The notes beneath the pieces are model-generated. The model was given only the letters and a program-made list of their open reading frames with translations. It was not told the origin of the DNA and ran no database searches. Positions 1-64,000 of a stretch of 64,000 bases of DNA are shown piece by piece (the first letter of the stretch is position 1; each line of letters opens with the position of its first letter). A program made the translations under genes and the position numbers. Source of the stretch: an uncultured Prevotellaceae bacterium (GTDB lineage: Bacteria > Bacteroidota > Bacteroidia > Bacteroidales > Muribaculaceae); assembly GCA_900318345.1 (NCBI GenBank), contig ONKD01000002.1, positions 29,146 to 93,145 on the forward strand. The letters are read 5' to 3'.

Positions 1-137
1 GCTCAAGCGGCAGCTACAGCAGCGGTTCACGCTCCAGTGGCGGCTATAGCAGTGGCAGCAGTAGCAGCAGTCGTAGCTCTGGTGGCGGCGGTGGCAGTCA
101 CGGCGGTTCATCGGGTGGAGGTGGACATCGTCGCTAA
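1..137 (+). CDS. C-terminal tail of a Ser/Gly-rich protein (partial)
   Basis: The window opens inside a reading frame that ends with TAA at 135-137. The visible 44 residues are almost only Ser and Gly with a few Tyr, Arg and His, and end in GGGGHRR. Such tails close many surface or membrane proteins, for example TPM-domain proteins, but the folded part lies outside the window, so no function can be given. The frame is read from base 3. The next gene starts 71 bp downstream on the same strand. Confidence 0.6.
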   Translation, partial: SSGSYSSGSRSSGGYSSGSSSSSRSSGGGGGSHGGSSGGGGHRR

Positions 138-208
138 ACTGAGCCTCATCCACACAAACACACACGTATCATTCAGTATTAGTTGAACTAATCTAAACAT
201 TTTGAACT

Positions 209-1867
209 ATGAAGAAGAAAGTTTTTGCCCTCCTGTTGTGCGGACTTCCTCTCTTGATGAGCGCTCAGGATGCCTTTGATGTCCTTCAGATGTCCCAAAC
301 CGACTTGCGCGGAACAGCACGATTCCAGTCAATGGCTGGAGCCTTCGGAGCCCTTGGAGGCGATCTGTCGACGCTCTCCCAGAACCCTGCCGGTATCGGT
401 GTCTATCGCAATAGCGACCTGGGTATCACCCTCGGCCTTGACTTCAATAACACCAAGGCTGGCATCACCACCACAAAAGAGACCAAATTCAATGTCAACA
501 ATGTGGGTTATGTGGGTGCCATACGTCTGGACAGCGAGTCGGTGCCCAACCTGAACTTCGGATTCACTTACAACCGCATCAAGTCGTTTAACCGCCGCTA
601 TATGGGTGGTGTGGGTAATCTCGAGTCCTCAATGAGCAACTATGTTGCCAGTGAGTTTGTCAATAACAACCCGAGCGGCCCTTTTACTGATCAAGACTTG
701 TATTGGACCGACGATTTCAACCCTTATTTTGACGGTTATGCGCCCTGGGCAGCAGTTACCATGTTTGACATGCCCACGAGGAATGGAGGTTATGTGGGCA
801 TCATCAATGCCTATGGCGACAAGATGATTGGATTGTATGAAGATGGAATAACTTCGGGCTTTGCCAATTATGAGGTAGAAGAGCGTGGTCATGCCGACGA
901 ATACAATATCGCCTTTGGCGGCAACATCGCCAACCAGCTGTATTTTGGCCTTGATTTTGGCATCCTTGACTTGGACTACAGGAGTTTCCAGTCCTATGAG
1001 GAGTCGCTGACCAACCCCTATATCATGGCCGATGACAATGACCTGTTCTTGAGTGAATTGACCGACGTGAACACTTCTGCCGATTGGGGCTTGTACAACT
1101 ACCTGCATAGCGAGGGTACCGGCATCAACTTCAAGTTAGGCCTCATCTGGAAGCCCACCCAGGCCTTGCGCATCGGTGCCGCCTTCCACACGCCCACCTA
1201 TTACGACATGCGCGACACCTACTATGTGAGCACCTCGCTCATTGGCTATCAGGACGGCAACCGCCTCTACACTGCCGAAAAGGGCAGTAATGGCGAATTG
1301 GGTACATTCGATGGTTATGATTACACGAGCAACTACACCATTAAGACGCCCTGGCGTTTCATGGGCAGCCTGGCCGGTGTGGTTGGTAAGAGTGGCATCA
1401 TCAGCTTGGACTACGAGTATGTGGCCAACCAGACGATGCGCATCGGCAACGACCGTGGCAACGAGTACTATGATGTGACTGACCATGTGAAGACTTATTT
1501 CAAGCCCTCTCACATCATCCGCGTGGGTGGCGAGTATCGCCTCAATCCCAACTGGAGCCTGCGTGCAGGTTACAGCTACAAGACCACTCAGGTCGAGGAC
1601 GGCGTTGACAAGTATGAATACAACATCGCTACTGTTGGCACCAATCCCACCTACCAGTATGACAACACTGTTCAGCACATCACCTGTGGCTTGGGCTATC
1701 ATCACAAGTCATTCTATGCCGACATGGCCTATGTTCACCAGATCCGCAATAGCGTGTACAACGCCTTCTCACCCTATGAGGACGAGTTAGGCTATGTGCC
1801 CAACGTGAGCGCCGATGTGAAGGACAACAACAACCGCTTATCCCTTACCCTGGGAATGAGATTCTAG
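209..1867 (+). CDS. OmpP1/FadL-family outer membrane porin
   Basis: A 552-residue protein with a signal peptide (residues 1-19, cleavage after MSA) followed by the hallmark N-terminal stretch of Bacteroidetes FadL-like porins (ALGGDLSTLSQNPAG, about residues 47-61). The rest is rich in alternating aromatic/polar strands and ends in a beta-signal-like LSLTLGMRF with terminal Phe, as expected for an outer membrane barrel. Family members carry hydrophobic substrates across the outer membrane; in Bacteroidales they are often labelled hemin receptors without proof. Substrate unknown. A strong hairpin follows the stop. Confidence 0.85.
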   Translation: MKKKVFALLLCGLPLLMSAQDAFDVLQMSQTDLRGTARFQSMAGAFGALGGDLSTLSQNPAGIGVYRNSDLGITLGLDFNNTKAGITTTKETKFNVNNVGYVGAIRLDSESVPNLNFGFTYNRIKSFNRRYMGGVGNLESSMSNYVASEFVNNNPSGPFTDQDLYWTDDFNPYFDGYAPWAAVTMFDMPTRNGGYVGIINAYGDKMIGLYEDGITSGFANYEVEERGHADEYNIAFGGNIANQLYFGLDFGILDLDYRSFQSYEESLTNPYIMADDNDLFLSELTDVNTSADWGLYNYLHSEGTGINFKLGLIWKPTQALRIGAAFHTPTYYDMRDTYYVSTSLIGYQDGNRLYTAEKGSNGELGTFDGYDYTSNYTIKTPWRFMGSLAGVVGKSGIISLDYEYVANQTMRIGNDRGNEYYDVTDHVKTYFKPSHIIRVGGEYRLNPNWSLRAGYSYKTTQVEDGVDKYEYNIATVGTNPTYQYDNTVQHITCGLGYHHKSFYADMAYVHQIRNSVYNAFSPYEDELGYVPNVSADVKDNNNRLSLTLGMRF

Positions 1868-1917
1868 GACAAACGTATCATATACCCAGAGATTACGTTT
1901 ATAAAATTCATTAAAAT

Positions 1918-1953
1918 GATCTGGCAGTTCGAGATTTCTCGTGCTGCCAGATC
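1918..1953. terminator. bidirectional terminator-like hairpin
   Basis: The 10-base arms GATCTGGCAG (1918-1927) and CTGCCAGATC (1944-1953) are perfect inverted repeats, with a second inner stem CGAG/CTCG. It lies between the convergent porin and MerR genes, so it can serve both transcripts. No long T tract follows on either side. Confidence 0.65.
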
Positions 1954-1984
1954 TGATTATTGTAACTGTATTAATCGTTGAGGG

Positions 1985-2326
1985 CTATCCTGGGAACAGG
2001 TTGTCCAGCGCGTTTTGAAAAGCGACCAGTTGTTCCCTGATGTTCTTGAGTTGCTCGATGGCGTCAAAGCGCTTGTCAACACCATCGCGATTGTGGCGAA
2101 TCTGGGCTTGGGCGGCATCCAGTTTCAGCCCTTTTTCTTTCACTAGATAATAGACCTTGCTGATGGTCTCGATGTCGCTGGGCGTGTAGTAACGGATGTT
2201 TTTCTTGTTGCGACGGGGCTTGATGATAGTGAACTGCGATTCCCAGTAACGCAGTGTGGACTCTGGGATTCCCAGAATCTCAGAAACATCACCTATTTTA
2301 TAGAATTTTTTATCCAGATTTTGCAT
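1985..2326 (-). CDS. MerR-family transcriptional regulator
   Basis: A 113-residue protein. Its winged helix-turn-helix opens with YKIGDVSEILGIPESTLRYWE, the classic MerR DNA-binding signature, followed by PSDIETISKVYYLVKEKG and a short C-terminal coiled coil. There is no ligand-binding domain and no Cys cluster, so effector and target are unknown. The start is set at 2326 (MQNLDKKF) because a promoter with -7 box TATCTTTG (minus strand, 2381-2388) lies just upstream; the upstream extension looks untranslated. The gene is divergent from alaS, an arrangement I recall as common in Bacteroidales. Confidence 0.85.
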   Translation of the reverse strand: MQNLDKKFYKIGDVSEILGIPESTLRYWESQFTIIKPRRNKKNIRYYTPSDIETISKVYYLVKEKGLKLDAAQAQIRHNRDGVDKRFDAIEQLKNIREQLVAFQNALDNLFPG

Positions 2327-2330
2327 GGTG

Positions 2331-2361
2331 TTGCACAAATGAATAGAATTAAGTAACTTTG
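2331..2361 (+). promoter_or_regulatory. alaS promoter (Bacteroidales type)
   Basis: TTG at 2331-2333, then 20 bp, then TAACTTTG at 2354-2361, matching the Bacteroidales -33/-7 pattern. Transcription would start near 2368, leaving a leader of about 80 nt before alaS. Confidence 0.65.
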
Positions 2362-2380
2362 CAGGTTGATAACAACACGG

Positions 2381-2411
2381 CAAAGATAAACAAATAGTTT
2401 AGACTTCGCAA
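2381..2411 (-). promoter_or_regulatory. merR promoter (Bacteroidales type)
   Basis: On the minus strand TTG (2411-2409), 20 bp, then TATCTTTG (2388-2381). It overlaps the transcribed leader of alaS, so the two divergent promoters are interleaved. Confidence 0.55.
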
Positions 2412-2449
2412 TAAAAATCGAACATTTATAACAAATTAAGAATAATATT

Positions 2450-5068
2450 ATGCTTACTGCAAAAGAAATCCGCGAGACATTCAAGCGTTACTTCGAGGAG
2501 CATGGCCACCACATTGTGCCGTCGGCTCCCATGGTCATCAAGGACGATCCCACACTCATGTTTACCAATGCTGGTATGAACCAATTCAAGGACATTATCC
2601 TGGGCAATAAGGACGCCCAGTGGCGCCGTGTTGCCGATTCACAGAAGTGCCTGCGCGTGAGCGGCAAGCACAACGACCTGGAAGAGGTGGGCCACGACAC
2701 CTATCATCACACGATGTTTGAGATGCTGGGTAACTGGTCGTTTGGTGACTACTTCAAGCACGAGGCGATCGATTGGGCATGGGACTTGCTGGTCAACGTG
2801 TATAAACTTGACCCCACTTGCCTGTATGCGACGGTGTTTGAGGGTGACAAGAATGATGGCTTGTCTCGTGATGACGAGGCTGCGGGTTTCTGGGAGGCCC
2901 ATCTGCCCAAGGATCACATCCTGAATGGCAACCGTCACGATAACTTCTGGGAAATGGGTGATACGGGCCCCTGCGGACCGTGCAGCGAGGTGCACATCGA
3001 CCTGCGCAGCGATGAGGAGAAAGCAGCTGTGCCCGGTGCGTCGCTGGTCAACAAGGACAATCCCCAGGTGATTGAGATTTGGAACCTCGTTTTCATGCAG
3101 TATAACCGCAAGGCCGACGGCTCGCTCGAGCAGTTGCCCAACCGCGTGATTGACACGGGTATGGGTCTGGAGCGCTTGTGCATGGCCTTGCAGGGCAAGA
3201 AATCCAACTATGACACCGACGTCTTCCAGCCCCTCATTGGCAAGTTGGGTGAGATGTGTGGCAAGAAATATGGCGAGAACAAGGATGTGGATGTTGCCAT
3301 GCGTGTCGTTGCCGACCACGTGCGCACCATCGCTTTCTCGATAGCCGACGGGCAGTTACCCAGCAATGCCAAGGCGGGTTACGTCATCCGCCGCATCCTG
3401 CGCCGTGCCGTGCGCTATGGATACACCTTCTTGGGATTTAAGGATGCTTTCATGTATCGCCTGATTGACACGCTCATCGAGAGCATGGGTGAAGCCTATC
3501 CTGAGATTAAGGCACAGGCTGACCTCATCAAGCACGTGACCAAGGAGGAGGAAGAAGCCTTCCTGCGCACACTGGAGACGGGTATGAAACTCATCGAGAA
3601 AGTCATTGCCGACACTAAGGCCGCCGGCAAGACCGTGGTCGATGGCAAGGAGGCGTTTACGCTCTACGACACCTTTGGTTTCCCCTTGGATCTCACCGAA
3701 CTCATCCTGCGTGAGAACGGCATGACCGTCAACGAGGAGGAATTCAATGTCGAGATGCAGAAACAAAAACAGCGTGCCCGCAATGCGGCTGCTGTCGAGG
3801 CCACCGACTGGGTTGAGCTCAAGGATGGCGTGACCGAGTTTGTGGGCTATGACCTCACCGAGTGTGACGTGAACATCCTGCGTTATCGCAAGGTGACTCA
3901 AAAGAACAAGTCATTCTACCAGATTGTGCTTGACCGCACGCCCTTCTATGCTGAGATGGGTGGTCAGGTAGGCGATCGTGGCACGCTCACCTGTGGTGAC
4001 GAGGTCATCGAGGTGACTGATACCAAGCGCGAGAACAATCTGCCGGTTCACATCACTGCCAAATTGCCCAGTGACGTGAACGCAACCCTCCATGCAGCCA
4101 TCAATCTGGAGGCACGCCACGCCACCGAGTGTAACCACACGGCTACCCACTTGCTCCATGCTGCCCTGCGTCAGGTGCTCGGCACCCATGTCGAGCAGAA
4201 AGGCTCCTACGTTGACCCGCACTCGCTGCGATTCGACTTCTCCCACTTCCGTAAGGTTACGCCCGAGGAGATCCGTCAAGTGGAGCATTTGGCCAACAAG
4301 ATGATTCGTGAGGCCATCATCCGTGAGGAGCATCGCGAAATGCCCATCGACGAGGCACGTCAAATGGGGGCCATGGCACTCTTTGGCGAGAAATATGGCG
4401 ACCATGTGCGTGTCATCAAGTATGGTGACTCGGTAGAATTGTGTGGTGGCACCCATGTGCCCAACACGGGCAACATCGGCATGGTGCGCATCGTTAGCGA
4501 GAGCAGCATTGCCGCTGGCATCCGCCGCATTGAGGCTATAACGGGCGCCAGTGTTGAGGATATGCTCGATAAGGTTCAGGATACCCTGGGTCATGTGAAG
4601 GAATTGCTCAACAATGCCCCCGATGCCATCACAGCATTGCAGAAGTCACTGGCCGAGAACGCCGACCTGAAGAAACAGGTGGACGACTTCATGAAACAGC
4701 GCATCGCGATCCTTGCCAAGCAGCTCATGAATGAGGGCAAGGAAATGAACGGCATTAATGTCATTAAGCTCACGGGCAAGCGTCTGCCCGACGTGGTCAA
4801 GGGTGTGGCTCTGGCTCTCAAGGCCGATTGTCCTACTGCTACCGCTTTCCTCGCTGCTACCGAGCATGAAGGAAAGCCGATGCTCACCGTGATGCTGAGC
4901 GAGGACCTCGTTAAAGCAGGCAAGAACGCTGGCAACATCGTCCGTGGCGCTGCCAAGTGCATCCAGGGCGGTGGCGGTGGCCAGCCCCACTTCGCTCAGG
5001 CTGGCGGCCGCAATCCTCAGGGATTGAATGATGCTATGGTAGCCATGCACGAGGCGCTGAATCTCTAA
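2450..5068 (+). CDS. alaS: alanyl-tRNA synthetase
   Basis: At 872 residues this is full length. It charges tRNA-Ala and hydrolyses Ser/Gly-tRNA-Ala in the cytoplasm. The N-terminal class II core is clear ([36 protein letters not shown]). The editing domain carries the zinc-binding [11 protein letters not shown] near residue 562 and CGGTH near 665, and the C-terminal C-Ala domain ends with the Gly-rich [15 protein letters not shown] hairpin terminator follows. The cognate tRNA-Ala(GGC) with its G3:U70 identity pair is in this window at 44.8 kb. Confidence 0.98.
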
Positions 5069-5081
5069 TGTTTGTAATCAT

Positions 5082-5122
5082 ACTGCCGCACCTTCTCATT
5101 TTTGGGGGTGCGGTAGTGCTGT
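5082..5122 (+). terminator. terminator after alaS
   Basis: Arms ACTGCCGCACC (5082-5092) and GGTGCGGTAGT (5107-5117) pair over 11 bp with one G-U. A weak T-rich stretch follows. It separates alaS from the exchanger gene. Confidence 0.6.
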
Positions 5123-5146
5123 TTCATCAATTGTTAATCATTGGAT

Positions 5147-6121
5147 ATGGATTATCTGTTGCTTGTTGTTGGTTTGGGAATGCTTTTGCTGGCAGCCAAC
5201 TACCTTGTCGATTCGTCGGTGGCCATTGCCCAGCGGGCCAAGATTTCTAATTTCATCATTGGCTTGACCATTGTGGGTATCGGTACCAGTGCGCCTGAAT
5301 TGTTTATCTCGGTGTCCTCGGCGCTTAAAGATAGCGGGGATATCGCCATGGGTAACGTGCTGGGCTCCAACATAGCCAACGTGTTGCTCATCTTGGGCGC
5401 CACAGCCATGATTATGCCGTTTTCCATCGAGCGGTTGCAGCGCCGTCGTGACATTCCTTTTGTCATCTTGGCATCGCTGTTTGTCATGCTCATCGCCAAC
5501 GACAGCATTGTTCCCGGCATCAAATACAACACGTTGAATCGTCTTGATGGCATCGTGTTGCTGATCATGTTTATCGGTTACATGTGCTGGGTGATTGTCC
5601 AGAAGGGCAAGGACCCCAAGCGGGCACTGGAAGAGGCCGATGAGGAAGCGACAACATCACTGGCTGGCAAGCAGCCGTGGCTGCTGTGGGGCATCGCCGT
5701 CGTGTCGCTGGTAGCGTTGATTTTTGGCGGTAACTTGTTCCTTGACAGTGCCAAGAACTTGGCACGCGCGTGGGGCATGAGCGAGGCAGTGATTGCCATC
5801 ACCATTGTGGCTGTAGGCACTTCCTTGCCCGAGTTGGTTACTGCTATCATTGCGGCATCAAAGCATAATCCCCAGTTGGCCTTGGGTAACGTGATTGGCA
5901 GCAATATCTTCAATTTGTTGATGATTTTGGGTGTCGCTTCGACTGTTAAGCCATTGCAATTTGTTGACATCAACATTTGGGACTATGTGGTCATGGTCAT
6001 CTCGGCCATTATGCTTTACATGGTGGTGCTCACTTTTAAAAAGGACAAGATGGACCGTGTTGAGGGCGTCATCTTCTTTGCCGCCTATGTGGGCTACACC
6101 ATTTACCTATTGCTGCGCTAG
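5147..6121 (+). CDS. calcium/sodium antiporter (CaCA family, YrbG-like)
   Basis: A 324-residue inner membrane protein with about ten hydrophobic helices and the two internally repeated alpha-motifs of cation/Ca2+ exchangers: VGIGTSAPELFIS with GNVLGSNIANV in the first half, and VAVGTSLPELVTA with GNVIGSNIFNL in the second. These motifs carry the acidic ion-binding residues. A hydrophilic loop (about residues 145-170) joins the halves. I take the ATG at 5147 rather than an in-frame TTG 6 bp upstream. Ion specificity cannot be read from the sequence. Confidence 0.9.
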   Translation: MDYLLLVVGLGMLLLAANYLVDSSVAIAQRAKISNFIIGLTIVGIGTSAPELFISVSSALKDSGDIAMGNVLGSNIANVLLILGATAMIMPFSIERLQRRRDIPFVILASLFVMLIANDSIVPGIKYNTLNRLDGIVLLIMFIGYMCWVIVQKGKDPKRALEEADEEATTSLAGKQPWLLWGIAVVSLVALIFGGNLFLDSAKNLARAWGMSEAVIAITIVAVGTSLPELVTAIIAASKHNPQLALGNVIGSNIFNLLMILGVASTVKPLQFVDINIWDYVVMVISAIMLYMVVLTFKKDKMDRVEGVIFFAAYVGYTIYLLLR

Positions 6122-6186
6122 CACGCTCTTCGTTGTCTATTAAACCAAATCACTACAATCCAGTCGAATAGAAAAAACCAATTGCA

Positions 6187-7461
6187 ATGAATAATAGACA
6201 ATTAATATCACTTATGTGTTGCTGCCTTATGGCGGTAACTGCATTGGCTCAGTCCAGGGTGGACACTAGAACGCACATCTTTGATAACAACGTCCACTCG
6301 CTCAAGGTGTGCCTGGCCAGCAATATGTACATTCCTCCAGTGCTGATGATGAACGGTGATGACCACCTTGTCGTCAACTTTGATTACATCGATTATGATG
6401 TACATTATCTGCGGTATAGTGTCACCCATTGCAATGCCGACTGGCAACCGTCGCAGTTGGTCGAGAGCGAGTATGTGAGCGGCTTTAATTATGCCGATAT
6501 CGATGATTATGCGCACAGCGAGGCGACCTATGTCCACTACTATAACTATCAGTTCGTGCTGCCAAATGCCGACATGGAGTTTCTTGTGAGCGGTAATTAT
6601 CTGCTCAGCGTTTACGAGCAGGATAATCCCGAGGATATCCTATTCCAGACGCGTTTCTCGGTCTGTGAGGGCAAGGTGGGCGTTTATCCCAAAGTCACCT
6701 CTCGCACCGATGTGGAGTACAACAACCGCTTCCAGCAACTCTCCTTTGACGTGCGTTTCAAGCCAGGTCAGATCAAGGATCCTTATAGCGAGTTAACCTG
6801 CGTGGTTAATCAGAATTCCCGCGAGGATAATGCGGTGACGGTTGTTCGTCCATTGATGGTTGGCGTTGATCACGTGACCTATGACCACAACCAGGACCTT
6901 ATCTTCCCGGCAGGCAATGAGTTCCGTCGATTTGAGACGGTGGCGGCCCATACCATCAACATGGGAGTGAAGTCAATCCGCTATTACAACCCCATGTATC
7001 ATGCAACGCTCATGGTTGATGAACCGCGCAACGAGGTCCAGTACCTGTATGATAAAACGCAGTTTGGCCGTTTCACCATCCGCAATGCTGAGGCTTACGG
7101 TGAGAATGCCCTCGAAGCCGACTACATGATTACCCACTTCACGCTCAACACCGACGGCAAACTTAATGGTGGCAACGTGTGGCTCTATGGCGAGTTCCTC
7201 AATGGATATCCCGCTTCGCAGGCGATCATGAAATATGACGCCAACAGCGGATGCTACACTGCCGACCTGTTGCTCAAGCAGGGCGCTTATAATTATATGT
7301 ACCTGTGGGTTCCTGACGGCTCATCGGTAGGGCAGACCGGCAAAATAGAGGGTGACCACTATGAGACGGTCAACGAGTACACTGTCAAGGTCTATGACCG
7401 ACCCATGGGCGAGCGCTACGACCACTTCGTTGGCTACGGCGTCGCCTACTCTGGCAAGTGA
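6187..7461 (+). CDS. type IX secretion plug-domain protein (DUF5103)
   Basis: A secreted 424-residue protein with a signal peptide ending at ALAQ (about residue 22). The body matches the DUF5103 family as I know it: FDNNVHSLKVC, a long beta-rich middle, and a C-terminal domain with LNGYPASQAIMKYD and GAYNYMYLWVPDG. A family member was seen as the Plug that seals the SprA/Sov translocon of the type IX secretion system in Flavobacterium. Here it may have that role; no other T9SS component is in the window, though the protein at 13069-16584 looks like a T9SS substrate. Confidence 0.75.
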   Translation: MNNRQLISLMCCCLMAVTALAQSRVDTRTHIFDNNVHSLKVCLASNMYIPPVLMMNGDDHLVVNFDYIDYDVHYLRYSVTHCNADWQPSQLVESEYVSGFNYADIDDYAHSEATYVHYYNYQFVLPNADMEFLVSGNYLLSVYEQDNPEDILFQTRFSVCEGKVGVYPKVTSRTDVEYNNRFQQLSFDVRFKPGQIKDPYSELTCVVNQNSREDNAVTVVRPLMVGVDHVTYDHNQDLIFPAGNEFRRFETVAAHTINMGVKSIRYYNPMYHATLMVDEPRNEVQYLYDKTQFGRFTIRNAEAYGENALEADYMITHFTLNTDGKLNGGNVWLYGEFLNGYPASQAIMKYDANSGCYTADLLLKQGAYNYMYLWVPDGSSVGQTGKIEGDHYETVNEYTVKVYDRPMGERYDHFVGYGVAYSGK

Positions 7462-7470
7462 TCCCGCTTC

Positions 7471-8616
7471 TCAAGACATTCGGGTCTTGTAATCGAGGTA
7501 ATCAAATTCCCTGAGGATTTCCACGCTTCCGTCAATCCGTTTGAATAGGATGGACGGATGCTGCACACCGTTAAACATATTGGTCTTGACGGTGGTGTAG
7601 TGGTTCATGTCCTCAAAGGTGATGCGGTCGCCTATCTTGAGCGGTTTCTCAAAACTCCAGTCGCCCACATAGTCCCCGCTCAAGCACGAATTACCGCCCA
7701 TGCGGTAAGTGGGTTTCGACGGGTCCACCTCGTCGAGGGCTTGGGTGATTTTGGGTTTATAGGGCATCTCTAGGCAGTCGGGCATGTGGCAGGCAAACGA
7801 CACGTCAACAATGGCCGTGTTGATGCCGCTGTTGCTCACCACATCGACGACGGTTGCCTCGAGGTCACCAGTCTGCCAGCACCAGGCGCTGCCGGGTTCA
7901 AGAATGATGTCCAGGTTAGGGTAGGCTCCTTGGAAAGCGCCCAGCACTTGCTCCAGGTGCCTGATGTTGTAACCCTCGCGGGTCATGAGGTGCCCGCCAC
8001 CCATGTTGAGCCACTTGAGGCGTGGCAGGTATTTTCCGAACTGCTGTTTTAACGCCAGCAGCACTTTTTCCAAGTCAAAACTCGTGCTCTCGCACAAGGC
8101 ATGGAAATGGAAGCCCTCAATCCCCTCGGGCAACTCGTCGAGGTCGCTCGCCAGTACGCCGAAGCGCGATCCTGGGCAGCAGGGATTGTAAATATCGGTC
8201 TCGATGACCGAGCACATGGGGTTCACACGCAAGCCGCAACTCACCTGCTCACCAGGCCAGTCCTCATTGTGGGCCTTGACCTTGTCAGCAAATCTGAGGT
8301 ACTGCTCCACAGAGTTAAAGGTGATGTGAGAACTGCCGGCGATATAGGCATTGATGGTCTCATCGGTATAGGCGGGACAGTAGGTGTGGGCACGGCACTT
8401 CAGCTCATCGTTGGCGAGTAGCATCTCGTTCACCGAGCTGGCGGTGGAGACGACGCCATAGTCCCTGAACACGTCAAACGTGCGCCACAGCGCGTTGGCC
8501 TTGAATGCCATGATGATTTCAACGCCGGTGCGCTGGGCAACGCCTGTTATCAACTCGATGTTGCGGCGCAACTTTTCCTCATACACGATGTAATATGGTG
8601 TCTTGTAGTCGGTCAT
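7471..8616 (-). CDS. nspC: carboxynorspermidine decarboxylase
   Basis: A 381-residue PLP enzyme of the alanine racemase fold. It makes spermidine or norspermidine by decarboxylating the carboxy form in the cytoplasm. Visible features are the PLP lysine in IIMAFKANALW near residue 38, GLRVNPMCSVIE, NPCCPGSRFGV, the glycine-rich LNMGGGHLMT and EPGSAWCW, and the late MPYKP and GNSCLSGD segments. It lies 5 bp after the helicase gene and is probably cotranscribed with it, although no functional link is evident. The partner dehydrogenase is not in the window. Confidence 0.93.
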   Translation of the reverse strand: MTDYKTPYYIVYEEKLRRNIELITGVAQRTGVEIIMAFKANALWRTFDVFRDYGVVSTASSVNEMLLANDELKCRAHTYCPAYTDETINAYIAGSSHITFNSVEQYLRFADKVKAHNEDWPGEQVSCGLRVNPMCSVIETDIYNPCCPGSRFGVLASDLDELPEGIEGFHFHALCESTSFDLEKVLLALKQQFGKYLPRLKWLNMGGGHLMTREGYNIRHLEQVLGAFQGAYPNLDIILEPGSAWCWQTGDLEATVVDVVSNSGINTAIVDVSFACHMPDCLEMPYKPKITQALDEVDPSKPTYRMGGNSCLSGDYVGDWSFEKPLKIGDRITFEDMNHYTTVKTNMFNGVQHPSILFKRIDGSVEILREFDYLDYKTRMS

Positions 8617-8621
8617 AATGA

Positions 8622-11030
8622 TTACAATATTTCAAATTTTGCAAATTTCAATAGCAGTTTGCGGGTTTGTCCGTCAGCAAATGTCACATCAATCTTGGCA
8701 TCGCTGCCGCTGGTATCGATGCTGGTCACTGTGCCGCGTCCAAACCGTTGGTGCAATATTTGGCTGCCTGCTTTTAACTCATCGGCAGTATGAATGGCAA
8801 AGTTGCCACTTGCGGTAACAGGCGGGGGTGCGGGGGATGTTATTCTTTTTGGACTGGACGGAGACGCAAGATTTTGCCTCTCTACAGTGGATTGATGTGA
8901 TGGCTTGGCTGGTGTCGAGGGGCGGGGCGGCGGTGCTGGACGAGTGGACTTGTTGCGCGTGGCACCAAAGTCATCATCATCCCAGCGTGACCGTTTGCGT
9001 GATGGCGCAGGAGCCGCGTTGGTGCTGCCCATCATCAGGTATTCGGGTGCGATGTCCCGCAGGAAACGGCTCATGACGCAACTCTTGGTCTGCCCGTTGT
9101 GATAACGCGAGGTGGCATAGGTGATTACGCAGTTCACCTCGGCGCGTGTGATGGCAACATACAGCAACCGGCGTTCCTCCTCAATCTGGTACAGTGAGCC
9201 GGCACTCATGGCACTGGGGAACAGGTCTTCCTCCACGCCCACGATGATAACGTTCTTGAACTCAAGTCCCTTGGCGGCATGGACGGTCATCAATGTCACT
9301 TTTTCTCCATCGGGGTCGTTCATGTCCTGGTCGGTGAGCAACGAGGTCTCGGCCAGGAAGTCACCGATTTGGCAATGCTCGTCGCCGCTCTCCTCCTTGC
9401 CTTGCTGGAAATCATTGACGGCGTTGATCAGCTCGTCAAGGTTCTCGATGCGGCTAATGTTCTCGGGCGTGCTGTCGCCCATGAGTATGCTCTTGATCTT
9501 GGTTTGTCTCACGGTTTCTTGGGCTACCGCGAGCGCGTCGCTGCCGTTCTGGTCCAACTCAATCAAGCCCTTGATCAGGGTGGCGAAGGCCTCCAGTTTT
9601 GACAAGGTGCCTCGATTGGCGTTGAGTCCGTATTGTTCGGGCTGGTTGATGACCTGCCACATGCTCACCCCGTTTTCGGTAGCGCAATGGTTAATCTTCC
9701 CCACGGTGGTGTCACCGATTCCCCTGCTGGGGTAGTTGATGACGCGCCTCAATGCCTCGTCGTCATCGGGATTGATGATGAGCCTGAAGTAGCAGATGGC
9801 GTCTTTCACCTCCTTGCGCTGGTAGAACGACAATCCGCCATAGATGCGGTAAGGAATCGCGCTGCGCATGTTGCCGTGCTTGTCACGACGTCCGCCGTTG
9901 CTCAGGGCTTCCTCCAGCACGCGTGACTGGGCATTGGTGCGGTAAAGCACGGCATAATCCTCATAGCTGTCGCCCTGACGGGCTTTTAACGCGGCAATCT
10001 GGTTGGCCACGACGTAGGCTTCCTCATAGTCGCTATAGCACTGGATGACAGGAATGCGATCGCCCACCTGGTTCTTGCTGAACAGGTGCTTGGCGATTTG
10101 CCCCTTGTTCTTCTCGATGAGGCTGTTGGCGGCATCGGTGATAGTTTGGGTAGAGCGGTAGTTGCGCTCCAGCTTGAACGTCTTGATGCCGGGGTAAAAC
10201 TTGTTTAACCTCAATATGTTGTCGATATTGGCGCCACGGAAACTGTAGATGCTCTGTGCGTCATCGCCCACAACACACAAGCGATCATACTTGCGGCTCA
10301 GCTGGTGCACGATGAGATGCTGCGAGAAGTTGGTGTCCTGATACTCGTCAACGAGGATATAGCGGAAGAATTCCTGGTACTGCTCGAGTACGTCAGGATG
10401 GTCGCGCAGCATCAGGTTGGTGTTGAACAACAGGTCATCAAAGTCCATCGCCCCGGCGATGCGGCATCGTTTCCAATAGGCCCTGTAGATGTTCACAATC
10501 TCGGGGCGCATGGCATCGCGGTCAGCGTCAATCAGGTTCTGGTTACGGGCATAATCGTCGGGCGCGATTAAGGCGTTCTTGGCATTGCTGATGATGGTTT
10601 GTATCAACGCGGGTTTATATAGCTTATCATCCAGCCCCATGTCCTTGATGATGAGCTTGATGAGGGAGCGTGAATCGCTCTGGTCATAGATGGTGAAATC
10701 GGGCTTGAACCCAATGACTTCGGCGTTGCGGCGCAGCAGGCGAGAGAAAATGGAGTGGAACGTGCCCATCCACAGTTGGGCAGCGACATCAGGACCGGCA
10801 AGCGGCTCGATGCGTTCCCGCATCTCGCGAGCAGCCTTGTTGGTAAAGGTCAGAGCCATGACGCGCCACGGCTCATAGCCCAAATGGAGCAGGTGCACGA
10901 TCTTATAGGTTAGCACACGCGTCTTGCCCGACCCCGCGCCGGCAATCACCAGCTGAGGCCCGTCGCAATACTCGACAGCCGCCCGCTGTTGTTCGTTCAG
11001 TTTCTCCAGGTATTTCTCGTCGTCGTTCAT
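8622..11030 (-). CDS. UvrD/PcrA-type DNA helicase (SF1A)
   Basis: 802 residues. A 3'-5' ATP-dependent helicase for repair and replication-fork clearance. Walker A GAGSGKT is at residues 31-37, followed by LTFTNKAAREMRER, the DEYQDTN box, GDDAQSIYSFRGA, and LMTVHAAKGLEF with VAITRAE in the second RecA domain. A Pro/Ser/Arg-rich linker (about 660-760) leads to a C-terminal Tudor-like domain (GSQILHQRFGRGTVTSID), as in PcrA. The linker contains a palindromic insert (8860-8888) also found in the M64 gene. It follows the HsdR-N gene by 10 bp in the same operon. Confidence 0.93.
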   Translation of the reverse strand: MNDDEKYLEKLNEQQRAAVEYCDGPQLVIAGAGSGKTRVLTYKIVHLLHLGYEPWRVMALTFTNKAAREMRERIEPLAGPDVAAQLWMGTFHSIFSRLLRRNAEVIGFKPDFTIYDQSDSRSLIKLIIKDMGLDDKLYKPALIQTIISNAKNALIAPDDYARNQNLIDADRDAMRPEIVNIYRAYWKRCRIAGAMDFDDLLFNTNLMLRDHPDVLEQYQEFFRYILVDEYQDTNFSQHLIVHQLSRKYDRLCVVGDDAQSIYSFRGANIDNILRLNKFYPGIKTFKLERNYRSTQTITDAANSLIEKNKGQIAKHLFSKNQVGDRIPVIQCYSDYEEAYVVANQIAALKARQGDSYEDYAVLYRTNAQSRVLEEALSNGGRRDKHGNMRSAIPYRIYGGLSFYQRKEVKDAICYFRLIINPDDDEALRRVINYPSRGIGDTTVGKINHCATENGVSMWQVINQPEQYGLNANRGTLSKLEAFATLIKGLIELDQNGSDALAVAQETVRQTKIKSILMGDSTPENISRIENLDELINAVNDFQQGKEESGDEHCQIGDFLAETSLLTDQDMNDPDGEKVTLMTVHAAKGLEFKNVIIVGVEEDLFPSAMSAGSLYQIEEERRLLYVAITRAEVNCVITYATSRYHNGQTKSCVMSRFLRDIAPEYLMMGSTNAAPAPSRKRSRWDDDDFGATRNKSTRPAPPPRPSTPAKPSHQSTVERQNLASPSSPKRITSPAPPPVTASGNFAIHTADELKAGSQILHQRFGRGTVTSIDTSGSDAKIDVTFADGQTRKLLLKFAKFEIL
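8860..8888 (-). repeat. in-frame 29-bp palindromic element, copy 1
   Basis: Read on the minus strand it begins ACTGTAGAGAGGC and ends TTGCGTCTCC, and matches 28 of 29 bases of the copy at 12095-12123. The core is a hairpin (GAGACGCAA against TTGCGTCTC, one mismatch here). It encodes TVERQNLASP, residues about 715-724 of the helicase, inside the disordered linker. Confidence 0.85.
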
Positions 11031-11040
11031 CTTGATGATT

Positions 11041-11493
11041 CTATAAATCAGTGTAGCATGGCACCTCCTCCAGGAACTGGTAGCTGTTTTTCTCGTAGTC
11101 GATGTGGCAGCAATAGTGTTCGAGTCCGTTGCTCACGATTAGGTATCGGGCCTTGAGCACCATGTTGTACCGCACGATTTGGTCAAACGTCTTCTGTGTG
11201 ATGTTGATGTGTGGTGCTTTGTATTCGATGATGACCAGTGGCTCGCCCATGCGGTCGGCAACCACGGTGTCGCAGCGCCGCGCGATGCCGTTCTGTGTGA
11301 GCGACACCTCATTGCCCATCAATGCGGCGGGGAACCCCTTATCGGCGATGAGCCACTCCACAAAGTGCTGCCTCACCCATTCCTCGGGTGTGAGCGCGAC
11401 CCAGCGGTCCCGCAGCCGGTCATGGATGGTCCATGAGCCGCCCTCGGTCTTCTTCACCTTAAAGTTGTATTCCGGTAAATTCAGTTCCACCAT
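11041..11493 (-). CDS. HsdR N-terminal-like (PD-(D/E)xK) small protein
   Basis: A 150-residue protein resembling the N-terminal nuclease domain of type I restriction HsdR. The nuclease-type motif CDTVVADRMGEPLVIIEYKAP supplies the Asp and the E-x-K. No ATPase domain, specificity or methylase gene is present, so this is not a restriction system. The start is set at MVELNLPEYNF (11493): the minus-strand -7 box TATCTTTG at 11515-11522 lies only about 22 bp upstream, which rules out the longer frame. It is first in an operon with the helicase and nspC. Function unknown; single-domain relatives sit beside holA in other Bacteroidales as I recall. Confidence 0.75.
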   Translation of the reverse strand: MVELNLPEYNFKVKKTEGGSWTIHDRLRDRWVALTPEEWVRQHFVEWLIADKGFPAALMGNEVSLTQNGIARRCDTVVADRMGEPLVIIEYKAPHINITQKTFDQIVRYNMVLKARYLIVSNGLEHYCCHIDYEKNSYQFLEEVPCYTDL

Positions 11494-11514
11494 TGCTATC
11501 TCAAATTCTATCCA

Positions 11515-11563
11515 CAAAGATACAACAATTCTCTTATTTATCCCGAGAAAAACACTACCTTTG
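11515..11563. promoter_or_regulatory. divergent promoters, HsdR-N gene and M64 gene
   Basis: The minus strand has TATCTTTG at 11522-11515 for the HsdR-N/helicase/nspC operon. The plus strand has TACCTTTG at 11556-11563 for the M64 peptidase gene, with start codon 22 bp further on. Both fit the Bacteroidales -7 box; no clear -33 box is visible. Confidence 0.55.
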
Positions 11564-11584
11564 CAAAAAAACATTTCAATAATA

Positions 11585-13003
11585 ATGAAAAAACCGATTA
11601 TCCTTCTTTTACTTGTCGTTCTAGCGGCAATAGGTGTAAATGCCCAGTCGTTTGATGAGTGCTTTAATGACAGCACGTTGCGCCTCGACTATGTTTTTGC
11701 CGGTAATAACCACGACCAGCAGATTTTCTTCGAGAAAGCTTGTGTCACCCCACGATGGGCAGGCCGTAAGGGCCGTCTTGCCGATGTCCCCCTCAAGGGC
11801 AACGGCCAGTTAACCGTTAAGGATCACGAGACGGGCCAGACGCTCTATGTCCACACATTCTCGACGCTTTTCCAGGAGTGGCAGGCCACCGAGGAGGCCA
11901 CTCAGGTCAACCGCGCCTTTGAGACCAGCTACAATGTGCCGATGCCCAAGCGCCCAGTTGACATCACCGTGACCCTGACCGACTTCCACGGCAAGGTGGT
12001 TGCCTCGATGACGCATACCGTCGACCCCACTGACATCCTCATCCGCCGCATGGGGGATAACGGCATCCCTTATTATTACATCTGGAAGGGCAAGACTGTA
12101 GAGACGCAAAATCTTGCGTCTCCCGACCAGCCCGGTCAGCGCAATTACATGCCCAGCGAAGGCCCCATTGGCGGTGAGCCCGACATCACGTCATGCATTG
12201 ATTTGGCCATCGTTGCCGAGGGCTACACCCATGCCCAGATGGGCAAGTTCTATAACGACTGCCAGCGTGCTGTCGATGCCCTGTTCGCCCGCGAGCCGTT
12301 CAAGTCACTCAAGAACCGCTTCAATGTCGTTGCTGTGGCAGCCGAGTCGCTCGACGGTGGTCCCAGCGTTCCCCACTTGGGCCGTTGGCGCAATACTGCT
12401 GTGAGCACCAACTATGACACCTTCTACAGCGACCGCTACCTCACAACCCGCGACATCCACCACCTCTACGACGTGTTGTCATGTGTGCCCTTTGAGCACA
12501 TCATCGTGCTGGTCAATAGCGACACCTATGGTGGCGGTGGCATTTATAACCAAGTGATGATCACCACCAGCGACCATCCCACCTTTGCCCAGGTGCTCGT
12601 CCACGAGTTCGGGCATTCTTATGCCGGCCTGGGCGACGAGTATTTCTATGACGATTCCTACGAGTCCATGTATCCCGCCGACACCGAACCCTGGGAGCCT
12701 AACCTGACCACCCTTGTGGACTTCAACAGCAAGTGGGCCGACATGCTCCCCAAGGGCACCGCCATCCCCACGCCTCCTGATCCCAAGGTTCCCAATTACC
12801 GCAAGATCACCAATGACAAGGAGCGCCGCCTGCTCAATGCCGCCACCCAGCGCGTCGGCGTCTTCGAGGGTGGGGGATACCAGTCCAAGGGCGTTTACCG
12901 CCCTGCCCAGGAGTGCCGCATGAAAATCAACGAGGTTGAGGACTTCTGTCCCGTCTGCTCCCGCGCCATCCAGCGCATCACCGACTTCTACACCGCCCAG
13001 TAA
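11585..13003 (+). CDS. secreted M64 (IgA-peptidase-like) zinc metallopeptidase
   Basis: A 472-residue protein with signal peptide (residues 1-20, ending VNAQ). The N-terminal beta domain is followed by the M64 catalytic domain with HEFGHSYAGLGDEY at residues 340-353: His340, His344 and Asp351 are the likely zinc ligands and Glu341 the base. Family M64 includes secreted peptidases of Bacteroides and the IgA peptidase of Clostridium ramosum; the substrate here is unknown. The ATG at 11585 is chosen over an upstream open frame because the promoter (11556-11563) and signal peptide demand it. Residues 171-180 are a palindromic insert shared with the helicase gene. Confidence 0.88.
   Translation: MKKPIILLLLVVLAAIGVNAQSFDECFNDSTLRLDYVFAGNNHDQQIFFEKACVTPRWAGRKGRLADVPLKGNGQLTVKDHETGQTLYVHTFSTLFQEWQATEEATQVNRAFETSYNVPMPKRPVDITVTLTDFHGKVVASMTHTVDPTDILIRRMGDNGIPYYYIWKGKTVETQNLASPDQPGQRNYMPSEGPIGGEPDITSCIDLAIVAEGYTHAQMGKFYNDCQRAVDALFAREPFKSLKNRFNVVAVAAESLDGGPSVPHLGRWRNTAVSTNYDTFYSDRYLTTRDIHHLYDVLSCVPFEHIIVLVNSDTYGGGGIYNQVMITTSDHPTFAQVLVHEFGHSYAGLGDEYFYDDSYESMYPADTEPWEPNLTTLVDFNSKWADMLPKGTAIPTPPDPKVPNYRKITNDKERRLLNAATQRVGVFEGGGYQSKGVYRPAQECRMKINEVEDFCPVCSRAIQRITDFYTAQ
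12095..12123 (+). repeat. in-frame 29-bp palindromic element, copy 2
   Basis: Begins ACTGTAGAGACGC and ends TTGCGTCTCC. GAGACGCAA (12101-12109 region) pairs perfectly with TTGCGTCTC across a 4-base loop. It encodes TVETQNLASP in the M64 protein and is 28/29 identical to the copy at 8860-8888, in the same reading frame. Confidence 0.88.
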
Positions 13004-13016
13004 TCAATAAAGGAAA

Positions 13017-13044
13017 GGGGTGTGCCCAATGCTGGACACGCCCC
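13017..13044. terminator. terminator-like hairpin between convergent genes
   Basis: GGGGTGTG and CACGCCCC form the arms around CCCAATGCTGGA. There is no T tract. A very similar hairpin (GGGTGTGCC...GGCAC) follows the C10 peptidase gene at 44683-44710. Confidence 0.5.
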
Positions 13045-13068
13045 AAACAATCAAACGTTAAACTAACC

Positions 13069-16000
13069 TTATTTGAGCATCAGCTTGGTGCTCTTTTCTC
13101 TAATTCTCACGATATAAATACCACTTGCATTGACGGGAATCTCGTTGCGACCCGCCTCGAGGTCAACTTCCCTGATATGACCTGCGATGTCGCTGATTAC
13201 TGCGCTTTGTTCAATTGGACTCTCGATGATGATGCTTAGACCCTCAGCATAAACCTTAGCACCCATCTGCAACTCATACACGTTAGTGATGGGATCCCCA
13301 TAGGCATCTTGTGACCCATTCGTGAATACATCTTCACCACCATCGCCTTCACCCTCAGGCTCAATCATGCCGATTTCCGCAGGCTCCATTCCGCCACTAT
13401 CATAACTTAGGTTGACAGTTTTGGACCAAGCACTGCCGCCACTAATCGTGATTGTACCAGTTGCAATCTGGAGGCTGAGTGGGGCATTACATTGCACTGT
13501 TACAGTTACGCCATTAGCAGCTTGTGACGCAGTGATAGTTTTTGGACTGACTGAGAAAGGCGCACCACTACAAGTAAGAGTCAGACTGCCGCTCAAATAG
13601 TAGCCCTTTACCGTAAAAGTCTTAGTTTTAGATACTGTTGTGAAACTCAATGAAGAGACACTTGTTGTGATTTCAGCACATTTACCGCTTAGGCTGACTT
13701 TTTTGTCTGCGGCATTACCGCTATTATCTTTGATTGTCAAGGTTGCGGCGTGTTCGCCTCTGACGCTAGGCTTGTAGATTACCGTTACTTCTTTGCCTGC
13801 TTTTGCCTCGGCTGCAGTGATTGTTTTAGGTTCGACCGAGAAGTATGAACTTGTTGACAATGTCAGATCGCCTGTATAGTATCCTTTTATGGTGAACTTT
13901 TTAGAGGTAACCTTGTTTACAGGGACAGTTCCGAAATCCAAAGATGAAGGATTGCCTGTGATGGCTGCACATTTTCCAGTTACAGTAAGTTTGGCAATAG
14001 CATCGCCGCTGCTGAAAGTGAATACCCGAGTATACTCGCCACCACTAGTCGGCTCGAAGGTTACCGTCACTTTGCCGCCTGCTGAAGGCAATCCGACATC
14101 CACAGACGGTGAAATAGTAAACCCTTCTTCAAGTGCCGAAACAATAGAGATTCGGTCACTTAGGTTAGTTCCCGTCACCGTAAAGGTATGAGGAGGAATG
14201 GATTCTCCTTCTTTAACGGTGCCAAAGTCGTATGACGAGGGCGTGATATCAATGGCAGCACACTTTCCTGTCAGGCTAACCGGTTTACTTTCTGCGCCTC
14301 CTCCACTGATAGTCAGAATTGCGATGTGATTTCCACCAGCTGTAGGGGTATAGGTCACGGTCACGGTTTTTCCTGCGGCAGCCTCAGCAGCAGTGATTGT
14401 GGTGGGGGTGACAGTGAAATAAGGCCTATTAGATGACAGTGTCAGGTTACCAGTCAGATTAGTACCTGTTACAGTGAATGTTTTGGAAGCAGTTTTGCCC
14501 TTGACTACAGTGCCGAAATCCAGAGATGTGGTATTTGTTTTGATGGTAGGTGGAATGACGCAGTCGCCTACTACGTTGATTTTAGCAACAGCATCACCGC
14601 TGCTTAGAGTGATTTCTTGGCTATAACTACCTTCATAAGTGGGTTTGAAAGTTACCGTCACTTTTCCGCCGGTGGCGGGCAAATTATCCGGAGTAATTGT
14701 AAAGCCATCTTCCTGCGGCCATGCGAGAACGATAGGATCATTCAGGTTGTTGCCCTTCACTGTGAAGATAGCGAGTGTGTCCGTTCCCGCATTGACGGTG
14801 CCAAAATCGTAATTCGATGGCGTGACAATAATACTTTGATTGGTAACACAGGTACCAGAAAGGTTGACTTTCGGTCTGTCTTGATCTTGCAAGCCTCCCC
14901 CAGCAATGGTTAGGATCGCATTGTAGGCGCCTACTGCTGTAGGTGTGAAGGTTACAGTCACAGTATTATTGATGGCTGCTTCTTCAGGTGAAATCCTATC
15001 CGGAGAGACTTTATAACAACTGTTGTTAGTAAAAAGTGACAAATCACTAGTCAAATTTTCACCCTTAATGATTAATTGTTGTGAGAAAGTCTGGCCGATA
15101 ACCACATTACCAAAATTCAAGAATGATTCTGAAGGAGTAACTGAGGGGACTACACAGTTGCCTTTTAAATTGATAGGCACATCAATGGCCTTTCCACCGC
15201 TGATGAGAAGAGTTGCGTCATGACAACCTTCCTCTGTGGGAGTATAAGTCACTGTAACAGGTACACCCTCACCCTTTGCTGCGTCCTCCGCTGTAATATG
15301 ACTAGGTTCAACCGTGTAATTTGAGTTGCTGGGTACTAGTGTTAAGTCCCCTGCCAGGTTATAACCTTTTACCAAAAACGTTTCGGGCTTCTCTTCACCT
15401 ATAATCACATTACCAAAATCTAAATCCGATTTGTCCGCTGTAATTGTTCGTTCTGTAGCAGTGCCAATGTGATCTTCGAGTCCAGAAAAATTCACTATGG
15501 GAACAAATGAAGCCCAGTCAGGTAAAGGCTTCCCATCAAAATCAAATTCACACATAACTAAAAATCTGAATAGGTGTGAACCAGCAACAGTAGGCTTGTA
15601 GGTTACTGATATGAATTGTCTGTCAGCGCCCTCATCCACATCAATATCAACTGGTCGTAAAGATGATGGATTTACTGAGAACATATTTGATTCACAAAGC
15701 GCGTCAAGATTAGTATCTGTAGATAATGCCAAAGGTATTTCTGTCAAACATAGTTTTAATCTCATGGATAATTTTTCTAGAGACAATTCAACTCCGTATT
15801 TACGTAAGAATTTTTTAGTGATTTCTGTTGATGCACAAATGACTTCGGTTAATGTATAAAGATTATGTCCCCACACGTAATAAGTCTTTGTTGCAGACTT
15901 TCCTACTGTTACATCATTGAATGGGTCGCTCTCATCTACTTCCCAAATATTAATTTTCGGTGCATAATCATTGATTGCTTGTATTACCAGTGCCGCAAGA

Positions 16001-16584
16001 GCCCCTCCTCTCAGCTCATTTTCATCAACAGATTCATAGTCATCGGAATTAAATCCTGGAAGAACAAATCCTTCTGGGAGTCCTTTACCGTTCCCTGTAT
16101 TAACCGAGCCTAATCCTGAAGGCAGATGTGTAAATGGATCATCTGATGCATTTGAGGCGATTCCCGTCAGGTTAACTGATACCGTAGGTACACCTGCTGA
16201 GCTGCAATTTACATTGAGTGTTGCTTGGTGTGTGCCCTCAGCAGTGGGATTATAGGAAACCTTTACCGTACATGCATTTGACGTAAAGCTCCGCATTGTA
16301 ATTTCCGCTGAGAACATTTGGCTGCCAGCCCCTTGGATGCTAACGGAGTAATCTCCACTGGCCTGGCCAGTAGACTGTAATGGGTTGCCATAGCTTGGCG
16401 CCATAACTACTGGTGTATTGGGGTCGGGTGGAATTTCTGCATCAGAAAACTCAATACTAATGGTTTGTGTTGCCGTTTGCCCTACATCAGTAGAGAACTG
16501 CAAATTCGCAGGGTTAACCTCTGTCGCCCATCCTTGAACTGCAAGCAGCACAAGGGAAACGAATAAAAAGAATTTCTTTTTCAT
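13069..16584 (-). CDS. large secreted repeat protein with T9SS-type sorting tail
   Basis: 1171 residues with a signal peptide (ending GWATEV, about residue 20). At least eight ASH/choice-of-anchor-like beta domains of roughly 90-100 residues follow; each opens with a variant of SxxDFGTVxxGxxxxxTFTVxGxNL and closes with TLTISGGG...VxLTGKC. The central part (about 160-370) is more diverged. The last 80 residues (YAEGLSIIIESP, DIAGHIREVDL, ASGIYIVRI, ending STKLMLK) fit a type A Por/T9SS C-terminal sorting domain. Probably a surface or secreted adhesin-like protein; no enzyme motif seen. Convergent with the M64 gene. Confidence 0.75.
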   Translation of the reverse strand: MKKKFFLFVSLVLLAVQGWATEVNPANLQFSTDVGQTATQTISIEFSDAEIPPDPNTPVVMAPSYGNPLQSTGQASGDYSVSIQGAGSQMFSAEITMRSFTSNACTVKVSYNPTAEGTHQATLNVNCSSAGVPTVSVNLTGIASNASDDPFTHLPSGLGSVNTGNGKGLPEGFVLPGFNSDDYESVDENELRGGALAALVIQAINDYAPKINIWEVDESDPFNDVTVGKSATKTYYVWGHNLYTLTEVICASTEITKKFLRKYGVELSLEKLSMRLKLCLTEIPLALSTDTNLDALCESNMFSVNPSSLRPVDIDVDEGADRQFISVTYKPTVAGSHLFRFLVMCEFDFDGKPLPDWASFVPIVNFSGLEDHIGTATERTITADKSDLDFGNVIIGEEKPETFLVKGYNLAGDLTLVPSNSNYTVEPSHITAEDAAKGEGVPVTVTYTPTEEGCHDATLLISGGKAIDVPINLKGNCVVPSVTPSESFLNFGNVVIGQTFSQQLIIKGENLTSDLSLFTNNSCYKVSPDRISPEEAAINNTVTVTFTPTAVGAYNAILTIAGGGLQDQDRPKVNLSGTCVTNQSIIVTPSNYDFGTVNAGTDTLAIFTVKGNNLNDPIVLAWPQEDGFTITPDNLPATGGKVTVTFKPTYEGSYSQEITLSSGDAVAKINVVGDCVIPPTIKTNTTSLDFGTVVKGKTASKTFTVTGTNLTGNLTLSSNRPYFTVTPTTITAAEAAAGKTVTVTYTPTAGGNHIAILTISGGGAESKPVSLTGKCAAIDITPSSYDFGTVKEGESIPPHTFTVTGTNLSDRISIVSALEEGFTISPSVDVGLPSAGGKVTVTFEPTSGGEYTRVFTFSSGDAIAKLTVTGKCAAITGNPSSLDFGTVPVNKVTSKKFTIKGYYTGDLTLSTSSYFSVEPKTITAAEAKAGKEVTVIYKPSVRGEHAATLTIKDNSGNAADKKVSLSGKCAEITTSVSSLSFTTVSKTKTFTVKGYYLSGSLTLTCSGAPFSVSPKTITASQAANGVTVTVQCNAPLSLQIATGTITISGGSAWSKTVNLSYDSGGMEPAEIGMIEPEGEGDGGEDVFTNGSQDAYGDPITNVYELQMGAKVYAEGLSIIIESPIEQSAVISDIAGHIREVDLEAGRNEIPVNASGIYIVRIREKSTKLMLK

Positions 16585-16633
16585 AATGTTGAAATTTTAA
16601 ATAGTTAGTAAAGCGAATAATTGTTTTGTGATG

Positions 16634-16641
16634 CAAACTTA
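16634..16641 (-). promoter_or_regulatory. -7 box for the repeat-protein gene
   Basis: TAAGTTTG on the minus strand, 50 bp before the start codon at 16584. It fits TAnnTTTG. Confidence 0.5.
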
Positions 16642-16709
16642 GAAGTTGATGTTATGGTGCGCCAAAATAAAAATCGTGTTTTTTCAAATTTGTCTAATTT
16701 TTTGACGCT

Positions 16710-16734
16710 AAAGTGTCTAATTTTTTTACACTTT
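16710..16734 (-). repeat. 25-bp dispersed element upstream of a secreted-protein gene, copy 1
   Basis: On the plus strand it runs AAAGTGT-CTAATTTTTTT-ACACTTT, a 7-bp inverted repeat around an asymmetric AT core. All 25 bases recur in reverse orientation at 40140-40164. Relative to the downstream gene both copies point the same way. A partial second copy of the core (AAAAAATTAGACA) lies next to it at about 16691-16704. Confidence 0.75.
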
Positions 16735-16874
16735 GTCATCTTTGGGTCGTTTTTAGTGTTACTTTATTGCCTGAGGGCGGGTTTGGATACTTTTGCGGGT
16801 TGTTAAGGAACGAAATTTTGCCATTTTAGCAAGGTAATCTTGGGGAAAGATGGGAGAGAATCAAGAAATAATTG

Positions 16875-16882
16875 TAATTTTG
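16875..16882 (+). promoter_or_regulatory. -7 box for holA
   Basis: TAATTTTG, 23 bp before the ATG at 16906. It decides the start, since longer in-frame starts would precede the transcript. Confidence 0.6.
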
Positions 16883-16905
16883 CGAGAGAAAACAAATCGA
16901 GGACA

Positions 16906-17952
16906 ATGGCAGCTAAACGTGAAACGGTGACTTTTACCGCCCTGAACAAGGAAATCAAGGATGGTAAGTTCAAGAATATCTATGTGTTGCAGGGCGAGGA
17001 ACCTTACTATATCGACCGCCTGCAGCAACTCATCATCGACACGGCGTTGACCGAGGATCAGCGCGACTTTAACCTGTCGCTGTTCTACGGCAACACGGCC
17101 AACGTGCGCGAGGTCATCAGCGAGTGCTGCCAGTATCCGGCTTTCTCCCAGTATAAGGTCGTGGTGGTGCGCGAGGCTCAACTCATCCCTAAACAGCCTG
17201 GGCACAAGAATGACTTGGACCTGTTTGCCTCCTATGCCGAGAAACCTCAGCCCTCGACCATCCTGGTGATTTGCCACAAGGAGACAACCCTCAAGAGCAA
17301 GCCCTTCCTTGACGCGCTCAAGGCCAACAAGAGTGGGGTGGTGTTTGACTCCAACAAGGTGCGCGAGGGTCGCGACCTGAACGCCCTTATCGTCAACTAT
17401 GCGCTGTCGCTGGACTGCAACATCGATTTCAAGGCTACCAGCATGCTAGCCGACCACATCGGCACCGACATTGCCCGCCTGTTCAGCGAGTTGGACAAAT
17501 TGGCCATGCTGGCCGACGACAAGAACATCACGCCCCAGCTCATTGAGATGAACATCGGCATCAGCAAGGACTTCAATAACTTTGAACTCGAGGATGCGTT
17601 GGCGCGTCGTGATGCCGCCAAGGCGTTCCGCATCGTGGACTACTTTGAGCACAATCCCAAGAACAACCCGTCGATGATCAGCGTGGCGATGCTGTTCTCG
17701 TTCTTCTCGAGCGCGCTGCTCGCCGCCACCGCCCGCGACAAGTCGCCCGAGGGGATTATGGCAGTCGTGGGCACCCGCAGCTCGTGGCGCGCCCGCAAGT
17801 TCCTTGAGGCCACCCGCGTCTATAACACCCGCGCATTGGTCAACATCATTGGCTACCTGCGCGAGTGCGACACCCGCAGCAAGGGAATCGGCTCCCGTCA
17901 GGACCAGTATGCCCTGCTCAAGGAACTGGTGTACAAGATACTACACGCATGA
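16906..17952 (+). CDS. holA: DNA polymerase III delta subunit
   Basis: A 348-residue clamp-loader subunit that opens the beta clamp in the cytoplasm. The N-terminal signature IYVLQGEEPYYIDRLQQLI, then DFNLSLFYG, YPAFSQYKVVVVREAQL, and the C-terminal helical region with LADHIGTDIARLFSELDKL and RQDQYALLKELVYKILHA match the bacterial delta family. Delta has a degenerate ATP site and none is visible here. Start chosen from MAAKRETVTF, 23 bp after a -7 box. Upstream lies the divergent repeat-protein gene. Confidence 0.92.
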   Translation: MAAKRETVTFTALNKEIKDGKFKNIYVLQGEEPYYIDRLQQLIIDTALTEDQRDFNLSLFYGNTANVREVISECCQYPAFSQYKVVVVREAQLIPKQPGHKNDLDLFASYAEKPQPSTILVICHKETTLKSKPFLDALKANKSGVVFDSNKVREGRDLNALIVNYALSLDCNIDFKATSMLADHIGTDIARLFSELDKLAMLADDKNITPQLIEMNIGISKDFNNFELEDALARRDAAKAFRIVDYFEHNPKNNPSMISVAMLFSFFSSALLAATARDKSPEGIMAVVGTRSSWRARKFLEATRVYNTRALVNIIGYLRECDTRSKGIGSRQDQYALLKELVYKILHA

Positions 17953-18046
17953 CGTTTAGGGTCTTAGTCTTTATCATTTCGCTTATTCTTTTCCGTTTTT
18001 CGTCAAAAAAACGCATTTTCTCATGACTGTTTTGACGATTAATGAC

Positions 18047-18054
18047 TATTTTTG
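18047..18054 (+). promoter_or_regulatory. -7 box for the GH53 gene
   Basis: TATTTTTG, 37 bp before the start codon at 18091. No good -33 box at the usual 20-bp spacing. Confidence 0.45.
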
Positions 18055-18090
18055 CATGATATTCAATTAGTAATCACATTATACATCATC

Positions 18091-19761
18091 ATGAGAAGAT
18101 TTTACTGTTTGTTAGCTTGCATGCTTGTCCTCTGCATCGCTGGCCAGGCTGCCCCTAAATATGTGGGTGGCGACATCTCGTTATTAACAAAATATGAGGA
18201 GCATGGTGCCATATATTATAATGAGAATGGCACGAGAGTCACCAATGTGCTTGGCTATCTCAAGGACACCGGCCTTAATGCCATGCGCGTGCGCTTGTTC
18301 GTCGATCCGTCTAAGGCCGATGCCGAGGATCAGGGCGAAGGCGTGTGCCAAGATCTGGATTTTGTGATGGCCCTGGGCCAGCGCATCAAGGCTGCAGGCT
18401 TTAACCTGTTGCTCGACATCCACTACAGTGACACCTGGACCGACCCCGGTCAGCACTCCACGCCCTCGTCATGGACCGTGACCAGCGCGTTGGCCGACAG
18501 CGTCTATGACTACACTAAGCGTGTGCTCAACGCCATGATTGCGGCTGGTGCTAGGCCCGATTTCATTCAAGTGGGCAACGAGGTGACCTATGGCATGATG
18601 TGGCCCACGGGACACTGCTATCCCAATGGCAACAACTATGGCTCGGGCACTTTTGCCACGTTTGCCAACTACCTCAAGCGCGGCATCCAGGCCTGTCGTG
18701 AGGTGTGTCCAACGGCTAAGGTAGTGGTGCATACCGAGATGGGTCGCGCCTCAAATGTCACGTCATTTTATGCCACGCTCAACAACTACACGACCGACTA
18801 TGACATCATCGGCTTGAGTTACTACCCCTATTGGCACGGTGATTTGACTGTCCTCAACAATCTGCTCACGACACTTGAGACTACCTATCCCACCAAGAAG
18901 ATCCAAATCGTGGAAACGGGCTATCCTCATGCCTACTATCCCACAGGGGCAACCTATGATTTGCAGTCGATATGGCCTGCTACCGAGGCTGGACAAAAGG
19001 CCTTCACCGAGCAACTAGTGGCAACGCTGAACGCTCACAGCAATGTGAACGGCTTGTACTGGTGGTTCCCCGAGGCAAACGAGTATGGCATCAACTACAC
19101 TAACTGTGTGACTACCAGTTGGTACAACTGCGGCTGGTGGGATAATGCCAATGGCCAGGTGATGGATGCCTTGTTTGTTATGCCCGACTTCCTGGATGGC
19201 AGTGGCGAGGAGCCCAGCGACAGCACCAGCCTTTACATCGTGGGCGGTGAGGGCGACTGGAGTCTGACCGAGCCGCTGAGCAAGATGACCAACCTGGGTA
19301 ATGGTACCTATGTTGACACGTTGACCATTAGCGCGCCTATTTATTTCGTGTTTGCCGATGGCGGTCCCGATGAGTGGAACGATGACTGGACCGCCTTTAA
19401 CAGCTCTTATCGTTATGGACCCGCCTCGACCTTCACCGTCAACACGGGCTCGCAATATACCACAGCCAAGCGCGACAACAATGCGTCGTACTATTTCACC
19501 GGTGACGGCAGCGATTACCTGTTCACATTTGACGCTGATAACCTCACTTTCTCTATCGAGGTGATTGAACAACAACCGCTGGTGAACCCGGGCGACGTGA
19601 ATGGTGACGGCCAGTTGACCATTGCCGATGTCACGATGCACATCGACTACTTGCTGGGTTCAGAGCCAGCATCATTCAACGTTGTGAATGCCGATGTGAA
19701 CCATGACTCGGGTATCACCATTGCCGATGTCACGATGCTTATCGACATGCTGCTGAACTGA
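18091..19761 (+). CDS. GH53 endo-beta-1,4-galactanase with dockerin-like tail
   Basis: A 556-residue secreted enzyme (signal peptide to about residue 21, GQAAPKY). The GH53 barrel covers about residues 22-370 with acid/base Glu164 in QVGNEVTYGMMW and nucleophile Glu275 in IQIVETGYP; the strand LNAMRVRLFVDP is also typical. Next is a beta-rich module (about 380-490, SLYIVGGEGDWSLTEPL) resembling SusE/F-type carbohydrate-binding domains. The last 60 residues are two dockerin-like EF-hand repeats (GDVNGDGQLTIADVT, ADVNHDSGITIADVT). It should cut beta-1,4-galactan side chains of pectin. Confidence 0.92.
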   Translation: MRRFYCLLACMLVLCIAGQAAPKYVGGDISLLTKYEEHGAIYYNENGTRVTNVLGYLKDTGLNAMRVRLFVDPSKADAEDQGEGVCQDLDFVMALGQRIKAAGFNLLLDIHYSDTWTDPGQHSTPSSWTVTSALADSVYDYTKRVLNAMIAAGARPDFIQVGNEVTYGMMWPTGHCYPNGNNYGSGTFATFANYLKRGIQACREVCPTAKVVVHTEMGRASNVTSFYATLNNYTTDYDIIGLSYYPYWHGDLTVLNNLLTTLETTYPTKKIQIVETGYPHAYYPTGATYDLQSIWPATEAGQKAFTEQLVATLNAHSNVNGLYWWFPEANEYGINYTNCVTTSWYNCGWWDNANGQVMDALFVMPDFLDGSGEEPSDSTSLYIVGGEGDWSLTEPLSKMTNLGNGTYVDTLTISAPIYFVFADGGPDEWNDDWTAFNSSYRYGPASTFTVNTGSQYTTAKRDNNASYYFTGDGSDYLFTFDADNLTFSIEVIEQQPLVNPGDVNGDGQLTIADVTMHIDYLLGSEPASFNVVNADVNHDSGITIADVTMLIDMLLN

Positions 19762-19821
19762 TAACGGGACCCTATTGGCGGGACTTGGTTTCCTGTCTCA
19801 CGACACGATAAATGGTTGGTA

Positions 19822-19840
19822 GTTGATAAAAACTATCAAC
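19822..19840. terminator. hairpin between GH53 gene and fabD
   Basis: GTTGATA (19822-19828) and TATCAAC (19834-19840) form a 7-bp stem around AAAAC. It lies 60 bp after the galactanase stop and 30 bp before the fabD -7 box, so it may be a weak terminator or an operator. Confidence 0.35.
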
Positions 19841-19869
19841 CATTTTACTGATAACTAAAAACTTTGTAC

Positions 19870-19877
19870 TACCTTTG
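19870..19877 (+). promoter_or_regulatory. -7 box for fabD
   Basis: TACCTTTG, giving a leader of about 50 nt before the ATG at 19934. Confidence 0.55.
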
Positions 19878-19933
19878 CAGCCGATTTGCAGAAAAATTTC
19901 CATAATTAAAAAACCAAATAGAGAAATTAAGAT

Positions 19934-20812
19934 ATGAAAGCATTCGTTTTTCCCGGTCAGGGTGCACAGTTCGTTGGTATGGGTAAAGACCTGTATGACA
20001 ACAATGCACAGGCCAAAGAATTGTTTGAAAAAGCTAATGAGGTGCTCGGTTTCCGCATTACCGACCTCATGTTTGAAGGCACCGAGGATGACCTGAAGCA
20101 GACCAAGGTCACCCAGCCCGCTGTATTCCTGCACTCGGTAATTCTCGCGCTCACGATGGGCGAGGAGTTCAAGCCCGATATGTTTGCCGGCCACTCACTG
20201 GGCGAGTTCTCGGCACTTGTTGCCGCTGGTGCACTGCCCTTTGAGCAGGGCCTGAAACTGGTCGAGGCCCGCGCCCTGGCCATGCAGAAGGCTTGTGAGG
20301 CTGCCCCCTCGACGATGGCTGCCATCATTGGCCTGCCCGATGAGAAGGTAGAGGAAATCTGTGCCACCATCGATGGCATCTGTGTTCCCGCTAACTATAA
20401 CTGCCCCGGTCAGGTGGTCATCTCGGGTGAGATTGCCGCCATCGAGGCTGCTTGTGAGAAATTCAAGGAGGCCGGCGCTCGCCGTGCGTTGCCCCTCAAG
20501 GTGGGTGGTGCCTTCCACTCGCCCCTGATGGAGCCCGCTCGTGCCGAGTTGGCCGAGGCTATCGAGGCTGCCGACTTCTCGGCTCCCGTTTGCCCCATCT
20601 ATCAGGATGTGGACGCTAAGCCCCACACCGATCCCGCCGAAATCAAGGCCAACCTGCTGCAACAGTTGACCGCTCCCGTTCGCTGGAGCCACATCGTTGC
20701 CAACATGGTTGCCGACGGCATGACCGAGGCCGAGGAGCTTGGCCCGGGTAAGGTGCTGCAAGGCCTTATCGCCAAGACCAGCCGTGACGTCGTCCTCACC
20801 GGACGCCAGTAA
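19934..20812 (+). CDS. fabD: malonyl-CoA:ACP transacylase
   Basis: A 292-residue cytoplasmic enzyme that moves malonyl from CoA to acyl carrier protein for fatty acid synthesis. It starts with AFVFPGQGAQFVGMG, has the nucleophile Ser88 in GHSLGEFSALVAAG, the malonyl-binding Arg region near EARALAMQ, and the second catalytic His in KVGGAFHSPLM. The end is normal (ELGPGKVLQGLI). It stands alone, without other fab genes nearby. Confidence 0.96.
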   Translation: MKAFVFPGQGAQFVGMGKDLYDNNAQAKELFEKANEVLGFRITDLMFEGTEDDLKQTKVTQPAVFLHSVILALTMGEEFKPDMFAGHSLGEFSALVAAGALPFEQGLKLVEARALAMQKACEAAPSTMAAIIGLPDEKVEEICATIDGICVPANYNCPGQVVISGEIAAIEAACEKFKEAGARRALPLKVGGAFHSPLMEPARAELAEAIEAADFSAPVCPIYQDVDAKPHTDPAEIKANLLQQLTAPVRWSHIVANMVADGMTEAEELGPGKVLQGLIAKTSRDVVLTGRQ

Positions 20813-20892
20813 GATGCTCGCAGCCTTTAGCCATTAGCAGGCATCCGCATTGTATGGCCTCGCCTTGGCGTGGCCGTCCCGCGACGGAAAAG

Positions 20893-20921
20893 CCTCACGC
20901 TAAGCCGCTAAGCCGCAAAGA
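20893..20921 (+). repeat. dispersed intergenic repeat, copy 1
   Basis: Starts CCTCACGCTAAGCCGCTAAG. It matches 27 of 29 bases of the reverse complement of 62915-62943. The 15-base GGCATCCGCATTGTA at 20840-20854 also recurs, inverted, at 58140-58154. The 470-bp gap between fabD and queE is thus built of repeats plus a toxin remnant. Confidence 0.7.
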
Positions 20922-20934
20922 AAATTTTTAGTTT

Positions 20935-20969
20935 GTATCCGCATTTCCCCTCAAACGGAGTGCGGATAC
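20935..20969. repeat. 9-bp inverted repeat
   Basis: GTATCCGCA (20935-20943) and TGCGGATAC (20961-20969) are exact complements around a 17-base loop. It could terminate a transcript from fabD; T richness is low. Confidence 0.5.
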
Positions 20970-21065
20970 TTGTTGTGAATGGGTATGTGGAATTGGCAAT
21001 TTAGAACTATTAGCTTTCTGGGAATAATGCAGGCTTACAGCCTTGTGCAGCTCTTCGACCTGCTT

Positions 21066-21206
21066 GGACGCACCAAGGGCTCTGAACGACATCACGACAT
21101 GTCCCAATGCGGAAAACAGGAAAAGCATAGGATGGTTTATCGTATTTTTGATGAGGAAGTTCTTGTGCTTGTGCTTACTTCTTACGGTCATTACAACGAT
21201 AAATAA
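21066..21206 (+). pseudogene. remnant of a YoeB/Txe-type toxin gene
   Basis: The plus-strand frame here reads KGSERHHDMSQ, EKHRMVYRIFDEE, then VLVLTSYGHYNDK and a stop. This resembles the end of YoeB/Txe mRNA interferases (in intact forms: GKPExLKxDLSGxWSRRINKEHRxVYxI, then a GHYxDK end). The N-terminal half is missing, the WSRRI segment is scrambled and no antitoxin gene precedes it. I infer a decayed addiction module; a chance match is possible. Confidence 0.5.
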
Positions 21207-21283
21207 AAGAGCCAATAGCCCGAAATCAACTTCGTGAACTATCAACTCTTATCTGTTATCTAATATCTCTTATCTGATTTCTG

Positions 21284-21874
21284 TTACCTGATTCCCAGGA
21301 TGCGGTGCGTTTGGAGTGACAGTCGCCATTCGGGGTGCCGCAAGACTGCTTGGACTGTGTCAAGCATGTTGCGGCGGCATTGCTCCTCATCATCAACCCA
21401 GCAGGGTTGCAGGTAGCGGTGAGAGGCCGTGATGTGATCGTATTGGGTTAAGTCTTGACCCAGGTAAACGACCTTGAGTTCGTCGCATCGGGTGAGAACG
21501 ACTGACAGGTCGCCACTGTTGCCGAGGCCAGTCTTGGGCGACAAGGTCACCCAGTCGATGCCATGGGGCAGAGGACGGGTGCCGTTGGTTTCGATGGCGA
21601 TGCGCTTGCCGGTCATTTTTTTGAGGCCAGCGACGAAATCCTCATCGATCCACAGCGACGGCTCGCCGCCCGTGAGCACGATGAGCGGAGCGGTGGGGTA
21701 GCGCATCACCTGCTCGACAATCTCGGGCAACGACATCAACGTGCCCTCTTCGTGCCGCGTGTCACAGAAAGAGCAATGCAGGTTGCAACCGCTCAGCCTG
21801 ATGAACACGCTGGCAGTGCCTGTGTTATAGCCCTCACCCTGCAGGGAGTGGAAGATCTCGTTAACTTTGTACAT
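21284..21874 (-). CDS. queE: 7-carboxy-7-deazaguanine synthase (radical SAM)
   Basis: A 196-residue enzyme of queuosine biosynthesis that rearranges carboxytetrahydropterin to 7-carboxy-7-deazaguanine. It begins YKVNEIFHSLQGEG, binds a 4Fe-4S cluster with Cys30, Cys34 and Cys37 (CNLHCSFC), and has the SAM-site VLTGGEPSL motif and IAIETNGT. It lies 57 bp downstream of queD on the same strand, so the two consecutive pathway steps are probably cotranscribed. Confidence 0.95.
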   Translation of the reverse strand: MYKVNEIFHSLQGEGYNTGTASVFIRLSGCNLHCSFCDTRHEEGTLMSLPEIVEQVMRYPTAPLIVLTGGEPSLWIDEDFVAGLKKMTGKRIAIETNGTRPLPHGIDWVTLSPKTGLGNSGDLSVVLTRCDELKVVYLGQDLTQYDHITASHRYLQPCWVDDEEQCRRNMLDTVQAVLRHPEWRLSLQTHRILGIR

Positions 21875-21931
21875 TTTAGGCTTCAGGTGTTAGGTTTTAG
21901 GTGGATTTACCCCTAACTTCTAACTCCTCAC

Positions 21932-22282
21932 TTACTCCACATCGTTGTCCTCGTCCTTGACGTAGATGGCCAGGTTGTTGGCGCTCTCACGCACGTCGGC
22001 GCGGTAGCAGTTGGGCACGTTCTCAACAATCCAGTGCGCAATGTTCTCGGCAGTGGGATTGAAGTCGAGCACCTCATTCAGGTACTTATGGTCGAGCTTG
22101 CCATGCACCATTTCCTTGATGATGGTGAAATCGGTAACCATGCCGTTGTCATCCAGTTCCTTGGCTTTGCAATACACGTTCACGATCCAGTTGTGGCCGT
22201 GCAAGTTCTCGCACTTACTGTTGTGGTCAAGGTAGAGCATGTGGGCCGATGAAATCTCGAGTGTCTTTTTTACGTAGTACAT
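21932..22282 (-). CDS. queD: 6-carboxy-5,6,7,8-tetrahydropterin synthase
   Basis: A 116-residue protein that converts dihydroneopterin triphosphate to carboxytetrahydropterin in the queuosine path. Zinc ligands His14, His28 and His30 (SAHML, LHGHN) and catalytic Cys24 (SKCENLHGHN) are present, as is the PTAENIAHWI helix. It supplies the substrate of QueE encoded next. A 44-bp gap separates it from the lipoprotein gene upstream on the same strand. Confidence 0.95.
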   Translation of the reverse strand: MYYVKKTLEISSAHMLYLDHNSKCENLHGHNWIVNVYCKAKELDDNGMVTDFTIIKEMVHGKLDHKYLNEVLDFNPTAENIAHWIVENVPNCYRADVRESANNLAIYVKDEDNDVE

Positions 22283-22326
22283 ATTATTAGTCTTAAAGTC
22301 GCTAGTCGTTAGTTTCTCCTAATCTA

Positions 22327-23850
22327 TTAATTCTTAACTCTTTTATTTCTGGGTTGGGGCACCGACTCGTTGAAGTGCATGTTGTAGATGAGATTGATGA
22401 CTCCCTTGTCATAACCCATCGTCAATGCGGTCAAGTAGTCACTGCAGAAGATGCCGTCACGGGCGAAGACAAAGCCTTTGGTGCCAAGGTGGCTCTCCAC
22501 TTTCTTGACAACCGATTCCTCGGTATTAGCCGGGCAATGCTTGACATTGAGCGAGATGATCACGCATTTAACGCGCGCGTCATAGTTGAAACTTGCGGCC
22601 GTGCTGTCGGCGTTGGCCGAGGCTACCTCACGGTCAAACACATATTGGATGATGTAAGGGCCTTGAGGGATAACGAGCGTGTTGCTGCCCGCATACACGC
22701 TAGCATCGGTGCTCACTATGCCGTTCATGTCCATGAGGGTTGTTTTGGCATCGGCTCCGCAGCAGTTGGTCTCGTCAAACATCATCATCATGGACGCTGC
22801 AGCAAGGTCGGTGTCAATAAAGCCTCGCGTGGCATAAGGATTATCCACGCTCACGTGGGCGTTGGAGAACTTGGCATTACCCACAGCATTTCCGTTCCTG
22901 TCGATGATGTGAAAAGTGTCGCCGTCAACAGCGATTAGGCGTTCACCATTGATATCAATAAGGTTGTCATGCTTGATGGGGATGAGCTGTTTGCAATACT
23001 TGTCCTCCAGTCCTACCTTCTTACCCTTGATGACAATATAGTCGCCCGATGGCGTGCGTGAATAGTCGTCATATCCACCCTTAGCCACCTGTTCATCATC
23101 ATCGATGGGATTATCCACTTCCTTGCCTTCAGGATTGAGGCAAACCAGCGTGTCGCCCTTCACAACAGGCAGAACGCCATTGATGAAATAAGGCTGTACC
23201 GGCTGATACTCGTTGCTGCTGGCAGTAAACATCACCTTGCCAGCCTTATCAATTACTGAAAAGTTCACAATGCTGTCTCCCGCCTGATTCTCGTCAATGA
23301 CCAAGGCGTAGTCATTATAAAGGAACAGGTTGACGGTGCTGTAGATAGCGGGAACGATAGTGTCGCCGCTGATGTTGATATAACCCCAAGAGCCATTATC
23401 ATTCTGGAAGGCGGCCATGCCACGTGAAAACATTGAACATTGGGAAATTTCCTTGGGCAGCTCCTTGATGACCTGGCCCTTGCGGTCAATGACGCATAAC
23501 GGGCCACCGACACGGCTGCAAACGGCCACGCCATCGTCGCTGAACGCCGTCACGCTGCCGAAGTGGCCAGCAACAGGCTGGGAGGGAGCGCTGATGTCAT
23601 AGTAGTCGTAGGTCCCCTCGTCGTTCATCATGTAGAACATGCCAGCCACAATGGGCGACGGAGCGTTGTCAAAAGCGTCTTTGACCACCAGCTCACCTGT
23701 GTTCACATCGAGGATGGACCATTTCTCACTGCCCACGAGTTGCACGGGCAGATATTCGGTTTTATACTGGTAGGTCGAGTCACTGCCACTGCAAGCGGTC
23801 AGCAGTAGTGCCGCTACGGCGGCAAGCACTAGTTTGGAAAATATTCTCAT
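22327..23850 (-). CDS. WG-repeat-containing lipoprotein
   Basis: A 507-residue lipoprotein: signal peptide with lipobox LLTAC, Cys at about residue 20. The body has WG/KWGY-like repeats (GSEKWSILDVNTGELVV, GSWGYINISGDTIVPAIYS, FSVIDKAGKVMF), a beta-propeller-like fold of unknown ligand common in Bacteroidales. The C-terminal third departs from the repeat. It precedes queD on the same strand; nothing connects it to queuosine. Confidence 0.75.
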   Translation of the reverse strand: MRIFSKLVLAAVAALLLTACSGSDSTYQYKTEYLPVQLVGSEKWSILDVNTGELVVKDAFDNAPSPIVAGMFYMMNDEGTYDYYDISAPSQPVAGHFGSVTAFSDDGVAVCSRVGGPLCVIDRKGQVIKELPKEISQCSMFSRGMAAFQNDNGSWGYINISGDTIVPAIYSTVNLFLYNDYALVIDENQAGDSIVNFSVIDKAGKVMFTASSNEYQPVQPYFINGVLPVVKGDTLVCLNPEGKEVDNPIDDDEQVAKGGYDDYSRTPSGDYIVIKGKKVGLEDKYCKQLIPIKHDNLIDINGERLIAVDGDTFHIIDRNGNAVGNAKFSNAHVSVDNPYATRGFIDTDLAAASMMMMFDETNCCGADAKTTLMDMNGIVSTDASVYAGSNTLVIPQGPYIIQYVFDREVASANADSTAASFNYDARVKCVIISLNVKHCPANTEESVVKKVESHLGTKGFVFARDGIFCSDYLTALTMGYDKGVINLIYNMHFNESVPQPRNKRVKN

Positions 23851-23878
23851 TTTTATCGATATTGTTGTTTTAAGCGTG

Positions 23879-23910
23879 CAAACTTAGTCATTTTTCCCTT
23901 TGCGGCCAAA
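23879..23910 (-). promoter_or_regulatory. promoter of the WG-lipoprotein/que genes
   Basis: On the minus strand TTTG (23910-23907), exactly 20 bp, then TAAGTTTG (23886-23879), a full Bacteroidales promoter 29 bp before the start codon. Confidence 0.65.
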
Positions 23911-24025
23911 ATAATAGGATTTGTGTAACATTTATTTCCCTTATTTAACGCTTATAAGAAGTGCCGTTGCGCAGCGTTTTACCCGTTTTGGCAGGGTGGG
24001 GTGACAATTTGTCGGTTTTACCCTC

Positions 24026-24042
24026 TTGGCACACTCGTTGCA
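24026..24042 (+). promoter_or_regulatory. sigma-54 (RpoN) promoter of groESL
   Basis: TTGGCACACTCGTTGCA: GG at 24028-24029 and GC at 24040-24041 are 10 bp apart, with every base of the consensus TTGGCAC-N5-TTGCA present. Transcription would start near 24053, leaving about 47 nt before groES. No CIRCE element (TTAGCACTC-N9-GAGTGCTAA) and no TAnnTTTG box is visible in this gap. Confidence 0.7.
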
Positions 24043-24099
24043 GTCTTGCAGGTCGAGAAATCAACTTACAAACACAATTAATAACAATTAGAATTAATC

Positions 24100-24372
24100 A
24101 TGACTATTAAACCATTAAACGACCGCGTTCTTATCGAACCGGCTAAAGCAGAAGAAGTCGTTGGCGGTATCATCATCCCCGACAGCGCTAAGGAAAAACC
24201 TCTCAAGGGCAAAGTGCGTGCCGCTGGTAATGGCACCAAAGACGAGGAAATGATCGTAAAGCCCGGTGACGTCGTATTATACGGCAAGTATGCCGGCAAC
24301 GAGATTGAAATCGACGGCGAGAAACTGCTCATGATGCGTCAAAACGACATCCTGGCCATCGTAATGGATTAA
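24100..24372 (+). CDS. groES: co-chaperonin GroES
   Basis: A 90-residue protein, the normal length, forming the heptameric lid of GroEL in the cytoplasm. It starts [18 protein letters not shown], carries the mobile loop around [16 protein letters not shown], and has [20 protein letters not shown] and [12 protein letters not shown]. groEL follows after 100 bp. Probably transcribed from the sigma-54-type promoter at 24026. Confidence 0.98.
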
Positions 24373-24469
24373 TGCTCGCTGCGCTTGCAGTTTAGAGTTT
24401 AGTGTTTAAAGTTTAGAGAGGCATTCGCCAACAGAAATTTTACTTACAACTAAAAACTAAAAAAAATAG

Positions 24470-26113
<1,644 letters not shown>

Positions 26114-26150
26114 TCCCACTGGCTGTTTCATAATTTTTATAATGCTTTTT

Positions 26151-26185
26151 CCCCTGTGAGCCTTGCTGGCCCGCAGGGGATTTTT
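26151..26185 (+). terminator. rho-independent terminator of groESL
   Basis: CCCCTG (26151-26156) and CAGGGG (26174-26179) arms, followed by ATTTTTG. The loop is 17 bases. Confidence 0.7.
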
Positions 26186-26241
26186 GTCGTTTGGGTGAGG
26201 AACTTTGCCCTGTGTGGCTTGTTTTGTTCAGTGCAATGTTG

Positions 26242-26249
26242 TAATTTTG
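26242..26249 (+). promoter_or_regulatory. -7 box of the acetyltransferase gene
   Basis: TAATTTTG, 24 bp before the chosen ATG at 26274, which excludes the longer in-frame start at 26205. Confidence 0.55.
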
Positions 26250-26273
26250 CGGCAAACAAAAATCATTACTCCT

Positions 26274-26834
26274 ATGACTGAGATTGAGAAACTCGAAGCC
26301 GGCTTGTTGTATAATGCCAGTCAAGACCCTGATCTGCTCGACGATATCCGTCGTTGCGAGAAGTATTGTTATGACTATAACCACACGTCACCTTCCGATG
26401 TGTCAAGATTAACTGCCCAGTTGGTTCATCTGCTGGGTTCCACAGGCGAGCGTGTGCGCATCATCCAGCCGTTCAAGTGTGATTATGGCTATAACGTGCA
26501 CGTGGGAGAAGATTTCTTTGCCAACTGCAACCTCGTGATCCTGGATGCCGCCCGTGTCATCTTCGGTGACCATGTGTTTGTTGGTCCCAACTGTGGTTTT
26601 TACACGGCAGCCCATCCGCTCGATATCCCCCAGCGCAATCAAGGTCTGGAATATGCTAAACCCATTGTCGTGGGTAACGATGTTTGGATTGGGGGCAACG
26701 TTTGTGTCATGCCTGGGGTGACTATTGGCGACGGTTGTGTCATCGGTGCAGGGTCGGTGGTCACTCATGACATACCGCCTCACACGCTCGCTGTCGGCAA
26801 TCCATGCCGCCCAGTGCGCTCCCTTGAAGAATAA
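26274..26834 (+). CDS. maltose/galactoside-type sugar O-acetyltransferase (LbH)
   Basis: A 186-residue left-handed beta-helix enzyme of the NodL/LacA/Maa group, which moves acetyl from acetyl-CoA to sugar hydroxyls. The N-terminal helical cap (EKLEAGLLYNA) is followed by hexapeptide coils, the catalytic His in GFYTAAHPLD, and the closing PIVVGNDVWIGGNVCVMPGV and IGAGSVVTHDIPPHTLAVGNPCR. The natural acceptor is unknown. It stands alone between groEL and the signalling cluster. Confidence 0.9.
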   Translation: MTEIEKLEAGLLYNASQDPDLLDDIRRCEKYCYDYNHTSPSDVSRLTAQLVHLLGSTGERVRIIQPFKCDYGYNVHVGEDFFANCNLVILDAARVIFGDHVFVGPNCGFYTAAHPLDIPQRNQGLEYAKPIVVGNDVWIGGNVCVMPGVTIGDGCVIGAGSVVTHDIPPHTLAVGNPCRPVRSLEE

Positions 26835-26919
26835 TGGCCTGATTGCCTTATTTTTTGCCGCCTTCAATGCCAGTATGGTGGACAAAACCACATTATTATA
26901 AAATACTTTGTTAAATATC

Positions 26920-26949
26920 TTGTAAATTCCTAAAAATGTACTATATTTG
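26920..26949 (+). promoter_or_regulatory. promoter of the LytTR/FHA genes
   Basis: TTG (26920-26922), 19 bp, TATATTTG (26942-26949). The leader is about 115 nt and contains a long hairpin. Confidence 0.55.
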
Positions 26950-26964
26950 CGGGGATTTTTGAAA

Positions 26965-27017
26965 CTGATTATTTTTATTCTCCCTCAGGGTTGGGGTGAT
27001 TAATAAAAAATAATCAG
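26965..27017 (+). promoter_or_regulatory. leader hairpin before the LytTR gene
   Basis: CTGATTATTTTT (26965-26976) pairs over 12 bases with AAAAATAATCAG at its far arm (ends 27017), with a bulged A. The loop holds TCCCTCAGGGTTGGGG, with a small CCCTCAGGG stem. Its place just after the predicted start site suggests attenuation or an operator, unproven. Confidence 0.45.
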
Positions 27018-27072
27018 CAATTGACATATTCCTAGAAAACCGTAAATTGACACAGGCTAACATAGATTTTAA

Positions 27073-27438
27073 ATGGATAAACAACGTTTAATATTTAACT
27101 CCCGAGACGAGATGCTGCGCATCGACGTGCATCGCATCGTGTATTTTGAGGCCGATGGCAACTATACCTACATTGTCACTTGCAACAAACTGAAGAGTGC
27201 GGTGTGCATGAACTTGGGCCAGATGGAAGATGTCCTTGCCCAACGTCTCAAAGAGAAGAAAAACATCTTTGCGCGCATCGGCAAGCGCTATATTGTCAAT
27301 CTCGGGTATGTCTATAAGATCAATCCACTGAAGAAACAGCTTGTGTTGACCGATTTCACTAACTTCTCCTATCAGCTCGATGTATCGCGCGAGGCCTTGA
27401 AAACCTTGAAGGAAATCATGGTTCAAATCAAGATTTAA
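27073..27438 (+). CDS. LytTR DNA-binding domain protein
   Basis: A 121-residue protein that is essentially one LytTR domain (about 10-115): RIDVHRIVYFEADGNYTYIV, then EKKNIFARIGKRYIVNLGYVYKI and LTDFTNFSYQLDVSREAL. LytTR domains bind DNA as response-regulator outputs, but there is no receiver domain here and no sensor kinase nearby, so control must come otherwise. Seven base pairs separate it from the FHA gene, so it is likely the regulator of the signalling cluster that follows. Confidence 0.85.
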   Translation: MDKQRLIFNSRDEMLRIDVHRIVYFEADGNYTYIVTCNKLKSAVCMNLGQMEDVLAQRLKEKKNIFARIGKRYIVNLGYVYKINPLKKQLVLTDFTNFSYQLDVSREALKTLKEIMVQIKI

Positions 27439-27445
27439 TGTAACA

Positions 27446-28126
27446 ATGGAACTGATTATTGGACGAGACGGAGCGACTGCTAAACTCAAGGTCGTGAATG
27501 GCACCCAGGTGAACCTCTATGGAGAGGCTGCCAGTGTGCCCGTTGATGTGAGCCGCCAGCATTGCCAACTCACGGCGATTGACGACAACACGTTTGTCAT
27601 CAAGAACATCAAGGCCGCTAATGTCACTTGGGTAAACGGCATCGAGGTGCAAACCAAGAAAATCTCCAAGGACGACAAAGTCGAACTGGGTCAAAGCCGT
27701 TACAGCGTGCCCTTGCTGGAGATACTTGAGCAGATGAAACCCAATATTGCCGACATCACACCGTTGAAGGCAGTGTGGGAAGAATACAACCAGAGCACCA
27801 TCGCCATCAAGAAGCGCCAGCAGAAGAACAACCTGCTGGCAAGGATCCCGATCTTTCTCACGATGCTTGGTGGCGGACTCATTGCCGTGAGTGAAGCCAT
27901 TCGTCCCTATTCAATTACCTTCACCGTGATTGCATTACTCATCATGGCTTATGGCTTTTACAGGCAGGCTACCGACCGGGGTATCGATGAGCAGGAAAAA
28001 CTCAAAAAACAGTTCCAGCGAGACTATGTGTGCCCCAAGTGCGGGCGCTTCATGGGCTTTGTGGATTATGACCTGTTATGTCAGAATAATAACTGCCCTG
28101 CATGCAAAGCAAGGTACAAAAAATAA
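27446..28126 (+). CDS. FHA-domain membrane protein with zinc ribbon
   Basis: 226 residues. N-terminal FHA-like domain (1-95; IIGRDG, VSRQHCQL, VTWVNGIEVQ), which in the family reads phosphothreonine. Two membrane helices follow (about 130-175), then a C-terminal zinc ribbon with CPKC and CPAC pairs. The domain order suggests a membrane-anchored reader of the kinase encoded at 32178. Cotranscribed with the LytTR gene; a 114-bp gap with its own promoter precedes the next gene. Confidence 0.75.
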   Translation: MELIIGRDGATAKLKVVNGTQVNLYGEAASVPVDVSRQHCQLTAIDDNTFVIKNIKAANVTWVNGIEVQTKKISKDDKVELGQSRYSVPLLEILEQMKPNIADITPLKAVWEEYNQSTIAIKKRQQKNNLLARIPIFLTMLGGGLIAVSEAIRPYSITFTVIALLIMAYGFYRQATDRGIDEQEKLKKQFQRDYVCPKCGRFMGFVDYDLLCQNNNCPACKARYKK

Positions 28127-28171
28127 TTTCATACATTAATCCCACCATTTCATCCAATATGCTTTTAAATA

Positions 28172-28203
28172 TTTGGTGACGGGATGCGGGCAATTTAATT
28201 TTG
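28172..28203 (+). promoter_or_regulatory. promoter of the kinase/caspase operon
   Basis: TTTG (28172-28175), exactly 20 bp, TAATTTTG (28196-28203). This is the best Bacteroidales-type promoter in the cluster and lies 38 bp before the start codon at 28241. Confidence 0.7.
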
Positions 28204-28240
28204 CATTGTCAAAATTATAAACCGATTAAATTTTAAGATT

Positions 28241-29467
28241 ATGAGCGACGAAACAATTTACATGGGTAACACCCAGAACGAGGACATGAATGAGAGTGAG
28301 CGCAAGAGTGTGATCGCTAATGTATGGAAGCCCATCACCATTGGCGGTTTCACAGGTATCTTGTTGGGTGCTGGTGCCCTCATGGCAAGCAATGCCAGTG
28401 CAGCCAATCAAGGCCACGAGGATACTCCTCAAGACGAGCCTGTGGCATCGACCGATGAGCCTGCTGTTGATCCTGTGGGACAAGTGGCGCCCGAGACCGA
28501 GTTGGATATTGCCAACACTGAGCCGGGTCTCTCGTTTGACGAAGCCTTTGCCGCAGCTCGTGCACAAGTGGGTCCTGGTGGCATATTCTATTGGCATGGT
28601 GCTATCTTCAGCACTTACACCGTCGATGAATGGAATGACCTGACCGAGGCACAGCAAGAGCAGTTTGCTCAGCAAGTGCGTCCCGAGGTTGATGCCAATC
28701 ATGTTGATGCCGAGCAAATCGCTGCGGTTGCTCCCCAAGACGATGCTGATGCTGCTGTTGAGGAGGATGCTCCTGTCGCTGACGCTGTCGTTGAGGAAGA
28801 GGCTCTGGTGACTGAAGCTCCAGTTGAGGATGAAGCCCCTGTTGAGGCCCTTCCCGTTGAGGAAGAAGCTCTTGTTGCTGACGCTGTTCCCGTTGAGGAA
28901 GAAGCTCCCGTTGAGGCCGCTCCCGTTGCCGAGGCTTCAGTAGCCGAACCGTCCATTGCAGAGTTTGCCGAGGATTTGGCTATGGCTGATGTCGCTCCTC
29001 AAGAGCTTGTTGACAACGTGGAACTGGACGAGGACGTTCAGATCGCCGACTTTGAGCCCCAGCATGTTATCGAGGATTTGGCGCTCGCCGACGTTCCAAC
29101 CAAGAGCAGTGCCGCCCGGAATCTTGAAGCCCAACAGCAGAATATTTTGCACGAGTTTGACGTTGATGACGATGTGAGAATCGTGGGCTATGGCGAGTTT
29201 GACGGACACGTCGTGACTGGTCTTGACCTTGATGGTGACAACCAGGCCGATATCGCTGTGATTGATGTGGACGACTCGGGTAGCTATTCACGCGCCGATA
29301 TCGTGATCGACAACGAGGGTAACATGTCAACCTATGGCGAACTCGAGGACTTCGCTCACGAGCAGATGCCCGGTGAGGATGACCATCTCAACGAGGATCA
29401 AGCCCAGAATCCTGAGGTCGCTCAAGACATGCCCGACTACATGGACGACGCCCTGGCACAAGTCTAA
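28241..29467 (+). CDS. acidic single-pass membrane protein of the signalling operon
   Basis: 408 residues, not assignable to a named enzyme family. Residues 1-30 are polar, 31-55 form one membrane helix (PITIGGFTGILLGAGALMAS). A conserved-looking block follows (SFDEAFAAARAQVGPGGIFYWHG). Residues about 168-245 are a low-complexity run built on VEEEAPVEA units, very acidic. The end has Asp-rich GLDLDGDNQADIAVIDVDDSG, suggestive of Ca2+ binding. It is the first gene of the kinase operon and may be a scaffold or substrate of the kinase; this is inference from position and composition. Confidence 0.6.
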   Translation: MSDETIYMGNTQNEDMNESERKSVIANVWKPITIGGFTGILLGAGALMASNASAANQGHEDTPQDEPVASTDEPAVDPVGQVAPETELDIANTEPGLSFDEAFAAARAQVGPGGIFYWHGAIFSTYTVDEWNDLTEAQQEQFAQQVRPEVDANHVDAEQIAAVAPQDDADAAVEEDAPVADAVVEEEALVTEAPVEDEAPVEALPVEEEALVADAVPVEEEAPVEAAPVAEASVAEPSIAEFAEDLAMADVAPQELVDNVELDEDVQIADFEPQHVIEDLALADVPTKSSAARNLEAQQQNILHEFDVDDDVRIVGYGEFDGHVVTGLDLDGDNQADIAVIDVDDSGSYSRADIVIDNEGNMSTYGELEDFAHEQMPGEDDHLNEDQAQNPEVAQDMPDYMDDALAQV

Positions 29468-29490
29468 CTGAATCACAATCTAGTTAGCCC

Positions 29491-30234
29491 ATGCGACGAT
29501 TCCTTCTCATCCTGCTCCTGATTGCGGCCTGTGTCGCGATACCGCAGCAAGCATTGTCCCGTAACTACGTCTTCTGTGTAGGACTGAACTCCTATTCGAT
29601 GGACGTGGGACAGCTGCGTGTAAGCACCAATGACGCTAAAACCATCAAGAAGGTGTTCAAGAAGAACGGACACTCCAGCGTCTCGATCATCACCGACAGT
29701 GCCGCCACACGTGCCGCGGTGCTCAGGGGCATGAAATATTGCTTTGCTAGGGCTAAGAGTAATGATGTCGCGATATTCTTCTTCAGCGGCCATGGTACCG
29801 AGTATGGACTGCTGTGCTATGATGGCGTGCTGAAGAATAGCGAAATTCTCAATGAATTTAAACAATGTAAAGCCGGCACCAAGATGATTATTGCCGATGC
29901 CTGCTATTCAGGAAAGTTGCGCAACGATAGCGCTTGGCGAGAGGTCTATAATGGCGAGAATGTCATTCTGTTCCTGTCGTCAAGAACCGACGAGACGTCA
30001 ATCGAGACGGTTTTCAACAACAGCCTATTCACGATCTACTTGGAGCGCGGATTGCGTGGCGGAGCCGATGTCAACAAGGACCGCACAATCACCGCTCGTG
30101 AGCTTTATGACTTTGTGCATGCTGGAGTGAGCAATGACTCCCGTGACACCCAGCATCCAGTGATGTGGGGAAAGTTTGATGGCAACATGCCGATTATTAA
30201 GTGGGAAAACAAAAAAGCGATTAAGTATAAATGA
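29491..30234 (+). CDS. secreted caspase-family (C14) peptidase
   Basis: 247 residues. A signal peptide (1-22, ending ALSR) precedes a caspase fold: NYVFCVGLNSYS, VSTNDAKTIKKVFKK, then catalytic His101 in FFFSGHGTEYG and Cys138 in IIADACYSGK, both present. The protein stops soon after the p10-like part (GGADVNKDRTITARELYDFV), with no extra effector domain. Its stop overlaps the next start (ATGA at 30231). An exported caspase cotranscribed with a kinase, a phosphatase and FHA readers is uncommon; substrate and activation are unknown. Confidence 0.82.
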   Translation: MRRFLLILLLIAACVAIPQQALSRNYVFCVGLNSYSMDVGQLRVSTNDAKTIKKVFKKNGHSSVSIITDSAATRAAVLRGMKYCFARAKSNDVAIFFFSGHGTEYGLLCYDGVLKNSEILNEFKQCKAGTKMIIADACYSGKLRNDSAWREVYNGENVILFLSSRTDETSIETVFNNSLFTIYLERGLRGGADVNKDRTITARELYDFVHAGVSNDSRDTQHPVMWGKFDGNMPIIKWENKKAIKYK

Positions 30235-30764
30235 CAACACTGACAGTAAATATCAAATGCCCGGGTTGTGGCGTGATCTTGAGAGTGACCAACTCCAAGA
30301 ATGAGGCCGAGAAACGATTCAGCTGCCCCAATTGCGGCAAGCACATTGTTATCCCGTTCTATAAAATCAAACCCGAAGATGGCGAAACCCAACTCGATGG
30401 CCAGCCTGGTGCTCAGGCAACGCAGATGGGTGGCCAGAATGTGGATCAGAAATCATGTTACCTGCTCTACAACGGCAGGAAATATGAGTTGGCCATTGGC
30501 CAAAATTGCGTCGGTCGCAGGGCAATGACTTCAAGTGCCGATGTACAGATTGATACCGATGACAGGTTCTTCAGCCGTGAGCACATGCTCATCAACGTGA
30601 GGCGCTTGCCTGATGGCGGTATCAAAGTGGACGTCAGCAACTACAAGAATAAGAATGCGACCTACGTGAACAACAACTTGCTTGAGCAGGGTGACGCCAT
30701 CGTCTTGCATGATGGTGACAAGATCCTGGTTGGTGCCTCCACACTGACTTTCCACACCAAGTAA
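30231..30764 (+). CDS. zinc-ribbon plus FHA-domain protein
   Basis: 177 residues, soluble. An N-terminal zinc ribbon (CPGC at about 9-12 and CPNC near 32) leads to an FHA domain (about 85-175; CVGRRAMTSSADVQI, FSREHMLINVRR, NKNATYVNNN). FHA domains bind phosphothreonine, so it may carry signals from the nearby kinase. Start overlaps the caspase stop by 4 bp (ATGA), pointing to coupled translation; the phosphatase gene follows after 14 bp. Confidence 0.85.
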   Translation: MTTLTVNIKCPGCGVILRVTNSKNEAEKRFSCPNCGKHIVIPFYKIKPEDGETQLDGQPGAQATQMGGQNVDQKSCYLLYNGRKYELAIGQNCVGRRAMTSSADVQIDTDDRFFSREHMLINVRRLPDGGIKVDVSNYKNKNATYVNNNLLEQGDAIVLHDGDKILVGASTLTFHTK

Positions 30765-30778
30765 ACACTAAGTAAATA

Positions 30779-32164
30779 ATGAAGATTAAGATATATCCAC
30801 CACTGGCCATCCATGAGCTGGGTACGAGAGGTAATCAAGAAGACTTCATCTACCCAGAGCATGGCACAGCAACCGAGGACGATGCTTTGTTCATCGTCTG
30901 TGATGGCATGGGTGGACATGAGCATGGCGAGGTGGCAAGCCTGACATTTGCCACTGCCCTTGCTGACTATTTCAAAGCCAATGCCACCAGCGACAATGTC
31001 CTGGCCGATGAAACGCTGAACAAAGCCATTGAGCATGCCTATGATTGTTTGGACGCTAAGGATAGCGGCAGCTACAAGAAGATGGGCACGACGCTCACGC
31101 TGTTGTATATCCACCGTGGCGGTGTGACTGCGGCTCACATTGGTGACAGCCGCATCTATCATTTGAGACCAGGTGAGAAGATGCTCTACATCAGCCGTGA
31201 CCACTCGCTGGTTTATGATCTATACCAGAGCGGAGAGATCTCGTATGGCGAGATGAAGACCTCCAAGCAGAAGAACGTCATTACCCGTGCCGTGCAGCCT
31301 GGTGAGGATAACCGTGTGAAACCTGACATCATTCACATTACCGATATCCAGCCAGGGGACTATTTTTACATGTGCAGTGACGGCATGCTCGAGCAGATGG
31401 ATGACGATGAGCTGTTCAAGCTGCTTTCGGGAAAAGGCAGTGACAACAAGAAACTGAGGCAATTGATTGCAGCCACATCAGACAACGCTGACAATCATAG
31501 TGCATATATCATTCACATCGAGTCAGTGACCCATGAGCCCAGCGATAACCAGATTGTTGGGAATGAAGAATTGACCGCACGATGCAACGCATTGAACATC
31601 AAGGTCGTCAAGGGCGATGAACCAGCGGTTAACACCGAGGACGATGATGCGACACAGTTAGCTCCATCGGTAACCAAAAAGCCCGTGAGGGCCCCACGAC
31701 GCAAGAAAAAAACGTTGACTTGGTTGTGGTGGGCGATACTCATTGCCGCTATTGTTGCTGCAGCCGTGTGGTTGACACTTTACGGCTTGCAGGACAACCA
31801 TAAACAGAGCAATGTGCCGACGCGCACCGAACTTGAAGAATCTCAAACCACCGGCAAACCGTTGTTGCCGTCCATGATTCATCGCAAGGCCGAGCCCGAG
31901 AAGGCTATACCTTCTACTCGTGCTCCAAGGCCCAAAAAGGCTCAACCACAGCAACAGCCTCAAGCTCAGCCCCAGCATGCGCCCGCAACCAAGAGCGCTA
32001 CAGAGGAGGCTGCCCCTGCTCCTGCGGCCAGTCCTGAGCCATCAGAGGATATTAAATTGCCTGGAGTGATCAAGAATCGCACGGCACCTTCTAAAACCAG
32101 TTCAGCCGGAAAGAAAACGGTTGGAGCCGGTAATGAGAATGATAAACCTAATCGTGACAAATAA
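30779..32164 (+). CDS. PP2C-family Ser/Thr phosphatase with membrane anchor
   Basis: 461 residues. The PP2C domain (about 1-245) has the metal-binding Asp42 in CDGMGGHEHGE, GTTLTLLYI, HIGDSRIYHLR, ITRAVQPGE, MCSDGMLEQM and the late SDNADNHS. A Lys/Arg-rich stretch then one membrane helix (about 318-338, WLWWAILIAAIVAAAVWLTL) and a Pro/Gln/Ala-rich exported tail follow. It should remove phosphates placed by the adjacent kinase. Neighbours are 14 and 13 bp away. Confidence 0.9.
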   Translation: MKIKIYPPLAIHELGTRGNQEDFIYPEHGTATEDDALFIVCDGMGGHEHGEVASLTFATALADYFKANATSDNVLADETLNKAIEHAYDCLDAKDSGSYKKMGTTLTLLYIHRGGVTAAHIGDSRIYHLRPGEKMLYISRDHSLVYDLYQSGEISYGEMKTSKQKNVITRAVQPGEDNRVKPDIIHITDIQPGDYFYMCSDGMLEQMDDDELFKLLSGKGSDNKKLRQLIAATSDNADNHSAYIIHIESVTHEPSDNQIVGNEELTARCNALNIKVVKGDEPAVNTEDDDATQLAPSVTKKPVRAPRRKKKTLTWLWWAILIAAIVAAAVWLTLYGLQDNHKQSNVPTRTELEESQTTGKPLLPSMIHRKAEPEKAIPSTRAPRPKKAQPQQQPQAQPQHAPATKSATEEAAPAPAASPEPSEDIKLPGVIKNRTAPSKTSSAGKKTVGAGNENDKPNRDK

Positions 32165-32177
32165 AGAGTAAAGTATT

Positions 32178-33716
32178 ATGTCAGATCAGAGTAATATAAT
32201 CATGGAGTCGATGCTCAGAGTGGGCACCGTATTGCATGGCACCTACCGCATCGACAGTTACCTGTCCAGTGGTGGGTTTGGAAATACCTATGTGGCAACA
32301 CACATCAACTTTAATGAGAAGTATGCCATCAAGGAGTTTTTCATGAAGGGCGTCAACGAGCGTGACGGCAACAATACTGCTGTGAGCGTCAGCAACAATG
32401 AGAAAGTGACTGAGTTCAATGAGCAGCTCGAAAAGTTTAAAAAGGAAGCCCGAAGGCTGCGCAAACTCAACAATTCCCATATTGTCAGGGTATATGACCT
32501 GTTTGAGGAGAATGGTACCGCCTATTATGTCATGGATTACATCAGTGGCGAGAACCTCAAGGAAAGGCTCAAACGTACTGGCCAGCCGTTGACCGATGAT
32601 CAGGCTAACCAGGTGCTTATCCAGGTGTTGGACGCGTTAAATGAGGTTCACTCCAATGGCATTTGGCACCTTGACCTCAAGCCGGCCAACGTGATGATCA
32701 ACAATGATGGTATTGTCAAGCTCATCGACTTTGGCGCCAGCAAGCAGTTTAACAACAAGACAGGTGGGGCATTGTCCACCTCGTCGGTGACCTATACCAA
32801 TGGTTTTGCTCCCATCGAGCAGATGGAGAAAAGCTATGAGAAACTGGGACCATGGACCGATTTCTATGCACTGGGTGCGACACTTTACAACGTGTTGACC
32901 AACCAGCGTCCGCCCATGCCCAGTGACATCAATGATGATCACACTCCCGACAAGCACCTCTCCTTGCCATTGCCCTCAAGCGTGAGCAACAAGACACGAG
33001 ATATGATCTTGTGGCTCATGAAGACCAATCGCAAGGAGCGACCCGCTTCGGTCAAGGAGATCATGGATAGTCTCAAGATCAATCAGTCTGGAGCAAAGAA
33101 CCATCATACTGGCGAAACGACAATCCTGCAAACCCCAATTACTAATTCTACTCCTTCGGCATCTTGGTCAGCTCCCGTTGCTCAACCCGAGCCTCAGCCC
33201 TATCGCGAGGAGGAGCAATATGACTCAGAGAACAGTAGCTCTGAGACTACCAAGAAGACCAAAAAGGCCATCATCGTTGCTGTTTTTGTCGGTCTGTTGC
33301 TTGCCCTGGGAGGTTACTACATGTATAATGGCGGTTTCAGTGGTAGCACCGAGGAAAAAGAGACCGTTGACTCTGTGCAAAACCAATTGGTGACCATTGC
33401 CCTTGGCGAGGGACATTATTCCGGCCCGATTGATGAGGCAGGAAAGCCTAACGGCAAGGGAACCGTGGTGTTTAATAACGGTGACAAATGCGAGGCTAGT
33501 TTTATCAATGGTGTGATCAAGGTCGACACCATTACCTACAGTTTTAATGACAATGGTGATGTGTTTGTCGGATCAATTAAGATCGATAATGACGTTGCTG
33601 CATTATATGAGGGAAAATTGACCAAAAAAGACGGCTCCTATTTCGTCGGCTCATTCAAGGATAGTTCTCCTGACAAGGGTACCTGGTATGACAAGAAAGG
33701 GAATCGTACTAAATAA
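32178..33716 (+). CDS. membrane Ser/Thr protein kinase with MORN-like tail
   Basis: 512 residues. The Hanks-type kinase domain (about 14-290) keeps Lys52 (YAIKEF), the catalytic loop HLDLKPANVM with Asp166, and DFG at 184-186 (LIDFGASKQF); the activation segment ends FAPIEQ. A membrane helix at about 365-385 (AIIVAVFVGLLLALGGYYMY) puts a C-terminal MORN-like beta module (GPIDEAGKPNGKGTVVFNNGD) outside. Catalytically intact by sequence. The phosphatase gene precedes it and two FGE-like genes follow at 4 and 15 bp. Confidence 0.9.
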   Translation: MSDQSNIIMESMLRVGTVLHGTYRIDSYLSSGGFGNTYVATHINFNEKYAIKEFFMKGVNERDGNNTAVSVSNNEKVTEFNEQLEKFKKEARRLRKLNNSHIVRVYDLFEENGTAYYVMDYISGENLKERLKRTGQPLTDDQANQVLIQVLDALNEVHSNGIWHLDLKPANVMINNDGIVKLIDFGASKQFNNKTGGALSTSSVTYTNGFAPIEQMEKSYEKLGPWTDFYALGATLYNVLTNQRPPMPSDINDDHTPDKHLSLPLPSSVSNKTRDMILWLMKTNRKERPASVKEIMDSLKINQSGAKNHHTGETTILQTPITNSTPSASWSAPVAQPEPQPYREEEQYDSENSSSETTKKTKKAIIVAVFVGLLLALGGYYMYNGGFSGSTEEKETVDSVQNQLVTIALGEGHYSGPIDEAGKPNGKGTVVFNNGDKCEASFINGVIKVDTITYSFNDNGDVFVGSIKIDNDVAALYEGKLTKKDGSYFVGSFKDSSPDKGTWYDKKGNRTK

Positions 33717-33720
33717 CTGA

Positions 33721-34899
33721 ATGATAGTGGTTATGGGTCGCAGGTTGTACATATCGATCATTTCAGTGATGCTGTTGTCTTTCACCGTGTGTGAACAGGC
33801 TACAGCACAGATTGTGCGATCTACACCCAAACGTGAGACTACAACCAAGCAGAATAAACCCAAAACGACCACTACCAATAAACCCAATAAAACGACCACC
33901 AAGAAGACCAGTCAACGGACCCGGTCAACCGGTTCAAGTAGCCGTTCTAGCGTTACAGCGGCTCCATCTTCCTCGTCGGCAGCCAATTCGCCGACAGTCT
34001 ATGACGTGACGTTCACTTGCAATATGGACGATGCTGATTTATACATCGATAACGCCTATATGGGTTATGCAAATGGTACCTACAACATCAAGGGTGGGTC
34101 TCATTATGTTCATGTTGTTGCCGAGGGTTGCGACGATTACACGACAACCATCAACGTCTCAAATTCCAGGAGGAGTTTTAAACTCAACATGAATAATGAC
34201 ATCTCACAGCCGCTTCACACCCTCCTTGATGACATGGTGTTTGTGCAGGGTGGATCATTTATCATGGGAACCAAGGAGGAAGCCGGAGCCGAGTATGATG
34301 AGATGCCTGCCCACGAGGTCAAACTCTCGTCATTCTACATCTGCAAGTATGAGGTGACTCAAGACCTCTGGATCGAGGTGATGGGGAACAATCCCAGCGA
34401 GAATGTGGATGAGTCCCTGCCTGTTGAGTCGATCACTTGGGATGATTGCCAAATGTTCATCAAGAAACTCAATGCCATGACGGGCATCAAGTTCAGGCTT
34501 CCCACCGAGGCTGAATGGGAATTTGCCGCGCGAGGTGGCGTCGAGAGTCGTGGCTATAAATATGCTGGCAGTGACAGTATCAATGACGTAGCCTGGTGTT
34601 ATGATTTTGATGAGACGACTCATGCGGTTGGCAGTAAGGCCCCCAATGAACTTGGGCTGTATGATATGTCGGGCAATGTCATGGAATGGTGCTCTGACTG
34701 GCATGGGCACTATAAACCTGGCCTGCAGCGCAATCCCACAGGCCCCAGACATGGCGAGTATCGCGTGTGTCGCGGTGGTTTTTGGGAGAGTGAGCCCAGC
34801 CACTGCACTGTCTCTTACCGAGTCCCGGTTGCCCCTGAGGATCACAGCAGTACCCTCGGCTTCAGGTTAGCGGCGACATCAATAAAAAGCAAACGATGA
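33721..34899 (+). CDS. secreted PEGA plus FGE/SUMF1-like protein, copy 1
   Basis: 392 residues with signal peptide (to about 30), a Thr/Lys/Arg-rich linker, a PEGA-like domain (about 95-160; DADLYIDNAYMGYANGTYNIKGG) and an FGE/SUMF1 fold (about 165-390; VQGGSFIMGT, YEVTQDLW, FRLPTEAEWEFAARGG, NELGLYDMSGNVMEWCSDW). Real formylglycine-generating enzymes need a CxxxxC pair; here only the second Cys (362) remains and Ser stands at the first place. So a binding rather than catalytic role is likely. A paralog follows in tandem. Confidence 0.8.
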   Translation: MIVVMGRRLYISIISVMLLSFTVCEQATAQIVRSTPKRETTTKQNKPKTTTTNKPNKTTTKKTSQRTRSTGSSSRSSVTAAPSSSSAANSPTVYDVTFTCNMDDADLYIDNAYMGYANGTYNIKGGSHYVHVVAEGCDDYTTTINVSNSRRSFKLNMNNDISQPLHTLLDDMVFVQGGSFIMGTKEEAGAEYDEMPAHEVKLSSFYICKYEVTQDLWIEVMGNNPSENVDESLPVESITWDDCQMFIKKLNAMTGIKFRLPTEAEWEFAARGGVESRGYKYAGSDSINDVAWCYDFDETTHAVGSKAPNELGLYDMSGNVMEWCSDWHGHYKPGLQRNPTGPRHGEYRVCRGGFWESEPSHCTVSYRVPVAPEDHSSTLGFRLAATSIKSKR

Positions 34900-34914
34900 T
34901 TATATCGAGATAAT

Positions 34915-36219
34915 ATGAAAAAGTTAGTTGTCATACTATTAGTTTTCACAATCATATCGCTGATGCCTCCTGCACCAGCGTTTGGCCAAATTGTCAGGCC
35001 CAAAAAAGAACAACCCACGACACCCCCACCGAGTGGCCAGTCCAATAGGAATTCGTCCCAATCCACGACTAGGACCAGATCCACGACGAGGACGACCACT
35101 CGCACAAGAACGACGCGCACGACAAGGACCCGTCAGACGACCAACCGCACCAGGGGATCCTATAACCGTTCCCGTAGTAGCGTCAGGGAAGACAACACGC
35201 CCGTTATTGAGGTGTCTTTTGGCTGTAATGTAAATGATGCAATCATTATCATTGAGGATGAGGAATACAATGTGGACGATAGCTGCGTGCTCAAGGAGGG
35301 ACCACATTTGGTAGAAATCGAGGCCGAGGGCTATGAAGACTATTCCGAGACCATCGAGGTCGATGAGGACAACAACTATTTCTACTTTGAATTGGAAGAG
35401 ATACCCTATGAGTATGTTGAGCCTGACGAGGTGCCTGAGCCCACTATGCCATATGTGGAGCCCGAGGAACCGGTCGTTGCTCCTCCCGCCCCAGCAGCAA
35501 ACCAAGACATGCCCGAGGAGTGGGTAACCGTCAAGGGCATCACATTCTCGATGGTATATGTGCAAGGCGGCACTTACACCCGATACCGACTGCCCGAGGT
35601 GGGTGACCTGCATCCAGGCAGTGTCCCGCCCGCCCACCAGGTGACATTGTCAAGCTATTACATTGGCAAGAATGAGGTGACTCGTGGGTTGTGGTATGCC
35701 GTCATGAACGATAGTGTTCTCAAGGATCATCCTAAAGACCCGATGTCCAATATCTCCTGGGACGATTGCCAGTCATTCTTGGTTAAGCTCAATGCCTTGA
35801 CAGGCAAGAACTTCCGCCTTCCCACCGATGCCGAATGGGAGTTTGCTGCCCGTGGTGGCGTCAAGAGTAGAGGATATGCTTTTGCAGGTAGCAACAATAT
35901 CGATGAGGTGGCATGGCATAACGGCAATAGCGAGATGGAGTTCCATGAGGTTGGACTGAAGAAACCCAATGAGTTAGGCATCTTCGACATGACAGGAAGT
36001 GTGTGGGAGTGGTGTTCTGACTGGTCATGGAACTGGCGCGAAGATGTCGACACAAGCGCCCCATTGGTCAATCCCACTGGCCCCGAGACTGGCAAGAACC
36101 GCGTCGCTCGCGGTGGCGGATTGCTCACTGAGGACGAGAACTGCTGTGTTTGCCGACCTGATCCGACAAGCCCCGATACCAGCAGTGACGAACTTGGCTT
36201 CCGCCTGGTCCTCAAGTGA
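34915..36219 (+). CDS. secreted PEGA plus FGE/SUMF1-like protein, copy 2
   Basis: 434 residues, tandem paralog of the preceding gene with the same plan: signal peptide (to about 25, FGQIVRP), long Thr/Arg-rich linker, PEGA-like part (about 95-160), an acidic Pro/Glu hinge, then the FGE fold (VQGGTYTRYRLPEVG, NEVTRGLW, FRLPTDAEWEFAARGG, NELGIFDMTGSVWEWCSDW). Cys410 fits the second active-site Cys; Thr replaces the first. Last gene of the operon; convergent with the NhaC gene. Confidence 0.8.
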   Translation: MKKLVVILLVFTIISLMPPAPAFGQIVRPKKEQPTTPPPSGQSNRNSSQSTTRTRSTTRTTTRTRTTRTTRTRQTTNRTRGSYNRSRSSVREDNTPVIEVSFGCNVNDAIIIIEDEEYNVDDSCVLKEGPHLVEIEAEGYEDYSETIEVDEDNNYFYFELEEIPYEYVEPDEVPEPTMPYVEPEEPVVAPPAPAANQDMPEEWVTVKGITFSMVYVQGGTYTRYRLPEVGDLHPGSVPPAHQVTLSSYYIGKNEVTRGLWYAVMNDSVLKDHPKDPMSNISWDDCQSFLVKLNALTGKNFRLPTDAEWEFAARGGVKSRGYAFAGSNNIDEVAWHNGNSEMEFHEVGLKKPNELGIFDMTGSVWEWCSDWSWNWREDVDTSAPLVNPTGPETGKNRVARGGGLLTEDENCCVCRPDPTSPDTSSDELGFRLVLK

Positions 36220-36252
36220 AATAAAGATAGTTGTTTTAAGGGATTAACTGTA

Positions 36253-37746
36253 TCAGCAAGTGGGATTTTCCGCTTGTTGGTTTGCTGTTGTTTGTGATTC
36301 CTGATTTTCGGGGCGTAGCCGCTTGATTTTCCAGCCGATTGCCGCGATGAATATCGACATCAAGGGGCTGAGGTAATTAAAGAAACAATAAGGCAGATAG
36401 GTGAGGGTAGGGACGCCTAACACCGTCGCCTGGGTCATGCCGCACGTGTTCCAGGGCACCAACACCGATGTGACCGTTACGGCATCCTCGGTGGTACGGC
36501 TAAGCAATCGGGCCTCATAACCTTCCTTCTCATACACATTGCGGAACATGTCGGCAGTGAGCACAATGCTGATGAATTGGTCTCCGGTGGCCACATTCAG
36601 GAACATGCCGGTCCCCACTGTCGATGCGACCAGGCTCACCCGTGTGCGCACCCAACGGATAATGACGCTGGTGATGCTTTCCAGCATGCCACTGGCCACC
36701 ATCGACGCTCCAAAGCACATGGCACAGATGATGAGCCAAACAGTGTTGAGCATTCCCGCCATACCCCCAGTGGATACCAGATCGTTGAGCGAAGCATTGC
36801 CGGTGTCGATGGCGGTCGAGCCATAATAGGTGATGGCAAGCCCCTTGGTTAGCGCCGCTGCAGTGCCCAGCGAAGCGTCATTGGCGATCTGGGTCAAGAG
36901 GTGAGGCTGCAGGATGAGCGCCATGATGCCCGCCATGATCGACGAGGCAAACAGCACGATGCATGACGACACCTGGCGGGCGATGAGCACACCAGTCACA
37001 ATCGGGACAAGCAGGGTCCATGCCGATATGTTGAATGTGGATGATAATCCCAGGGTGTATTCCTCGACATGCAACGCACCCTCACTGCCCCTGCCCAAGC
37101 CGGCAATGAGAAAGATAATGAGCGCAATGCTAATCGTGGGGACTGTCGTGTACATCATGTAACGGATGTGCTTGAAAATGTCAACCCTGGTGGATGATGA
37201 CGCTAGAATGGTCGTGTCGCTCAAGGGTGACATCTTGTCACCAAAGTAGGCCCCCGAAATGATGGCACCAGCCGTCCAAGCCTCGCTCACGCCCAGGGCG
37301 TCACCGATGCCCAGCAACGCGACTCCAATGGTGGCAATCGTTGTCCACGAGCTGCCCGACAGCAACGACACCAGCGCACAGATGGCGCACGCGCTCACGA
37401 GAAAGAAGCGAGGAGAAAGAATCTGCACACCATAATAGATAAGCGTTGGCACAACGCCGCTCACCATCCACGATCCCGAGAGCATACCCACCGACAGCAA
37501 AATCAATATTGTGATGAAGATGCCGCCCATCGTTTTGGTCATCTGATCCTCAAAGGCTTTCCAGGGCACATGATAGATGGTGGTGGAAATCAGCACGCAC
37601 ACAGCCATGCCCATCACGAGGGCAATCTGGCTGCCGCCGCTCAGCGAGTCACTGCCAAAAAGCGCGATGGCCACGGCCAGCAGGCCAATAAGCACCACGA
37701 CGGGGATGATTGATATGAGGGGATGAGGTAGTTTACGGTCAGTCAT
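36253..37746 (-). CDS. nhaC: Na+/H+ antiporter, NhaC family
   Basis: A 497-residue inner membrane protein with about twelve hydrophobic helices. NhaC-like segments: SGSSWTTIATIGVALLGIG, GAIISGAYFGDKMSPLSDTTILAS and, near the end, ATGDQFISIVLTADMF and LVPWNTCGMTQATVLGVPT. It would exchange Na+ for H+; some relatives swap malate or lactate for Na+ as well, so the exact pair is open. Upstream on the minus strand is TAGGTTTG (37771-37764), a plausible -7 box. Confidence 0.88.
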   Translation of the reverse strand: MTDRKLPHPLISIIPVVVLIGLLAVAIALFGSDSLSGGSQIALVMGMAVCVLISTTIYHVPWKAFEDQMTKTMGGIFITILILLSVGMLSGSWMVSGVVPTLIYYGVQILSPRFFLVSACAICALVSLLSGSSWTTIATIGVALLGIGDALGVSEAWTAGAIISGAYFGDKMSPLSDTTILASSSTRVDIFKHIRYMMYTTVPTISIALIIFLIAGLGRGSEGALHVEEYTLGLSSTFNISAWTLLVPIVTGVLIARQVSSCIVLFASSIMAGIMALILQPHLLTQIANDASLGTAAALTKGLAITYYGSTAIDTGNASLNDLVSTGGMAGMLNTVWLIICAMCFGASMVASGMLESITSVIIRWVRTRVSLVASTVGTGMFLNVATGDQFISIVLTADMFRNVYEKEGYEARLLSRTTEDAVTVTSVLVPWNTCGMTQATVLGVPTLTYLPYCFFNYLSPLMSIFIAAIGWKIKRLRPENQESQTTANQQAENPTC

Positions 37747-37763
37747 GTCAACTTATTTTTTTG

Positions 37764-37771
37764 CAAACCTA
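37764..37771 (-). promoter_or_regulatory. -7 box for nhaC
   Basis: TAGGTTTG on the minus strand, 18 bp before the start codon at 37746. Confidence 0.4.
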
Positions 37772-37914
37772 CAAAAAATAATCGGCATGACCTCCACATT
37801 TCCTGAAAAATATGTGCTTATATAACATAGCAGACTTGAAGTGCCCATCTTCACATAAGGGTTATTAAGTATGAGAAAGGTGAGAAGTACAAGAAAGGAT
37901 ATAGAATACAAGAA

Positions 37915-37942
37915 TTTTTATTACCTTTGCGAGTAATAAAAA
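37915..37942 (+). promoter_or_regulatory. promoter inside a 10-bp inverted repeat
   Basis: TTTTTATTAC (37915-37924) and GTAATAAAAA (37933-37942) are exact complements 8 bp apart. The -7 box TACCTTTG (37922-37929) sits within the repeat, so a dimeric regulator bound here would cover the promoter; it would also fold at the 5' end of the RNA. Confidence 0.5.
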
Positions 37943-37969
37943 TGTGATGATTACAACATAAAAAGAGAC

Positions 37970-38737
37970 ATGAAAAAAATTCTATTTGCTCTATTGCTGG
38001 TTTTAAACGCAATTGTAGTACAGGCGCAAACACCAAGCGATTCTGTAATTATAAGTGGACGGGTGACTGACTTCAATGGAATGCCAATAGATAGTTGCAC
38101 TGTGATGTGGCAGAATGAGCAATATGAACCTGTTTTTCAGACACTCACCGATTCTGATGGATTCTATTCTGTACCTATCCATAAGGGTAAATATAATAGT
38201 ATGGTAGCAATTTACCAGCCTTCTTACGCTCAGAATGCGATTATGAAAGGAATGCCTGAAAATGAGCATCGTCTTGAATTTTGGGGATGGAATGTCATTG
38301 CAGATCGCGATACAACGCTCAACATCCGGTACCATAGAATGGAAGCATACGGAATTCACGCTTTCTATATACCGGGAGCGACACCAGCCTTTCAAATTTA
38401 CGTCCGTCCAATGAGTCTCACTCGAACATACAAATGGATGAAAAATCAACAATCTTCTGTTCCTAATGCATGGCAGACCAAATTATCCCCATCAATTAAT
38501 GAAATCGGTATCCGGGTAGAGATTGATGGAGAAGAAGTAGCTGTTCTTCACAAACAAGAAATTGAAGAATACATCAATGCTAATGAAGCCTTTAACGCTT
38601 ATCTTCTTACAGTCGAAAAACCTAAAAATCTGTCAAACAGGCCATACTGGGTAATAAAGGTCGAACTGTCAGATCTCGAAAATGGTGATCGTGGTGAGGG
38701 ACTTTATTATATGGAGAAGCCGAATTATGTTCAATAA
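37970..38737 (+). CDS. secreted protein with carboxypeptidase-regulatory-like domain
   Basis: 255 residues: signal peptide (1-20, VVQAQ), then a beta sandwich of the CarboxypepD-regulatory type (about 27-115; ISGRVTDFNGMPIDSCTVMW, TDSDGFYSVPIHKGKY). The C-terminal half is not recognised. The gene is clearly more AT-rich than the housekeeping genes around it, a sign of transfer or of belonging to a surface-protein island. No partner genes are evident. Confidence 0.6.
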   Translation: MKKILFALLLVLNAIVVQAQTPSDSVIISGRVTDFNGMPIDSCTVMWQNEQYEPVFQTLTDSDGFYSVPIHKGKYNSMVAIYQPSYAQNAIMKGMPENEHRLEFWGWNVIADRDTTLNIRYHRMEAYGIHAFYIPGATPAFQIYVRPMSLTRTYKWMKNQQSSVPNAWQTKLSPSINEIGIRVEIDGEEVAVLHKQEIEEYINANEAFNAYLLTVEKPKNLSNRPYWVIKVELSDLENGDRGEGLYYMEKPNYVQ

Positions 38738-38950
38738 CGGAAGAGTTTTTGACTAAGGCTTTCTCATCAACCACAATCCGCTCAAGAACCCGATCGATTC
38801 CTCATTCACTTGACGCCCGTCTCTCGCTTGAGTTTTTTGGAAACAGTACTCTCTTGTTTCAATCTTGATGGGTGCACAGTACTTGGAACTGTAAAAAATA
38901 GACATTTTTGTGTATAATTCTTTGGTATCTTGAGTTTTTTCCGAAAATAG

Positions 38951-38982
38951 TTGCAATATAAGCCTTTGTTGTTGTATCTTCG
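38951..38982 (+). promoter_or_regulatory. promoter with variant -7 box
   Basis: TTG (38951-38953), 21 bp, TATCTTCG (38975-38982). The same variant box, also followed by CA, lies before the gene at 41408. Confidence 0.4.
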
Positions 38983-39020
38983 CATGAAAATTTATTATTA
39001 ACATAATTGCTTATACGACA

Positions 39021-40031
39021 ATGAAAAGGAACTTGCTTTTAACTTTGCTGACGTTGGTTGCTGCGACCACGACTGCGACCACGATTATGAATGCCCTGGA
39101 TGAGTTGGAACAAACTGCTCCGCCTGTGATTTCATGTGAATATCCATCCCCGCCTACATTTGATACAGGAACTACAATTATCATCGAGAATTCTGAAGAT
39201 GCCCCAGATGCCGAGATCTACTATAGCGTCTGTAAGGGAGAATGGTATCATGAACCTGAGGAATGGATCCTTTATCAAGAGCCTCTCTATTTTAACGACC
39301 CTGGCCAGTATTTCGTTTGGGCCTATGCGCAGTTACCGGGATTGGCTGCAAGCGAAACAGTGATGTACGATTTTGAAGTGAATAACTCAACTATTGAGTA
39401 TCTTTATGATTTTATTGTTGATGGCATTTATTATATGCATCAAGGTAGTGACGACGAGGTCTGGGTGACGACCGAGGGCTTTGAATACAATGACTATTAT
39501 CCGTTGCCTCAGCCCATATCTCATTGTTACTCTGGCGATGTCGTGATTCCTGAGCGTGTTGCCTATGATGGTAAGACTTATACAGTAACCGGCATTTATC
39601 ATGAAGCATTCATGGGATGCGACATAATCAGTCTCGACTTGCCGGCCACAATGACTAATATCTTTGAGTTTAATTTTTATAGTACCGACAATTTGTCAAG
39701 AGTCATTTGCAGAGCCATCACGCCACCAGAGGTGGAATTGAGTGGGAATTGGGAAATTAATGGCCAGCTTACGTTATTTGTTCCTACCGAGTCGATAGAG
39801 GCATACCGAAACGCTGAGATTTGGTGTCAGTTTCATATCATACCCTTTATCGGCGCTGGGCCTGGCGACATCAATGGTGACGGCAATATAGCAGTCAGCG
39901 ACGTGACCAACCTGATTGACCAGCTGCTCGGTGGTGATGAATTGCCCGCCTATGCCGATGTGAACGGCGATGGCGAGGTGACCATCAAGGATATCACTGA
40001 CCTGATCGACATGCTACTCAACGGCAATTAA
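39021..40031 (+). CDS. secreted protein with BspA-like end and dockerin-like repeats
   Basis: 336 residues. Signal peptide (1-18), an N-terminal beta domain with chitobiase/CHU-type features (EIYYSVCKGEWYHEPEEW), a short BspA-like leucine-rich segment (YTVTGIYHEAFMGCDIISLDLP, VICRAITPPEVEL, LFVPTESIEAYRNAEIW), and two dockerin-like repeats at the C-terminus (GDINGDGNIAVSDVTNLID, ADVNGDGEVTIKDITDLID). Shares its leader (TATACGACAATGAAAAGGA) and its tail with the gene at 40386, so the two are partial duplicates. Function unknown; surface or secreted. Confidence 0.65.
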   Translation: MKRNLLLTLLTLVAATTTATTIMNALDELEQTAPPVISCEYPSPPTFDTGTTIIIENSEDAPDAEIYYSVCKGEWYHEPEEWILYQEPLYFNDPGQYFVWAYAQLPGLAASETVMYDFEVNNSTIEYLYDFIVDGIYYMHQGSDDEVWVTTEGFEYNDYYPLPQPISHCYSGDVVIPERVAYDGKTYTVTGIYHEAFMGCDIISLDLPATMTNIFEFNFYSTDNLSRVICRAITPPEVELSGNWEINGQLTLFVPTESIEAYRNAEIWCQFHIIPFIGAGPGDINGDGNIAVSDVTNLIDQLLGGDELPAYADVNGDGEVTIKDITDLIDMLLNGN

Positions 40032-40063
40032 CAGATTTAGAGAAGCAATAGAATCTTATGAGA

Positions 40064-40106
40064 ACATATCCCTTGTGCCCACTGGTGTGAGGGATGTGTT
40101 TTTTTG
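40064..40106 (+). terminator. rho-independent terminator
   Basis: Arms ACATATCCCT (40064-40073) and AGGGATGTGT (40090-40099), 10 bp with one wobble, followed by a run of seven T. Strong terminator of the gene at 39021. Confidence 0.8.
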
Positions 40107-40139
40107 AAATGGCCATGAAAGATTAAGCTAGAATCCATA

Positions 40140-40164
40140 AAAGTGTAAAAAAATTAGACACTTT
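40140..40164 (+). repeat. 25-bp dispersed element upstream of a secreted-protein gene, copy 2
   Basis: AAAGTGT-AAAAAAATTAG-ACACTTT, identical in all 25 bases to the reverse complement of 16710-16734. It lies 221 bp before the start of the gene at 40386. The 354-bp gap holds this, the terminator at 40064 and AT-rich sequence without another recognisable gene. Confidence 0.75.
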
Positions 40165-40385
40165 TCCAAAATTTTCTTTTTTGATATGTGTTTTTTTAAA
40201 GAAACGCTTGTGATTGACTATGACTGGCCATAATTTAGCAGTCAATTATGCTGTTGGTCATTTGATGATGACAAGCCAATGAATGAACAAGATTTTTGGG
40301 CAGTCCATGAAGGGCTATTTTACGAATTGGCTCAAAATCAATATATTTTTAAGAGTATTATTAACTTTTAAATAGATATACGACA

Positions 40386-41237
40386 ATGAAAAGGATTATT
40401 TTAACCTTGATGATGGTGCTCGGTGCTGTAATGGTGTTGAGTGCAACGAACTATTATGACTTTGAGGATTATAACTTCTACTTCAGGGTTTTAGGTGGAA
40501 ATAATGTTGCACTTACTCATGGTGGAACTTATGAAGATCCTGAAACACACCTGGGTACTTATAGCGGATGGTATCTTCCTGTTATACCCTCGACAGTCAC
40601 CTATAGAGGGAGAACCTACACGGTAACTGCTATCGATGACAATGCTTTTGCATGGTCAAATTATATGGAATATGTTGAAATCCCCAATACCGTAGAGACT
40701 ATCGGCTTTCAGTCGTTTAATGGTTGTAATGGCCTTGAGAGGGCAGTCATTCCCTCATCTGTAAAAAGAATTGCGTCGGCTGCTTACTCATTTTGTTATG
40801 ATCTTACCGAAGTGACAATTGGCAGTTCACTCGAGAAGATTGGACCAAGTGCTTTTGGATGGTGTAACAGATTGAATAAGGTAGTGTGCGAAGCAATTAT
40901 TCCGCCTGTGCTAGATGATGACGATACATCTGTTATGTATGGAGACTGTTTCAGTTCTTACAGCACTGCTACCCTTTATGTTCCCCGCGAATCAATTGAG
41001 CTTTACAGGAATTCTGAGATATGGGGACGGTTCTCCAACATCCTCCCCATTGATAGTGGCGCAGGTCCAGGTGATATCAATGGAGACGGTAACATTGCCA
41101 TCAATGATGTAACCAACCTGATTGACCTGTTGCTCGGCGGTGAGGAATTACCCGCTAATGCTGATGTAAACGGCGATGGCGTGGTGACCATCAAGGATGT
41201 CACCGACCTGATCGATATGCTACTGAATGGCAATTAA
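40386..41237 (+). CDS. secreted BspA-like leucine-rich repeat protein with dockerin-like repeats
   Basis: 283 residues. Signal peptide (1-20), then BspA/LRR_5-type repeats (YRGRTYTVTAIDDNAFAW, YVEIPNTVETIGFQSFNGC, VIPSSVKRIASAAYSFCYD, VTIGSSLEKIGPSAFGWC) common in Bacteroidales surface proteins, the YVPRESIELYRNSEIW cap, and two dockerin-like C-terminal repeats (GDINGDGNIAINDVT, ADVNGDGVVTIKDVT). Such proteins bind host or bacterial surfaces. Partial duplicate of the gene at 39021. Confidence 0.8.
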   Translation: MKRIILTLMMVLGAVMVLSATNYYDFEDYNFYFRVLGGNNVALTHGGTYEDPETHLGTYSGWYLPVIPSTVTYRGRTYTVTAIDDNAFAWSNYMEYVEIPNTVETIGFQSFNGCNGLERAVIPSSVKRIASAAYSFCYDLTEVTIGSSLEKIGPSAFGWCNRLNKVVCEAIIPPVLDDDDTSVMYGDCFSSYSTATLYVPRESIELYRNSEIWGRFSNILPIDSGAGPGDINGDGNIAINDVTNLIDLLLGGEELPANADVNGDGVVTIKDVTDLIDMLLNGN

Positions 41238-41261
41238 ACAACAAGATTCTTTTAACGATTT

Positions 41262-41298
41262 TATTCCCTGCGACCAACCGGTGTGGGGAATACTTTTT
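41262..41298 (+). terminator. rho-independent terminator
   Basis: TATTCCC (41262-41268) and GGGAATA (41286-41292) followed by C and five T. Confidence 0.7.
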
Positions 41299-41345
41299 GT
41301 ACTCAAGGCAAAGTCTATTGGTATTGTTTTTATTTGTGCATGAAG

Positions 41346-41376
41346 TTGCTTATTTTGATAAAAATTAGTATCTTCG
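41346..41376 (+). promoter_or_regulatory. promoter with variant -7 box
   Basis: TTG (41346-41348), 20 bp, TATCTTCG (41369-41376), 31 bp before the ATG at 41408. Confidence 0.4.
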
Positions 41377-41407
41377 CAGATGGTATAAAAATTTAAAACT
41401 AATAATT

Positions 41408-42268
41408 ATGAAAAATCTATTATTTCAATTTTGCTTTATTGTGTGCGCTGTGATAATGCCTTTCCAGGCAGCAGCCGATGAGTGTTATGTGCGAGGTGAT
41501 GCTGATGGCGATGGCGTCATCACCATCAAGGATGTGACATTAATCGTTGACTATCTGTTGGCGGGTCAATGGCCCACTCAAGAGTTTGTGGTCAATGATG
41601 TTCCATTCACCATGGTTACAGTTCAAGGTGGCACTTTCATGATGGGAAGTCCAAATCCCGAGAATGCCCACCAAGTGACATTGTCGACATTTAGTATTGG
41701 TCAAACCGAGGTGACCCGAGGATTATGGAAAGCGGTAATGGGCTATATGCCGTGGTCAGTTCCTGACACTCTTCTGGAGAAACCGATTGGTCACATTTAT
41801 TATAGTGAATGCTTGACCTTCATCGAGAAATTAAATGAGATCACTGGATTGACCTTCAGATTACCCACCGAGGCCGAGTGGGAGTATGCGGCAAGAGGTG
41901 GACAGAACAGCCGAGGATACCTATACGCTGGAAGTGACGATGTCGATGAGGTAGCATGGAATCCGACTAATTGTAGTAGCGAACAGCCGGTTGGGCTGAA
42001 GAAGCCAAATGAGTTGGGATTGTATGATATGAGTGGTAACGTGTGGGAAATGACGAAGGATTGGTATGGTAATTATGGTACTGAACCCGAAGTGAATCCC
42101 ACAGGTCCCGATACTCCTTCCACCCCAAATGCCCGACGCTGCAGGGGCGGCGGTTATTGGTCTAGTGACAGCACCGCTTCGTCTTGCACGGTCTTCACCC
42201 GTGGCATGTGGTATGCCGATCGTCGTTTCTTTGATTTGGGCTTCCGCCTTGTGCTAGTGATGGAATAA
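41408..42268 (+). CDS. secreted FGE/SUMF1-like protein with one N-terminal dockerin-like repeat
   Basis: 286 residues: signal peptide (1-25), a single dockerin-like half (CYVRGDADGDGVITIKDVTL, about 27-48) directly after it, then an FGE/SUMF1 fold (VQGGTFMMGSPNPENAHQVT, QTEVTRGLW, FRLPTEAEWEYAARGG, NELGLYDMSGNVWEMTKDW, GFRLVLV). Only one Cys (260) lies in the region that holds the CxxxxC pair of true enzymes, so catalysis is unlikely. A lone N-terminal repeat is the reverse of the usual order in this window. Confidence 0.75.
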   Translation: MKNLLFQFCFIVCAVIMPFQAAADECYVRGDADGDGVITIKDVTLIVDYLLAGQWPTQEFVVNDVPFTMVTVQGGTFMMGSPNPENAHQVTLSTFSIGQTEVTRGLWKAVMGYMPWSVPDTLLEKPIGHIYYSECLTFIEKLNEITGLTFRLPTEAEWEYAARGGQNSRGYLYAGSDDVDEVAWNPTNCSSEQPVGLKKPNELGLYDMSGNVWEMTKDWYGNYGTEPEVNPTGPDTPSTPNARRCRGGGYWSSDSTASSCTVFTRGMWYADRRFFDLGFRLVLVME

Positions 42269-42282
42269 TTGCTGCATGAACG

Positions 42283-42320
42283 ACGCGCCACCCATTTTCT
42301 AGCGGGTGGCGTGTTTGTGT
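42283..42320 (+). terminator. rho-independent terminator
   Basis: ACGCGCCACCC (42283-42293) pairs with GGGTGGCGTGT (42304-42314), followed by a T/G-rich stretch. Confidence 0.7.
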
Positions 42321-42463
42321 AGTAAATCAAGCGAACGAGGCTTTAATTCATTACCTATCATAAATTGTTGCTCCAAGTAAATTATTGGAAAATATTTAAA
42401 AACAACAACTTATCGGCTTGGCGACATGGCATGAGGTTGAGTTGCTGAATGGTTAAGCCATAG

Positions 42464-42495
42464 CACTGGGAAGAACATTCTCGTTCTTCCCAGTG
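42464..42495. repeat. 13-bp perfect hairpin
   Basis: CACTGGGAAGAAC (42464-42476) and GTTCTTCCCAGTG (42483-42495) around ATTCTC. No gene precedes it closely: the last terminator is 145 bp upstream. It could end a small unannotated transcript in the 327-bp gap; I see no open frame there. Confidence 0.6.
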
Positions 42496-42559
42496 TGTCG
42501 TTCATGGAGAAATTGCAGCGTTTTTTGATAAAAAAGCCGCTTGTTTCATCTAGAATTCT

Positions 42560-42567
42560 TACATTTG
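42560..42567 (+). promoter_or_regulatory. -7 box of the C10 peptidase gene
   Basis: TACATTTG. The predicted transcript start (about 42574) lies after the first in-frame ATG (42572), so translation must begin at 42596 or 42605. Confidence 0.55.
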
Positions 42568-42595
42568 GGCAATGAATCTAAATACTGTAAGAACT

Positions 42596-44653
42596 ATGAA
42601 TGTCATGAAGTCTTTTTTGCTGCTGGGATGTGCCCTAGTGGCTATGTGTATGACAGCTGGAGAGGTGAGCATCAACGATGCGCAGGCCAAGGCGTTGCGA
42701 TTTCTCAACCAACGTCCAGGCACTAAACTTTTGATGTCCCCACAAGAGTTGAAACTCATCCACGTTGAGCCTGCACAGGTGGGCCGCAACGAGGCAGATT
42801 TCTATGTGTTTAATGCCGAGGATGGCAGCGCGTTTGTCATCATTGCGGGAGATGACCGTGCAGCCGATGTGCTGGCCTATGGTCCTCATGCCTTGGATAT
42901 GCAAACCGTGCCTTGCAACATGCAGTGGCTGTTGAACCAATACAAGCGGCAACTGACATTCCTGCGCGACCACCCCGCAATGCGCGTCAGCAAAACCGCT
43001 AGTCGTCCGACCGCTGTACCTGTGTCTCCGCTCGTATCCTGTAAATGGAACCAGCGTTCTCCCTACTACAACCAGTGCCCGACCAGCGGCTCGCAGCATT
43101 GCCTCACGGGATGTATTGCCACCGCGATGGCCCAGGTGATGTATTACTGGAAATATCCCGCCGCGGCTCCCGCGATGGATGCCTATACGTCTGAGGTCAA
43201 TGGCATGGCTGTGGGTGCATTGCCTGGTGGGGTGCTGGACTGGGATAATATGCTCGACGCTTACACCAGTAGCGCCACGACCCAGCAGCGTGATGCCGTG
43301 GCCATGCTCATGCGTTACTGCGGGCAGGCCTGCCGCATGGGATATGGCACATCGGCCAGCGGCGCTTATAGTGACGATGAGTTGGCGGGCATGAAGTTGT
43401 TTGGCTACAATGCCGGGGCGACCCTGCTCTCTCGCGATGACTATTCTGCCGACGAATGGGCTGGAATGATCGAGGCCCAGCTGGCTGCTGGGTGTCCAAT
43501 TCTGTATGGCGGCGTTGACCAGGATAAGGGCATGGGCCATGGTTTCGTAGTGGATGGCTGCGGCGGTGGCATGTATCATGTGAACTGGGGCTATAGCGGT
43601 TCGGGCGATGGCTATTTTGTTCTTGATGCTTTCTCGACGATGGGCTATACGTTTTCCAGCGAACAAGAGATGCTTTACCAGGTTTATCCCATTGGCTACC
43701 TGTATGACAGGTACCCCTCGGTGATGGAACAGGCTGCTAATGTGACATCTTCATCGTTTACTGCCGATTGGACCGACCAAACTCCCAGCGAGCATGTGAC
43801 AGGTTACACCCTGTATGTGCAACCCTATGATCCCTCGGCTCACGAGATGCTGTTGAACGAGACTTTTAGCGCCATAGATGTGAACGTTGACGAGACAGTA
43901 GCCCTCGCGTCCAATAAAGTGGGCAACTATTGCGACAATCCTGGCTGGACTGGCAGTTTTGTCTATCTGGGCGCTGGCGGTTGCTTCATAGTTGGTGGGC
44001 AGAAGTATGTAGGCTCGCTCACCACGCCCCCACTGAATGTGGGTGACGATGGCGTGATTACCGTTCGCTTCAGGTCCCGGTACTCAGGCAGCACGAGCAG
44101 CAACGCTATTGTGACATGCAGCGGTGTTGAGCAGGTGGTTGAGTTGTCCCGAATGGGTGAGGAGTATGTCGTCGTGTTTGAGAACGTCGAGGATGGCGTG
44201 ACGGTGAATTTTGGCAGCACAGGCCGATATATGGGGTTTTACCTCGATGATGTGGAGGTGACTACCGGCGATGACCGCGACCCCGTCGAGTTGGGCGCTA
44301 GCAACAATGGATGCCTCGTCTTTCCCGATATTTCAGCAACTGACTACACTGTTACAGGACTCTCGGCAGGAGGGACTTATCGCTTCCTGGTAGTTACCCA
44401 TTTTGCCGATGGAACGACTAAGAAATCCAATAGTCAGGTCGTCACCTTGTCCGAGCAGCCCGAGCACATTTATGAATCGGGCGATGTGAATCACGATGGC
44501 TCAGTGACCATCAAAGACGTGACCGACTTGATTGATTACCTGCTGGGTACCGATAACAACATCTGCCCCATCTGCTCCGATGTCAACGGCGATGAAAGCA
44601 TGACCATTAAGGACGTTACCGACTTGATTGACACGCTGTTGACCGGCAATTAA
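42596..44653 (+). CDS. secreted C10 (streptopain-like) cysteine peptidase with dockerin-like tail
   Basis: 685 residues. Signal peptide (ending MCMTAGE), a Spi-like propeptide (about 22-130; NDAQAKALRFLNQRPG, FVIIAGDDRAADVLAY), and the C10 catalytic domain with Cys173 in TGCIATAMAQVMYYW and His328 in MYHVNWGYSGSGDGYF. Then a fibronectin-III-like region split by a jelly-roll insert (GNYCDNPGW...DDVEV), and two dockerin-like repeats at the end (GDVNHDGSVTIKDVT, SDVNGDESMTIKDVT). The family includes SpeB and the B. fragilis fragipains. Likely a zymogen. Start from the promoter position. Confidence 0.9.
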   Translation: MNVMKSFLLLGCALVAMCMTAGEVSINDAQAKALRFLNQRPGTKLLMSPQELKLIHVEPAQVGRNEADFYVFNAEDGSAFVIIAGDDRAADVLAYGPHALDMQTVPCNMQWLLNQYKRQLTFLRDHPAMRVSKTASRPTAVPVSPLVSCKWNQRSPYYNQCPTSGSQHCLTGCIATAMAQVMYYWKYPAAAPAMDAYTSEVNGMAVGALPGGVLDWDNMLDAYTSSATTQQRDAVAMLMRYCGQACRMGYGTSASGAYSDDELAGMKLFGYNAGATLLSRDDYSADEWAGMIEAQLAAGCPILYGGVDQDKGMGHGFVVDGCGGGMYHVNWGYSGSGDGYFVLDAFSTMGYTFSSEQEMLYQVYPIGYLYDRYPSVMEQAANVTSSSFTADWTDQTPSEHVTGYTLYVQPYDPSAHEMLLNETFSAIDVNVDETVALASNKVGNYCDNPGWTGSFVYLGAGGCFIVGGQKYVGSLTTPPLNVGDDGVITVRFRSRYSGSTSSNAIVTCSGVEQVVELSRMGEEYVVVFENVEDGVTVNFGSTGRYMGFYLDDVEVTTGDDRDPVELGASNNGCLVFPDISATDYTVTGLSAGGTYRFLVVTHFADGTTKKSNSQVVTLSEQPEHIYESGDVNHDGSVTIKDVTDLIDYLLGTDNNICPICSDVNGDESMTIKDVTDLIDTLLTGN

Positions 44654-44682
44654 AGAGATGATTAGATAATACTTGACCGAGG

Positions 44683-44710
44683 AGGGTGTGCCAGAATGAT
44701 GGCACATCCT
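44683..44710 (+). terminator. terminator-like hairpin after C10 gene
   Basis: AGGGTGTGCC (44683-44692) and GGCACATCCT (44701-44710) around AGAATGAT. It resembles the hairpin at 13017-13044 in stem and loop. No T tract. Confidence 0.55.
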
Positions 44711-44832
44711 ACATCCTCATTGGATTTGTTGACTCTACAACTGAGACCAAGAACGTACAGTACATTGGGGGGAAGCACCGAGCAGAAACAAAAAATAAGT
44801 GGCTGATTTTCAGCCACTTATAAAATCGCTTG

Positions 44833-44905
44833 TGGAGCATAGCGGACTCGAACCGCTTACCTCAACACTGCCAGTGTTGCGCTCTACCAGATGAGCTAAT
44901 GCCCC
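44833..44905 (-). tRNA. tRNA-Ala (anticodon GGC)
   Basis: 73 nt on the minus strand. The acceptor stem GGGGCAT/ATGCTCC includes the G3:U70 pair that marks tRNA-Ala. D-arm TTAGCTCATCTGGTAGAGC, anticodon arm CAACA-CTGGCAG-TGTTG with anticodon GGC, and T-arm GCGGTTCGAGTCCGC are all regular. Discriminator A; CCA is not encoded. It closes the AT-rich surface-protein stretch and could be an integration site, though no integrase or direct repeat was found. Confidence 0.95.
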
Positions 44906-45020
44906 GATTTGCGGATGCAAAGGTAATGCCATTTTTTGAACTGACAAATTTTTAGGTCAAAAAAAATATAGATATTGAAAAATAATTGTTGAATGATGGT
45001 GATGGAAATGAAAATTATAC

Positions 45021-45028
45021 TAATTTTG
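45021..45028 (+). promoter_or_regulatory. -7 box of the coiled-coil/zapA genes
   Basis: TAATTTTG, 18 bp before the ATG at 45046; it excludes the in-frame start at 44986. Confidence 0.6.
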
Positions 45029-45045
45029 CAGAAAAATTGGTTACT

Positions 45046-45342
45046 ATGCCTGGAATGGAGTTGAAAGATAAACTGCAAAATTTGAAGCACAAGGTTGATG
45101 CTTTGGGCAAGCAGTACATCGCGCTCCAGGGCGAGAAGAAGGCGTTGGAACGTACCGTCGAGAGGCAGGAGCTGGAAATCGCGAAGCTGGAGAAGGAGTT
45201 AAGCCAGCTGCGCATCGATAACGAATTCCTGCGTGTGGCACATTCAGTTCCTCGTGACCCGGCTGTGGTCGACCGCTATAAGAAACAGGTAGCCAAAATG
45301 GTGCGGGACATTGACCGGTGCATCAAACAATTGAACGCTTGA
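45046..45342 (+). CDS. small coiled-coil protein upstream of zapA
   Basis: 98 residues, almost entirely coiled coil (LKDKLQNLKHKVDALGKQYI, ERTVERQELEIAKLEKELSQ), then a polar tail (VPRDPAVVDRYKKQ, MVRDIDRCIKQLNA). It may start at 45055 (MELKDK) instead. Sixteen base pairs before zapA, so a ZapB-like partner of the division ring is plausible from size, coil and place, but no direct family mark is visible. Confidence 0.7.
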   Translation: MPGMELKDKLQNLKHKVDALGKQYIALQGEKKALERTVERQELEIAKLEKELSQLRIDNEFLRVAHSVPRDPAVVDRYKKQVAKMVRDIDRCIKQLNA

Positions 45343-45358
45343 CACGACTATCAACGTT

Positions 45359-45655
45359 ATGGCCGACAATAATAAAGTGAAAATATGGATTCAACTTGCT
45401 GACGCTGCTAACCCGATTGCTCTGAGCATCAATCCAGAGGAGGAGGAAAGCTATCGCAAGGCCGAAGAACTTGTCAACACCCTTTGGAAAAAGTGGATGA
45501 GCCGTTTTAATGGCACCTCTGATGACATCTTGGCGAGGGTTGCATTCCAGTTTGCACGACTTTATTTGGAGGCTTATGGTGAAAACCGCCAGGTCAATGA
45601 ATTCCTGACTGATTTGGACAAACAACTCGACACTCTGCTGGGTGGCGATGAATAA
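45359..45655 (+). CDS. zapA: cell division protein ZapA
   Basis: 98 residues, the family length. A globular N-terminus (KVKIWIQLADAANPIALSIN) is followed by helices EEESYRKAEELVNTLWKKW and a C-terminal coil (ILARVAFQFARLYLEAYGEN, FLTDLDKQLDTLLG). ZapA bundles FtsZ filaments at mid-cell. Cotranscribed with the coiled-coil gene upstream; a structured 163-bp gap then leads to rny. Confidence 0.85.
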   Translation: MADNNKVKIWIQLADAANPIALSINPEEEESYRKAEELVNTLWKKWMSRFNGTSDDILARVAFQFARLYLEAYGENRQVNEFLTDLDKQLDTLLGGDE

Positions 45656-45722
45656 GTTGAATCCCGGTGTGCTCTGGCAACGGGTTTTGACGACGATATT
45701 GTAATAGAAGAATTAGGTTCCT

Positions 45723-45790
45723 GCACCACTTTAGGTTATGCATCGAATTGTGCTGATATTCAGCGTGATGGATGCGGCCTTGGGTGGCGC
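45723..45790 (+). ncRNA. structured RNA candidate between zapA and rny (possibly 6S)
   Basis: Successive arms pair across one long imperfect rod: GCACCAC/GTGGCGC (one mismatch), AGG/CCT, GCATC/GATGC and GCTGA/TCAGC with a TAT loop. The rest of the gap (45656-45722) has no open frame. The place matches the location of ssrS near zapA in other bacteria, which is a memory-based analogy; the full 6S shape with its central bubble could not be drawn convincingly. It may equally be a leader of rny. Confidence 0.4.
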
Positions 45791-45818
45791 TATTTATTAA
45801 AATATTTATCAATTTATA

Positions 45819-47360
45819 ATGAACACGATTATAACTGTTATTGTAGCCATCCTGGCGATGGTAATTGGATGTGTGGCGGCGTTGTATTTCTCACAAAAGA
45901 ACGCCAAATCACGAGCCAACGAAATTATGGAGAAAGCCCGTCTTGAAGCCGAGGTGCTCAAGAATAACGAGGTGATGAAGGGTAAGGAAGCTGGCATGAC
46001 CATCAAGAGCGAGGCCGAGAAAGAGGCCAACACGCGTCTCACCAAGGTTCAGACCAGTGAAGCAAAACTCAAGCAGCGCGAGATGTCGCTTAACCAGCAG
46101 CAGGGTGACCTGCAGCGCCGCCGCAACGAGTTGGACAACCTGAAGCAGAATGTGGATAACCAAATGGCATTGCTCGAGCAGCGCAAGGTCGAGGTGGACA
46201 AGATGGAGAAGACGGTCCGCGACACCTTGGAGCACGTGAGCGGTCTCTCGGCCGAGGAGGCCAAGGAGAAACTCATCGAGTCGCTCAAGGATGAGGCAAA
46301 AACCAATGCCGCCAGCTATATTAACGACATCATGGATGATGCCAAGATGACCGCCAACAAAGAGGCAAAGCGCATCATTATCGAGACGATACAGCGAGTG
46401 GCTACCGAAACGGCTGTGGAGAATGCCGTGACGGTGTTCCATATTGATAATGACGAGATCAAGGGTCGTATCATTGGCCGTGAGGGACGTAATATCCGTG
46501 CCCTGGAGGCAGCTACCGGTGTTGAGATCGTGGTCGATGATACCCCTGAGGCTATCGTGCTGTCGGGCTTTGACCCCGTGCGCCGCGAGATCGCTCGTCT
46601 GGCACTCCACCAGCTGGTGAGCGACGGCCGCATCCATCCTGCCCGTATCGAGGAAGTGGTTGCCAAGGTGCGCCGCCAAGTCGAGGAGGAAGTCATTGAG
46701 ACCGGTAAGCGCACTGCCATCGATATGGGTATCCATGGCCTGCACCCCGAGCTTATCCGCCTGATCGGTAAGATGAAGTATCGTTCAAGCTATGGTCAGA
46801 ACCTGTTGCAGCACTCACGCGAGACCGCTAACTTGTGTGCCATCATGGCCAGCGAGTTGGGCTTGAATCCCAAGAAGGCGCGCCGTGCCGGCCTGTTGCA
46901 TGACATCGGCAAGGTGCCCGATGATGAGCCTGAGCTGCCGCACGCTCAGCTTGGTATGAAGTTGGCCGAGAAATATAAGGAGAAAGCCGACATCTGCAAC
47001 GCCATTGGCGCCCACCACGATGAGGAGGAAGCCACCAGTCTGTATGCGCCCATCGTGCAGGTGTGCGACGCCATCAGCGGTGCCCGTCCTGGAGCTCGCC
47101 GCGAGATTGTCGAGGCCTATATCAAGCGTCTGAATGATCTCGAGAAGCTGGCATTGTCCTATCCTGGTGTGGTCAAGACCTATGCCATCCAGGCTGGTCG
47201 TGAGCTGCGCGTGATTGTGGGTGCTGACAAGATCAGCGATGCTGAGACCGAAAAGCTCTCCAACGAGATCGCCCAGAAGATTCAAGACGAGATGACCTAT
47301 CCTGGACAGGTGCGCATCACCGTCATTCGTGAGACCCGCGCCGTTAGCTACGCTAAATAA
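45819..47360 (+). CDS. rny: ribonuclease Y
   Basis: 513 residues. One N-terminal membrane helix (1-22), a long coiled coil (about 25-190; [35 protein letters not shown]), a KH domain ([21 protein letters not shown]) and an HD domain with [13 protein letters not shown] and [19 protein letters not shown], then [27 protein letters not shown]. Membrane-bound endonuclease starting mRNA decay. ricT follows after 15 bp. Confidence 0.97.
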
Positions 47361-47375
47361 TGCCTGTCATCCGCA

Positions 47376-48737
47376 ATGGACGAGAATATCAATAACCAAC
47401 AAACAGTTCCTGAAAGCGCCGGCTCGGGTGTGAAACCCGATGCGTGCTCCTGTGGGTGCGGCTGCTGCGGCAATGACGTGGGCCGTTGTAACCTCACAAG
47501 CACCAACTGGCTCGAAGATGTGCCCGACAATGACTTTGAGATTGTCGAGGTGCTCTTCAAGAACACGCGACGGGGCTTCTATCGCAACAGCACTCATATC
47601 CCCCTCAAGCGGGGCGATTGGGTTGCCGTTGAGGCTAGTCCCGGACACGACATTGGCCGTGTGGGACTCATGGGCCGCTTGGTCAAGAATCAGATGAAGC
47701 GTGTCAACCTGCGCAAGGATGCTGAGATACTGCGCGTCTTCCGCAAGGCAAAACCTGCTGACATGGAGCGCTATGAACTGGCCAAGGCCCGTGAGGAGGA
47801 CACGATGATCCGTTCCCGAAAGATTGCCGTGGACCTGGGACTGAAGATGAAGATTGGCGACGTCGAGTATCAGGGCGATGGCAATAAAGCGATTTTCTAC
47901 TATATTGCCGATGAGCGTGTGGATTTCCGTCAGCTCATCAAGGTGCTGGCCGACGTGTTCAAGATTCGTGTGGAGATGAAGCAGATTGGCGCCCGTCAGG
48001 AGGCTGGCCGCATTGGCGGCATCGGCCCTTGTGGCAGGCCCTTGTGCTGTGCGACATGGATGTCGGGATTTGTCTCGGTGGCCACCAGTGCCGCGAGGTT
48101 CCAGGACATCTCTCTCAATCCTCAAAACCTGGCAGGACAGTGTGCCAAGCTCAAGTGCTGCATCAACTTTGAGGTGAACACTTATGTTGAGGCGATCAGG
48201 CAATTGCCGCCCAAGGATGTGCATCTTGAAACCAAGGACGCAACCTACTTCTATTTCAAGGCCGACGCATTGAAGCGCGAGATCACTTATTCCACCGAGC
48301 GCAACGTCCCCGTTAACACTGTCACGTTGACAGCGGCTCAGGCGTTTGAGATTATCGCACTGAACAAAAACGGCGTTAAGCCCGAGAGCCTCAAGGAGGA
48401 TGATGGCAAGCGTGGCGCATCGCCATTCGGTGACCTGCTCAACCAGGATGCCATCAACCGCTTTGACAAAAAGAAGAAGAAAAAGAAGAAAAAAGGCGGT
48501 GAGAAGCAAGCCGGTGGTGGCAATAACAAGGGCGAGAAGGCCAATAATAAACAAGAGAAGGCCAACAAGGCTCCTCAAGGAGGAGGTGACGGTCCTGGCA
48601 AGCCTGAGCGCAAGCAACGCCCAGCCAAACCTCAACGCATGGAGAAAAAGACTTTCCGTCCTCGTAAGCCCAATGGCGAGGATGGAGCCCACAGCGACAA
48701 TGGTAAGAGCAAGCAAAATAATGCCTCTAGTGAGTGA
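47376..48737 (+). CDS. ricT: PSP1-domain protein RicT
   Basis: 453 residues. An N-terminal Cys cluster (CSCGCGCCGNDVGRC, Cys24 to Cys38) precedes the PSP1 domain (about 50-330: EVLFKNTRRGFYRNS, KGDWVAVE-like turn, RQLIKVLADVFKIRVEMKQI, GIGPCGRPLCCATWM, CAKLKCCINFE) with its conserved Cys residues. A Lys/Gly/Asn-rich disordered tail (about 365-453) follows, including a run of Lys. In Bacillus, RicT with RicA and RicF holds Fe-S clusters and modulates RNase Y; here it lies directly after rny. RicA/RicF are not in the window. Confidence 0.9.
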   Translation: MDENINNQQTVPESAGSGVKPDACSCGCGCCGNDVGRCNLTSTNWLEDVPDNDFEIVEVLFKNTRRGFYRNSTHIPLKRGDWVAVEASPGHDIGRVGLMGRLVKNQMKRVNLRKDAEILRVFRKAKPADMERYELAKAREEDTMIRSRKIAVDLGLKMKIGDVEYQGDGNKAIFYYIADERVDFRQLIKVLADVFKIRVEMKQIGARQEAGRIGGIGPCGRPLCCATWMSGFVSVATSAARFQDISLNPQNLAGQCAKLKCCINFEVNTYVEAIRQLPPKDVHLETKDATYFYFKADALKREITYSTERNVPVNTVTLTAAQAFEIIALNKNGVKPESLKEDDGKRGASPFGDLLNQDAINRFDKKKKKKKKKGGEKQAGGGNNKGEKANNKQEKANKAPQGGGDGPGKPERKQRPAKPQRMEKKTFRPRKPNGEDGAHSDNGKSKQNNASSE

Positions 48738-48744
48738 TTGGCTC

Positions 48745-49230
48745 ATGAGGATTAACAGCAAAGCGGTGGCAATGACGGTGTTCGTTGCTGCCGCAATGCT
48801 CATTATAACTGCTTGCACGCGCAAACCTGTCATGGCCCATGCCCAATTTGTGAACATGCCGTCCCATGGCTGGCAACAAGACCTCCCGTTGGCCTTCACG
48901 CCCATCTATGACGATTCGACTCTCAACTGTGATTTGATGCTGACCATTCGCCACGACAATAGTTACTCCTATCGTAACCTCTCGATGACGGTTGACATCA
49001 TTGCGGCTGACTCGACGGTTAACCGTCAGCAGGTGAATATGCCGCTAGCTGATGAGTACGGCAACTGGACGGGTGGGGGATTTGGAGCGTTGTATCAGGC
49101 CTCGGTATTCATCGCCAGAGGCTTGTCGCCGTCCCAAGCCTCACGCGTTATCGTGTGGCAAACCATGGCGGATTGTGACACGCTCACAGGCCTTGTTAAC
49201 ATGGGTCTTACTGTTTTCCCTAGCCATTAG
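48745..49230 (+). CDS. gldH: GldH-like lipoprotein
   Basis: 161 residues, lipoprotein signal with lipobox LIITAC (Cys about residue 23). The body (QFVNMPSHGWQQDLPLAFTP, YSYRNLSMTVDIIAADS, GGGFGALYQASVFIARG) fits the GldH family, first found as a gliding-motility lipoprotein of Flavobacterium but widespread in non-motile Bacteroidales. It lies 7 bp after ricT, an order I recall from flavobacteria. Start from the ATG at 48745; upstream in-frame codons overlap ricT. Confidence 0.8.
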   Translation: MRINSKAVAMTVFVAAAMLIITACTRKPVMAHAQFVNMPSHGWQQDLPLAFTPIYDDSTLNCDLMLTIRHDNSYSYRNLSMTVDIIAADSTVNRQQVNMPLADEYGNWTGGGFGALYQASVFIARGLSPSQASRVIVWQTMADCDTLTGLVNMGLTVFPSH

Positions 49231-49252
49231 GGTAAACTAAAGCTTGAATTTC

Positions 49253-49283
49253 TTGGTTAATTCGTTAAAATGTCCTAATTTTG
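49253..49283 (+). promoter_or_regulatory. promoter immediately before gtrA
   Basis: TTG (49253-49255), exactly 20 bp, TAATTTTG (49276-49283). The start codon at 49291 is only 7 bp after the -7 box, so the mRNA would be leaderless or nearly so. Confidence 0.6.
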
Positions 49284-49290
49284 CCACGTT

Positions 49291-49743
49291 ATGAAGATTG
49301 ACAAGGCCGAAGCCCGGGAAACTGGCATACAACTGCTCAAGTATGCCGTGATAGGTGTGCTCAACACGCTCATCACGCTTGTCGTCTTCTATATTCTTAA
49401 CACACGGTTAGGATTGTCTTACGGTATCTCTAACGTGGTGGGTTACATCTTTGGCGTAATCAATAGTTTCTTGTGGAACCGCAATTGGGTTTTCAAAACC
49501 AAGAATGACGTTAGGCGAGAACTCTTGCTCTTTGTCTGTGGGTTCCTCCTCTGCTTGGCTTTGCAGCTATGCGTCAGCTGGATCTTGCTTGAGGGTTTTG
49601 GCTGGAAGAATTTGCCAGACGATATCATCCCCTTCTTCCCCATGCAGAAGGCTGGTCAGAATATAGTCATGATTCTCGCCATGATTTTCTACACCCTGGC
49701 CAACTATGCCTACAATCGTTTCGTCACATTCCGCATCAAGTAG
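49291..49743 (+). CDS. GtrA-family membrane protein
   Basis: 150 residues with four membrane helices: LLKYAVIGVLNTLITLVVFY, GISNVVGYIFGVINSFLWNR, LLLFVCGFLLCLALQLCVSW and NIVMILAMIFYTLANYAYNR. The NRNWVF motif after helix 2 and NRFVTFR at the end mark the GtrA family, thought to move or stabilise lipid-linked sugars. No glycosyltransferase gene accompanies it. Candidate leaderless mRNA (see the promoter at 49253). Confidence 0.88.
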   Translation: MKIDKAEARETGIQLLKYAVIGVLNTLITLVVFYILNTRLGLSYGISNVVGYIFGVINSFLWNRNWVFKTKNDVRRELLLFVCGFLLCLALQLCVSWILLEGFGWKNLPDDIIPFFPMQKAGQNIVMILAMIFYTLANYAYNRFVTFRIK

Positions 49744-49798
49744 TTGTTTCACAACAGCTTCCCTTGATGCACAATAACCAATAAACTTATTCCCTGCA

Positions 49799-50320
49799 AT
49801 GTTAATCATCGCTAATATCTCCCTGCTGGTTGTGGCTTTGTTTGACCTGTGCATGATGTTGCGTTATGACTCACAGGTGCTGCATCAATGCGAGTACAAG
49901 AATAGCGCTTACTGGCAACGGCTTAATGACGCCAGCGAGTTCACATCCCTCAAGCGGCTCCTGGCCCTTGCGGTCCTCATCGGCGCTTGCACTACCATGG
50001 CCCGCATGTCATGGATGGTTGTGGCTATTCTAGCTATTGTACTCATAGCCCAAGCCATTGTCCTGATGCGTAAACCTCGTGTGGTGAATCAGGACAACTC
50101 CAATAAGCGTCGCGCACGGTTGCTCTCGGCCGCTACTGTCCTGGCCTTGGTGATTGTGGCGATAGTTGGCTACGTGGGTAGCCTCAAGGGTGAGTTGATC
50201 GCGGCTCAATCGGCCTCCACCACGGCGCTGCTCGTGCTCGTGGTATCGCCAGTGCTGGTCGTGCTATCTAATTGGTTGATGAGCCCCATTGAACGGAATG
50301 CCAACAAGGGTAACAACTAA
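49799..50320 (+). CDS. hypothetical four-helix membrane protein
   Basis: 173 residues, not recognised. Four hydrophobic segments: 1-20, about 52-90 (two helices around ACTTMARMSWMVVAI), 107-128 and 142-162. A polar stretch with HQCEYKNSAYWQRLNDASEF lies between the first and second. It follows gtrA by 55 bp. It resembles an accessory membrane protein; nothing more can be said. Confidence 0.55.
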   Translation: MLIIANISLLVVALFDLCMMLRYDSQVLHQCEYKNSAYWQRLNDASEFTSLKRLLALAVLIGACTTMARMSWMVVAILAIVLIAQAIVLMRKPRVVNQDNSNKRRARLLSAATVLALVIVAIVGYVGSLKGELIAAQSASTTALLVLVVSPVLVVLSNWLMSPIERNANKGNN

Positions 50321-50321
50321 A

Positions 50322-50356
50322 AATAATGGTTTAAAGCATTGCTTTAAACCATTATT
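50322..50356. terminator. 16-bp perfect bidirectional terminator
   Basis: AATAATGGTTTAAAGC (50322-50337) and its exact complement (50341-50356) around ATT. It lies between convergent genes and overlaps the aat stop codon. Confidence 0.75.
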
Positions 50357-51098
50357 AAGATTCATCTGATTGTGAATAGTTTGTTTCTTCAGGTTTATCC
50401 TCACCCTCATCAGACTTCTTCAAGTTTTTATTTAACTCTTTAAGGCCACGAGGATTGAGTATCGCAAGGTACTCATCATAGGGGATAAATCGTCCTCCCA
50501 GGGAACGCAGGTGGCTTGTTTCAAGTTGGCAGTCGATAAGTTTGCCACCAATGCGGTGTAAGAATTGAGCCAAGTGGATAAGTGCGAGTTTTGACGTGTT
50601 GGGCTTTCTTGAGAACATGCTTTCACCGATGAAGCATTCACCCACTATCACACCATATAGTCCGCCAACCAGTTCGCCGTCCTTGTCCCACACTTCCACA
50701 CTAGTGGCATAACCGAGCCGGTTGAGTTCACGGTAAGCGCTCATCATGTCTTCACCTAACCACGCCCCTTTAGCATAGTAGCGACCGTCCACATTGCTGC
50801 AGCCCTCAATCACTCCGTCAAAATCACGGTTAAACGTCACGTGATACTCCTTCTTATTCATCAACGTGCGCATGGAGTGCGAGATGTGAATCTCTTCAGG
50901 GAAAATCACAAACCGCTGCATGGGACAATACCACGCCGGATAGGGCCAGTCCCTGAACGAGAACCATGGGAAGATACCGTAGCTGTAAGCCAGCAATAGG
51001 CGATCGACACTCAAGTCTCCGCCAATCGCCAATAAACCATCCTCCTCACCCATGTGAGGGTCAGGGAACACTATTTCGTCAGTCAACTCAAAGACCAT
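50355..51098 (-). CDS. aat: leucyl/phenylalanyl-tRNA-protein transferase
   Basis: 247 residues. It adds Leu or Phe to N-terminal Arg/Lys of proteins, marking them for ClpS/ClpAP. Visible: FPDPHMGEEDGLLAIGGDLS, YGIFPWF, WYCPMQRFVIFP, GRYYAKGAWLGEDMMSAY, GGLYGVIVGECFIGESMFS and LIDCQLETSHLRSLGGRFI. The C-terminus is extended by a charged tail of about 30 residues. Last gene of clpS-clpA-aat, 13 bp after clpA, so the N-degron branch is one unit. Confidence 0.96.
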   Translation of the reverse strand: MVFELTDEIVFPDPHMGEEDGLLAIGGDLSVDRLLLAYSYGIFPWFSFRDWPYPAWYCPMQRFVIFPEEIHISHSMRTLMNKKEYHVTFNRDFDGVIEGCSNVDGRYYAKGAWLGEDMMSAYRELNRLGYATSVEVWDKDGELVGGLYGVIVGECFIGESMFSRKPNTSKLALIHLAQFLHRIGGKLIDCQLETSHLRSLGGRFIPYDEYLAILNPRGLKELNKNLKKSDEGEDKPEETNYSQSDES

Positions 51099-51111
51099 AA
51101 GCGCCCATCTG

Positions 51112-53355
51112 CTATGATTTCAATTCGTCAAGGTCATTGATAACACACTCGCCACCTTGCTTGAGGGAACCGAATAGTATCTCCCTCACCAGCTTGGTCT
51201 TCAGGTGGTTGTGAATGATACGATCCATCTCGCGGGCGCCATATTCCTGACTGTAGCCCTCGTGCAGTAATTGCTCCCGCGCTTTGGCTCCCAGTTTGAG
51301 GGTAACCCCCTTAGCGGTAAGCATCTCCTGCAGTTCCCGGAGTTTTTTGTCTAAAATCATTCCAGCCATGGTGTGGTCCATGTCGTTGAACACGACAATC
51401 GATGACAGGCGGTTGATGAACTCGGGCTTGAACGTCTTCTTCACTTGTTTGAGCATCGCTTGACCAGCCGTTACTGTCGAAGCGAAACCTACTGATGCCT
51501 GATGGGCAAACTGAGCGCCAGCATTACTGGTCATGATGAGCACCACATTGCGGAACACGGCTTTGCGTCCCTTGTTGTCACTCAATGTGCCATAATCCAT
51601 CACCTGCAAGAGCAGGTTGAAAATGTCGTCGTGGGCTTTCTCAATCTCATCGAGCAGCAGCACGCAATCAGGATGCTTGCGAACGGCATCGGTCAGCAAT
51701 CCGCCATCATCATATCCCACATAGCCCGCCGGTGAGCCAATGAGTTTAGCAACAGTGTGTTTCTCGACATATTCACTCATGTCAAATCTCACCAGTTCTA
51801 CGCCCAATTCCTGAGCCAGCACCCTGGCCACCTCGGTTTTGCCGACACCCGTGGGCCCGACAAAAAGCAGTGATGCCAGCGGCTTGTTCTCGTCGGTGAG
51901 ACCTGCCTTAGACATTTGTACCGCTTCAACCACTTGCTTCACAGCCTGGTCTTGGCCATAAATCTTGTCCAGAATGCGAGGCTCCAGGCTCTCCAGCCTG
52001 TCGTTGTCGCTATCGTCCATCGTCAAGGCATCCACCTTAGCGACTCTTGCCAATACATTAGCGATGAGCGCTTTGTCCACTACTCGGCTCTCATCTTCCT
52101 TGCGATTCATCTGCACCCATGCACCCGCCTCGTCCATCAGGTCGATGGCTTTGTCGGGCAGGTAGCGGTCGGTGATGTGACGGGCACTGCCCTCAACGGC
52201 AAACCGCAATGCGTCGTCGTCATATTTCACATGGTGGAACGCCTCGTAAGATTCCTTGAGCATCTGCACAATCTTCAGGGTTTCCTCGATGCTGGGCTCC
52301 TCGATGGGAACCTGCTGGAAACGGCGCATGAGCCCCTTGTTGCGCATGATGTAGCGGTTATATTCCTCATAGGTTGTTGCCCCGATAAAGCGCACCTTGC
52401 CGCTCTCGAGATAGGGCTTGAGCAGGTTGCTGGCATCCATCGAGCCTTCACCCGTCTGTCCTGCGCCCACGATGTTGTGGATCTCGTCAATATACAGGAT
52501 GGTGCCGGGTTCGGCGGCAATACCTTTCATCACCATCTTGAGGCGCTTCTCAAAATCACCCCTGAATTGAGTGCCGGCAATGAGTGCTCCCAGGTCCAAC
52601 TGATAGATGCGGCTGCCTTTTAGCACCTCAGGCACATTGCCGTCCTCGATGCGCTGGGCTAGGCCATAGACGATGGATGTCTTACCCACGCCCGGCTCGC
52701 CAATGTGCAAGGGGTTGTTCTTTTCCTTGCGACACAGTACCTGGATGGTGCGGTCGAGTTCGGCCTCACGCCCAATGAGCGGATTGTGGTCGGCCAGGTG
52801 GTCATTAATGCAAAGCACAAAGTCGCGCCAGCTGCCATTAGCCGCTGAGGGTTGCTGGGGCTGCTGAGGCTGTTCATCGGGCTCGGCAGGTTGAGCCATG
52901 TTACCCACATCATTTCCTTCCTCATAGGCGTTAGTTATTGCCTGCAGGAAATCCCCTTTATTGTCTCCGATGAGTGCCATGAGGCAATTGGCCGCAAAAG
53001 AATCCTTAAGTGTCAACATGACGTTGAGCAAGTGGGGCACGTCCAAGACCTTGGCCGACGATGTCCTTGTCATCATCTCCAGCCTTTTGATGAGTTCGCC
53101 ATACTGGTGAGAGCCCATCATGTCGACATCGTCCTCGTCGTCAGACAATTTATCCAAGCGGTCGGTGTATTCACGCAGCCGTTGCATCACATCCTCGACG
53201 GGAAGCTGTGCCAACCCCTGCAGGGCTGACAAGACGGCAGGTTCCTCGAGCGTGATCAGTAACAAGTGCTCTGGGGTGACAAGCCTAGTGCCACAAGTAT
53301 AGGCCAGCACATGGGCACTGGTCATGATATTTTCTAGATTTGTTGAGATTTCCAC
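51112..53355 (-). CDS. clpA: ATP-dependent Clp protease ATPase subunit ClpA
   Basis: 747 residues. N-terminal Clp-N repeats (about 1-145), first AAA domain with [15 protein letters not shown] and [21 protein letters not shown], second with [31 protein letters not shown] and [13 protein letters not shown]. The VGF loop (QASVGFAS) is of the type that docks on ClpP; no clpP is in the window. Unfolds ClpS-delivered substrates. Encoded 48 bp after clpS. Confidence 0.95.
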
Positions 53356-53403
53356 TGAATTAGGCCAATATATATATATTGTGTTGATACTAAACAGGTT
53401 TGA

Positions 53404-53730
53404 TTATTCAGGCTCGCAGGTCACCTGCAGAGGGAAGCCCTCGGCGCGCGCCATCGATGTCGCCCGTGACGCCTTGGTCATTGCCACGTCATAACTGTAA
53501 ATTCCCACGACGGCTTGGCCCTCGCGATGAACTTTCATCATGAGCACCACAGCCTCGTCGGCGGCCTTGTTGAAGACCCGGCGCAACACATCGGTGACAA
53601 ATTCCATCGTCGTGAAGTCGTCGTTGTGAAAAATCACTTTATATTGCCTCGGCTCCTCGATGCGCACTTTGTCACGCGTCGCAGCACCCGTTCCTGTGCC
53701 CTGATTGGGATGATCTGAATTACTAGCCAT
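53404..53730 (-). CDS. clpS: ClpS adaptor (N-recognin)
   Basis: 108 residues. The core reads PRQYKVIFHNDDFTTMEFV, DVLRRVFNKAADEAVVLMMK, VHREGQAVVGIYSYDVA and FPLQVTCEPE, with the Asn/Asp pair (HNDD) that holds the N-terminal residue of a substrate. It brings N-degron proteins to ClpA. The start is MASNSDHPNQG at 53730; the longer in-frame start has a weak context. A sigma-54-type promoter lies upstream at 53813-53829. Confidence 0.94.
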   Translation of the reverse strand: MASNSDHPNQGTGTGAATRDKVRIEEPRQYKVIFHNDDFTTMEFVTDVLRRVFNKAADEAVVLMMKVHREGQAVVGIYSYDVAMTKASRATSMARAEGFPLQVTCEPE

Positions 53731-53812
53731 TATATTATTATATATGTATAGAGACACATGGAGTCATGTCACCCCATTTTCGTTTTCAAAAATAATCATT
53801 TTTACCGAATTC

Positions 53813-53829
53813 AGCAAATTTCATGCCAA
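53813..53829 (-). promoter_or_regulatory. sigma-54-like promoter of clpS-clpA-aat
   Basis: Minus strand TTGGCATGAAATTTGCT: GG and GC are 10 bp apart. One base departs from TTGGCAC-N5-TTGCW (T for C). The start point would be near 53802, about 72 nt before clpS. No TAnnTTTG box was seen in this gap. Confidence 0.55.
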
Positions 53830-53866
53830 GCGAATTATGTCAGCAATGGCACACAATCAGTGAGGG

Positions 53867-54928
53867 TTATTCCTCGTTTGGCACCCCCTTGTTGTGGCTG
53901 GTGACCAGGTCGTGGGTGCGGGTCATGAAGCGGTTAAACTCGCCTTTAGAGTCATCGCGCTGCAGGTCGGGGCGCGACTCGGGGATGAGGACGTAGTTCT
54001 CGCCGCCTGAGCGGGGCTTCTGTACAAAGAACAGTTTGTAACGCGGCTCGACAATAACGGCGTGCCCGTTTTCCATCCTGAGCGATACCTTGACCATGGC
54101 ACCGCCTCGGGTGTCGATGTCGCTCTGGTTGCTGATAAAGTTGCCCATGCTATAGACCAGCAGCACGTTTTTGTCATACTCCTTGCTGTAGCGCACCTCC
54201 ATGGGCTCAACGACATGAGGATGTCCGCCGATGATGAGGTCAACGCCTTGAGTGACAAGGAAATCGGCTAGCGTGCGCTGCTCAGCCACGGGTTTGAGCT
54301 GGTATTCGATGCCCCAGTGCAGGTTGACGCAGATGGCATGCGCTCCACGTTGCCGTGCGATGGCAATGTCACGGGCTATGAGTTGCTGGTCAATCAGGTC
54401 AACAACCACATCGCCCTGGATGGGAATGCCGTTAGTGCCATAAGTATAGTCAAGAAAGGCGATTTTCATGCCTTTCACATTGACGATGAGGGGAACGGCG
54501 CGGTCTCGTTCTTGCTGGTTGCGATAAGTGCCGATGTGAGGAATTCCTAACGAGTCAAGCATCTGGCACGTGCGCACCAAGCCCTTGTCGCGACGGTCCA
54601 GGCAGTGGTTGTTGGCAGTGAGAAAGAGGTCAAAGCCCACGTCACGCAGCTGCCTGGCATAACTGTCGGGAGCGCTGAAGCAGGGATAGCCCGTGTAGGG
54701 CTTGCCACCCAGCGGACACTCCAGGTTAACCACGGCCAGGTCAGCCCAGGTGATGTCATCCACAAGATGCTGGAAACACTGGCTGTAATTATAGGTTCCG
54801 TCGGCCTGCCGCGCCGCAGTGATTTGCGGCGCGTGTTGCATGGCATCACCCACAAACGTCAGGTTGACCGTGTGGTTGCTTTGTAGCAACGACACGATCG
54901 ACAGCATCAGTATGGAGAGCAGTTTCAT
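53867..54928 (-). CDS. CapA-family (metallophosphatase-fold) secreted protein
   Basis: 353 residues. Signal peptide (about 1-20), then the CapA/PGA_cap fold: VNLTFVGDAMQHAPQI, WADLAVVNLECPLGGKPY, FLTANNHCLDRRDKGLVRT, VNLHWGIEYQLKP and IIGGHPHVVEPMEV, which carry the metal ligands. The family is named from poly-gamma-glutamate capsule synthesis, but lone members are of unknown role and no capBC genes are here. Encoded 2 bp after ffh, probably cotranslated. Confidence 0.85.
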   Translation of the reverse strand: MKLLSILMLSIVSLLQSNHTVNLTFVGDAMQHAPQITAARQADGTYNYSQCFQHLVDDITWADLAVVNLECPLGGKPYTGYPCFSAPDSYARQLRDVGFDLFLTANNHCLDRRDKGLVRTCQMLDSLGIPHIGTYRNQQERDRAVPLIVNVKGMKIAFLDYTYGTNGIPIQGDVVVDLIDQQLIARDIAIARQRGAHAICVNLHWGIEYQLKPVAEQRTLADFLVTQGVDLIIGGHPHVVEPMEVRYSKEYDKNVLLVYSMGNFISNQSDIDTRGGAMVKVSLRMENGHAVIVEPRYKLFFVQKPRSGGENYVLIPESRPDLQRDDSKGEFNRFMTRTHDLVTSHNKGVPNEE

Positions 54929-54930
54929 GT

Positions 54931-56280
54931 TTACCTGTTACGTTTTGCGGCCTTGGCTTGTGCCTTGGCGTTGCGCATCATCTGCATGGGATTGGTCGAA
55001 ACCTGGTGCATCACCTTGCGCATCTGCAGGAACTGCTTCAACAGTCGGTTAACCTCCTCGACACTGGTTCCACTACCGGCGGCGATGCGCTTGCGGCGGC
55101 TAGCGTCGATGATGTCGGGGTTGGAGCGCTCTTGCGGAGTCATGGAGCCGATGATGGCCTCCACACCCTTGAAAGCGTCGTCGGGGATATCGATGTCCTT
55201 AATGGCCTTGCCCACGCCCGGAATCATGGATGCCAGGCTCTTGAGGTTACCCATCTTCTTGATTTGCTTGATCTGCTTGATGAAGTCGTCAAAGTCAAAC
55301 TTGTTTTGCTTGATTTTCTTCTCCAGCTTTTCGGCCTCTTCCTCATCATATTGCTGCTGCATGCGGTCAACGAATGACACGATGTCACCCATGCCCAGAA
55401 TGCGGTCGGCCATACCTGCGGGACGGAAGGGGTCGAGGTCGGTCATCTTCTCGCCGATACCCACAAACTTGATGGGTTTGTCAACCACGGCACGGATTGA
55501 CAGGGCGGCACCGCCACGGGTGTCACCGTCGAGCTTGGTGAGGACAACGCCGTCAAAGTCTAAGCGCTCATTGAACGCCTTGGCCGTGTTCACGGCATCC
55601 TGACCGGTCATCGAGTCCACGACAAACAGGGTCTCGTTGGGGTGGATGGCATCCTTGATGGCCTTGATCTCAACCATCATGGCCTCGTCAACGGCGAGGC
55701 GGCCGGCGGTATCGACAATCACCAAGTCCTTGCCGTCGCGCTTGGCCTGCTCGATAGCGTGAAGGGCAATCTGCACGGGATCCTTGCTATCGGGCTCACT
55801 GTAAACGGGCACTTCAATCTGCTCGGCGATGGTCTTCAACTGATCGATAGCGGCGGGGCGGTAAACGTCACAGGCCACGAGCAGCGGTTTGCGTTTTTCT
55901 TTGCCGTTCTTGAGACGGTAGGCGAGTTTGCCGGTGAAGGTCGTTTTACCAGAACCTTGCAGACCCGACATCAGGATGATGGCGGGATTTCCCTCGATGC
56001 TGAAGGTAGCCTCCTCACCTCCCATGAGCTGGGCCAACTCGTCATGGACGATTTTGACCATCAACTGGCTGGGATTAACGGCGTTGATAACGTTCTGGCC
56101 CAGAGCTTTGGCCTTGACGTCGTCGACAAACTTCTTGGCGACAGGATAGCTGACGTCGGCATCAACAAGTGCGCGGCGCACTTCCTTCAGGGTTGATGCT
56201 ACATTGATTTCGGTAATTCGGCCTTGTCCTTTCAGGACTTTGAATGATCGTTCAAGTTTCTCTGATAAATTTTCAAACAT
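54931..56280 (-). CDS. ffh: signal recognition particle protein Ffh
   Basis: 449 residues. N domain, then the GTPase with GLQGSGKTTFTGKLAYRLK, VACDVYRPAAIDQL, VIVDTAGRLAVD, TKLDGDTRGGAALS and GIGEKMTDLDPFRP, then the Met-rich M domain (ASMIPGVGKAI, SRRKRIAAGSGTSVEEVNRL, QMRKVMHQ) binding signal peptides and 4.5S RNA. Targets membrane proteins with FtsY. The CapA-like gene follows within 2 bp. Confidence 0.98.
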   Translation of the reverse strand: MFENLSEKLERSFKVLKGQGRITEINVASTLKEVRRALVDADVSYPVAKKFVDDVKAKALGQNVINAVNPSQLMVKIVHDELAQLMGGEEATFSIEGNPAIILMSGLQGSGKTTFTGKLAYRLKNGKEKRKPLLVACDVYRPAAIDQLKTIAEQIEVPVYSEPDSKDPVQIALHAIEQAKRDGKDLVIVDTAGRLAVDEAMMVEIKAIKDAIHPNETLFVVDSMTGQDAVNTAKAFNERLDFDGVVLTKLDGDTRGGAALSIRAVVDKPIKFVGIGEKMTDLDPFRPAGMADRILGMGDIVSFVDRMQQQYDEEEAEKLEKKIKQNKFDFDDFIKQIKQIKKMGNLKSLASMIPGVGKAIKDIDIPDDAFKGVEAIIGSMTPQERSNPDIIDASRRKRIAAGSGTSVEEVNRLLKQFLQMRKVMHQVSTNPMQMMRNAKAQAKAAKRNR

Positions 56281-56347
56281 ATTGTGATTGAGGTTTTTAT
56301 GATTGCATTGTAAACACCGTAGGGTGGTGCGGGATAGTTAAAATATG

Positions 56348-56707
56348 TTATTTCTTCTTGATGAGGCGGTTGGTTGCCGTGTCGGGGAAGACGATTTGAG
56401 GTTTGAACTCGCGGCCTTCCTCGGGAGTGACGATGGCATAAGCCATAATGATGACGATGTCGCCCACCTCGACCTTGCGGGCCGCGGCACCGTTCAGGCA
56501 GATTGTGCCACTGCCACGTTCGCCGGCAATGGTATAGGTGTCAAGTCTCTCACCGTTATTCACATCAACGATATACACGCGCTCGCCCTCGATGATGCCG
56601 GCAGCATCCATGAGGTCCTGGTCGATGGTGATGCTACCAATGTAGTTGAGGTTGGCATCGGTCACCGTCACGCGGTGAATCTTTGATTTCATGACTTGAA
56701 TGTACAT
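56348..56707 (-). CDS. panD: aspartate 1-decarboxylase (pyruvoyl enzyme)
   Basis: 119 residues. Makes beta-alanine for pantothenate. The self-cleavage site is Gly24-Ser25 in YIGSITID, with numbering equal to the E. coli enzyme, which supports the start at 56707; Tyr and Arg of [17 protein letters not shown] and the [18 protein letters not shown] segment are present. Encoded 72 bp after panC, so both beta-alanine steps of the pathway come from one operon. Confidence 0.96.
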
Positions 56708-56779
56708 ATCTTTGTTAGTTAAGAGTTAACAGTGAATAGTGAATTTTTCTCTCTAGAGGCGGTCGCTATAGAATAAAAC

Positions 56780-57628
56780 CTAAAGCCTCTTATAGGTAAT
56801 ATTGTCAATCTCGCGCACATCGCCGCAATAAACGGTGATGCAGCCCACGATATAGTCGCTGTCGTCCCAGCTAGCAACGGGTTGCAACGTGATGCCGTCG
56901 CAGATTGAGAAATACTCAACCTCCATCTCGGGCCAGGCGTTGATGGTGGCCACCACCCAGTCGTGGGTCTGCTCGACGGTGTGATCCTTGGCAAACTCCA
57001 GGCTGCGCTTGAGGGTGGCATAGATTTGCGGGGCGACCTTGCGCACCTCGGGCGTGAGGCGCACGTTGCGGCTGCTCTTGGCCAGGCCGTCTTCCTCGCG
57101 GATGCACGGACACTGAACGATCTCGAGGTTGAAGCCCAATTGCTTGATCATCGCGCGGATGACGGCAATCTGCTGGAAGTCCTTCTCACCGAAGTAGGCA
57201 CGGTCAGGGCTTACCCATGAGAACAGTTTGCTCACGATTTGGCACACACCGTTGAAGTGACCGGGGCGCATGGCTCCCTCCATCACCTGCTGGACAGGGC
57301 CAAGGTCAAACTCGCGGGTATCGGGCTCGGGGTAGATTTCCTCGACGGTAGGCATGAAAGCCACGTCAACGCCACATTCCTCGAGCATCGCTGCATCGCG
57401 CTCGGCGGTGCGGGGATAGGTGCGCAAGTCTTCCTTATTGTTGAACTGCGTGGGGTTGAGGAAACAACTCACAACAACAGCGTCATTTTCCTTGCGGGCG
57501 CGCTCAACGAGCGACTTGTGACCCTCGTGCAGGGCACCCATTGTGGGCACCAGACCTACTGATTTACCTGCCTGGCGAAAAGCCTCAACGGCCTCGCGCA
57601 ACTCATTGACCTTGCTTATAATCTTCAT
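56780..57628 (-). CDS. panC: pantothenate synthetase
   Basis: 282 residues. Condenses pantoate and beta-alanine with ATP in the cytoplasm. Shows [15 protein letters not shown] (HIGH-like), [44 protein letters not shown] and a KMSKS-like late region. First gene of panC-panD. It has two stacked upstream signals: a complete TTTG-N20-TAATTTTG promoter (57666-57697) and a sigma-54-type site (57803-57819). Confidence 0.97.
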
Positions 57629-57665
57629 TCTCTTTTTTTAGGATTAATGAATTTAATTCAAACTG

Positions 57666-57697
57666 CAAAATTAGTGCAAATCGAGTGAAATGCCAAA
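57666..57697 (-). promoter_or_regulatory. panC-panD promoter (Bacteroidales type)
   Basis: Minus strand TTTG (57697-57694), 20 bp, TAATTTTG (57673-57666), 38 bp before the panC start. Confidence 0.7.
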
Positions 57698-57802
57698 TTA
57701 ATTTGAGTATTTCAGAGATGCGGCCTAATTTATTAAAATTAATAATCTTAACACACATCGGCAAATTAAGTGTAGTTTTTTGCCGCTGAGCAACCAAAAT
57801 TA

Positions 57803-57819
57803 TGCAAATTGCGTGCCAA
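57803..57819 (-). promoter_or_regulatory. sigma-54-type promoter upstream of panC
   Basis: Minus strand TTGGCACGCAATTTGCA, every base of TTGGCACG-N4-TTGCA. The transcript would start near 57792, about 160 nt before panC, and run through the second promoter. An overlapping TAATTTTG (57802-57795) is also present. Confidence 0.6.
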
Positions 57820-57976
57820 ATGTGCCCACTGGTTGGCTTGAGAAGGCCCAAAGAGCAAAAAATGGGGTATGTCATATTTCATTTGCAGGAATATTAACCG
57901 CCCTGCAGGCGGGAAATTATTCAAATTTGTTTTATTCCGCCCGCAGGGTAGTTATTGTTGGCGTGATAGAAAAAGA

Positions 57977-58138
57977 GGGTGTGTCATAATTTTCGCTTGA
58001 AACATTGATCGAGCTTCGCTCGAAAAATTTAAAAATTGATATAAAAATTTTAATTGTTTTAATTTTAATACAAAATTCGTTTTAATTTCTCGGCCGTAGG
58101 CCGATATATGTAGCGGCATTGCAATTATGACACAGCCC
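57977..58138. mobile_element. MITE-like element with two triloop hairpins
   Basis: About 162 bp bounded by inverted ends: GGGTGTGTCATAATT (57977-57991) and AATTATGACACAGCCC (58123-58138), 12 bases of which (TGTGTCATAATT) match exactly. Inside are TCGAGC-TTC-GCTCGA (58009-58023) and TCGGCC-GTA-GGCCGA (58090-58104); the rest is AT-rich and has no open frame. Just outside, CCCTGCAGGCGG (about 57904) and CCGCCCGCAGGG (about 57938) form another inverted pair. No transposase here. Confidence 0.5.
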
Positions 58139-58190
58139 GTACAATGCGGATGCCATTTATAATCTCTCTAATCTGCGAGCGCTGCGGGCA

Positions 58191-60866
58191 TCAAGGCCAG
58201 GAACCGCCCAAGAGGTAGTCGATGAGGGCGGTGACGTCGCTGATGGAGATGTCGTCGTTCAGGTCACAGTCAGCGTTGTCCATATTGATGCCATCGGCGT
58301 TACCGCTCAACAGGTAGTCGATCAGGGCCGTGACATCGGCAATGTTGACGGTTCTGTCCTCATTCACATCGCCGCGCAGCAAGCCGCCCTGCTTGGTCAT
58401 GCGCCACACGGTCAAGTGGCTGCCGGGATAGTACTGGTAAATGATGACCTCGCGTGGGCCGGTTACCTCGGCATTGAGCCAGTTGGCTTGATAAGAGTTA
58501 GCGTCGGCAGTGGCGGTCTGAGGAACATTGACGAGAGGCTCGACGGCACCTGACTGAGCAACGGCAAAGCCGTCGCGGTAGTTGTTGAGTGTGGGATAGA
58601 GCACCAGCTCCATGCCATCCCAGATGAAGGGGTAGGCGCCATTGTTGTTGCCCTTGTTGGGCAGACTGAGTCCCATGGCAGTGAAATTGTCGCCGTCAAA
58701 TGCCAGTTTTTGCACCGAATTGGAGCGGTTGACATACAGTATGGCCTCATTACCATCCAGATCGGTATAATAATTGAGCACCGTGCCGCTGTTGGGTGCC
58801 ACGCCATCGCAGTTGGCGAGGTAGGAATTGTCTGCGTCGATTTCCCCGTCGGTGATCTTGATGCGGCTGATAGTAGTTCCGCTATTGGCACCCACGAGGT
58901 AGAGTTCACCGTCCTCAAGCAGGTTGCCCTTGGCGAAGCCCATGTTGTCGCTGCGCCCAAAGTTGATGAGGTCAACGGGTAGGGTATAGGTAACGACATC
59001 GCCGGTAGTAGGATTGATGACCTTGATGGTGGGGCTGCTGGCCCACGTGTTGGGGAAGTTGGCGTTGCTTACCACAAAGTTGCCTGCTTCGTCTCGGGTA
59101 AAGCCCACATTGGATCCACCCTCATAGGTCGTGCCTGTTAATCCGTTCTCGTCCACCTCATAGATGGTACTCGTGGCCTTATCGTTGACATAGTACTTGC
59201 CGTTCATGCCAAAGCCCTGGCGAGCGTCAGCCATTGATAAGAATGAAGTGATGTTATTGATTTCCCACACTTTCTCGATTGAGTAGGTGACGGGTGTGGG
59301 CTGTTCTGGGTCGGGGTCATCGGGATTGTCGTTCACGCCCAAATAGGCGGGAGCGCTCTCGTTGCCGTAGCCGTCAATCACGCAAACGGCATACCAGTAG
59401 CCGTTCTGGTATTCGCTAGGCAGGATGTAATCAGGTTTGTAGGCCACGCCCAGCAGGTAGTCGCTCTTGATGCCGTCATAGGCCGTGCTCATGGCCTCCT
59501 CGATCGTTATGTCGGCAGGTACGGCATAGACTGAGTACTTGACCAGTGTGCCTTCCTGGAGATTCCACGACAGGGTTGCACCATTCTGGACAAGGCCAGT
59601 GGGAGCATCATATCCCGGAGCGGTCTTCCAGGTCACGGCGGGTATCATTGCTGGATGCTGGAAGGCATTGGCGAGCAAGTAGTTGCCCAGTCCGCTCACG
59701 CCGTTGTTGTTGCCGTTGATGTTCTTGGCGCTGTAGAGGACTGCACCAGGAGAATTGTCCTCAGTATATTGGCGTGAGTAGTTGATTTGCTTGACTATTT
59801 CGGCCCAGTCGCTCGTCGTGTTACTCGACGAGGCCAGGAACGAGATGCTGTGACTCGCATAGTGATGGCGTCCGTAATGCTTTGCGATATAGCTCCACCA
59901 GTCGGTCAACGGACCGAAGGGGTTGGTCGAGTGGGTCGTCTTCCAGTAGATCTGAGGCGAGATGTAGTCGATGGTGCCCTGTTCCAGCCAGGCCAATGGG
60001 TCACTGAAGATGCCGTTAAACTGCCAGTCACTGCCCGTGGGGCAAGGAGTCACACCATGCTGACCTGCCGATGTGCTGGCGGTGCCTGCCACGCCGGCAG
60101 GGCTGATGCCAAATCGCACCTCGGGCTTGGTCTCCTGTATCATGTTGTACACATCGGCGACCATCATGTTGACGTTGTTGCGGCGCCAGTCGGCAAGCGT
60201 CATATCTACGCCCGAGTCATTCCACAGGTCATAGTCAGGTGCGCTTCTATTGGTGGGAATACCGTTGGGGTAGAAGTAGTCGTCAAAGATGATGCCGTCC
60301 ACATCATATTTGGTGATGATTTCCCTGATGACATTGACGATGCGCTCGCGGGTGGCGGGGAGGCCGGGATTGAGGATCGTATAGGTCGATGAGCCGTCAT
60401 TGTAGCTGAGCAGCATGCCGGCGTTTTGCAATGCCTGGTCTTGAGGCGTATTCCAGTTGGTGCCGGTGCTCCAGCGGTAAGGGTTGATCCAGGCATGGCA
60501 CTGGATGCCGCGGGCGTGGCATTGTTCAACGGCATATTCCAGCGGGTCATAGCCCGGGTTCTTGCCGCGGGTGCCCGTCAGGTAGCTGGACCAGGGCTCA
60601 TAGCTGGACTGGTAGAAGGCGTCACACATCGTGCGCACCTGCAAGAAGACAGCATTGAAGTTCTGCGCCTTGAATTGGTCCAGGTAGGTGTTGAGCTCAT
60701 TCTTTTGGGCGGTAGCATTATTGACAGTCGTGGGCCAGTCGATGCGATAGACCGTGGCGACCCATGCGGCGCGCATTTCGCGCTTTATGGCCTCATCGGC
60801 TGTCGCTGTGATGCCTGCTGTCACAGCAATTGCAATGAGAAGTAACAAGATTCTTTTCATATTCAT
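58191..60866 (-). CDS. secreted GHL10 (FAM10/DUF187) glycosidase with dockerin-like tail
   Basis: 891 residues, start at 60866 (or 60860). Signal peptide (to about 22), then the GHL10 barrel (about 30-410; REMRAAWVATVYRIDWPT, NFNAVFLQVRTMCDAFYQS, GIQCHAWINPYRW, DVDGIIFDDYFYP, VRFGISPAGVAG, DYISPQIYWKTTHS). A fibronectin-III-like part and a beta-propeller-like region follow, and two dockerin-like repeats close it (GDVNEDRTVNIADVT, CDLNDDISISDVT). E. coli DigH of this family cuts denuded peptidoglycan; substrate here unknown. The last Asp-rich repeat is shortened. Confidence 0.85.
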   Translation of the reverse strand: MNMKRILLLLIAIAVTAGITATADEAIKREMRAAWVATVYRIDWPTTVNNATAQKNELNTYLDQFKAQNFNAVFLQVRTMCDAFYQSSYEPWSSYLTGTRGKNPGYDPLEYAVEQCHARGIQCHAWINPYRWSTGTNWNTPQDQALQNAGMLLSYNDGSSTYTILNPGLPATRERIVNVIREIITKYDVDGIIFDDYFYPNGIPTNRSAPDYDLWNDSGVDMTLADWRRNNVNMMVADVYNMIQETKPEVRFGISPAGVAGTASTSAGQHGVTPCPTGSDWQFNGIFSDPLAWLEQGTIDYISPQIYWKTTHSTNPFGPLTDWWSYIAKHYGRHHYASHSISFLASSSNTTSDWAEIVKQINYSRQYTEDNSPGAVLYSAKNINGNNNGVSGLGNYLLANAFQHPAMIPAVTWKTAPGYDAPTGLVQNGATLSWNLQEGTLVKYSVYAVPADITIEEAMSTAYDGIKSDYLLGVAYKPDYILPSEYQNGYWYAVCVIDGYGNESAPAYLGVNDNPDDPDPEQPTPVTYSIEKVWEINNITSFLSMADARQGFGMNGKYYVNDKATSTIYEVDENGLTGTTYEGGSNVGFTRDEAGNFVVSNANFPNTWASSPTIKVINPTTGDVVTYTLPVDLINFGRSDNMGFAKGNLLEDGELYLVGANSGTTISRIKITDGEIDADNSYLANCDGVAPNSGTVLNYYTDLDGNEAILYVNRSNSVQKLAFDGDNFTAMGLSLPNKGNNNGAYPFIWDGMELVLYPTLNNYRDGFAVAQSGAVEPLVNVPQTATADANSYQANWLNAEVTGPREVIIYQYYPGSHLTVWRMTKQGGLLRGDVNEDRTVNIADVTALIDYLLSGNADGINMDNADCDLNDDISISDVTALIDYLLGGSWP

Positions 60867-60916
60867 GACCTTGGTTATTAAAAATTATTTGGGTAATTAA
60901 TTTTGATTGAATGCCA

Positions 60917-60948
60917 CAAAGTTAGGGAAAATTCAAAAGCAATTCAAA
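60917..60948 (-). promoter_or_regulatory. promoter of the GHL10 gene
   Basis: Minus strand TTTG (60948-60945), 20 bp, TAACTTTG (60924-60917), 51 bp before the start codon. Confidence 0.7.
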
Positions 60949-61066
60949 TAAAATCATTCTTTTTTTGCTTAGGCTGAGTAACTTCATCGATTTATCGGCA
61001 TTGATATTAATTCTTTTTGTTGTTCCACGATTTAGTTTTTTTTATGTGATGTGAGAGAGGTGAAAA

Positions 61067-61188
61067 CCTCGAAGAGGATAATCGGGTCGAAGACTCGATT
61101 TCAATTGAAAACACCATGCAAGCCCGTCGATGACGGGCGCAGCTTGGTGCGAGAAGAATCAATAGGAAGTGCGTCGTAGACGAACTTC
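61067..61188 (+). repeat. left hairpin array of the transposase locus
   Basis: Four hairpins in order: H1 CCTC-GAA-GAGG (61067-61077); H2 TCGgGTC-GAA-GACtCGA (61082-61098); H3, 40 nt (61111-61150), outer CACCA/TGGTG and inner GCCCGTC-GAT-GACGGGC; H4 (61166-61188), outer GAAGT/ACTTC and inner GTC-GTA-GAC. All have a C(GNA)G triloop on the plus strand. The array is mirrored at 61699-61820. Confidence 0.85.
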
Positions 61189-61200
61189 TTTTCTCCGAAA

Positions 61201-61232
61201 TTTGCTATTTATTGGCTCAATGATTACCTTTG
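61201..61232 (+). promoter_or_regulatory. promoter of the transposase gene
   Basis: TTTG (61201-61204), exactly 20 bp, TACCTTTG (61225-61232), a full host-type promoter 24 bp before the ATG. Confidence 0.7.
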
Positions 61233-61256
61233 CATTAGCATCTAAATAAAAAGAAT

Positions 61257-61700
61257 ATGAGTGCAGTCAGTTCAATGTATCACGTTGTCATCAATACTTA
61301 TCGTCGACAAATGACAATTCCTGAAGAGACGAGTGAACACATGTATCGTTACATCTGGTCGATAATTAAAAGCCGAGGTTGTAAGTTATACCGGATTAAC
61401 GGCACATGTAATCACATACACATGTTGATTGAATTGTCGCCTACGATGGCTTTGAGTGACTTAGTGCGTGATATCAAGCAGGGTAGCAGCAAGTGGGCTA
61501 AGCAACAAGTGTATTTCCCTCAATTCAGTGGTTGGGGCAAGGAATATGGTGCTTTTTCTTGTAGTTGTCGAGAAAAAGAAGCTATCACAAATTATATTAT
61601 CAACCAACGGGAACATCACAAGGCCAAGTCGTTTGAGGACGAATATAAAAGCATGATAGAACTGTCGGGCATCGAGTGGAATGATAATCGTCTTACTTGA
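61257..61700 (+). CDS. Y1 (HUH) transposase, IS200/RAYT-like
   Basis: 147 residues, a complete Y1 transposase domain. His53 and His55 in CNHIHMLIEL are the metal ligands of the HUH motif, and Tyr113 in ITNYIINQREHH is the nucleophile that would cut single-stranded DNA. No tnpB lies near. Its TGA stop overlaps the first hairpin of the right array. The gene has a regular promoter and no disruption, so it may be expressed. Flanking hairpin arrays resemble REP/RAYT loci rather than a plain IS200 copy. Confidence 0.9.
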   Translation: MSAVSSMYHVVINTYRRQMTIPEETSEHMYRYIWSIIKSRGCKLYRINGTCNHIHMLIELSPTMALSDLVRDIKQGSSKWAKQQVYFPQFSGWGKEYGAFSCSCREKEAITNYIINQREHHKAKSFEDEYKSMIELSGIEWNDNRLT

Positions 61701-61820
61701 AGTTCCTCTTCGAGGCACTTGCTGCGCATCATGTTAAGCACCAAGCTGCGTGGGCCTTCGACCCACTTGCATGGTGTTTCTTAACGAAGCCGGGTCATCG
61801 ACCCGTCCACCTCTGCGAGG
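61699..61820 (-). repeat. right hairpin array of the transposase locus (mirror of left)
   Basis: Order reversed: H4' (61699-61720), H3' 40 nt (61738-61777), H2' CGGGTC-ATC-GACCCG (61791-61805), H1' CCTC-TGC-GAGG (61810-61820). On the minus strand the loops read GAA, GAA, GAT and GCA. H3' keeps the flanks ACACCATGCAAG and CGCAGCTTGGTGC of H3 exactly, while its inner arms differ (TGG/CCA against CCC/GGG). Confidence 0.85.
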
Positions 61821-61889
61821 CGAACTGATGGCTGAAACCCTGCGATGTGTGAAGTGATTTACTGAAATGGCCTTGAAATGCAGTCAAAG

Positions 61890-61912
61890 GAAGTGCGTCG
61901 AAGACGAACTTC
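61890..61912 (+). repeat. extra H4-type hairpin
   Basis: 23 bases starting GAAGTGCGTCG and ending ACGAACTTC, differing from H4 (61166-61188) by one base in the loop (GAA for GTA) and in the same orientation. It lies 70 bp beyond the right array and 131 bp before the next gene. Confidence 0.8.
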
Positions 61913-62042
61913 AACTGATTTCAAAAAAAATTCATCTTTGTGCAACTTTTTGGTGGACTTGATGCATCTAATGCATGAACGCGGTAGCCAAGGCCATCCA
62001 AATTCACTGAGAACAATACAAACAATAAAAAAGATAAAGACA

Positions 62043-62903
62043 ATGAAAAAGACGATTATGACATTTGTGATGCTGCTCATGATAGCATTTGCTGCTCCGA
62101 TGGCAGCTGGTGCCCCCATCACAAAGACCGATTCAGTGATCGACGCCAGCAAGAAAGGCGTTGAGCGCGTGAGGGAGAAAATCGACCAGACCCTCAACGA
62201 CACCATCGCTTCGACTAGTGGAGGCGTAATTAGTATTGGAAATGAATCAGAGATGACCCCCGAGGACATTAAGGAAATCAGCAATCAGTGGGCCAGTGTG
62301 GCCAAGCAAATGTTCATCAGCGGCTCATTCTGCTTGCTGGGACTGGTGGCCCTAGTGCTGTTGTTCCGCTTCCTGAACCGTCGCAACAAGTACCGTGTCA
62401 TCGAGAAAGCCATCGAGAACAATTATCCGCTCAACGAGCTCTCGTTGACCGATGTCAAGCGCAGCGCCATTTATGTACAACAGCCTGTTGTAACAGTTCC
62501 TCCTGTGATTAATGCCGCCTCGCCCCAACAGCCAGGAGGAGTGCCTGTGGGTGCTCCCATGAGTGGACAGGCTCCCGCCAATCCCATCGTGATGACCGAT
62601 ATGGTCAACTGGCGCGCTTTGAGACCTGCCATCGCATGGTTAGGGTGGGGTGCGTTGGGACTGTTCTGTGGCCTTGCCATCGGTAGCTCAAATCCCTTTA
62701 CTCCAGTAGGTTTAGCACTGATATTCGTTGGATTGTGCAAGGGATTCATTATCTATAAGGAGCAAAAGTCGCTGCAAGAGGCGTGGAGACGCGCCGAGCA
62801 GATGCGCCCCCAGCAGGAGCCCATGCGTGAAGGCATCCCCGTGCCGCCCGCCTTTGACCAGGATTATAAAGAGGATGACAACACTCCCTATCAACAGTAT
62901 TAA
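62043..62903 (+). CDS. membrane protein upstream of ECF sigma gene
   Basis: 286 residues. Signal peptide or first helix (1-22), a polar stretch, a membrane helix (about 98-118, GSFCLLGLVALVLLFRFLNR), a middle with VIEKAIENNYPLNEL, two further helices (about 202-240), and a Pro/Gln-rich tail. The plan resembles Bacteroidales DUF6249-type proteins, found beside sigma factors. Start from MKKTIMTF at 62043; the longer frame would run through the H4-type hairpin. The sigma gene follows after 64 bp. Confidence 0.65.
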   Translation: MKKTIMTFVMLLMIAFAAPMAAGAPITKTDSVIDASKKGVERVREKIDQTLNDTIASTSGGVISIGNESEMTPEDIKEISNQWASVAKQMFISGSFCLLGLVALVLLFRFLNRRNKYRVIEKAIENNYPLNELSLTDVKRSAIYVQQPVVTVPPVINAASPQQPGGVPVGAPMSGQAPANPIVMTDMVNWRALRPAIAWLGWGALGLFCGLAIGSSNPFTPVGLALIFVGLCKGFIIYKEQKSLQEAWRRAEQMRPQQEPMREGIPVPPAFDQDYKEDDNTPYQQY

Positions 62904-62914
62904 AACTAATGATG

Positions 62915-62943
62915 TCTTCGCGCCTTAGCGGCTTAGCGTGAGG
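62915..62943 (-). repeat. dispersed intergenic repeat, copy 2
   Basis: Ends CTTAGCGTGAGG. Its reverse complement matches 27 of 29 bases of 20893-20921. It lies directly before the sigma-factor gene and would be part of that gene if a GTG at 62938 were used, which argues for the ATG at 62968. Confidence 0.7.
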
Positions 62944-62967
62944 TGTGTTGATGAAAACAAACGAGAG

Positions 62968-63498
62968 ATGCTTACCAAGTTTGATGAAATAAGACTCCTG
63001 TCGCAATGCGCCCTGGCCGACAACCGGGACGCATTCGGCAGGCTCGTCGAGGCCTATCAGCCGCGCGTGCGTCGGTTCTTGCTGAACCTGACCATGGGCG
63101 ACGAGATGCTGACCGACGACCTGGCACAGGAGACTTTCATCAAGGCTTATGTGGGCATACGCAGTTTCAAGGGACTGTCCTCATTTAGCACATGGCTTTA
63201 CCGTATTGCCTATAACGAGTTCTACAGCCATGCCCGCAAACATAGCGAGGAACACGTTGACGATATCTCGGCCATGGGCGAGGTGAGCACTGCAGCCAAT
63301 GATGCCATCGAGGCTTCGATGACCGTGCAGGAAGCGCTCACTCGCTTGAATGACAACGAGCGTGTGGCGGTCACCCTGTTCTACATCGAGGATCAGCCAC
63401 TCAAGCAAGTGGCCAAAATCATGCAGATGCCCGAAGGCTCGGTCAAGTCCCTCATCCACCGAGCAAAAGGCAAGATGAAACAATTTATCGATAATTAA
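62968..63498 (+). CDS. ECF-type RNA polymerase sigma factor
   Basis: 176 residues. Region 2 reads FGRLVEAYQPRVRRFLLNL, LTDDLAQETFIKAYVGIRSF, STWLYRIAYNEFYSHAR; region 4 reads EALTRLNDNERVAVTLFYIEDQPLKQVAKIMQMPEGSVKSLIHRAKGKMKQ. No extra domain. The start is the ATG at 62968. The small membrane protein 14 bp downstream is a likely partner or anti-sigma factor. The signal it answers is unknown. Confidence 0.92.
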   Translation: MLTKFDEIRLLSQCALADNRDAFGRLVEAYQPRVRRFLLNLTMGDEMLTDDLAQETFIKAYVGIRSFKGLSSFSTWLYRIAYNEFYSHARKHSEEHVDDISAMGEVSTAANDAIEASMTVQEALTRLNDNERVAVTLFYIEDQPLKQVAKIMQMPEGSVKSLIHRAKGKMKQFIDN

Positions 63499-63512
63499 AT
63501 CGTTATAATGAT

Positions 63513-63827
63513 ATGAATACCAACGAAGAAGATAAGAAACTGGCCCAGGTGCTCAAGCAAGGTGCCCATGACCCGGGGGAGAACCCCTGGTTCACCAAGC
63601 GTGTGCTTAACAAGCTGCCCGAAAAGCACTCCCATGGCTCATGGACCTCGATGGTGCTCTATGCCATCGCCCTTGTGGCGTGTGTGGTGTGCTGGGTGAT
63701 GATGTGGCGTGGTCAGGACCTGGGCACAGTCACGGTGCGTGACCTGCTTTATAACGCCTTGATGGGAGTTGTGACGTTGACCGTACTGTGGCAGGAAGTC
63801 ATGGCCCTCATCCGTTTGGCCGACTAA
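63513..63827 (+). CDS. small membrane protein, candidate anti-sigma factor
   Basis: 104 residues. A polar N-terminus (EEDKKLAQVLKQGAHDPGENPWFTKRVLNKLPEK) precedes two membrane helices (about 49-67 and 78-95). Gene size, order after an ECF sigma gene and a cytosolic head fit an anti-sigma factor, but there is no zinc-type HxxxCxxC motif. Relatives are seen as DUF5056 in Bacteroides, from memory. Confidence 0.6.
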   Translation: MNTNEEDKKLAQVLKQGAHDPGENPWFTKRVLNKLPEKHSHGSWTSMVLYAIALVACVVCWVMMWRGQDLGTVTVRDLLYNALMGVVTLTVLWQEVMALIRLAD

Positions 63828-63904
63828 GTCGCCCGTCAGTGCCATATTTATTGACCAATTCACGACATTGCACGTGAAAATCATCTTAAATGCCAATTAC
63901 GCCC

Positions 63905-63950
63905 TAACTTTGCGGCGATGAAAGTTTGACGAATAATCTTTCATCGCCGC
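63905..63950 (+). promoter_or_regulatory. -7 box joined to a 13-bp inverted repeat
   Basis: TAACTTTG (63905-63912) runs straight into GCGGCGATGAAAG (63912-63924), which pairs exactly with CTTTCATCGCCGC (63938-63950). The RNA would begin in or near the hairpin. Confidence 0.5.
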
Positions 63951-63961
63951 ACGGCTTTTAT

Positions 63962-64000
63962 TACCTTTGTCGTAGTAAGGTAATGATTGACCGCCGGGGA
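63962..64000 (+). promoter_or_regulatory. -7 box and possible start of the next gene
   Basis: TACCTTTG (63962-63969), then an ATG at 63983 opening MIDRRG before the window ends. Too short to identify. Confidence 0.35.

Follow-up and report, generated by a model that had tools for sequence, protein, structure and literature searches.

A small gene for a Y1 HUH transposase, tnpA, lies between two arrays of short hairpins in the genome of a rumen bacterium, and the locus raises the question of what these hairpins are to the enzyme. The window, by which we mean the whole 64-kb stretch of DNA that was analysed, is part of a 93-kb contig in a host genome of 3.17 Mb and 82 contigs. Within it, tnpA (61257-61700) stands between a divergent GHL10 gene (58191-60866) and a DUF6249-like gene, with no tnpB neighbour. 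An earlier note made on this DNA had described four hairpins on each side in mirrored order and strand, and this was confirmed: the arrays read H1-H2-H3-H4, tnpA, H4'-H3'-H2'-H1', with the right set reversed in both order and strand (Table 1), and they form an inverted repeat (61083-61150 and 61738-61805) of 75% complementarity. Its observations that H3 and H3' have identical flanks (ACACCATGCAAG before, CGCAGCTTGGTGC after) around inner stems that differ by paired changes, and that CGTC/GACG in H4 is replaced by CCTC/GAGG in H4', were likewise upheld. Its statement that every loop is C(GNA)G applies to six of the eight hairpins (GAA, GAA and GTA; GAA, GAA and GCA), the loops of H3 and H2' being GAT. 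The stems of H1 and H1' are only 4 bp long. C(GNA)G-loop hairpins scoring at least 6 numbered 13 in the window; six lay inside 61080-61912, more than expected by chance, one of which (61795-61835) is an unlikely long fold. An Rfam scan of the window at gathering thresholds returned one tRNA and nothing else.

Table 1. Features of the tnpA locus, in window coordinates.
Feature	Coordinates	Strand	Details
H1, CCTC-GAA-GAGG	61067..61077	+	Stem covaries in relatives; GNA in 16/17 left arrays
H2, ATCGGGTC-GAA-GACTCGAT	61081..61099	+	One G-T pair; GNA in 16/17 left arrays
H3 with frame, ACCATGCAAG-stem-CGCAGCTTGGT	61113..61148	+	Inner stem-loop 61122-61138, loop GAT; 35-nt frame in 33/33 pattern matches; inner stem covaries; GNA in 12/17 left arrays
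H4, GAAGT-g-CGTC-GTA-GACG-a-ACTTC	61166..61188	+	Internal G/A mismatch; stem covaries
Putative Bacteroidetes-type promoter	61201..61232	+	TTTG 61201-61204, 20 nt, TACCTTTG 61225-61232
tnpA, Y1 HUH transposase, 147 aa	61257..61700	+	PF01797, 2.6e-22
H4'	61699..61721	-	Loop GAA on - strand; overlaps tnpA stop codon
H3'	61740..61775	-	Shares the H3 frame; loop GAA, inner stem-loop 61750-61766
H2', CGGGTC-GAT-GACCCG	61791..61805	-	
H1', CCTC-GCA-GAGG	61810..61820	-	
H5, ninth hairpin, H4-like	61890..61912	+	Outside right array

The TnpA protein scored 62.3 bits with the transpos_IS200 profile, above the cutoff of 55, and 22.8 with the REP_Tyr_transpos profile, under the cutoff of 80. Its catalytic residues are intact (H53-I-H55, Y113, Q117 and H120-H121; positions counted by hand on the translation). 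The motif YIINQREHH corresponds to the Y---Q--HH signature that marks TnpA_Y1 subclass 1.2, and this signature was present in all 74 sequences checked, all of which had been selected for their similarity to TnpA and at least three of which (L073, L074 and L077) duplicate others (L052, L054 and L060). The Y---NP motif of RAYT class 2 was not found in TnpA, which reads YIINQ at this position. Placed by signature only, TnpA is thus predicted to be an IS200-like TnpA_Y1 protein of subclass 1.2 and not a member of the Y---NP RAYT class. Distant relatives of known structure are the PDB entries 2f4f (3.9e-5) and 2xm3 (5.7e-4). TnpA was the sole match in the host genome at E <= 0.001; a weak Y1 domain match of 22.8 bits lies elsewhere in that genome.

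Nineteen relatives of the element were found, the nearest named being MAGs from the gut and rumen that carry the labels Muribaculaceae, Prevotellaceae or Bacteroidales. In ten of them the element occupies the corresponding place: both neighbouring genes are common to nine (L046-L052, L054 and L055), and the tenth (L053) shares the right neighbour and has on its left the next gene but one, panC. Distances between tnpA genes correlated only moderately with those of the two neighbours (0.40 and 0.59), though the neighbours themselves were almost uncorrelated (0.06). Comparison of these loci shows vertical descent of the tnpA copy in the window. Against its ten counterparts, tnpA gave pN values of 0.066-0.087 and pS values of 0.72-0.91, pS being saturated in nine of the ten; tnpA is under purifying selection.

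These data bear on the reading of the locus as a plain, self-mobile insertion sequence of the IS200 type whose ends happen to be elaborate. TnpA shares the HUH/Y1 family with IS200/IS605 elements such as IS608 and ISDra2, the protein is IS200-like with its HUH, Y and Q in place, and two records hold two copies each (L057/L058 and L061/L062). The subterminal hairpins at both ends of IS200/IS605 elements lie on the same strand, however, and no such arrangement was found at this locus, where the end hairpins are mirrored. Further, unlike these elements, tnpA sits at a fixed locus between GHL10 and DUF6249-like genes rather than beside tnpB, with one match in the host and a corresponding place in ten relatives, and the copies located elsewhere (L058 and L060/L077) sit in inverted repeats of another kind. 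A self-moving insertion sequence is therefore quite improbable.

The arrays were then compared across relatives. The left alignment comprised 17 arrays, namely the window, 15 relatives and a copy without tnpA (L003), and left out L057 and L059 (left side cut), L063 (a near copy of L062) and L064 (partial). The right alignment comprised 15 arrays and left out L058 (insertion in H3'), L061-L063 (contig ends) and L064. In the left arrays 95.9% of cells paired, and 15 of the 30 pairs had changed on both sides, with 53 two-sided cells; in the right arrays 97.5% of cells paired, and 11 of 29 pairs had changed on both sides, with 25 two-sided cells. Column shuffles matched the observed values in none of 500 trials on nine of ten measures and in two of 500 on the tenth (pair types, right), and sliding the partners by 1-3 columns lowered pairing to 31-47%. 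The 11 orthologous loci alone retained 17 two-sided cells on the left and 6 on the right. The H3 frame kept a length of 35 nt in every pattern match although its stem differs widely. GNA loops were found in 16, 16, 12 and 15 of the 17 left arrays for H1 to H4, the H3 loop being non-GNA in five, and in 15, 14, 13 and 15 of the 15 right arrays for H1' to H4'. Collectively, this comparison shows hairpin structure to be under selection at the locus. Two rearrangements were seen among the arrays. In L055 (3442-3670) part of the right arm occurs twice in tandem, with H3'-H2'-H1' repeated after the first set, and L170 resembles the same locus; in the right flank of L058, the H3' frame is interrupted by about 90 nt of inserted sequence.

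The same alignments speak to the alternative that the sites work as double-stranded inverted repeats, which TnpA or a host protein would bind in duplex form. The invariant flanks ACCATGCAAG and CGCAGCTTGG could be duplex motifs. However, stem letters change while pairing is kept, and the triloop is strand biased; neither should matter in duplex DNA, and we consider binding of this kind highly unlikely.

Folded hairpins may be selected as DNA or as RNA. Among 942 pair cells, 894 were Watson-Crick, 32 were mismatches and only 16 (1.7%) were G-T. G-U pairs are tolerated more by RNA helices, and the scarcity of G-T pairs thus points to DNA rather than RNA as the selected form. In 16 of 16 loci a TAnnTTTG box, which we take to be the Bacteroidetes-type promoter consensus along with its TTTG element, lies no more than 75 nt from the ATG, downstream of H4 and between the left array and tnpA. 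With the promoter box in this position, the left array is probably not part of the tnpA mRNA. Hairpins in IS200 mRNA provide a precedent for RNA roles, and it could be argued that the arrays act as terminators, insulators or mRNA stabilisers around tnpA: hairpins fold in RNA too, and the right array, which shares bases with the tnpA stop codon, would fall in the 3' UTR. Against this stand the low G-T content, the position of the left array upstream of the promoter box in all 16 loci and, in the window, between divergent genes, and the opposite polarity of the hairpins on the left and right. An RNA role for the arrays thus seems quite unlikely. The earlier note had proposed selection on structure, acting on DNA rather than RNA, and had suggested an alignment in relatives; the covarying stems on both sides, the few G-T pairs and the promoter box downstream of the left array bear this proposal out.

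Relatives of TnpA were sought at three taxonomic levels and found in 96 of 198 genomes for the family (E <= 1e-3), 73 of 198 for the order (1e-20) and 108 of 247 for the phylum (1e-10); the best 30 loci from each search, which are not a random sample, were taken. At 58 Bacteroidales loci, 29 from the same family and 29 from other families, triloop hairpins with stems of 6 bp or more were counted up to 350 nt from the gene. GNA hairpins lay on the mirror-image strands in 128 cases and on the other strands in 31. Within the family, 76 were on the expected strand and 11 on the other (left, 38 GNA and 6 TNC; right, 5 GNA and 38 TNC). In other Bacteroidales families, 52 were on the expected strand and 20 on the other (left, 30 GNA and 5 TNC; right, 15 and 22), with seven of the 15 right GNA hairpins coming from L133 and six of these from one tandem. 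This tandem of six hairpins, with core ATCGGTTGCACCGAT, occupies the right flank of L133 next to a tnpA relative. Far flanks contained ten GNA or TNC hairpins (5 + 5) in 69 kb, and shuffles gave 0.85-1.5 of each per set. At the 51 Bacteroidales loci with full flanks, GNA hairpins were present on the left in 35, on the minus strand on the right in 34 and on both sides in 28.

A second set of loci, found by Pfam, overlaps the first and includes the window. Among its loci with Y---Q--HH, 20 of 27 had at least one expected hairpin, 12 of 26 had both sides, and seven of 27 had no expected-strand hairpin; the set held 50 expected-strand and 17 other-strand hairpins. Three Y1 loci of this set without the full signature had no such hairpins. 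The hairpin association weakens at the level of the phylum, where at least one side was found in 18 of 27 loci and both in 5 of 27, with 36 hairpins on the expected and 18 on the other strand, and with 13 in 38 kb of far flanks. Of three further distant loci, Persicobacter had one hairpin, and neither Bernardetia nor a phage contig had any. As controls, nine Y1 loci on plasmids of non-Bacteroidota origin, hand-picked from 304 records with a match, had two GNA hairpins, one TNC hairpin and no mirror pair.

A second hairpin accompanies the GNA hairpin at many of these loci. Hairpins whose stems are 6 bp or longer and have [AT]A[AG]CC as their foot were counted at 53 loci of less than 60% identity; 46 were found within 250 nt, compared with none in far flanks, 1.4 in shuffled sequence and 12 on the other strand, and 28 of the 53 loci had at least one. 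Where a GNA hairpin lay no more than 80 nt upstream of such a foot, 27 of 31 stood at 17-20 nt, measured from loop end to foot. By the same measure, the distance from H2 to H3 in the window is 20 nt, to the CACC of the H3 foot AAACACC. In an alignment of the two-hairpin module, the loops fell one or two columns apart. Since the [AT]A[AG]CC motif was noticed in these loci before counting, the counts describe them and are not an independent test.

The earlier note had also suggested a search for the hairpins elsewhere in the host genome, and had named their absence there together with a lack of covariation in relatives, or plain IS200 ends in relatives, as grounds against its reading. None of this was seen: homologous arrays were found elsewhere in the host, and the arrays of relatives covary. 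The array model gave eight matches: the two arrays, the two arms of a mini-element on contig C71 that has no tnpA match, one match each on C28, C56 and C60, and one near H5. Array matches were present in 85 of 101 genus genomes and numbered at least three in 62 of 101; up to 34 candidates were scored per genome, so the per-genome counts are lower bounds. Four genus genomes (G060, G079, G122 and G156) had array matches without a tnpA match, and one (G173) had a distant tnpA and no array match. Among the matches listed, 20 array-copy regions were read. Facing matches about 20 nt apart form mini-elements, and 8 of 13 array copies examined were bounded on each side by variants of TTRGTGTCCGGGGAAA; L183 and the copies in the host itself are degenerate or cut. 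All eight fetched pairs of TTRGTGTCCGGGGAAA-type ends chosen away from arrays (L190-L197) enclosed other sequence without the H3 frame. Because such ends occur without arrays, another transposase probably moves these elements, and because dispersed copies often lie in MITEs, their dispersal cannot be taken as a sign that TnpA is active; the idea that it proves TnpA mobility was dropped on this ground.

Could the arrays then simply be carried along in MITEs that another, DDE-type transposase moves, and be kept only as MITE structures? The TTRGTGTCCGGGGAAA variants and their independence of arrays are consistent with this, as are L058 and L060/L077, which carry tnpA, are located elsewhere and have inverted-repeat ends of another kind, GGGGACACCTGCAAAA-like. 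Of eight stretches fetched by the GGGGACACCTGCAAAA-like end, L200 and L205 had H3 frames, and L203 and L204 had no array in the part read, in which only one end was seen. However, no inverted repeat was found outside the arrays at the window locus or in 8 of 10 counterparts, the other two (L046 and L054) having weak AT-rich inverted repeats of other sequence, and the stems covary at the orthologous locus regardless. Carriage as MITE cargo is thus an unlikely account of the arrays.

Other repeats were encountered in these searches. The short motif GTCGNAGAC was rejected as a genome-wide repeat, with 29 matches compared with 117 for the reversed control. The TCGGCCGNAGGCCGA family, whose motif (in TCGGCCGTAGGCCGA) has 35 genome copies and none in the control, was set aside as a related GNA repeat because its window copy lies inside a MITE-like stretch (57977-58138) with ends GGGTGTGTCATAATT and AATTATGACACAGCCC that holds TCGAGCGAAGCTCGA and TCGGCCGTAGGCCGA. 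Arrays of a second type, whose H3-like frame reads ACCATGGC..GTGGCTTGGT, were seen in L069, L070 and L078 and have copies in the host; in L078, from another genus genome, such an array accompanies a tnpA of 55-56% identity. In two genomes, half arrays without tnpA (L180 and L184, about 500-670) lie directly upstream of one gene, which we read as presumably encoding aspartate-semialdehyde dehydrogenase.

In Quentin et al. (2018, PMC6006769), subclass 1.2 is characterised by the Y---Q--HH signature, is listed as "no" for REP and generally has no typical IS200 ends. TnpA resembles the subclass as described there in its signature, its length (147 aa and about 148 aa), its low copy number with one match, and its occurrence in Bacteroidetes; the GNA hairpins on the left, the right or both sides of the Bacteroidales loci counted above distinguish these loci from that description. 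The arrangement of a single tnpA flanked by inverted hairpin DNA is like that of REPtrons and RAYTs. The TnpA_REP of Stenotrophomonas maltophilia (PMC8266576) requires a perfect palindrome that contains a triloop with a critical G at its first position, and is inactive on the complement strand; by analogy, the hairpins here would be candidate sites that are likewise strand specific with a triloop starting with G. Unlike RAYTs, TnpA has Y---Q rather than Y---NP, each side carries four different hairpins, and the aligned arrays, read by eye, have no GT[AG]G foot, the foot in relatives being [AT]A[AG]CC. Dispersed hairpins, a RAYT trait, are matched in most genus genomes, but the copies examined often lie in MITEs. 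The earlier note had named REP/RAYT systems as the nearest relative; this stands as a working analogue without the GTAG foot, and fails for the enzyme, whose signature is that of IS200-like subclass 1.2. As in TIRtrons and their TIRYTs (PMC3733652), a Y1 gene lies within inverted repeats, and the ends of L058 and L060/L077 have GGGKACAC- or GGGGACAC-like letters, near the TIRtron GGGGWSAS of that source; no GGGGWSAS terminal inverted repeats were found outside the arrays at the window locus. In the open-licence literature no description of such arrays was found, and the GNA-loop literature gave no transposase paper among the matches listed.

We consider it likely that the locus is a REPtron-like unit, in which a subclass 1.2 HUH/Y1 enzyme is flanked by its own recognition sites. 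Strand polarity, spacing and the subclass signature are shown by comparison of predicted hairpins and proteins; that TnpA binds and cuts these hairpins is what we infer from them. Apparent selection on single-stranded DNA hairpins beside a predicted single-stranded DNA nuclease with intact catalytic residues supports this, and recognition by TnpA would be the simplest link between nuclease and hairpins, with the S. maltophilia enzyme as precedent. In the proposed mechanism, the hairpins would form where a single DNA strand lies open, the lagging-strand template being one example. TnpA would read the triloop, whose first base is nearly always G and which is usually GNA, together with the irregularities at the foot, such as the G/A mismatch of H4 and the H3 frame. 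It would probably also read the spacing, about 20 nt, from the GNA hairpin (H2) to the foot of the second hairpin (AAACACC in H3; [AT]A[AG]CC elsewhere), and it would nick nearby via Y113. The left and right sites would face opposite strands, like inverted REP pairs, and the stem letters would drift with compensation because stems need only pair.

A broader proposal, that mirrored GNA hairpins, read by a ruler of 17-20 nt to a second hairpin with an [AT]A[AG]CC foot, are the cognate single-strand sites of subclass 1.2 in Bacteroidota as a whole and form their own REP class, domesticated at fixed loci, in which stems that vary yet always pair would show that loop, foot and spacing but not stem letters are read, is put forward tentatively, as a possibility that falls a little short of an even chance. 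Subclass 1.2, published as an IS200 relative without IS or REP features, would gain candidate substrates of defined strand, loop, foot and spacing, which makes its biochemistry directly testable. These findings suggest that a domesticated Y1 enzyme may recognise folded single-stranded DNA in a second way, one that does not depend on GTAG.
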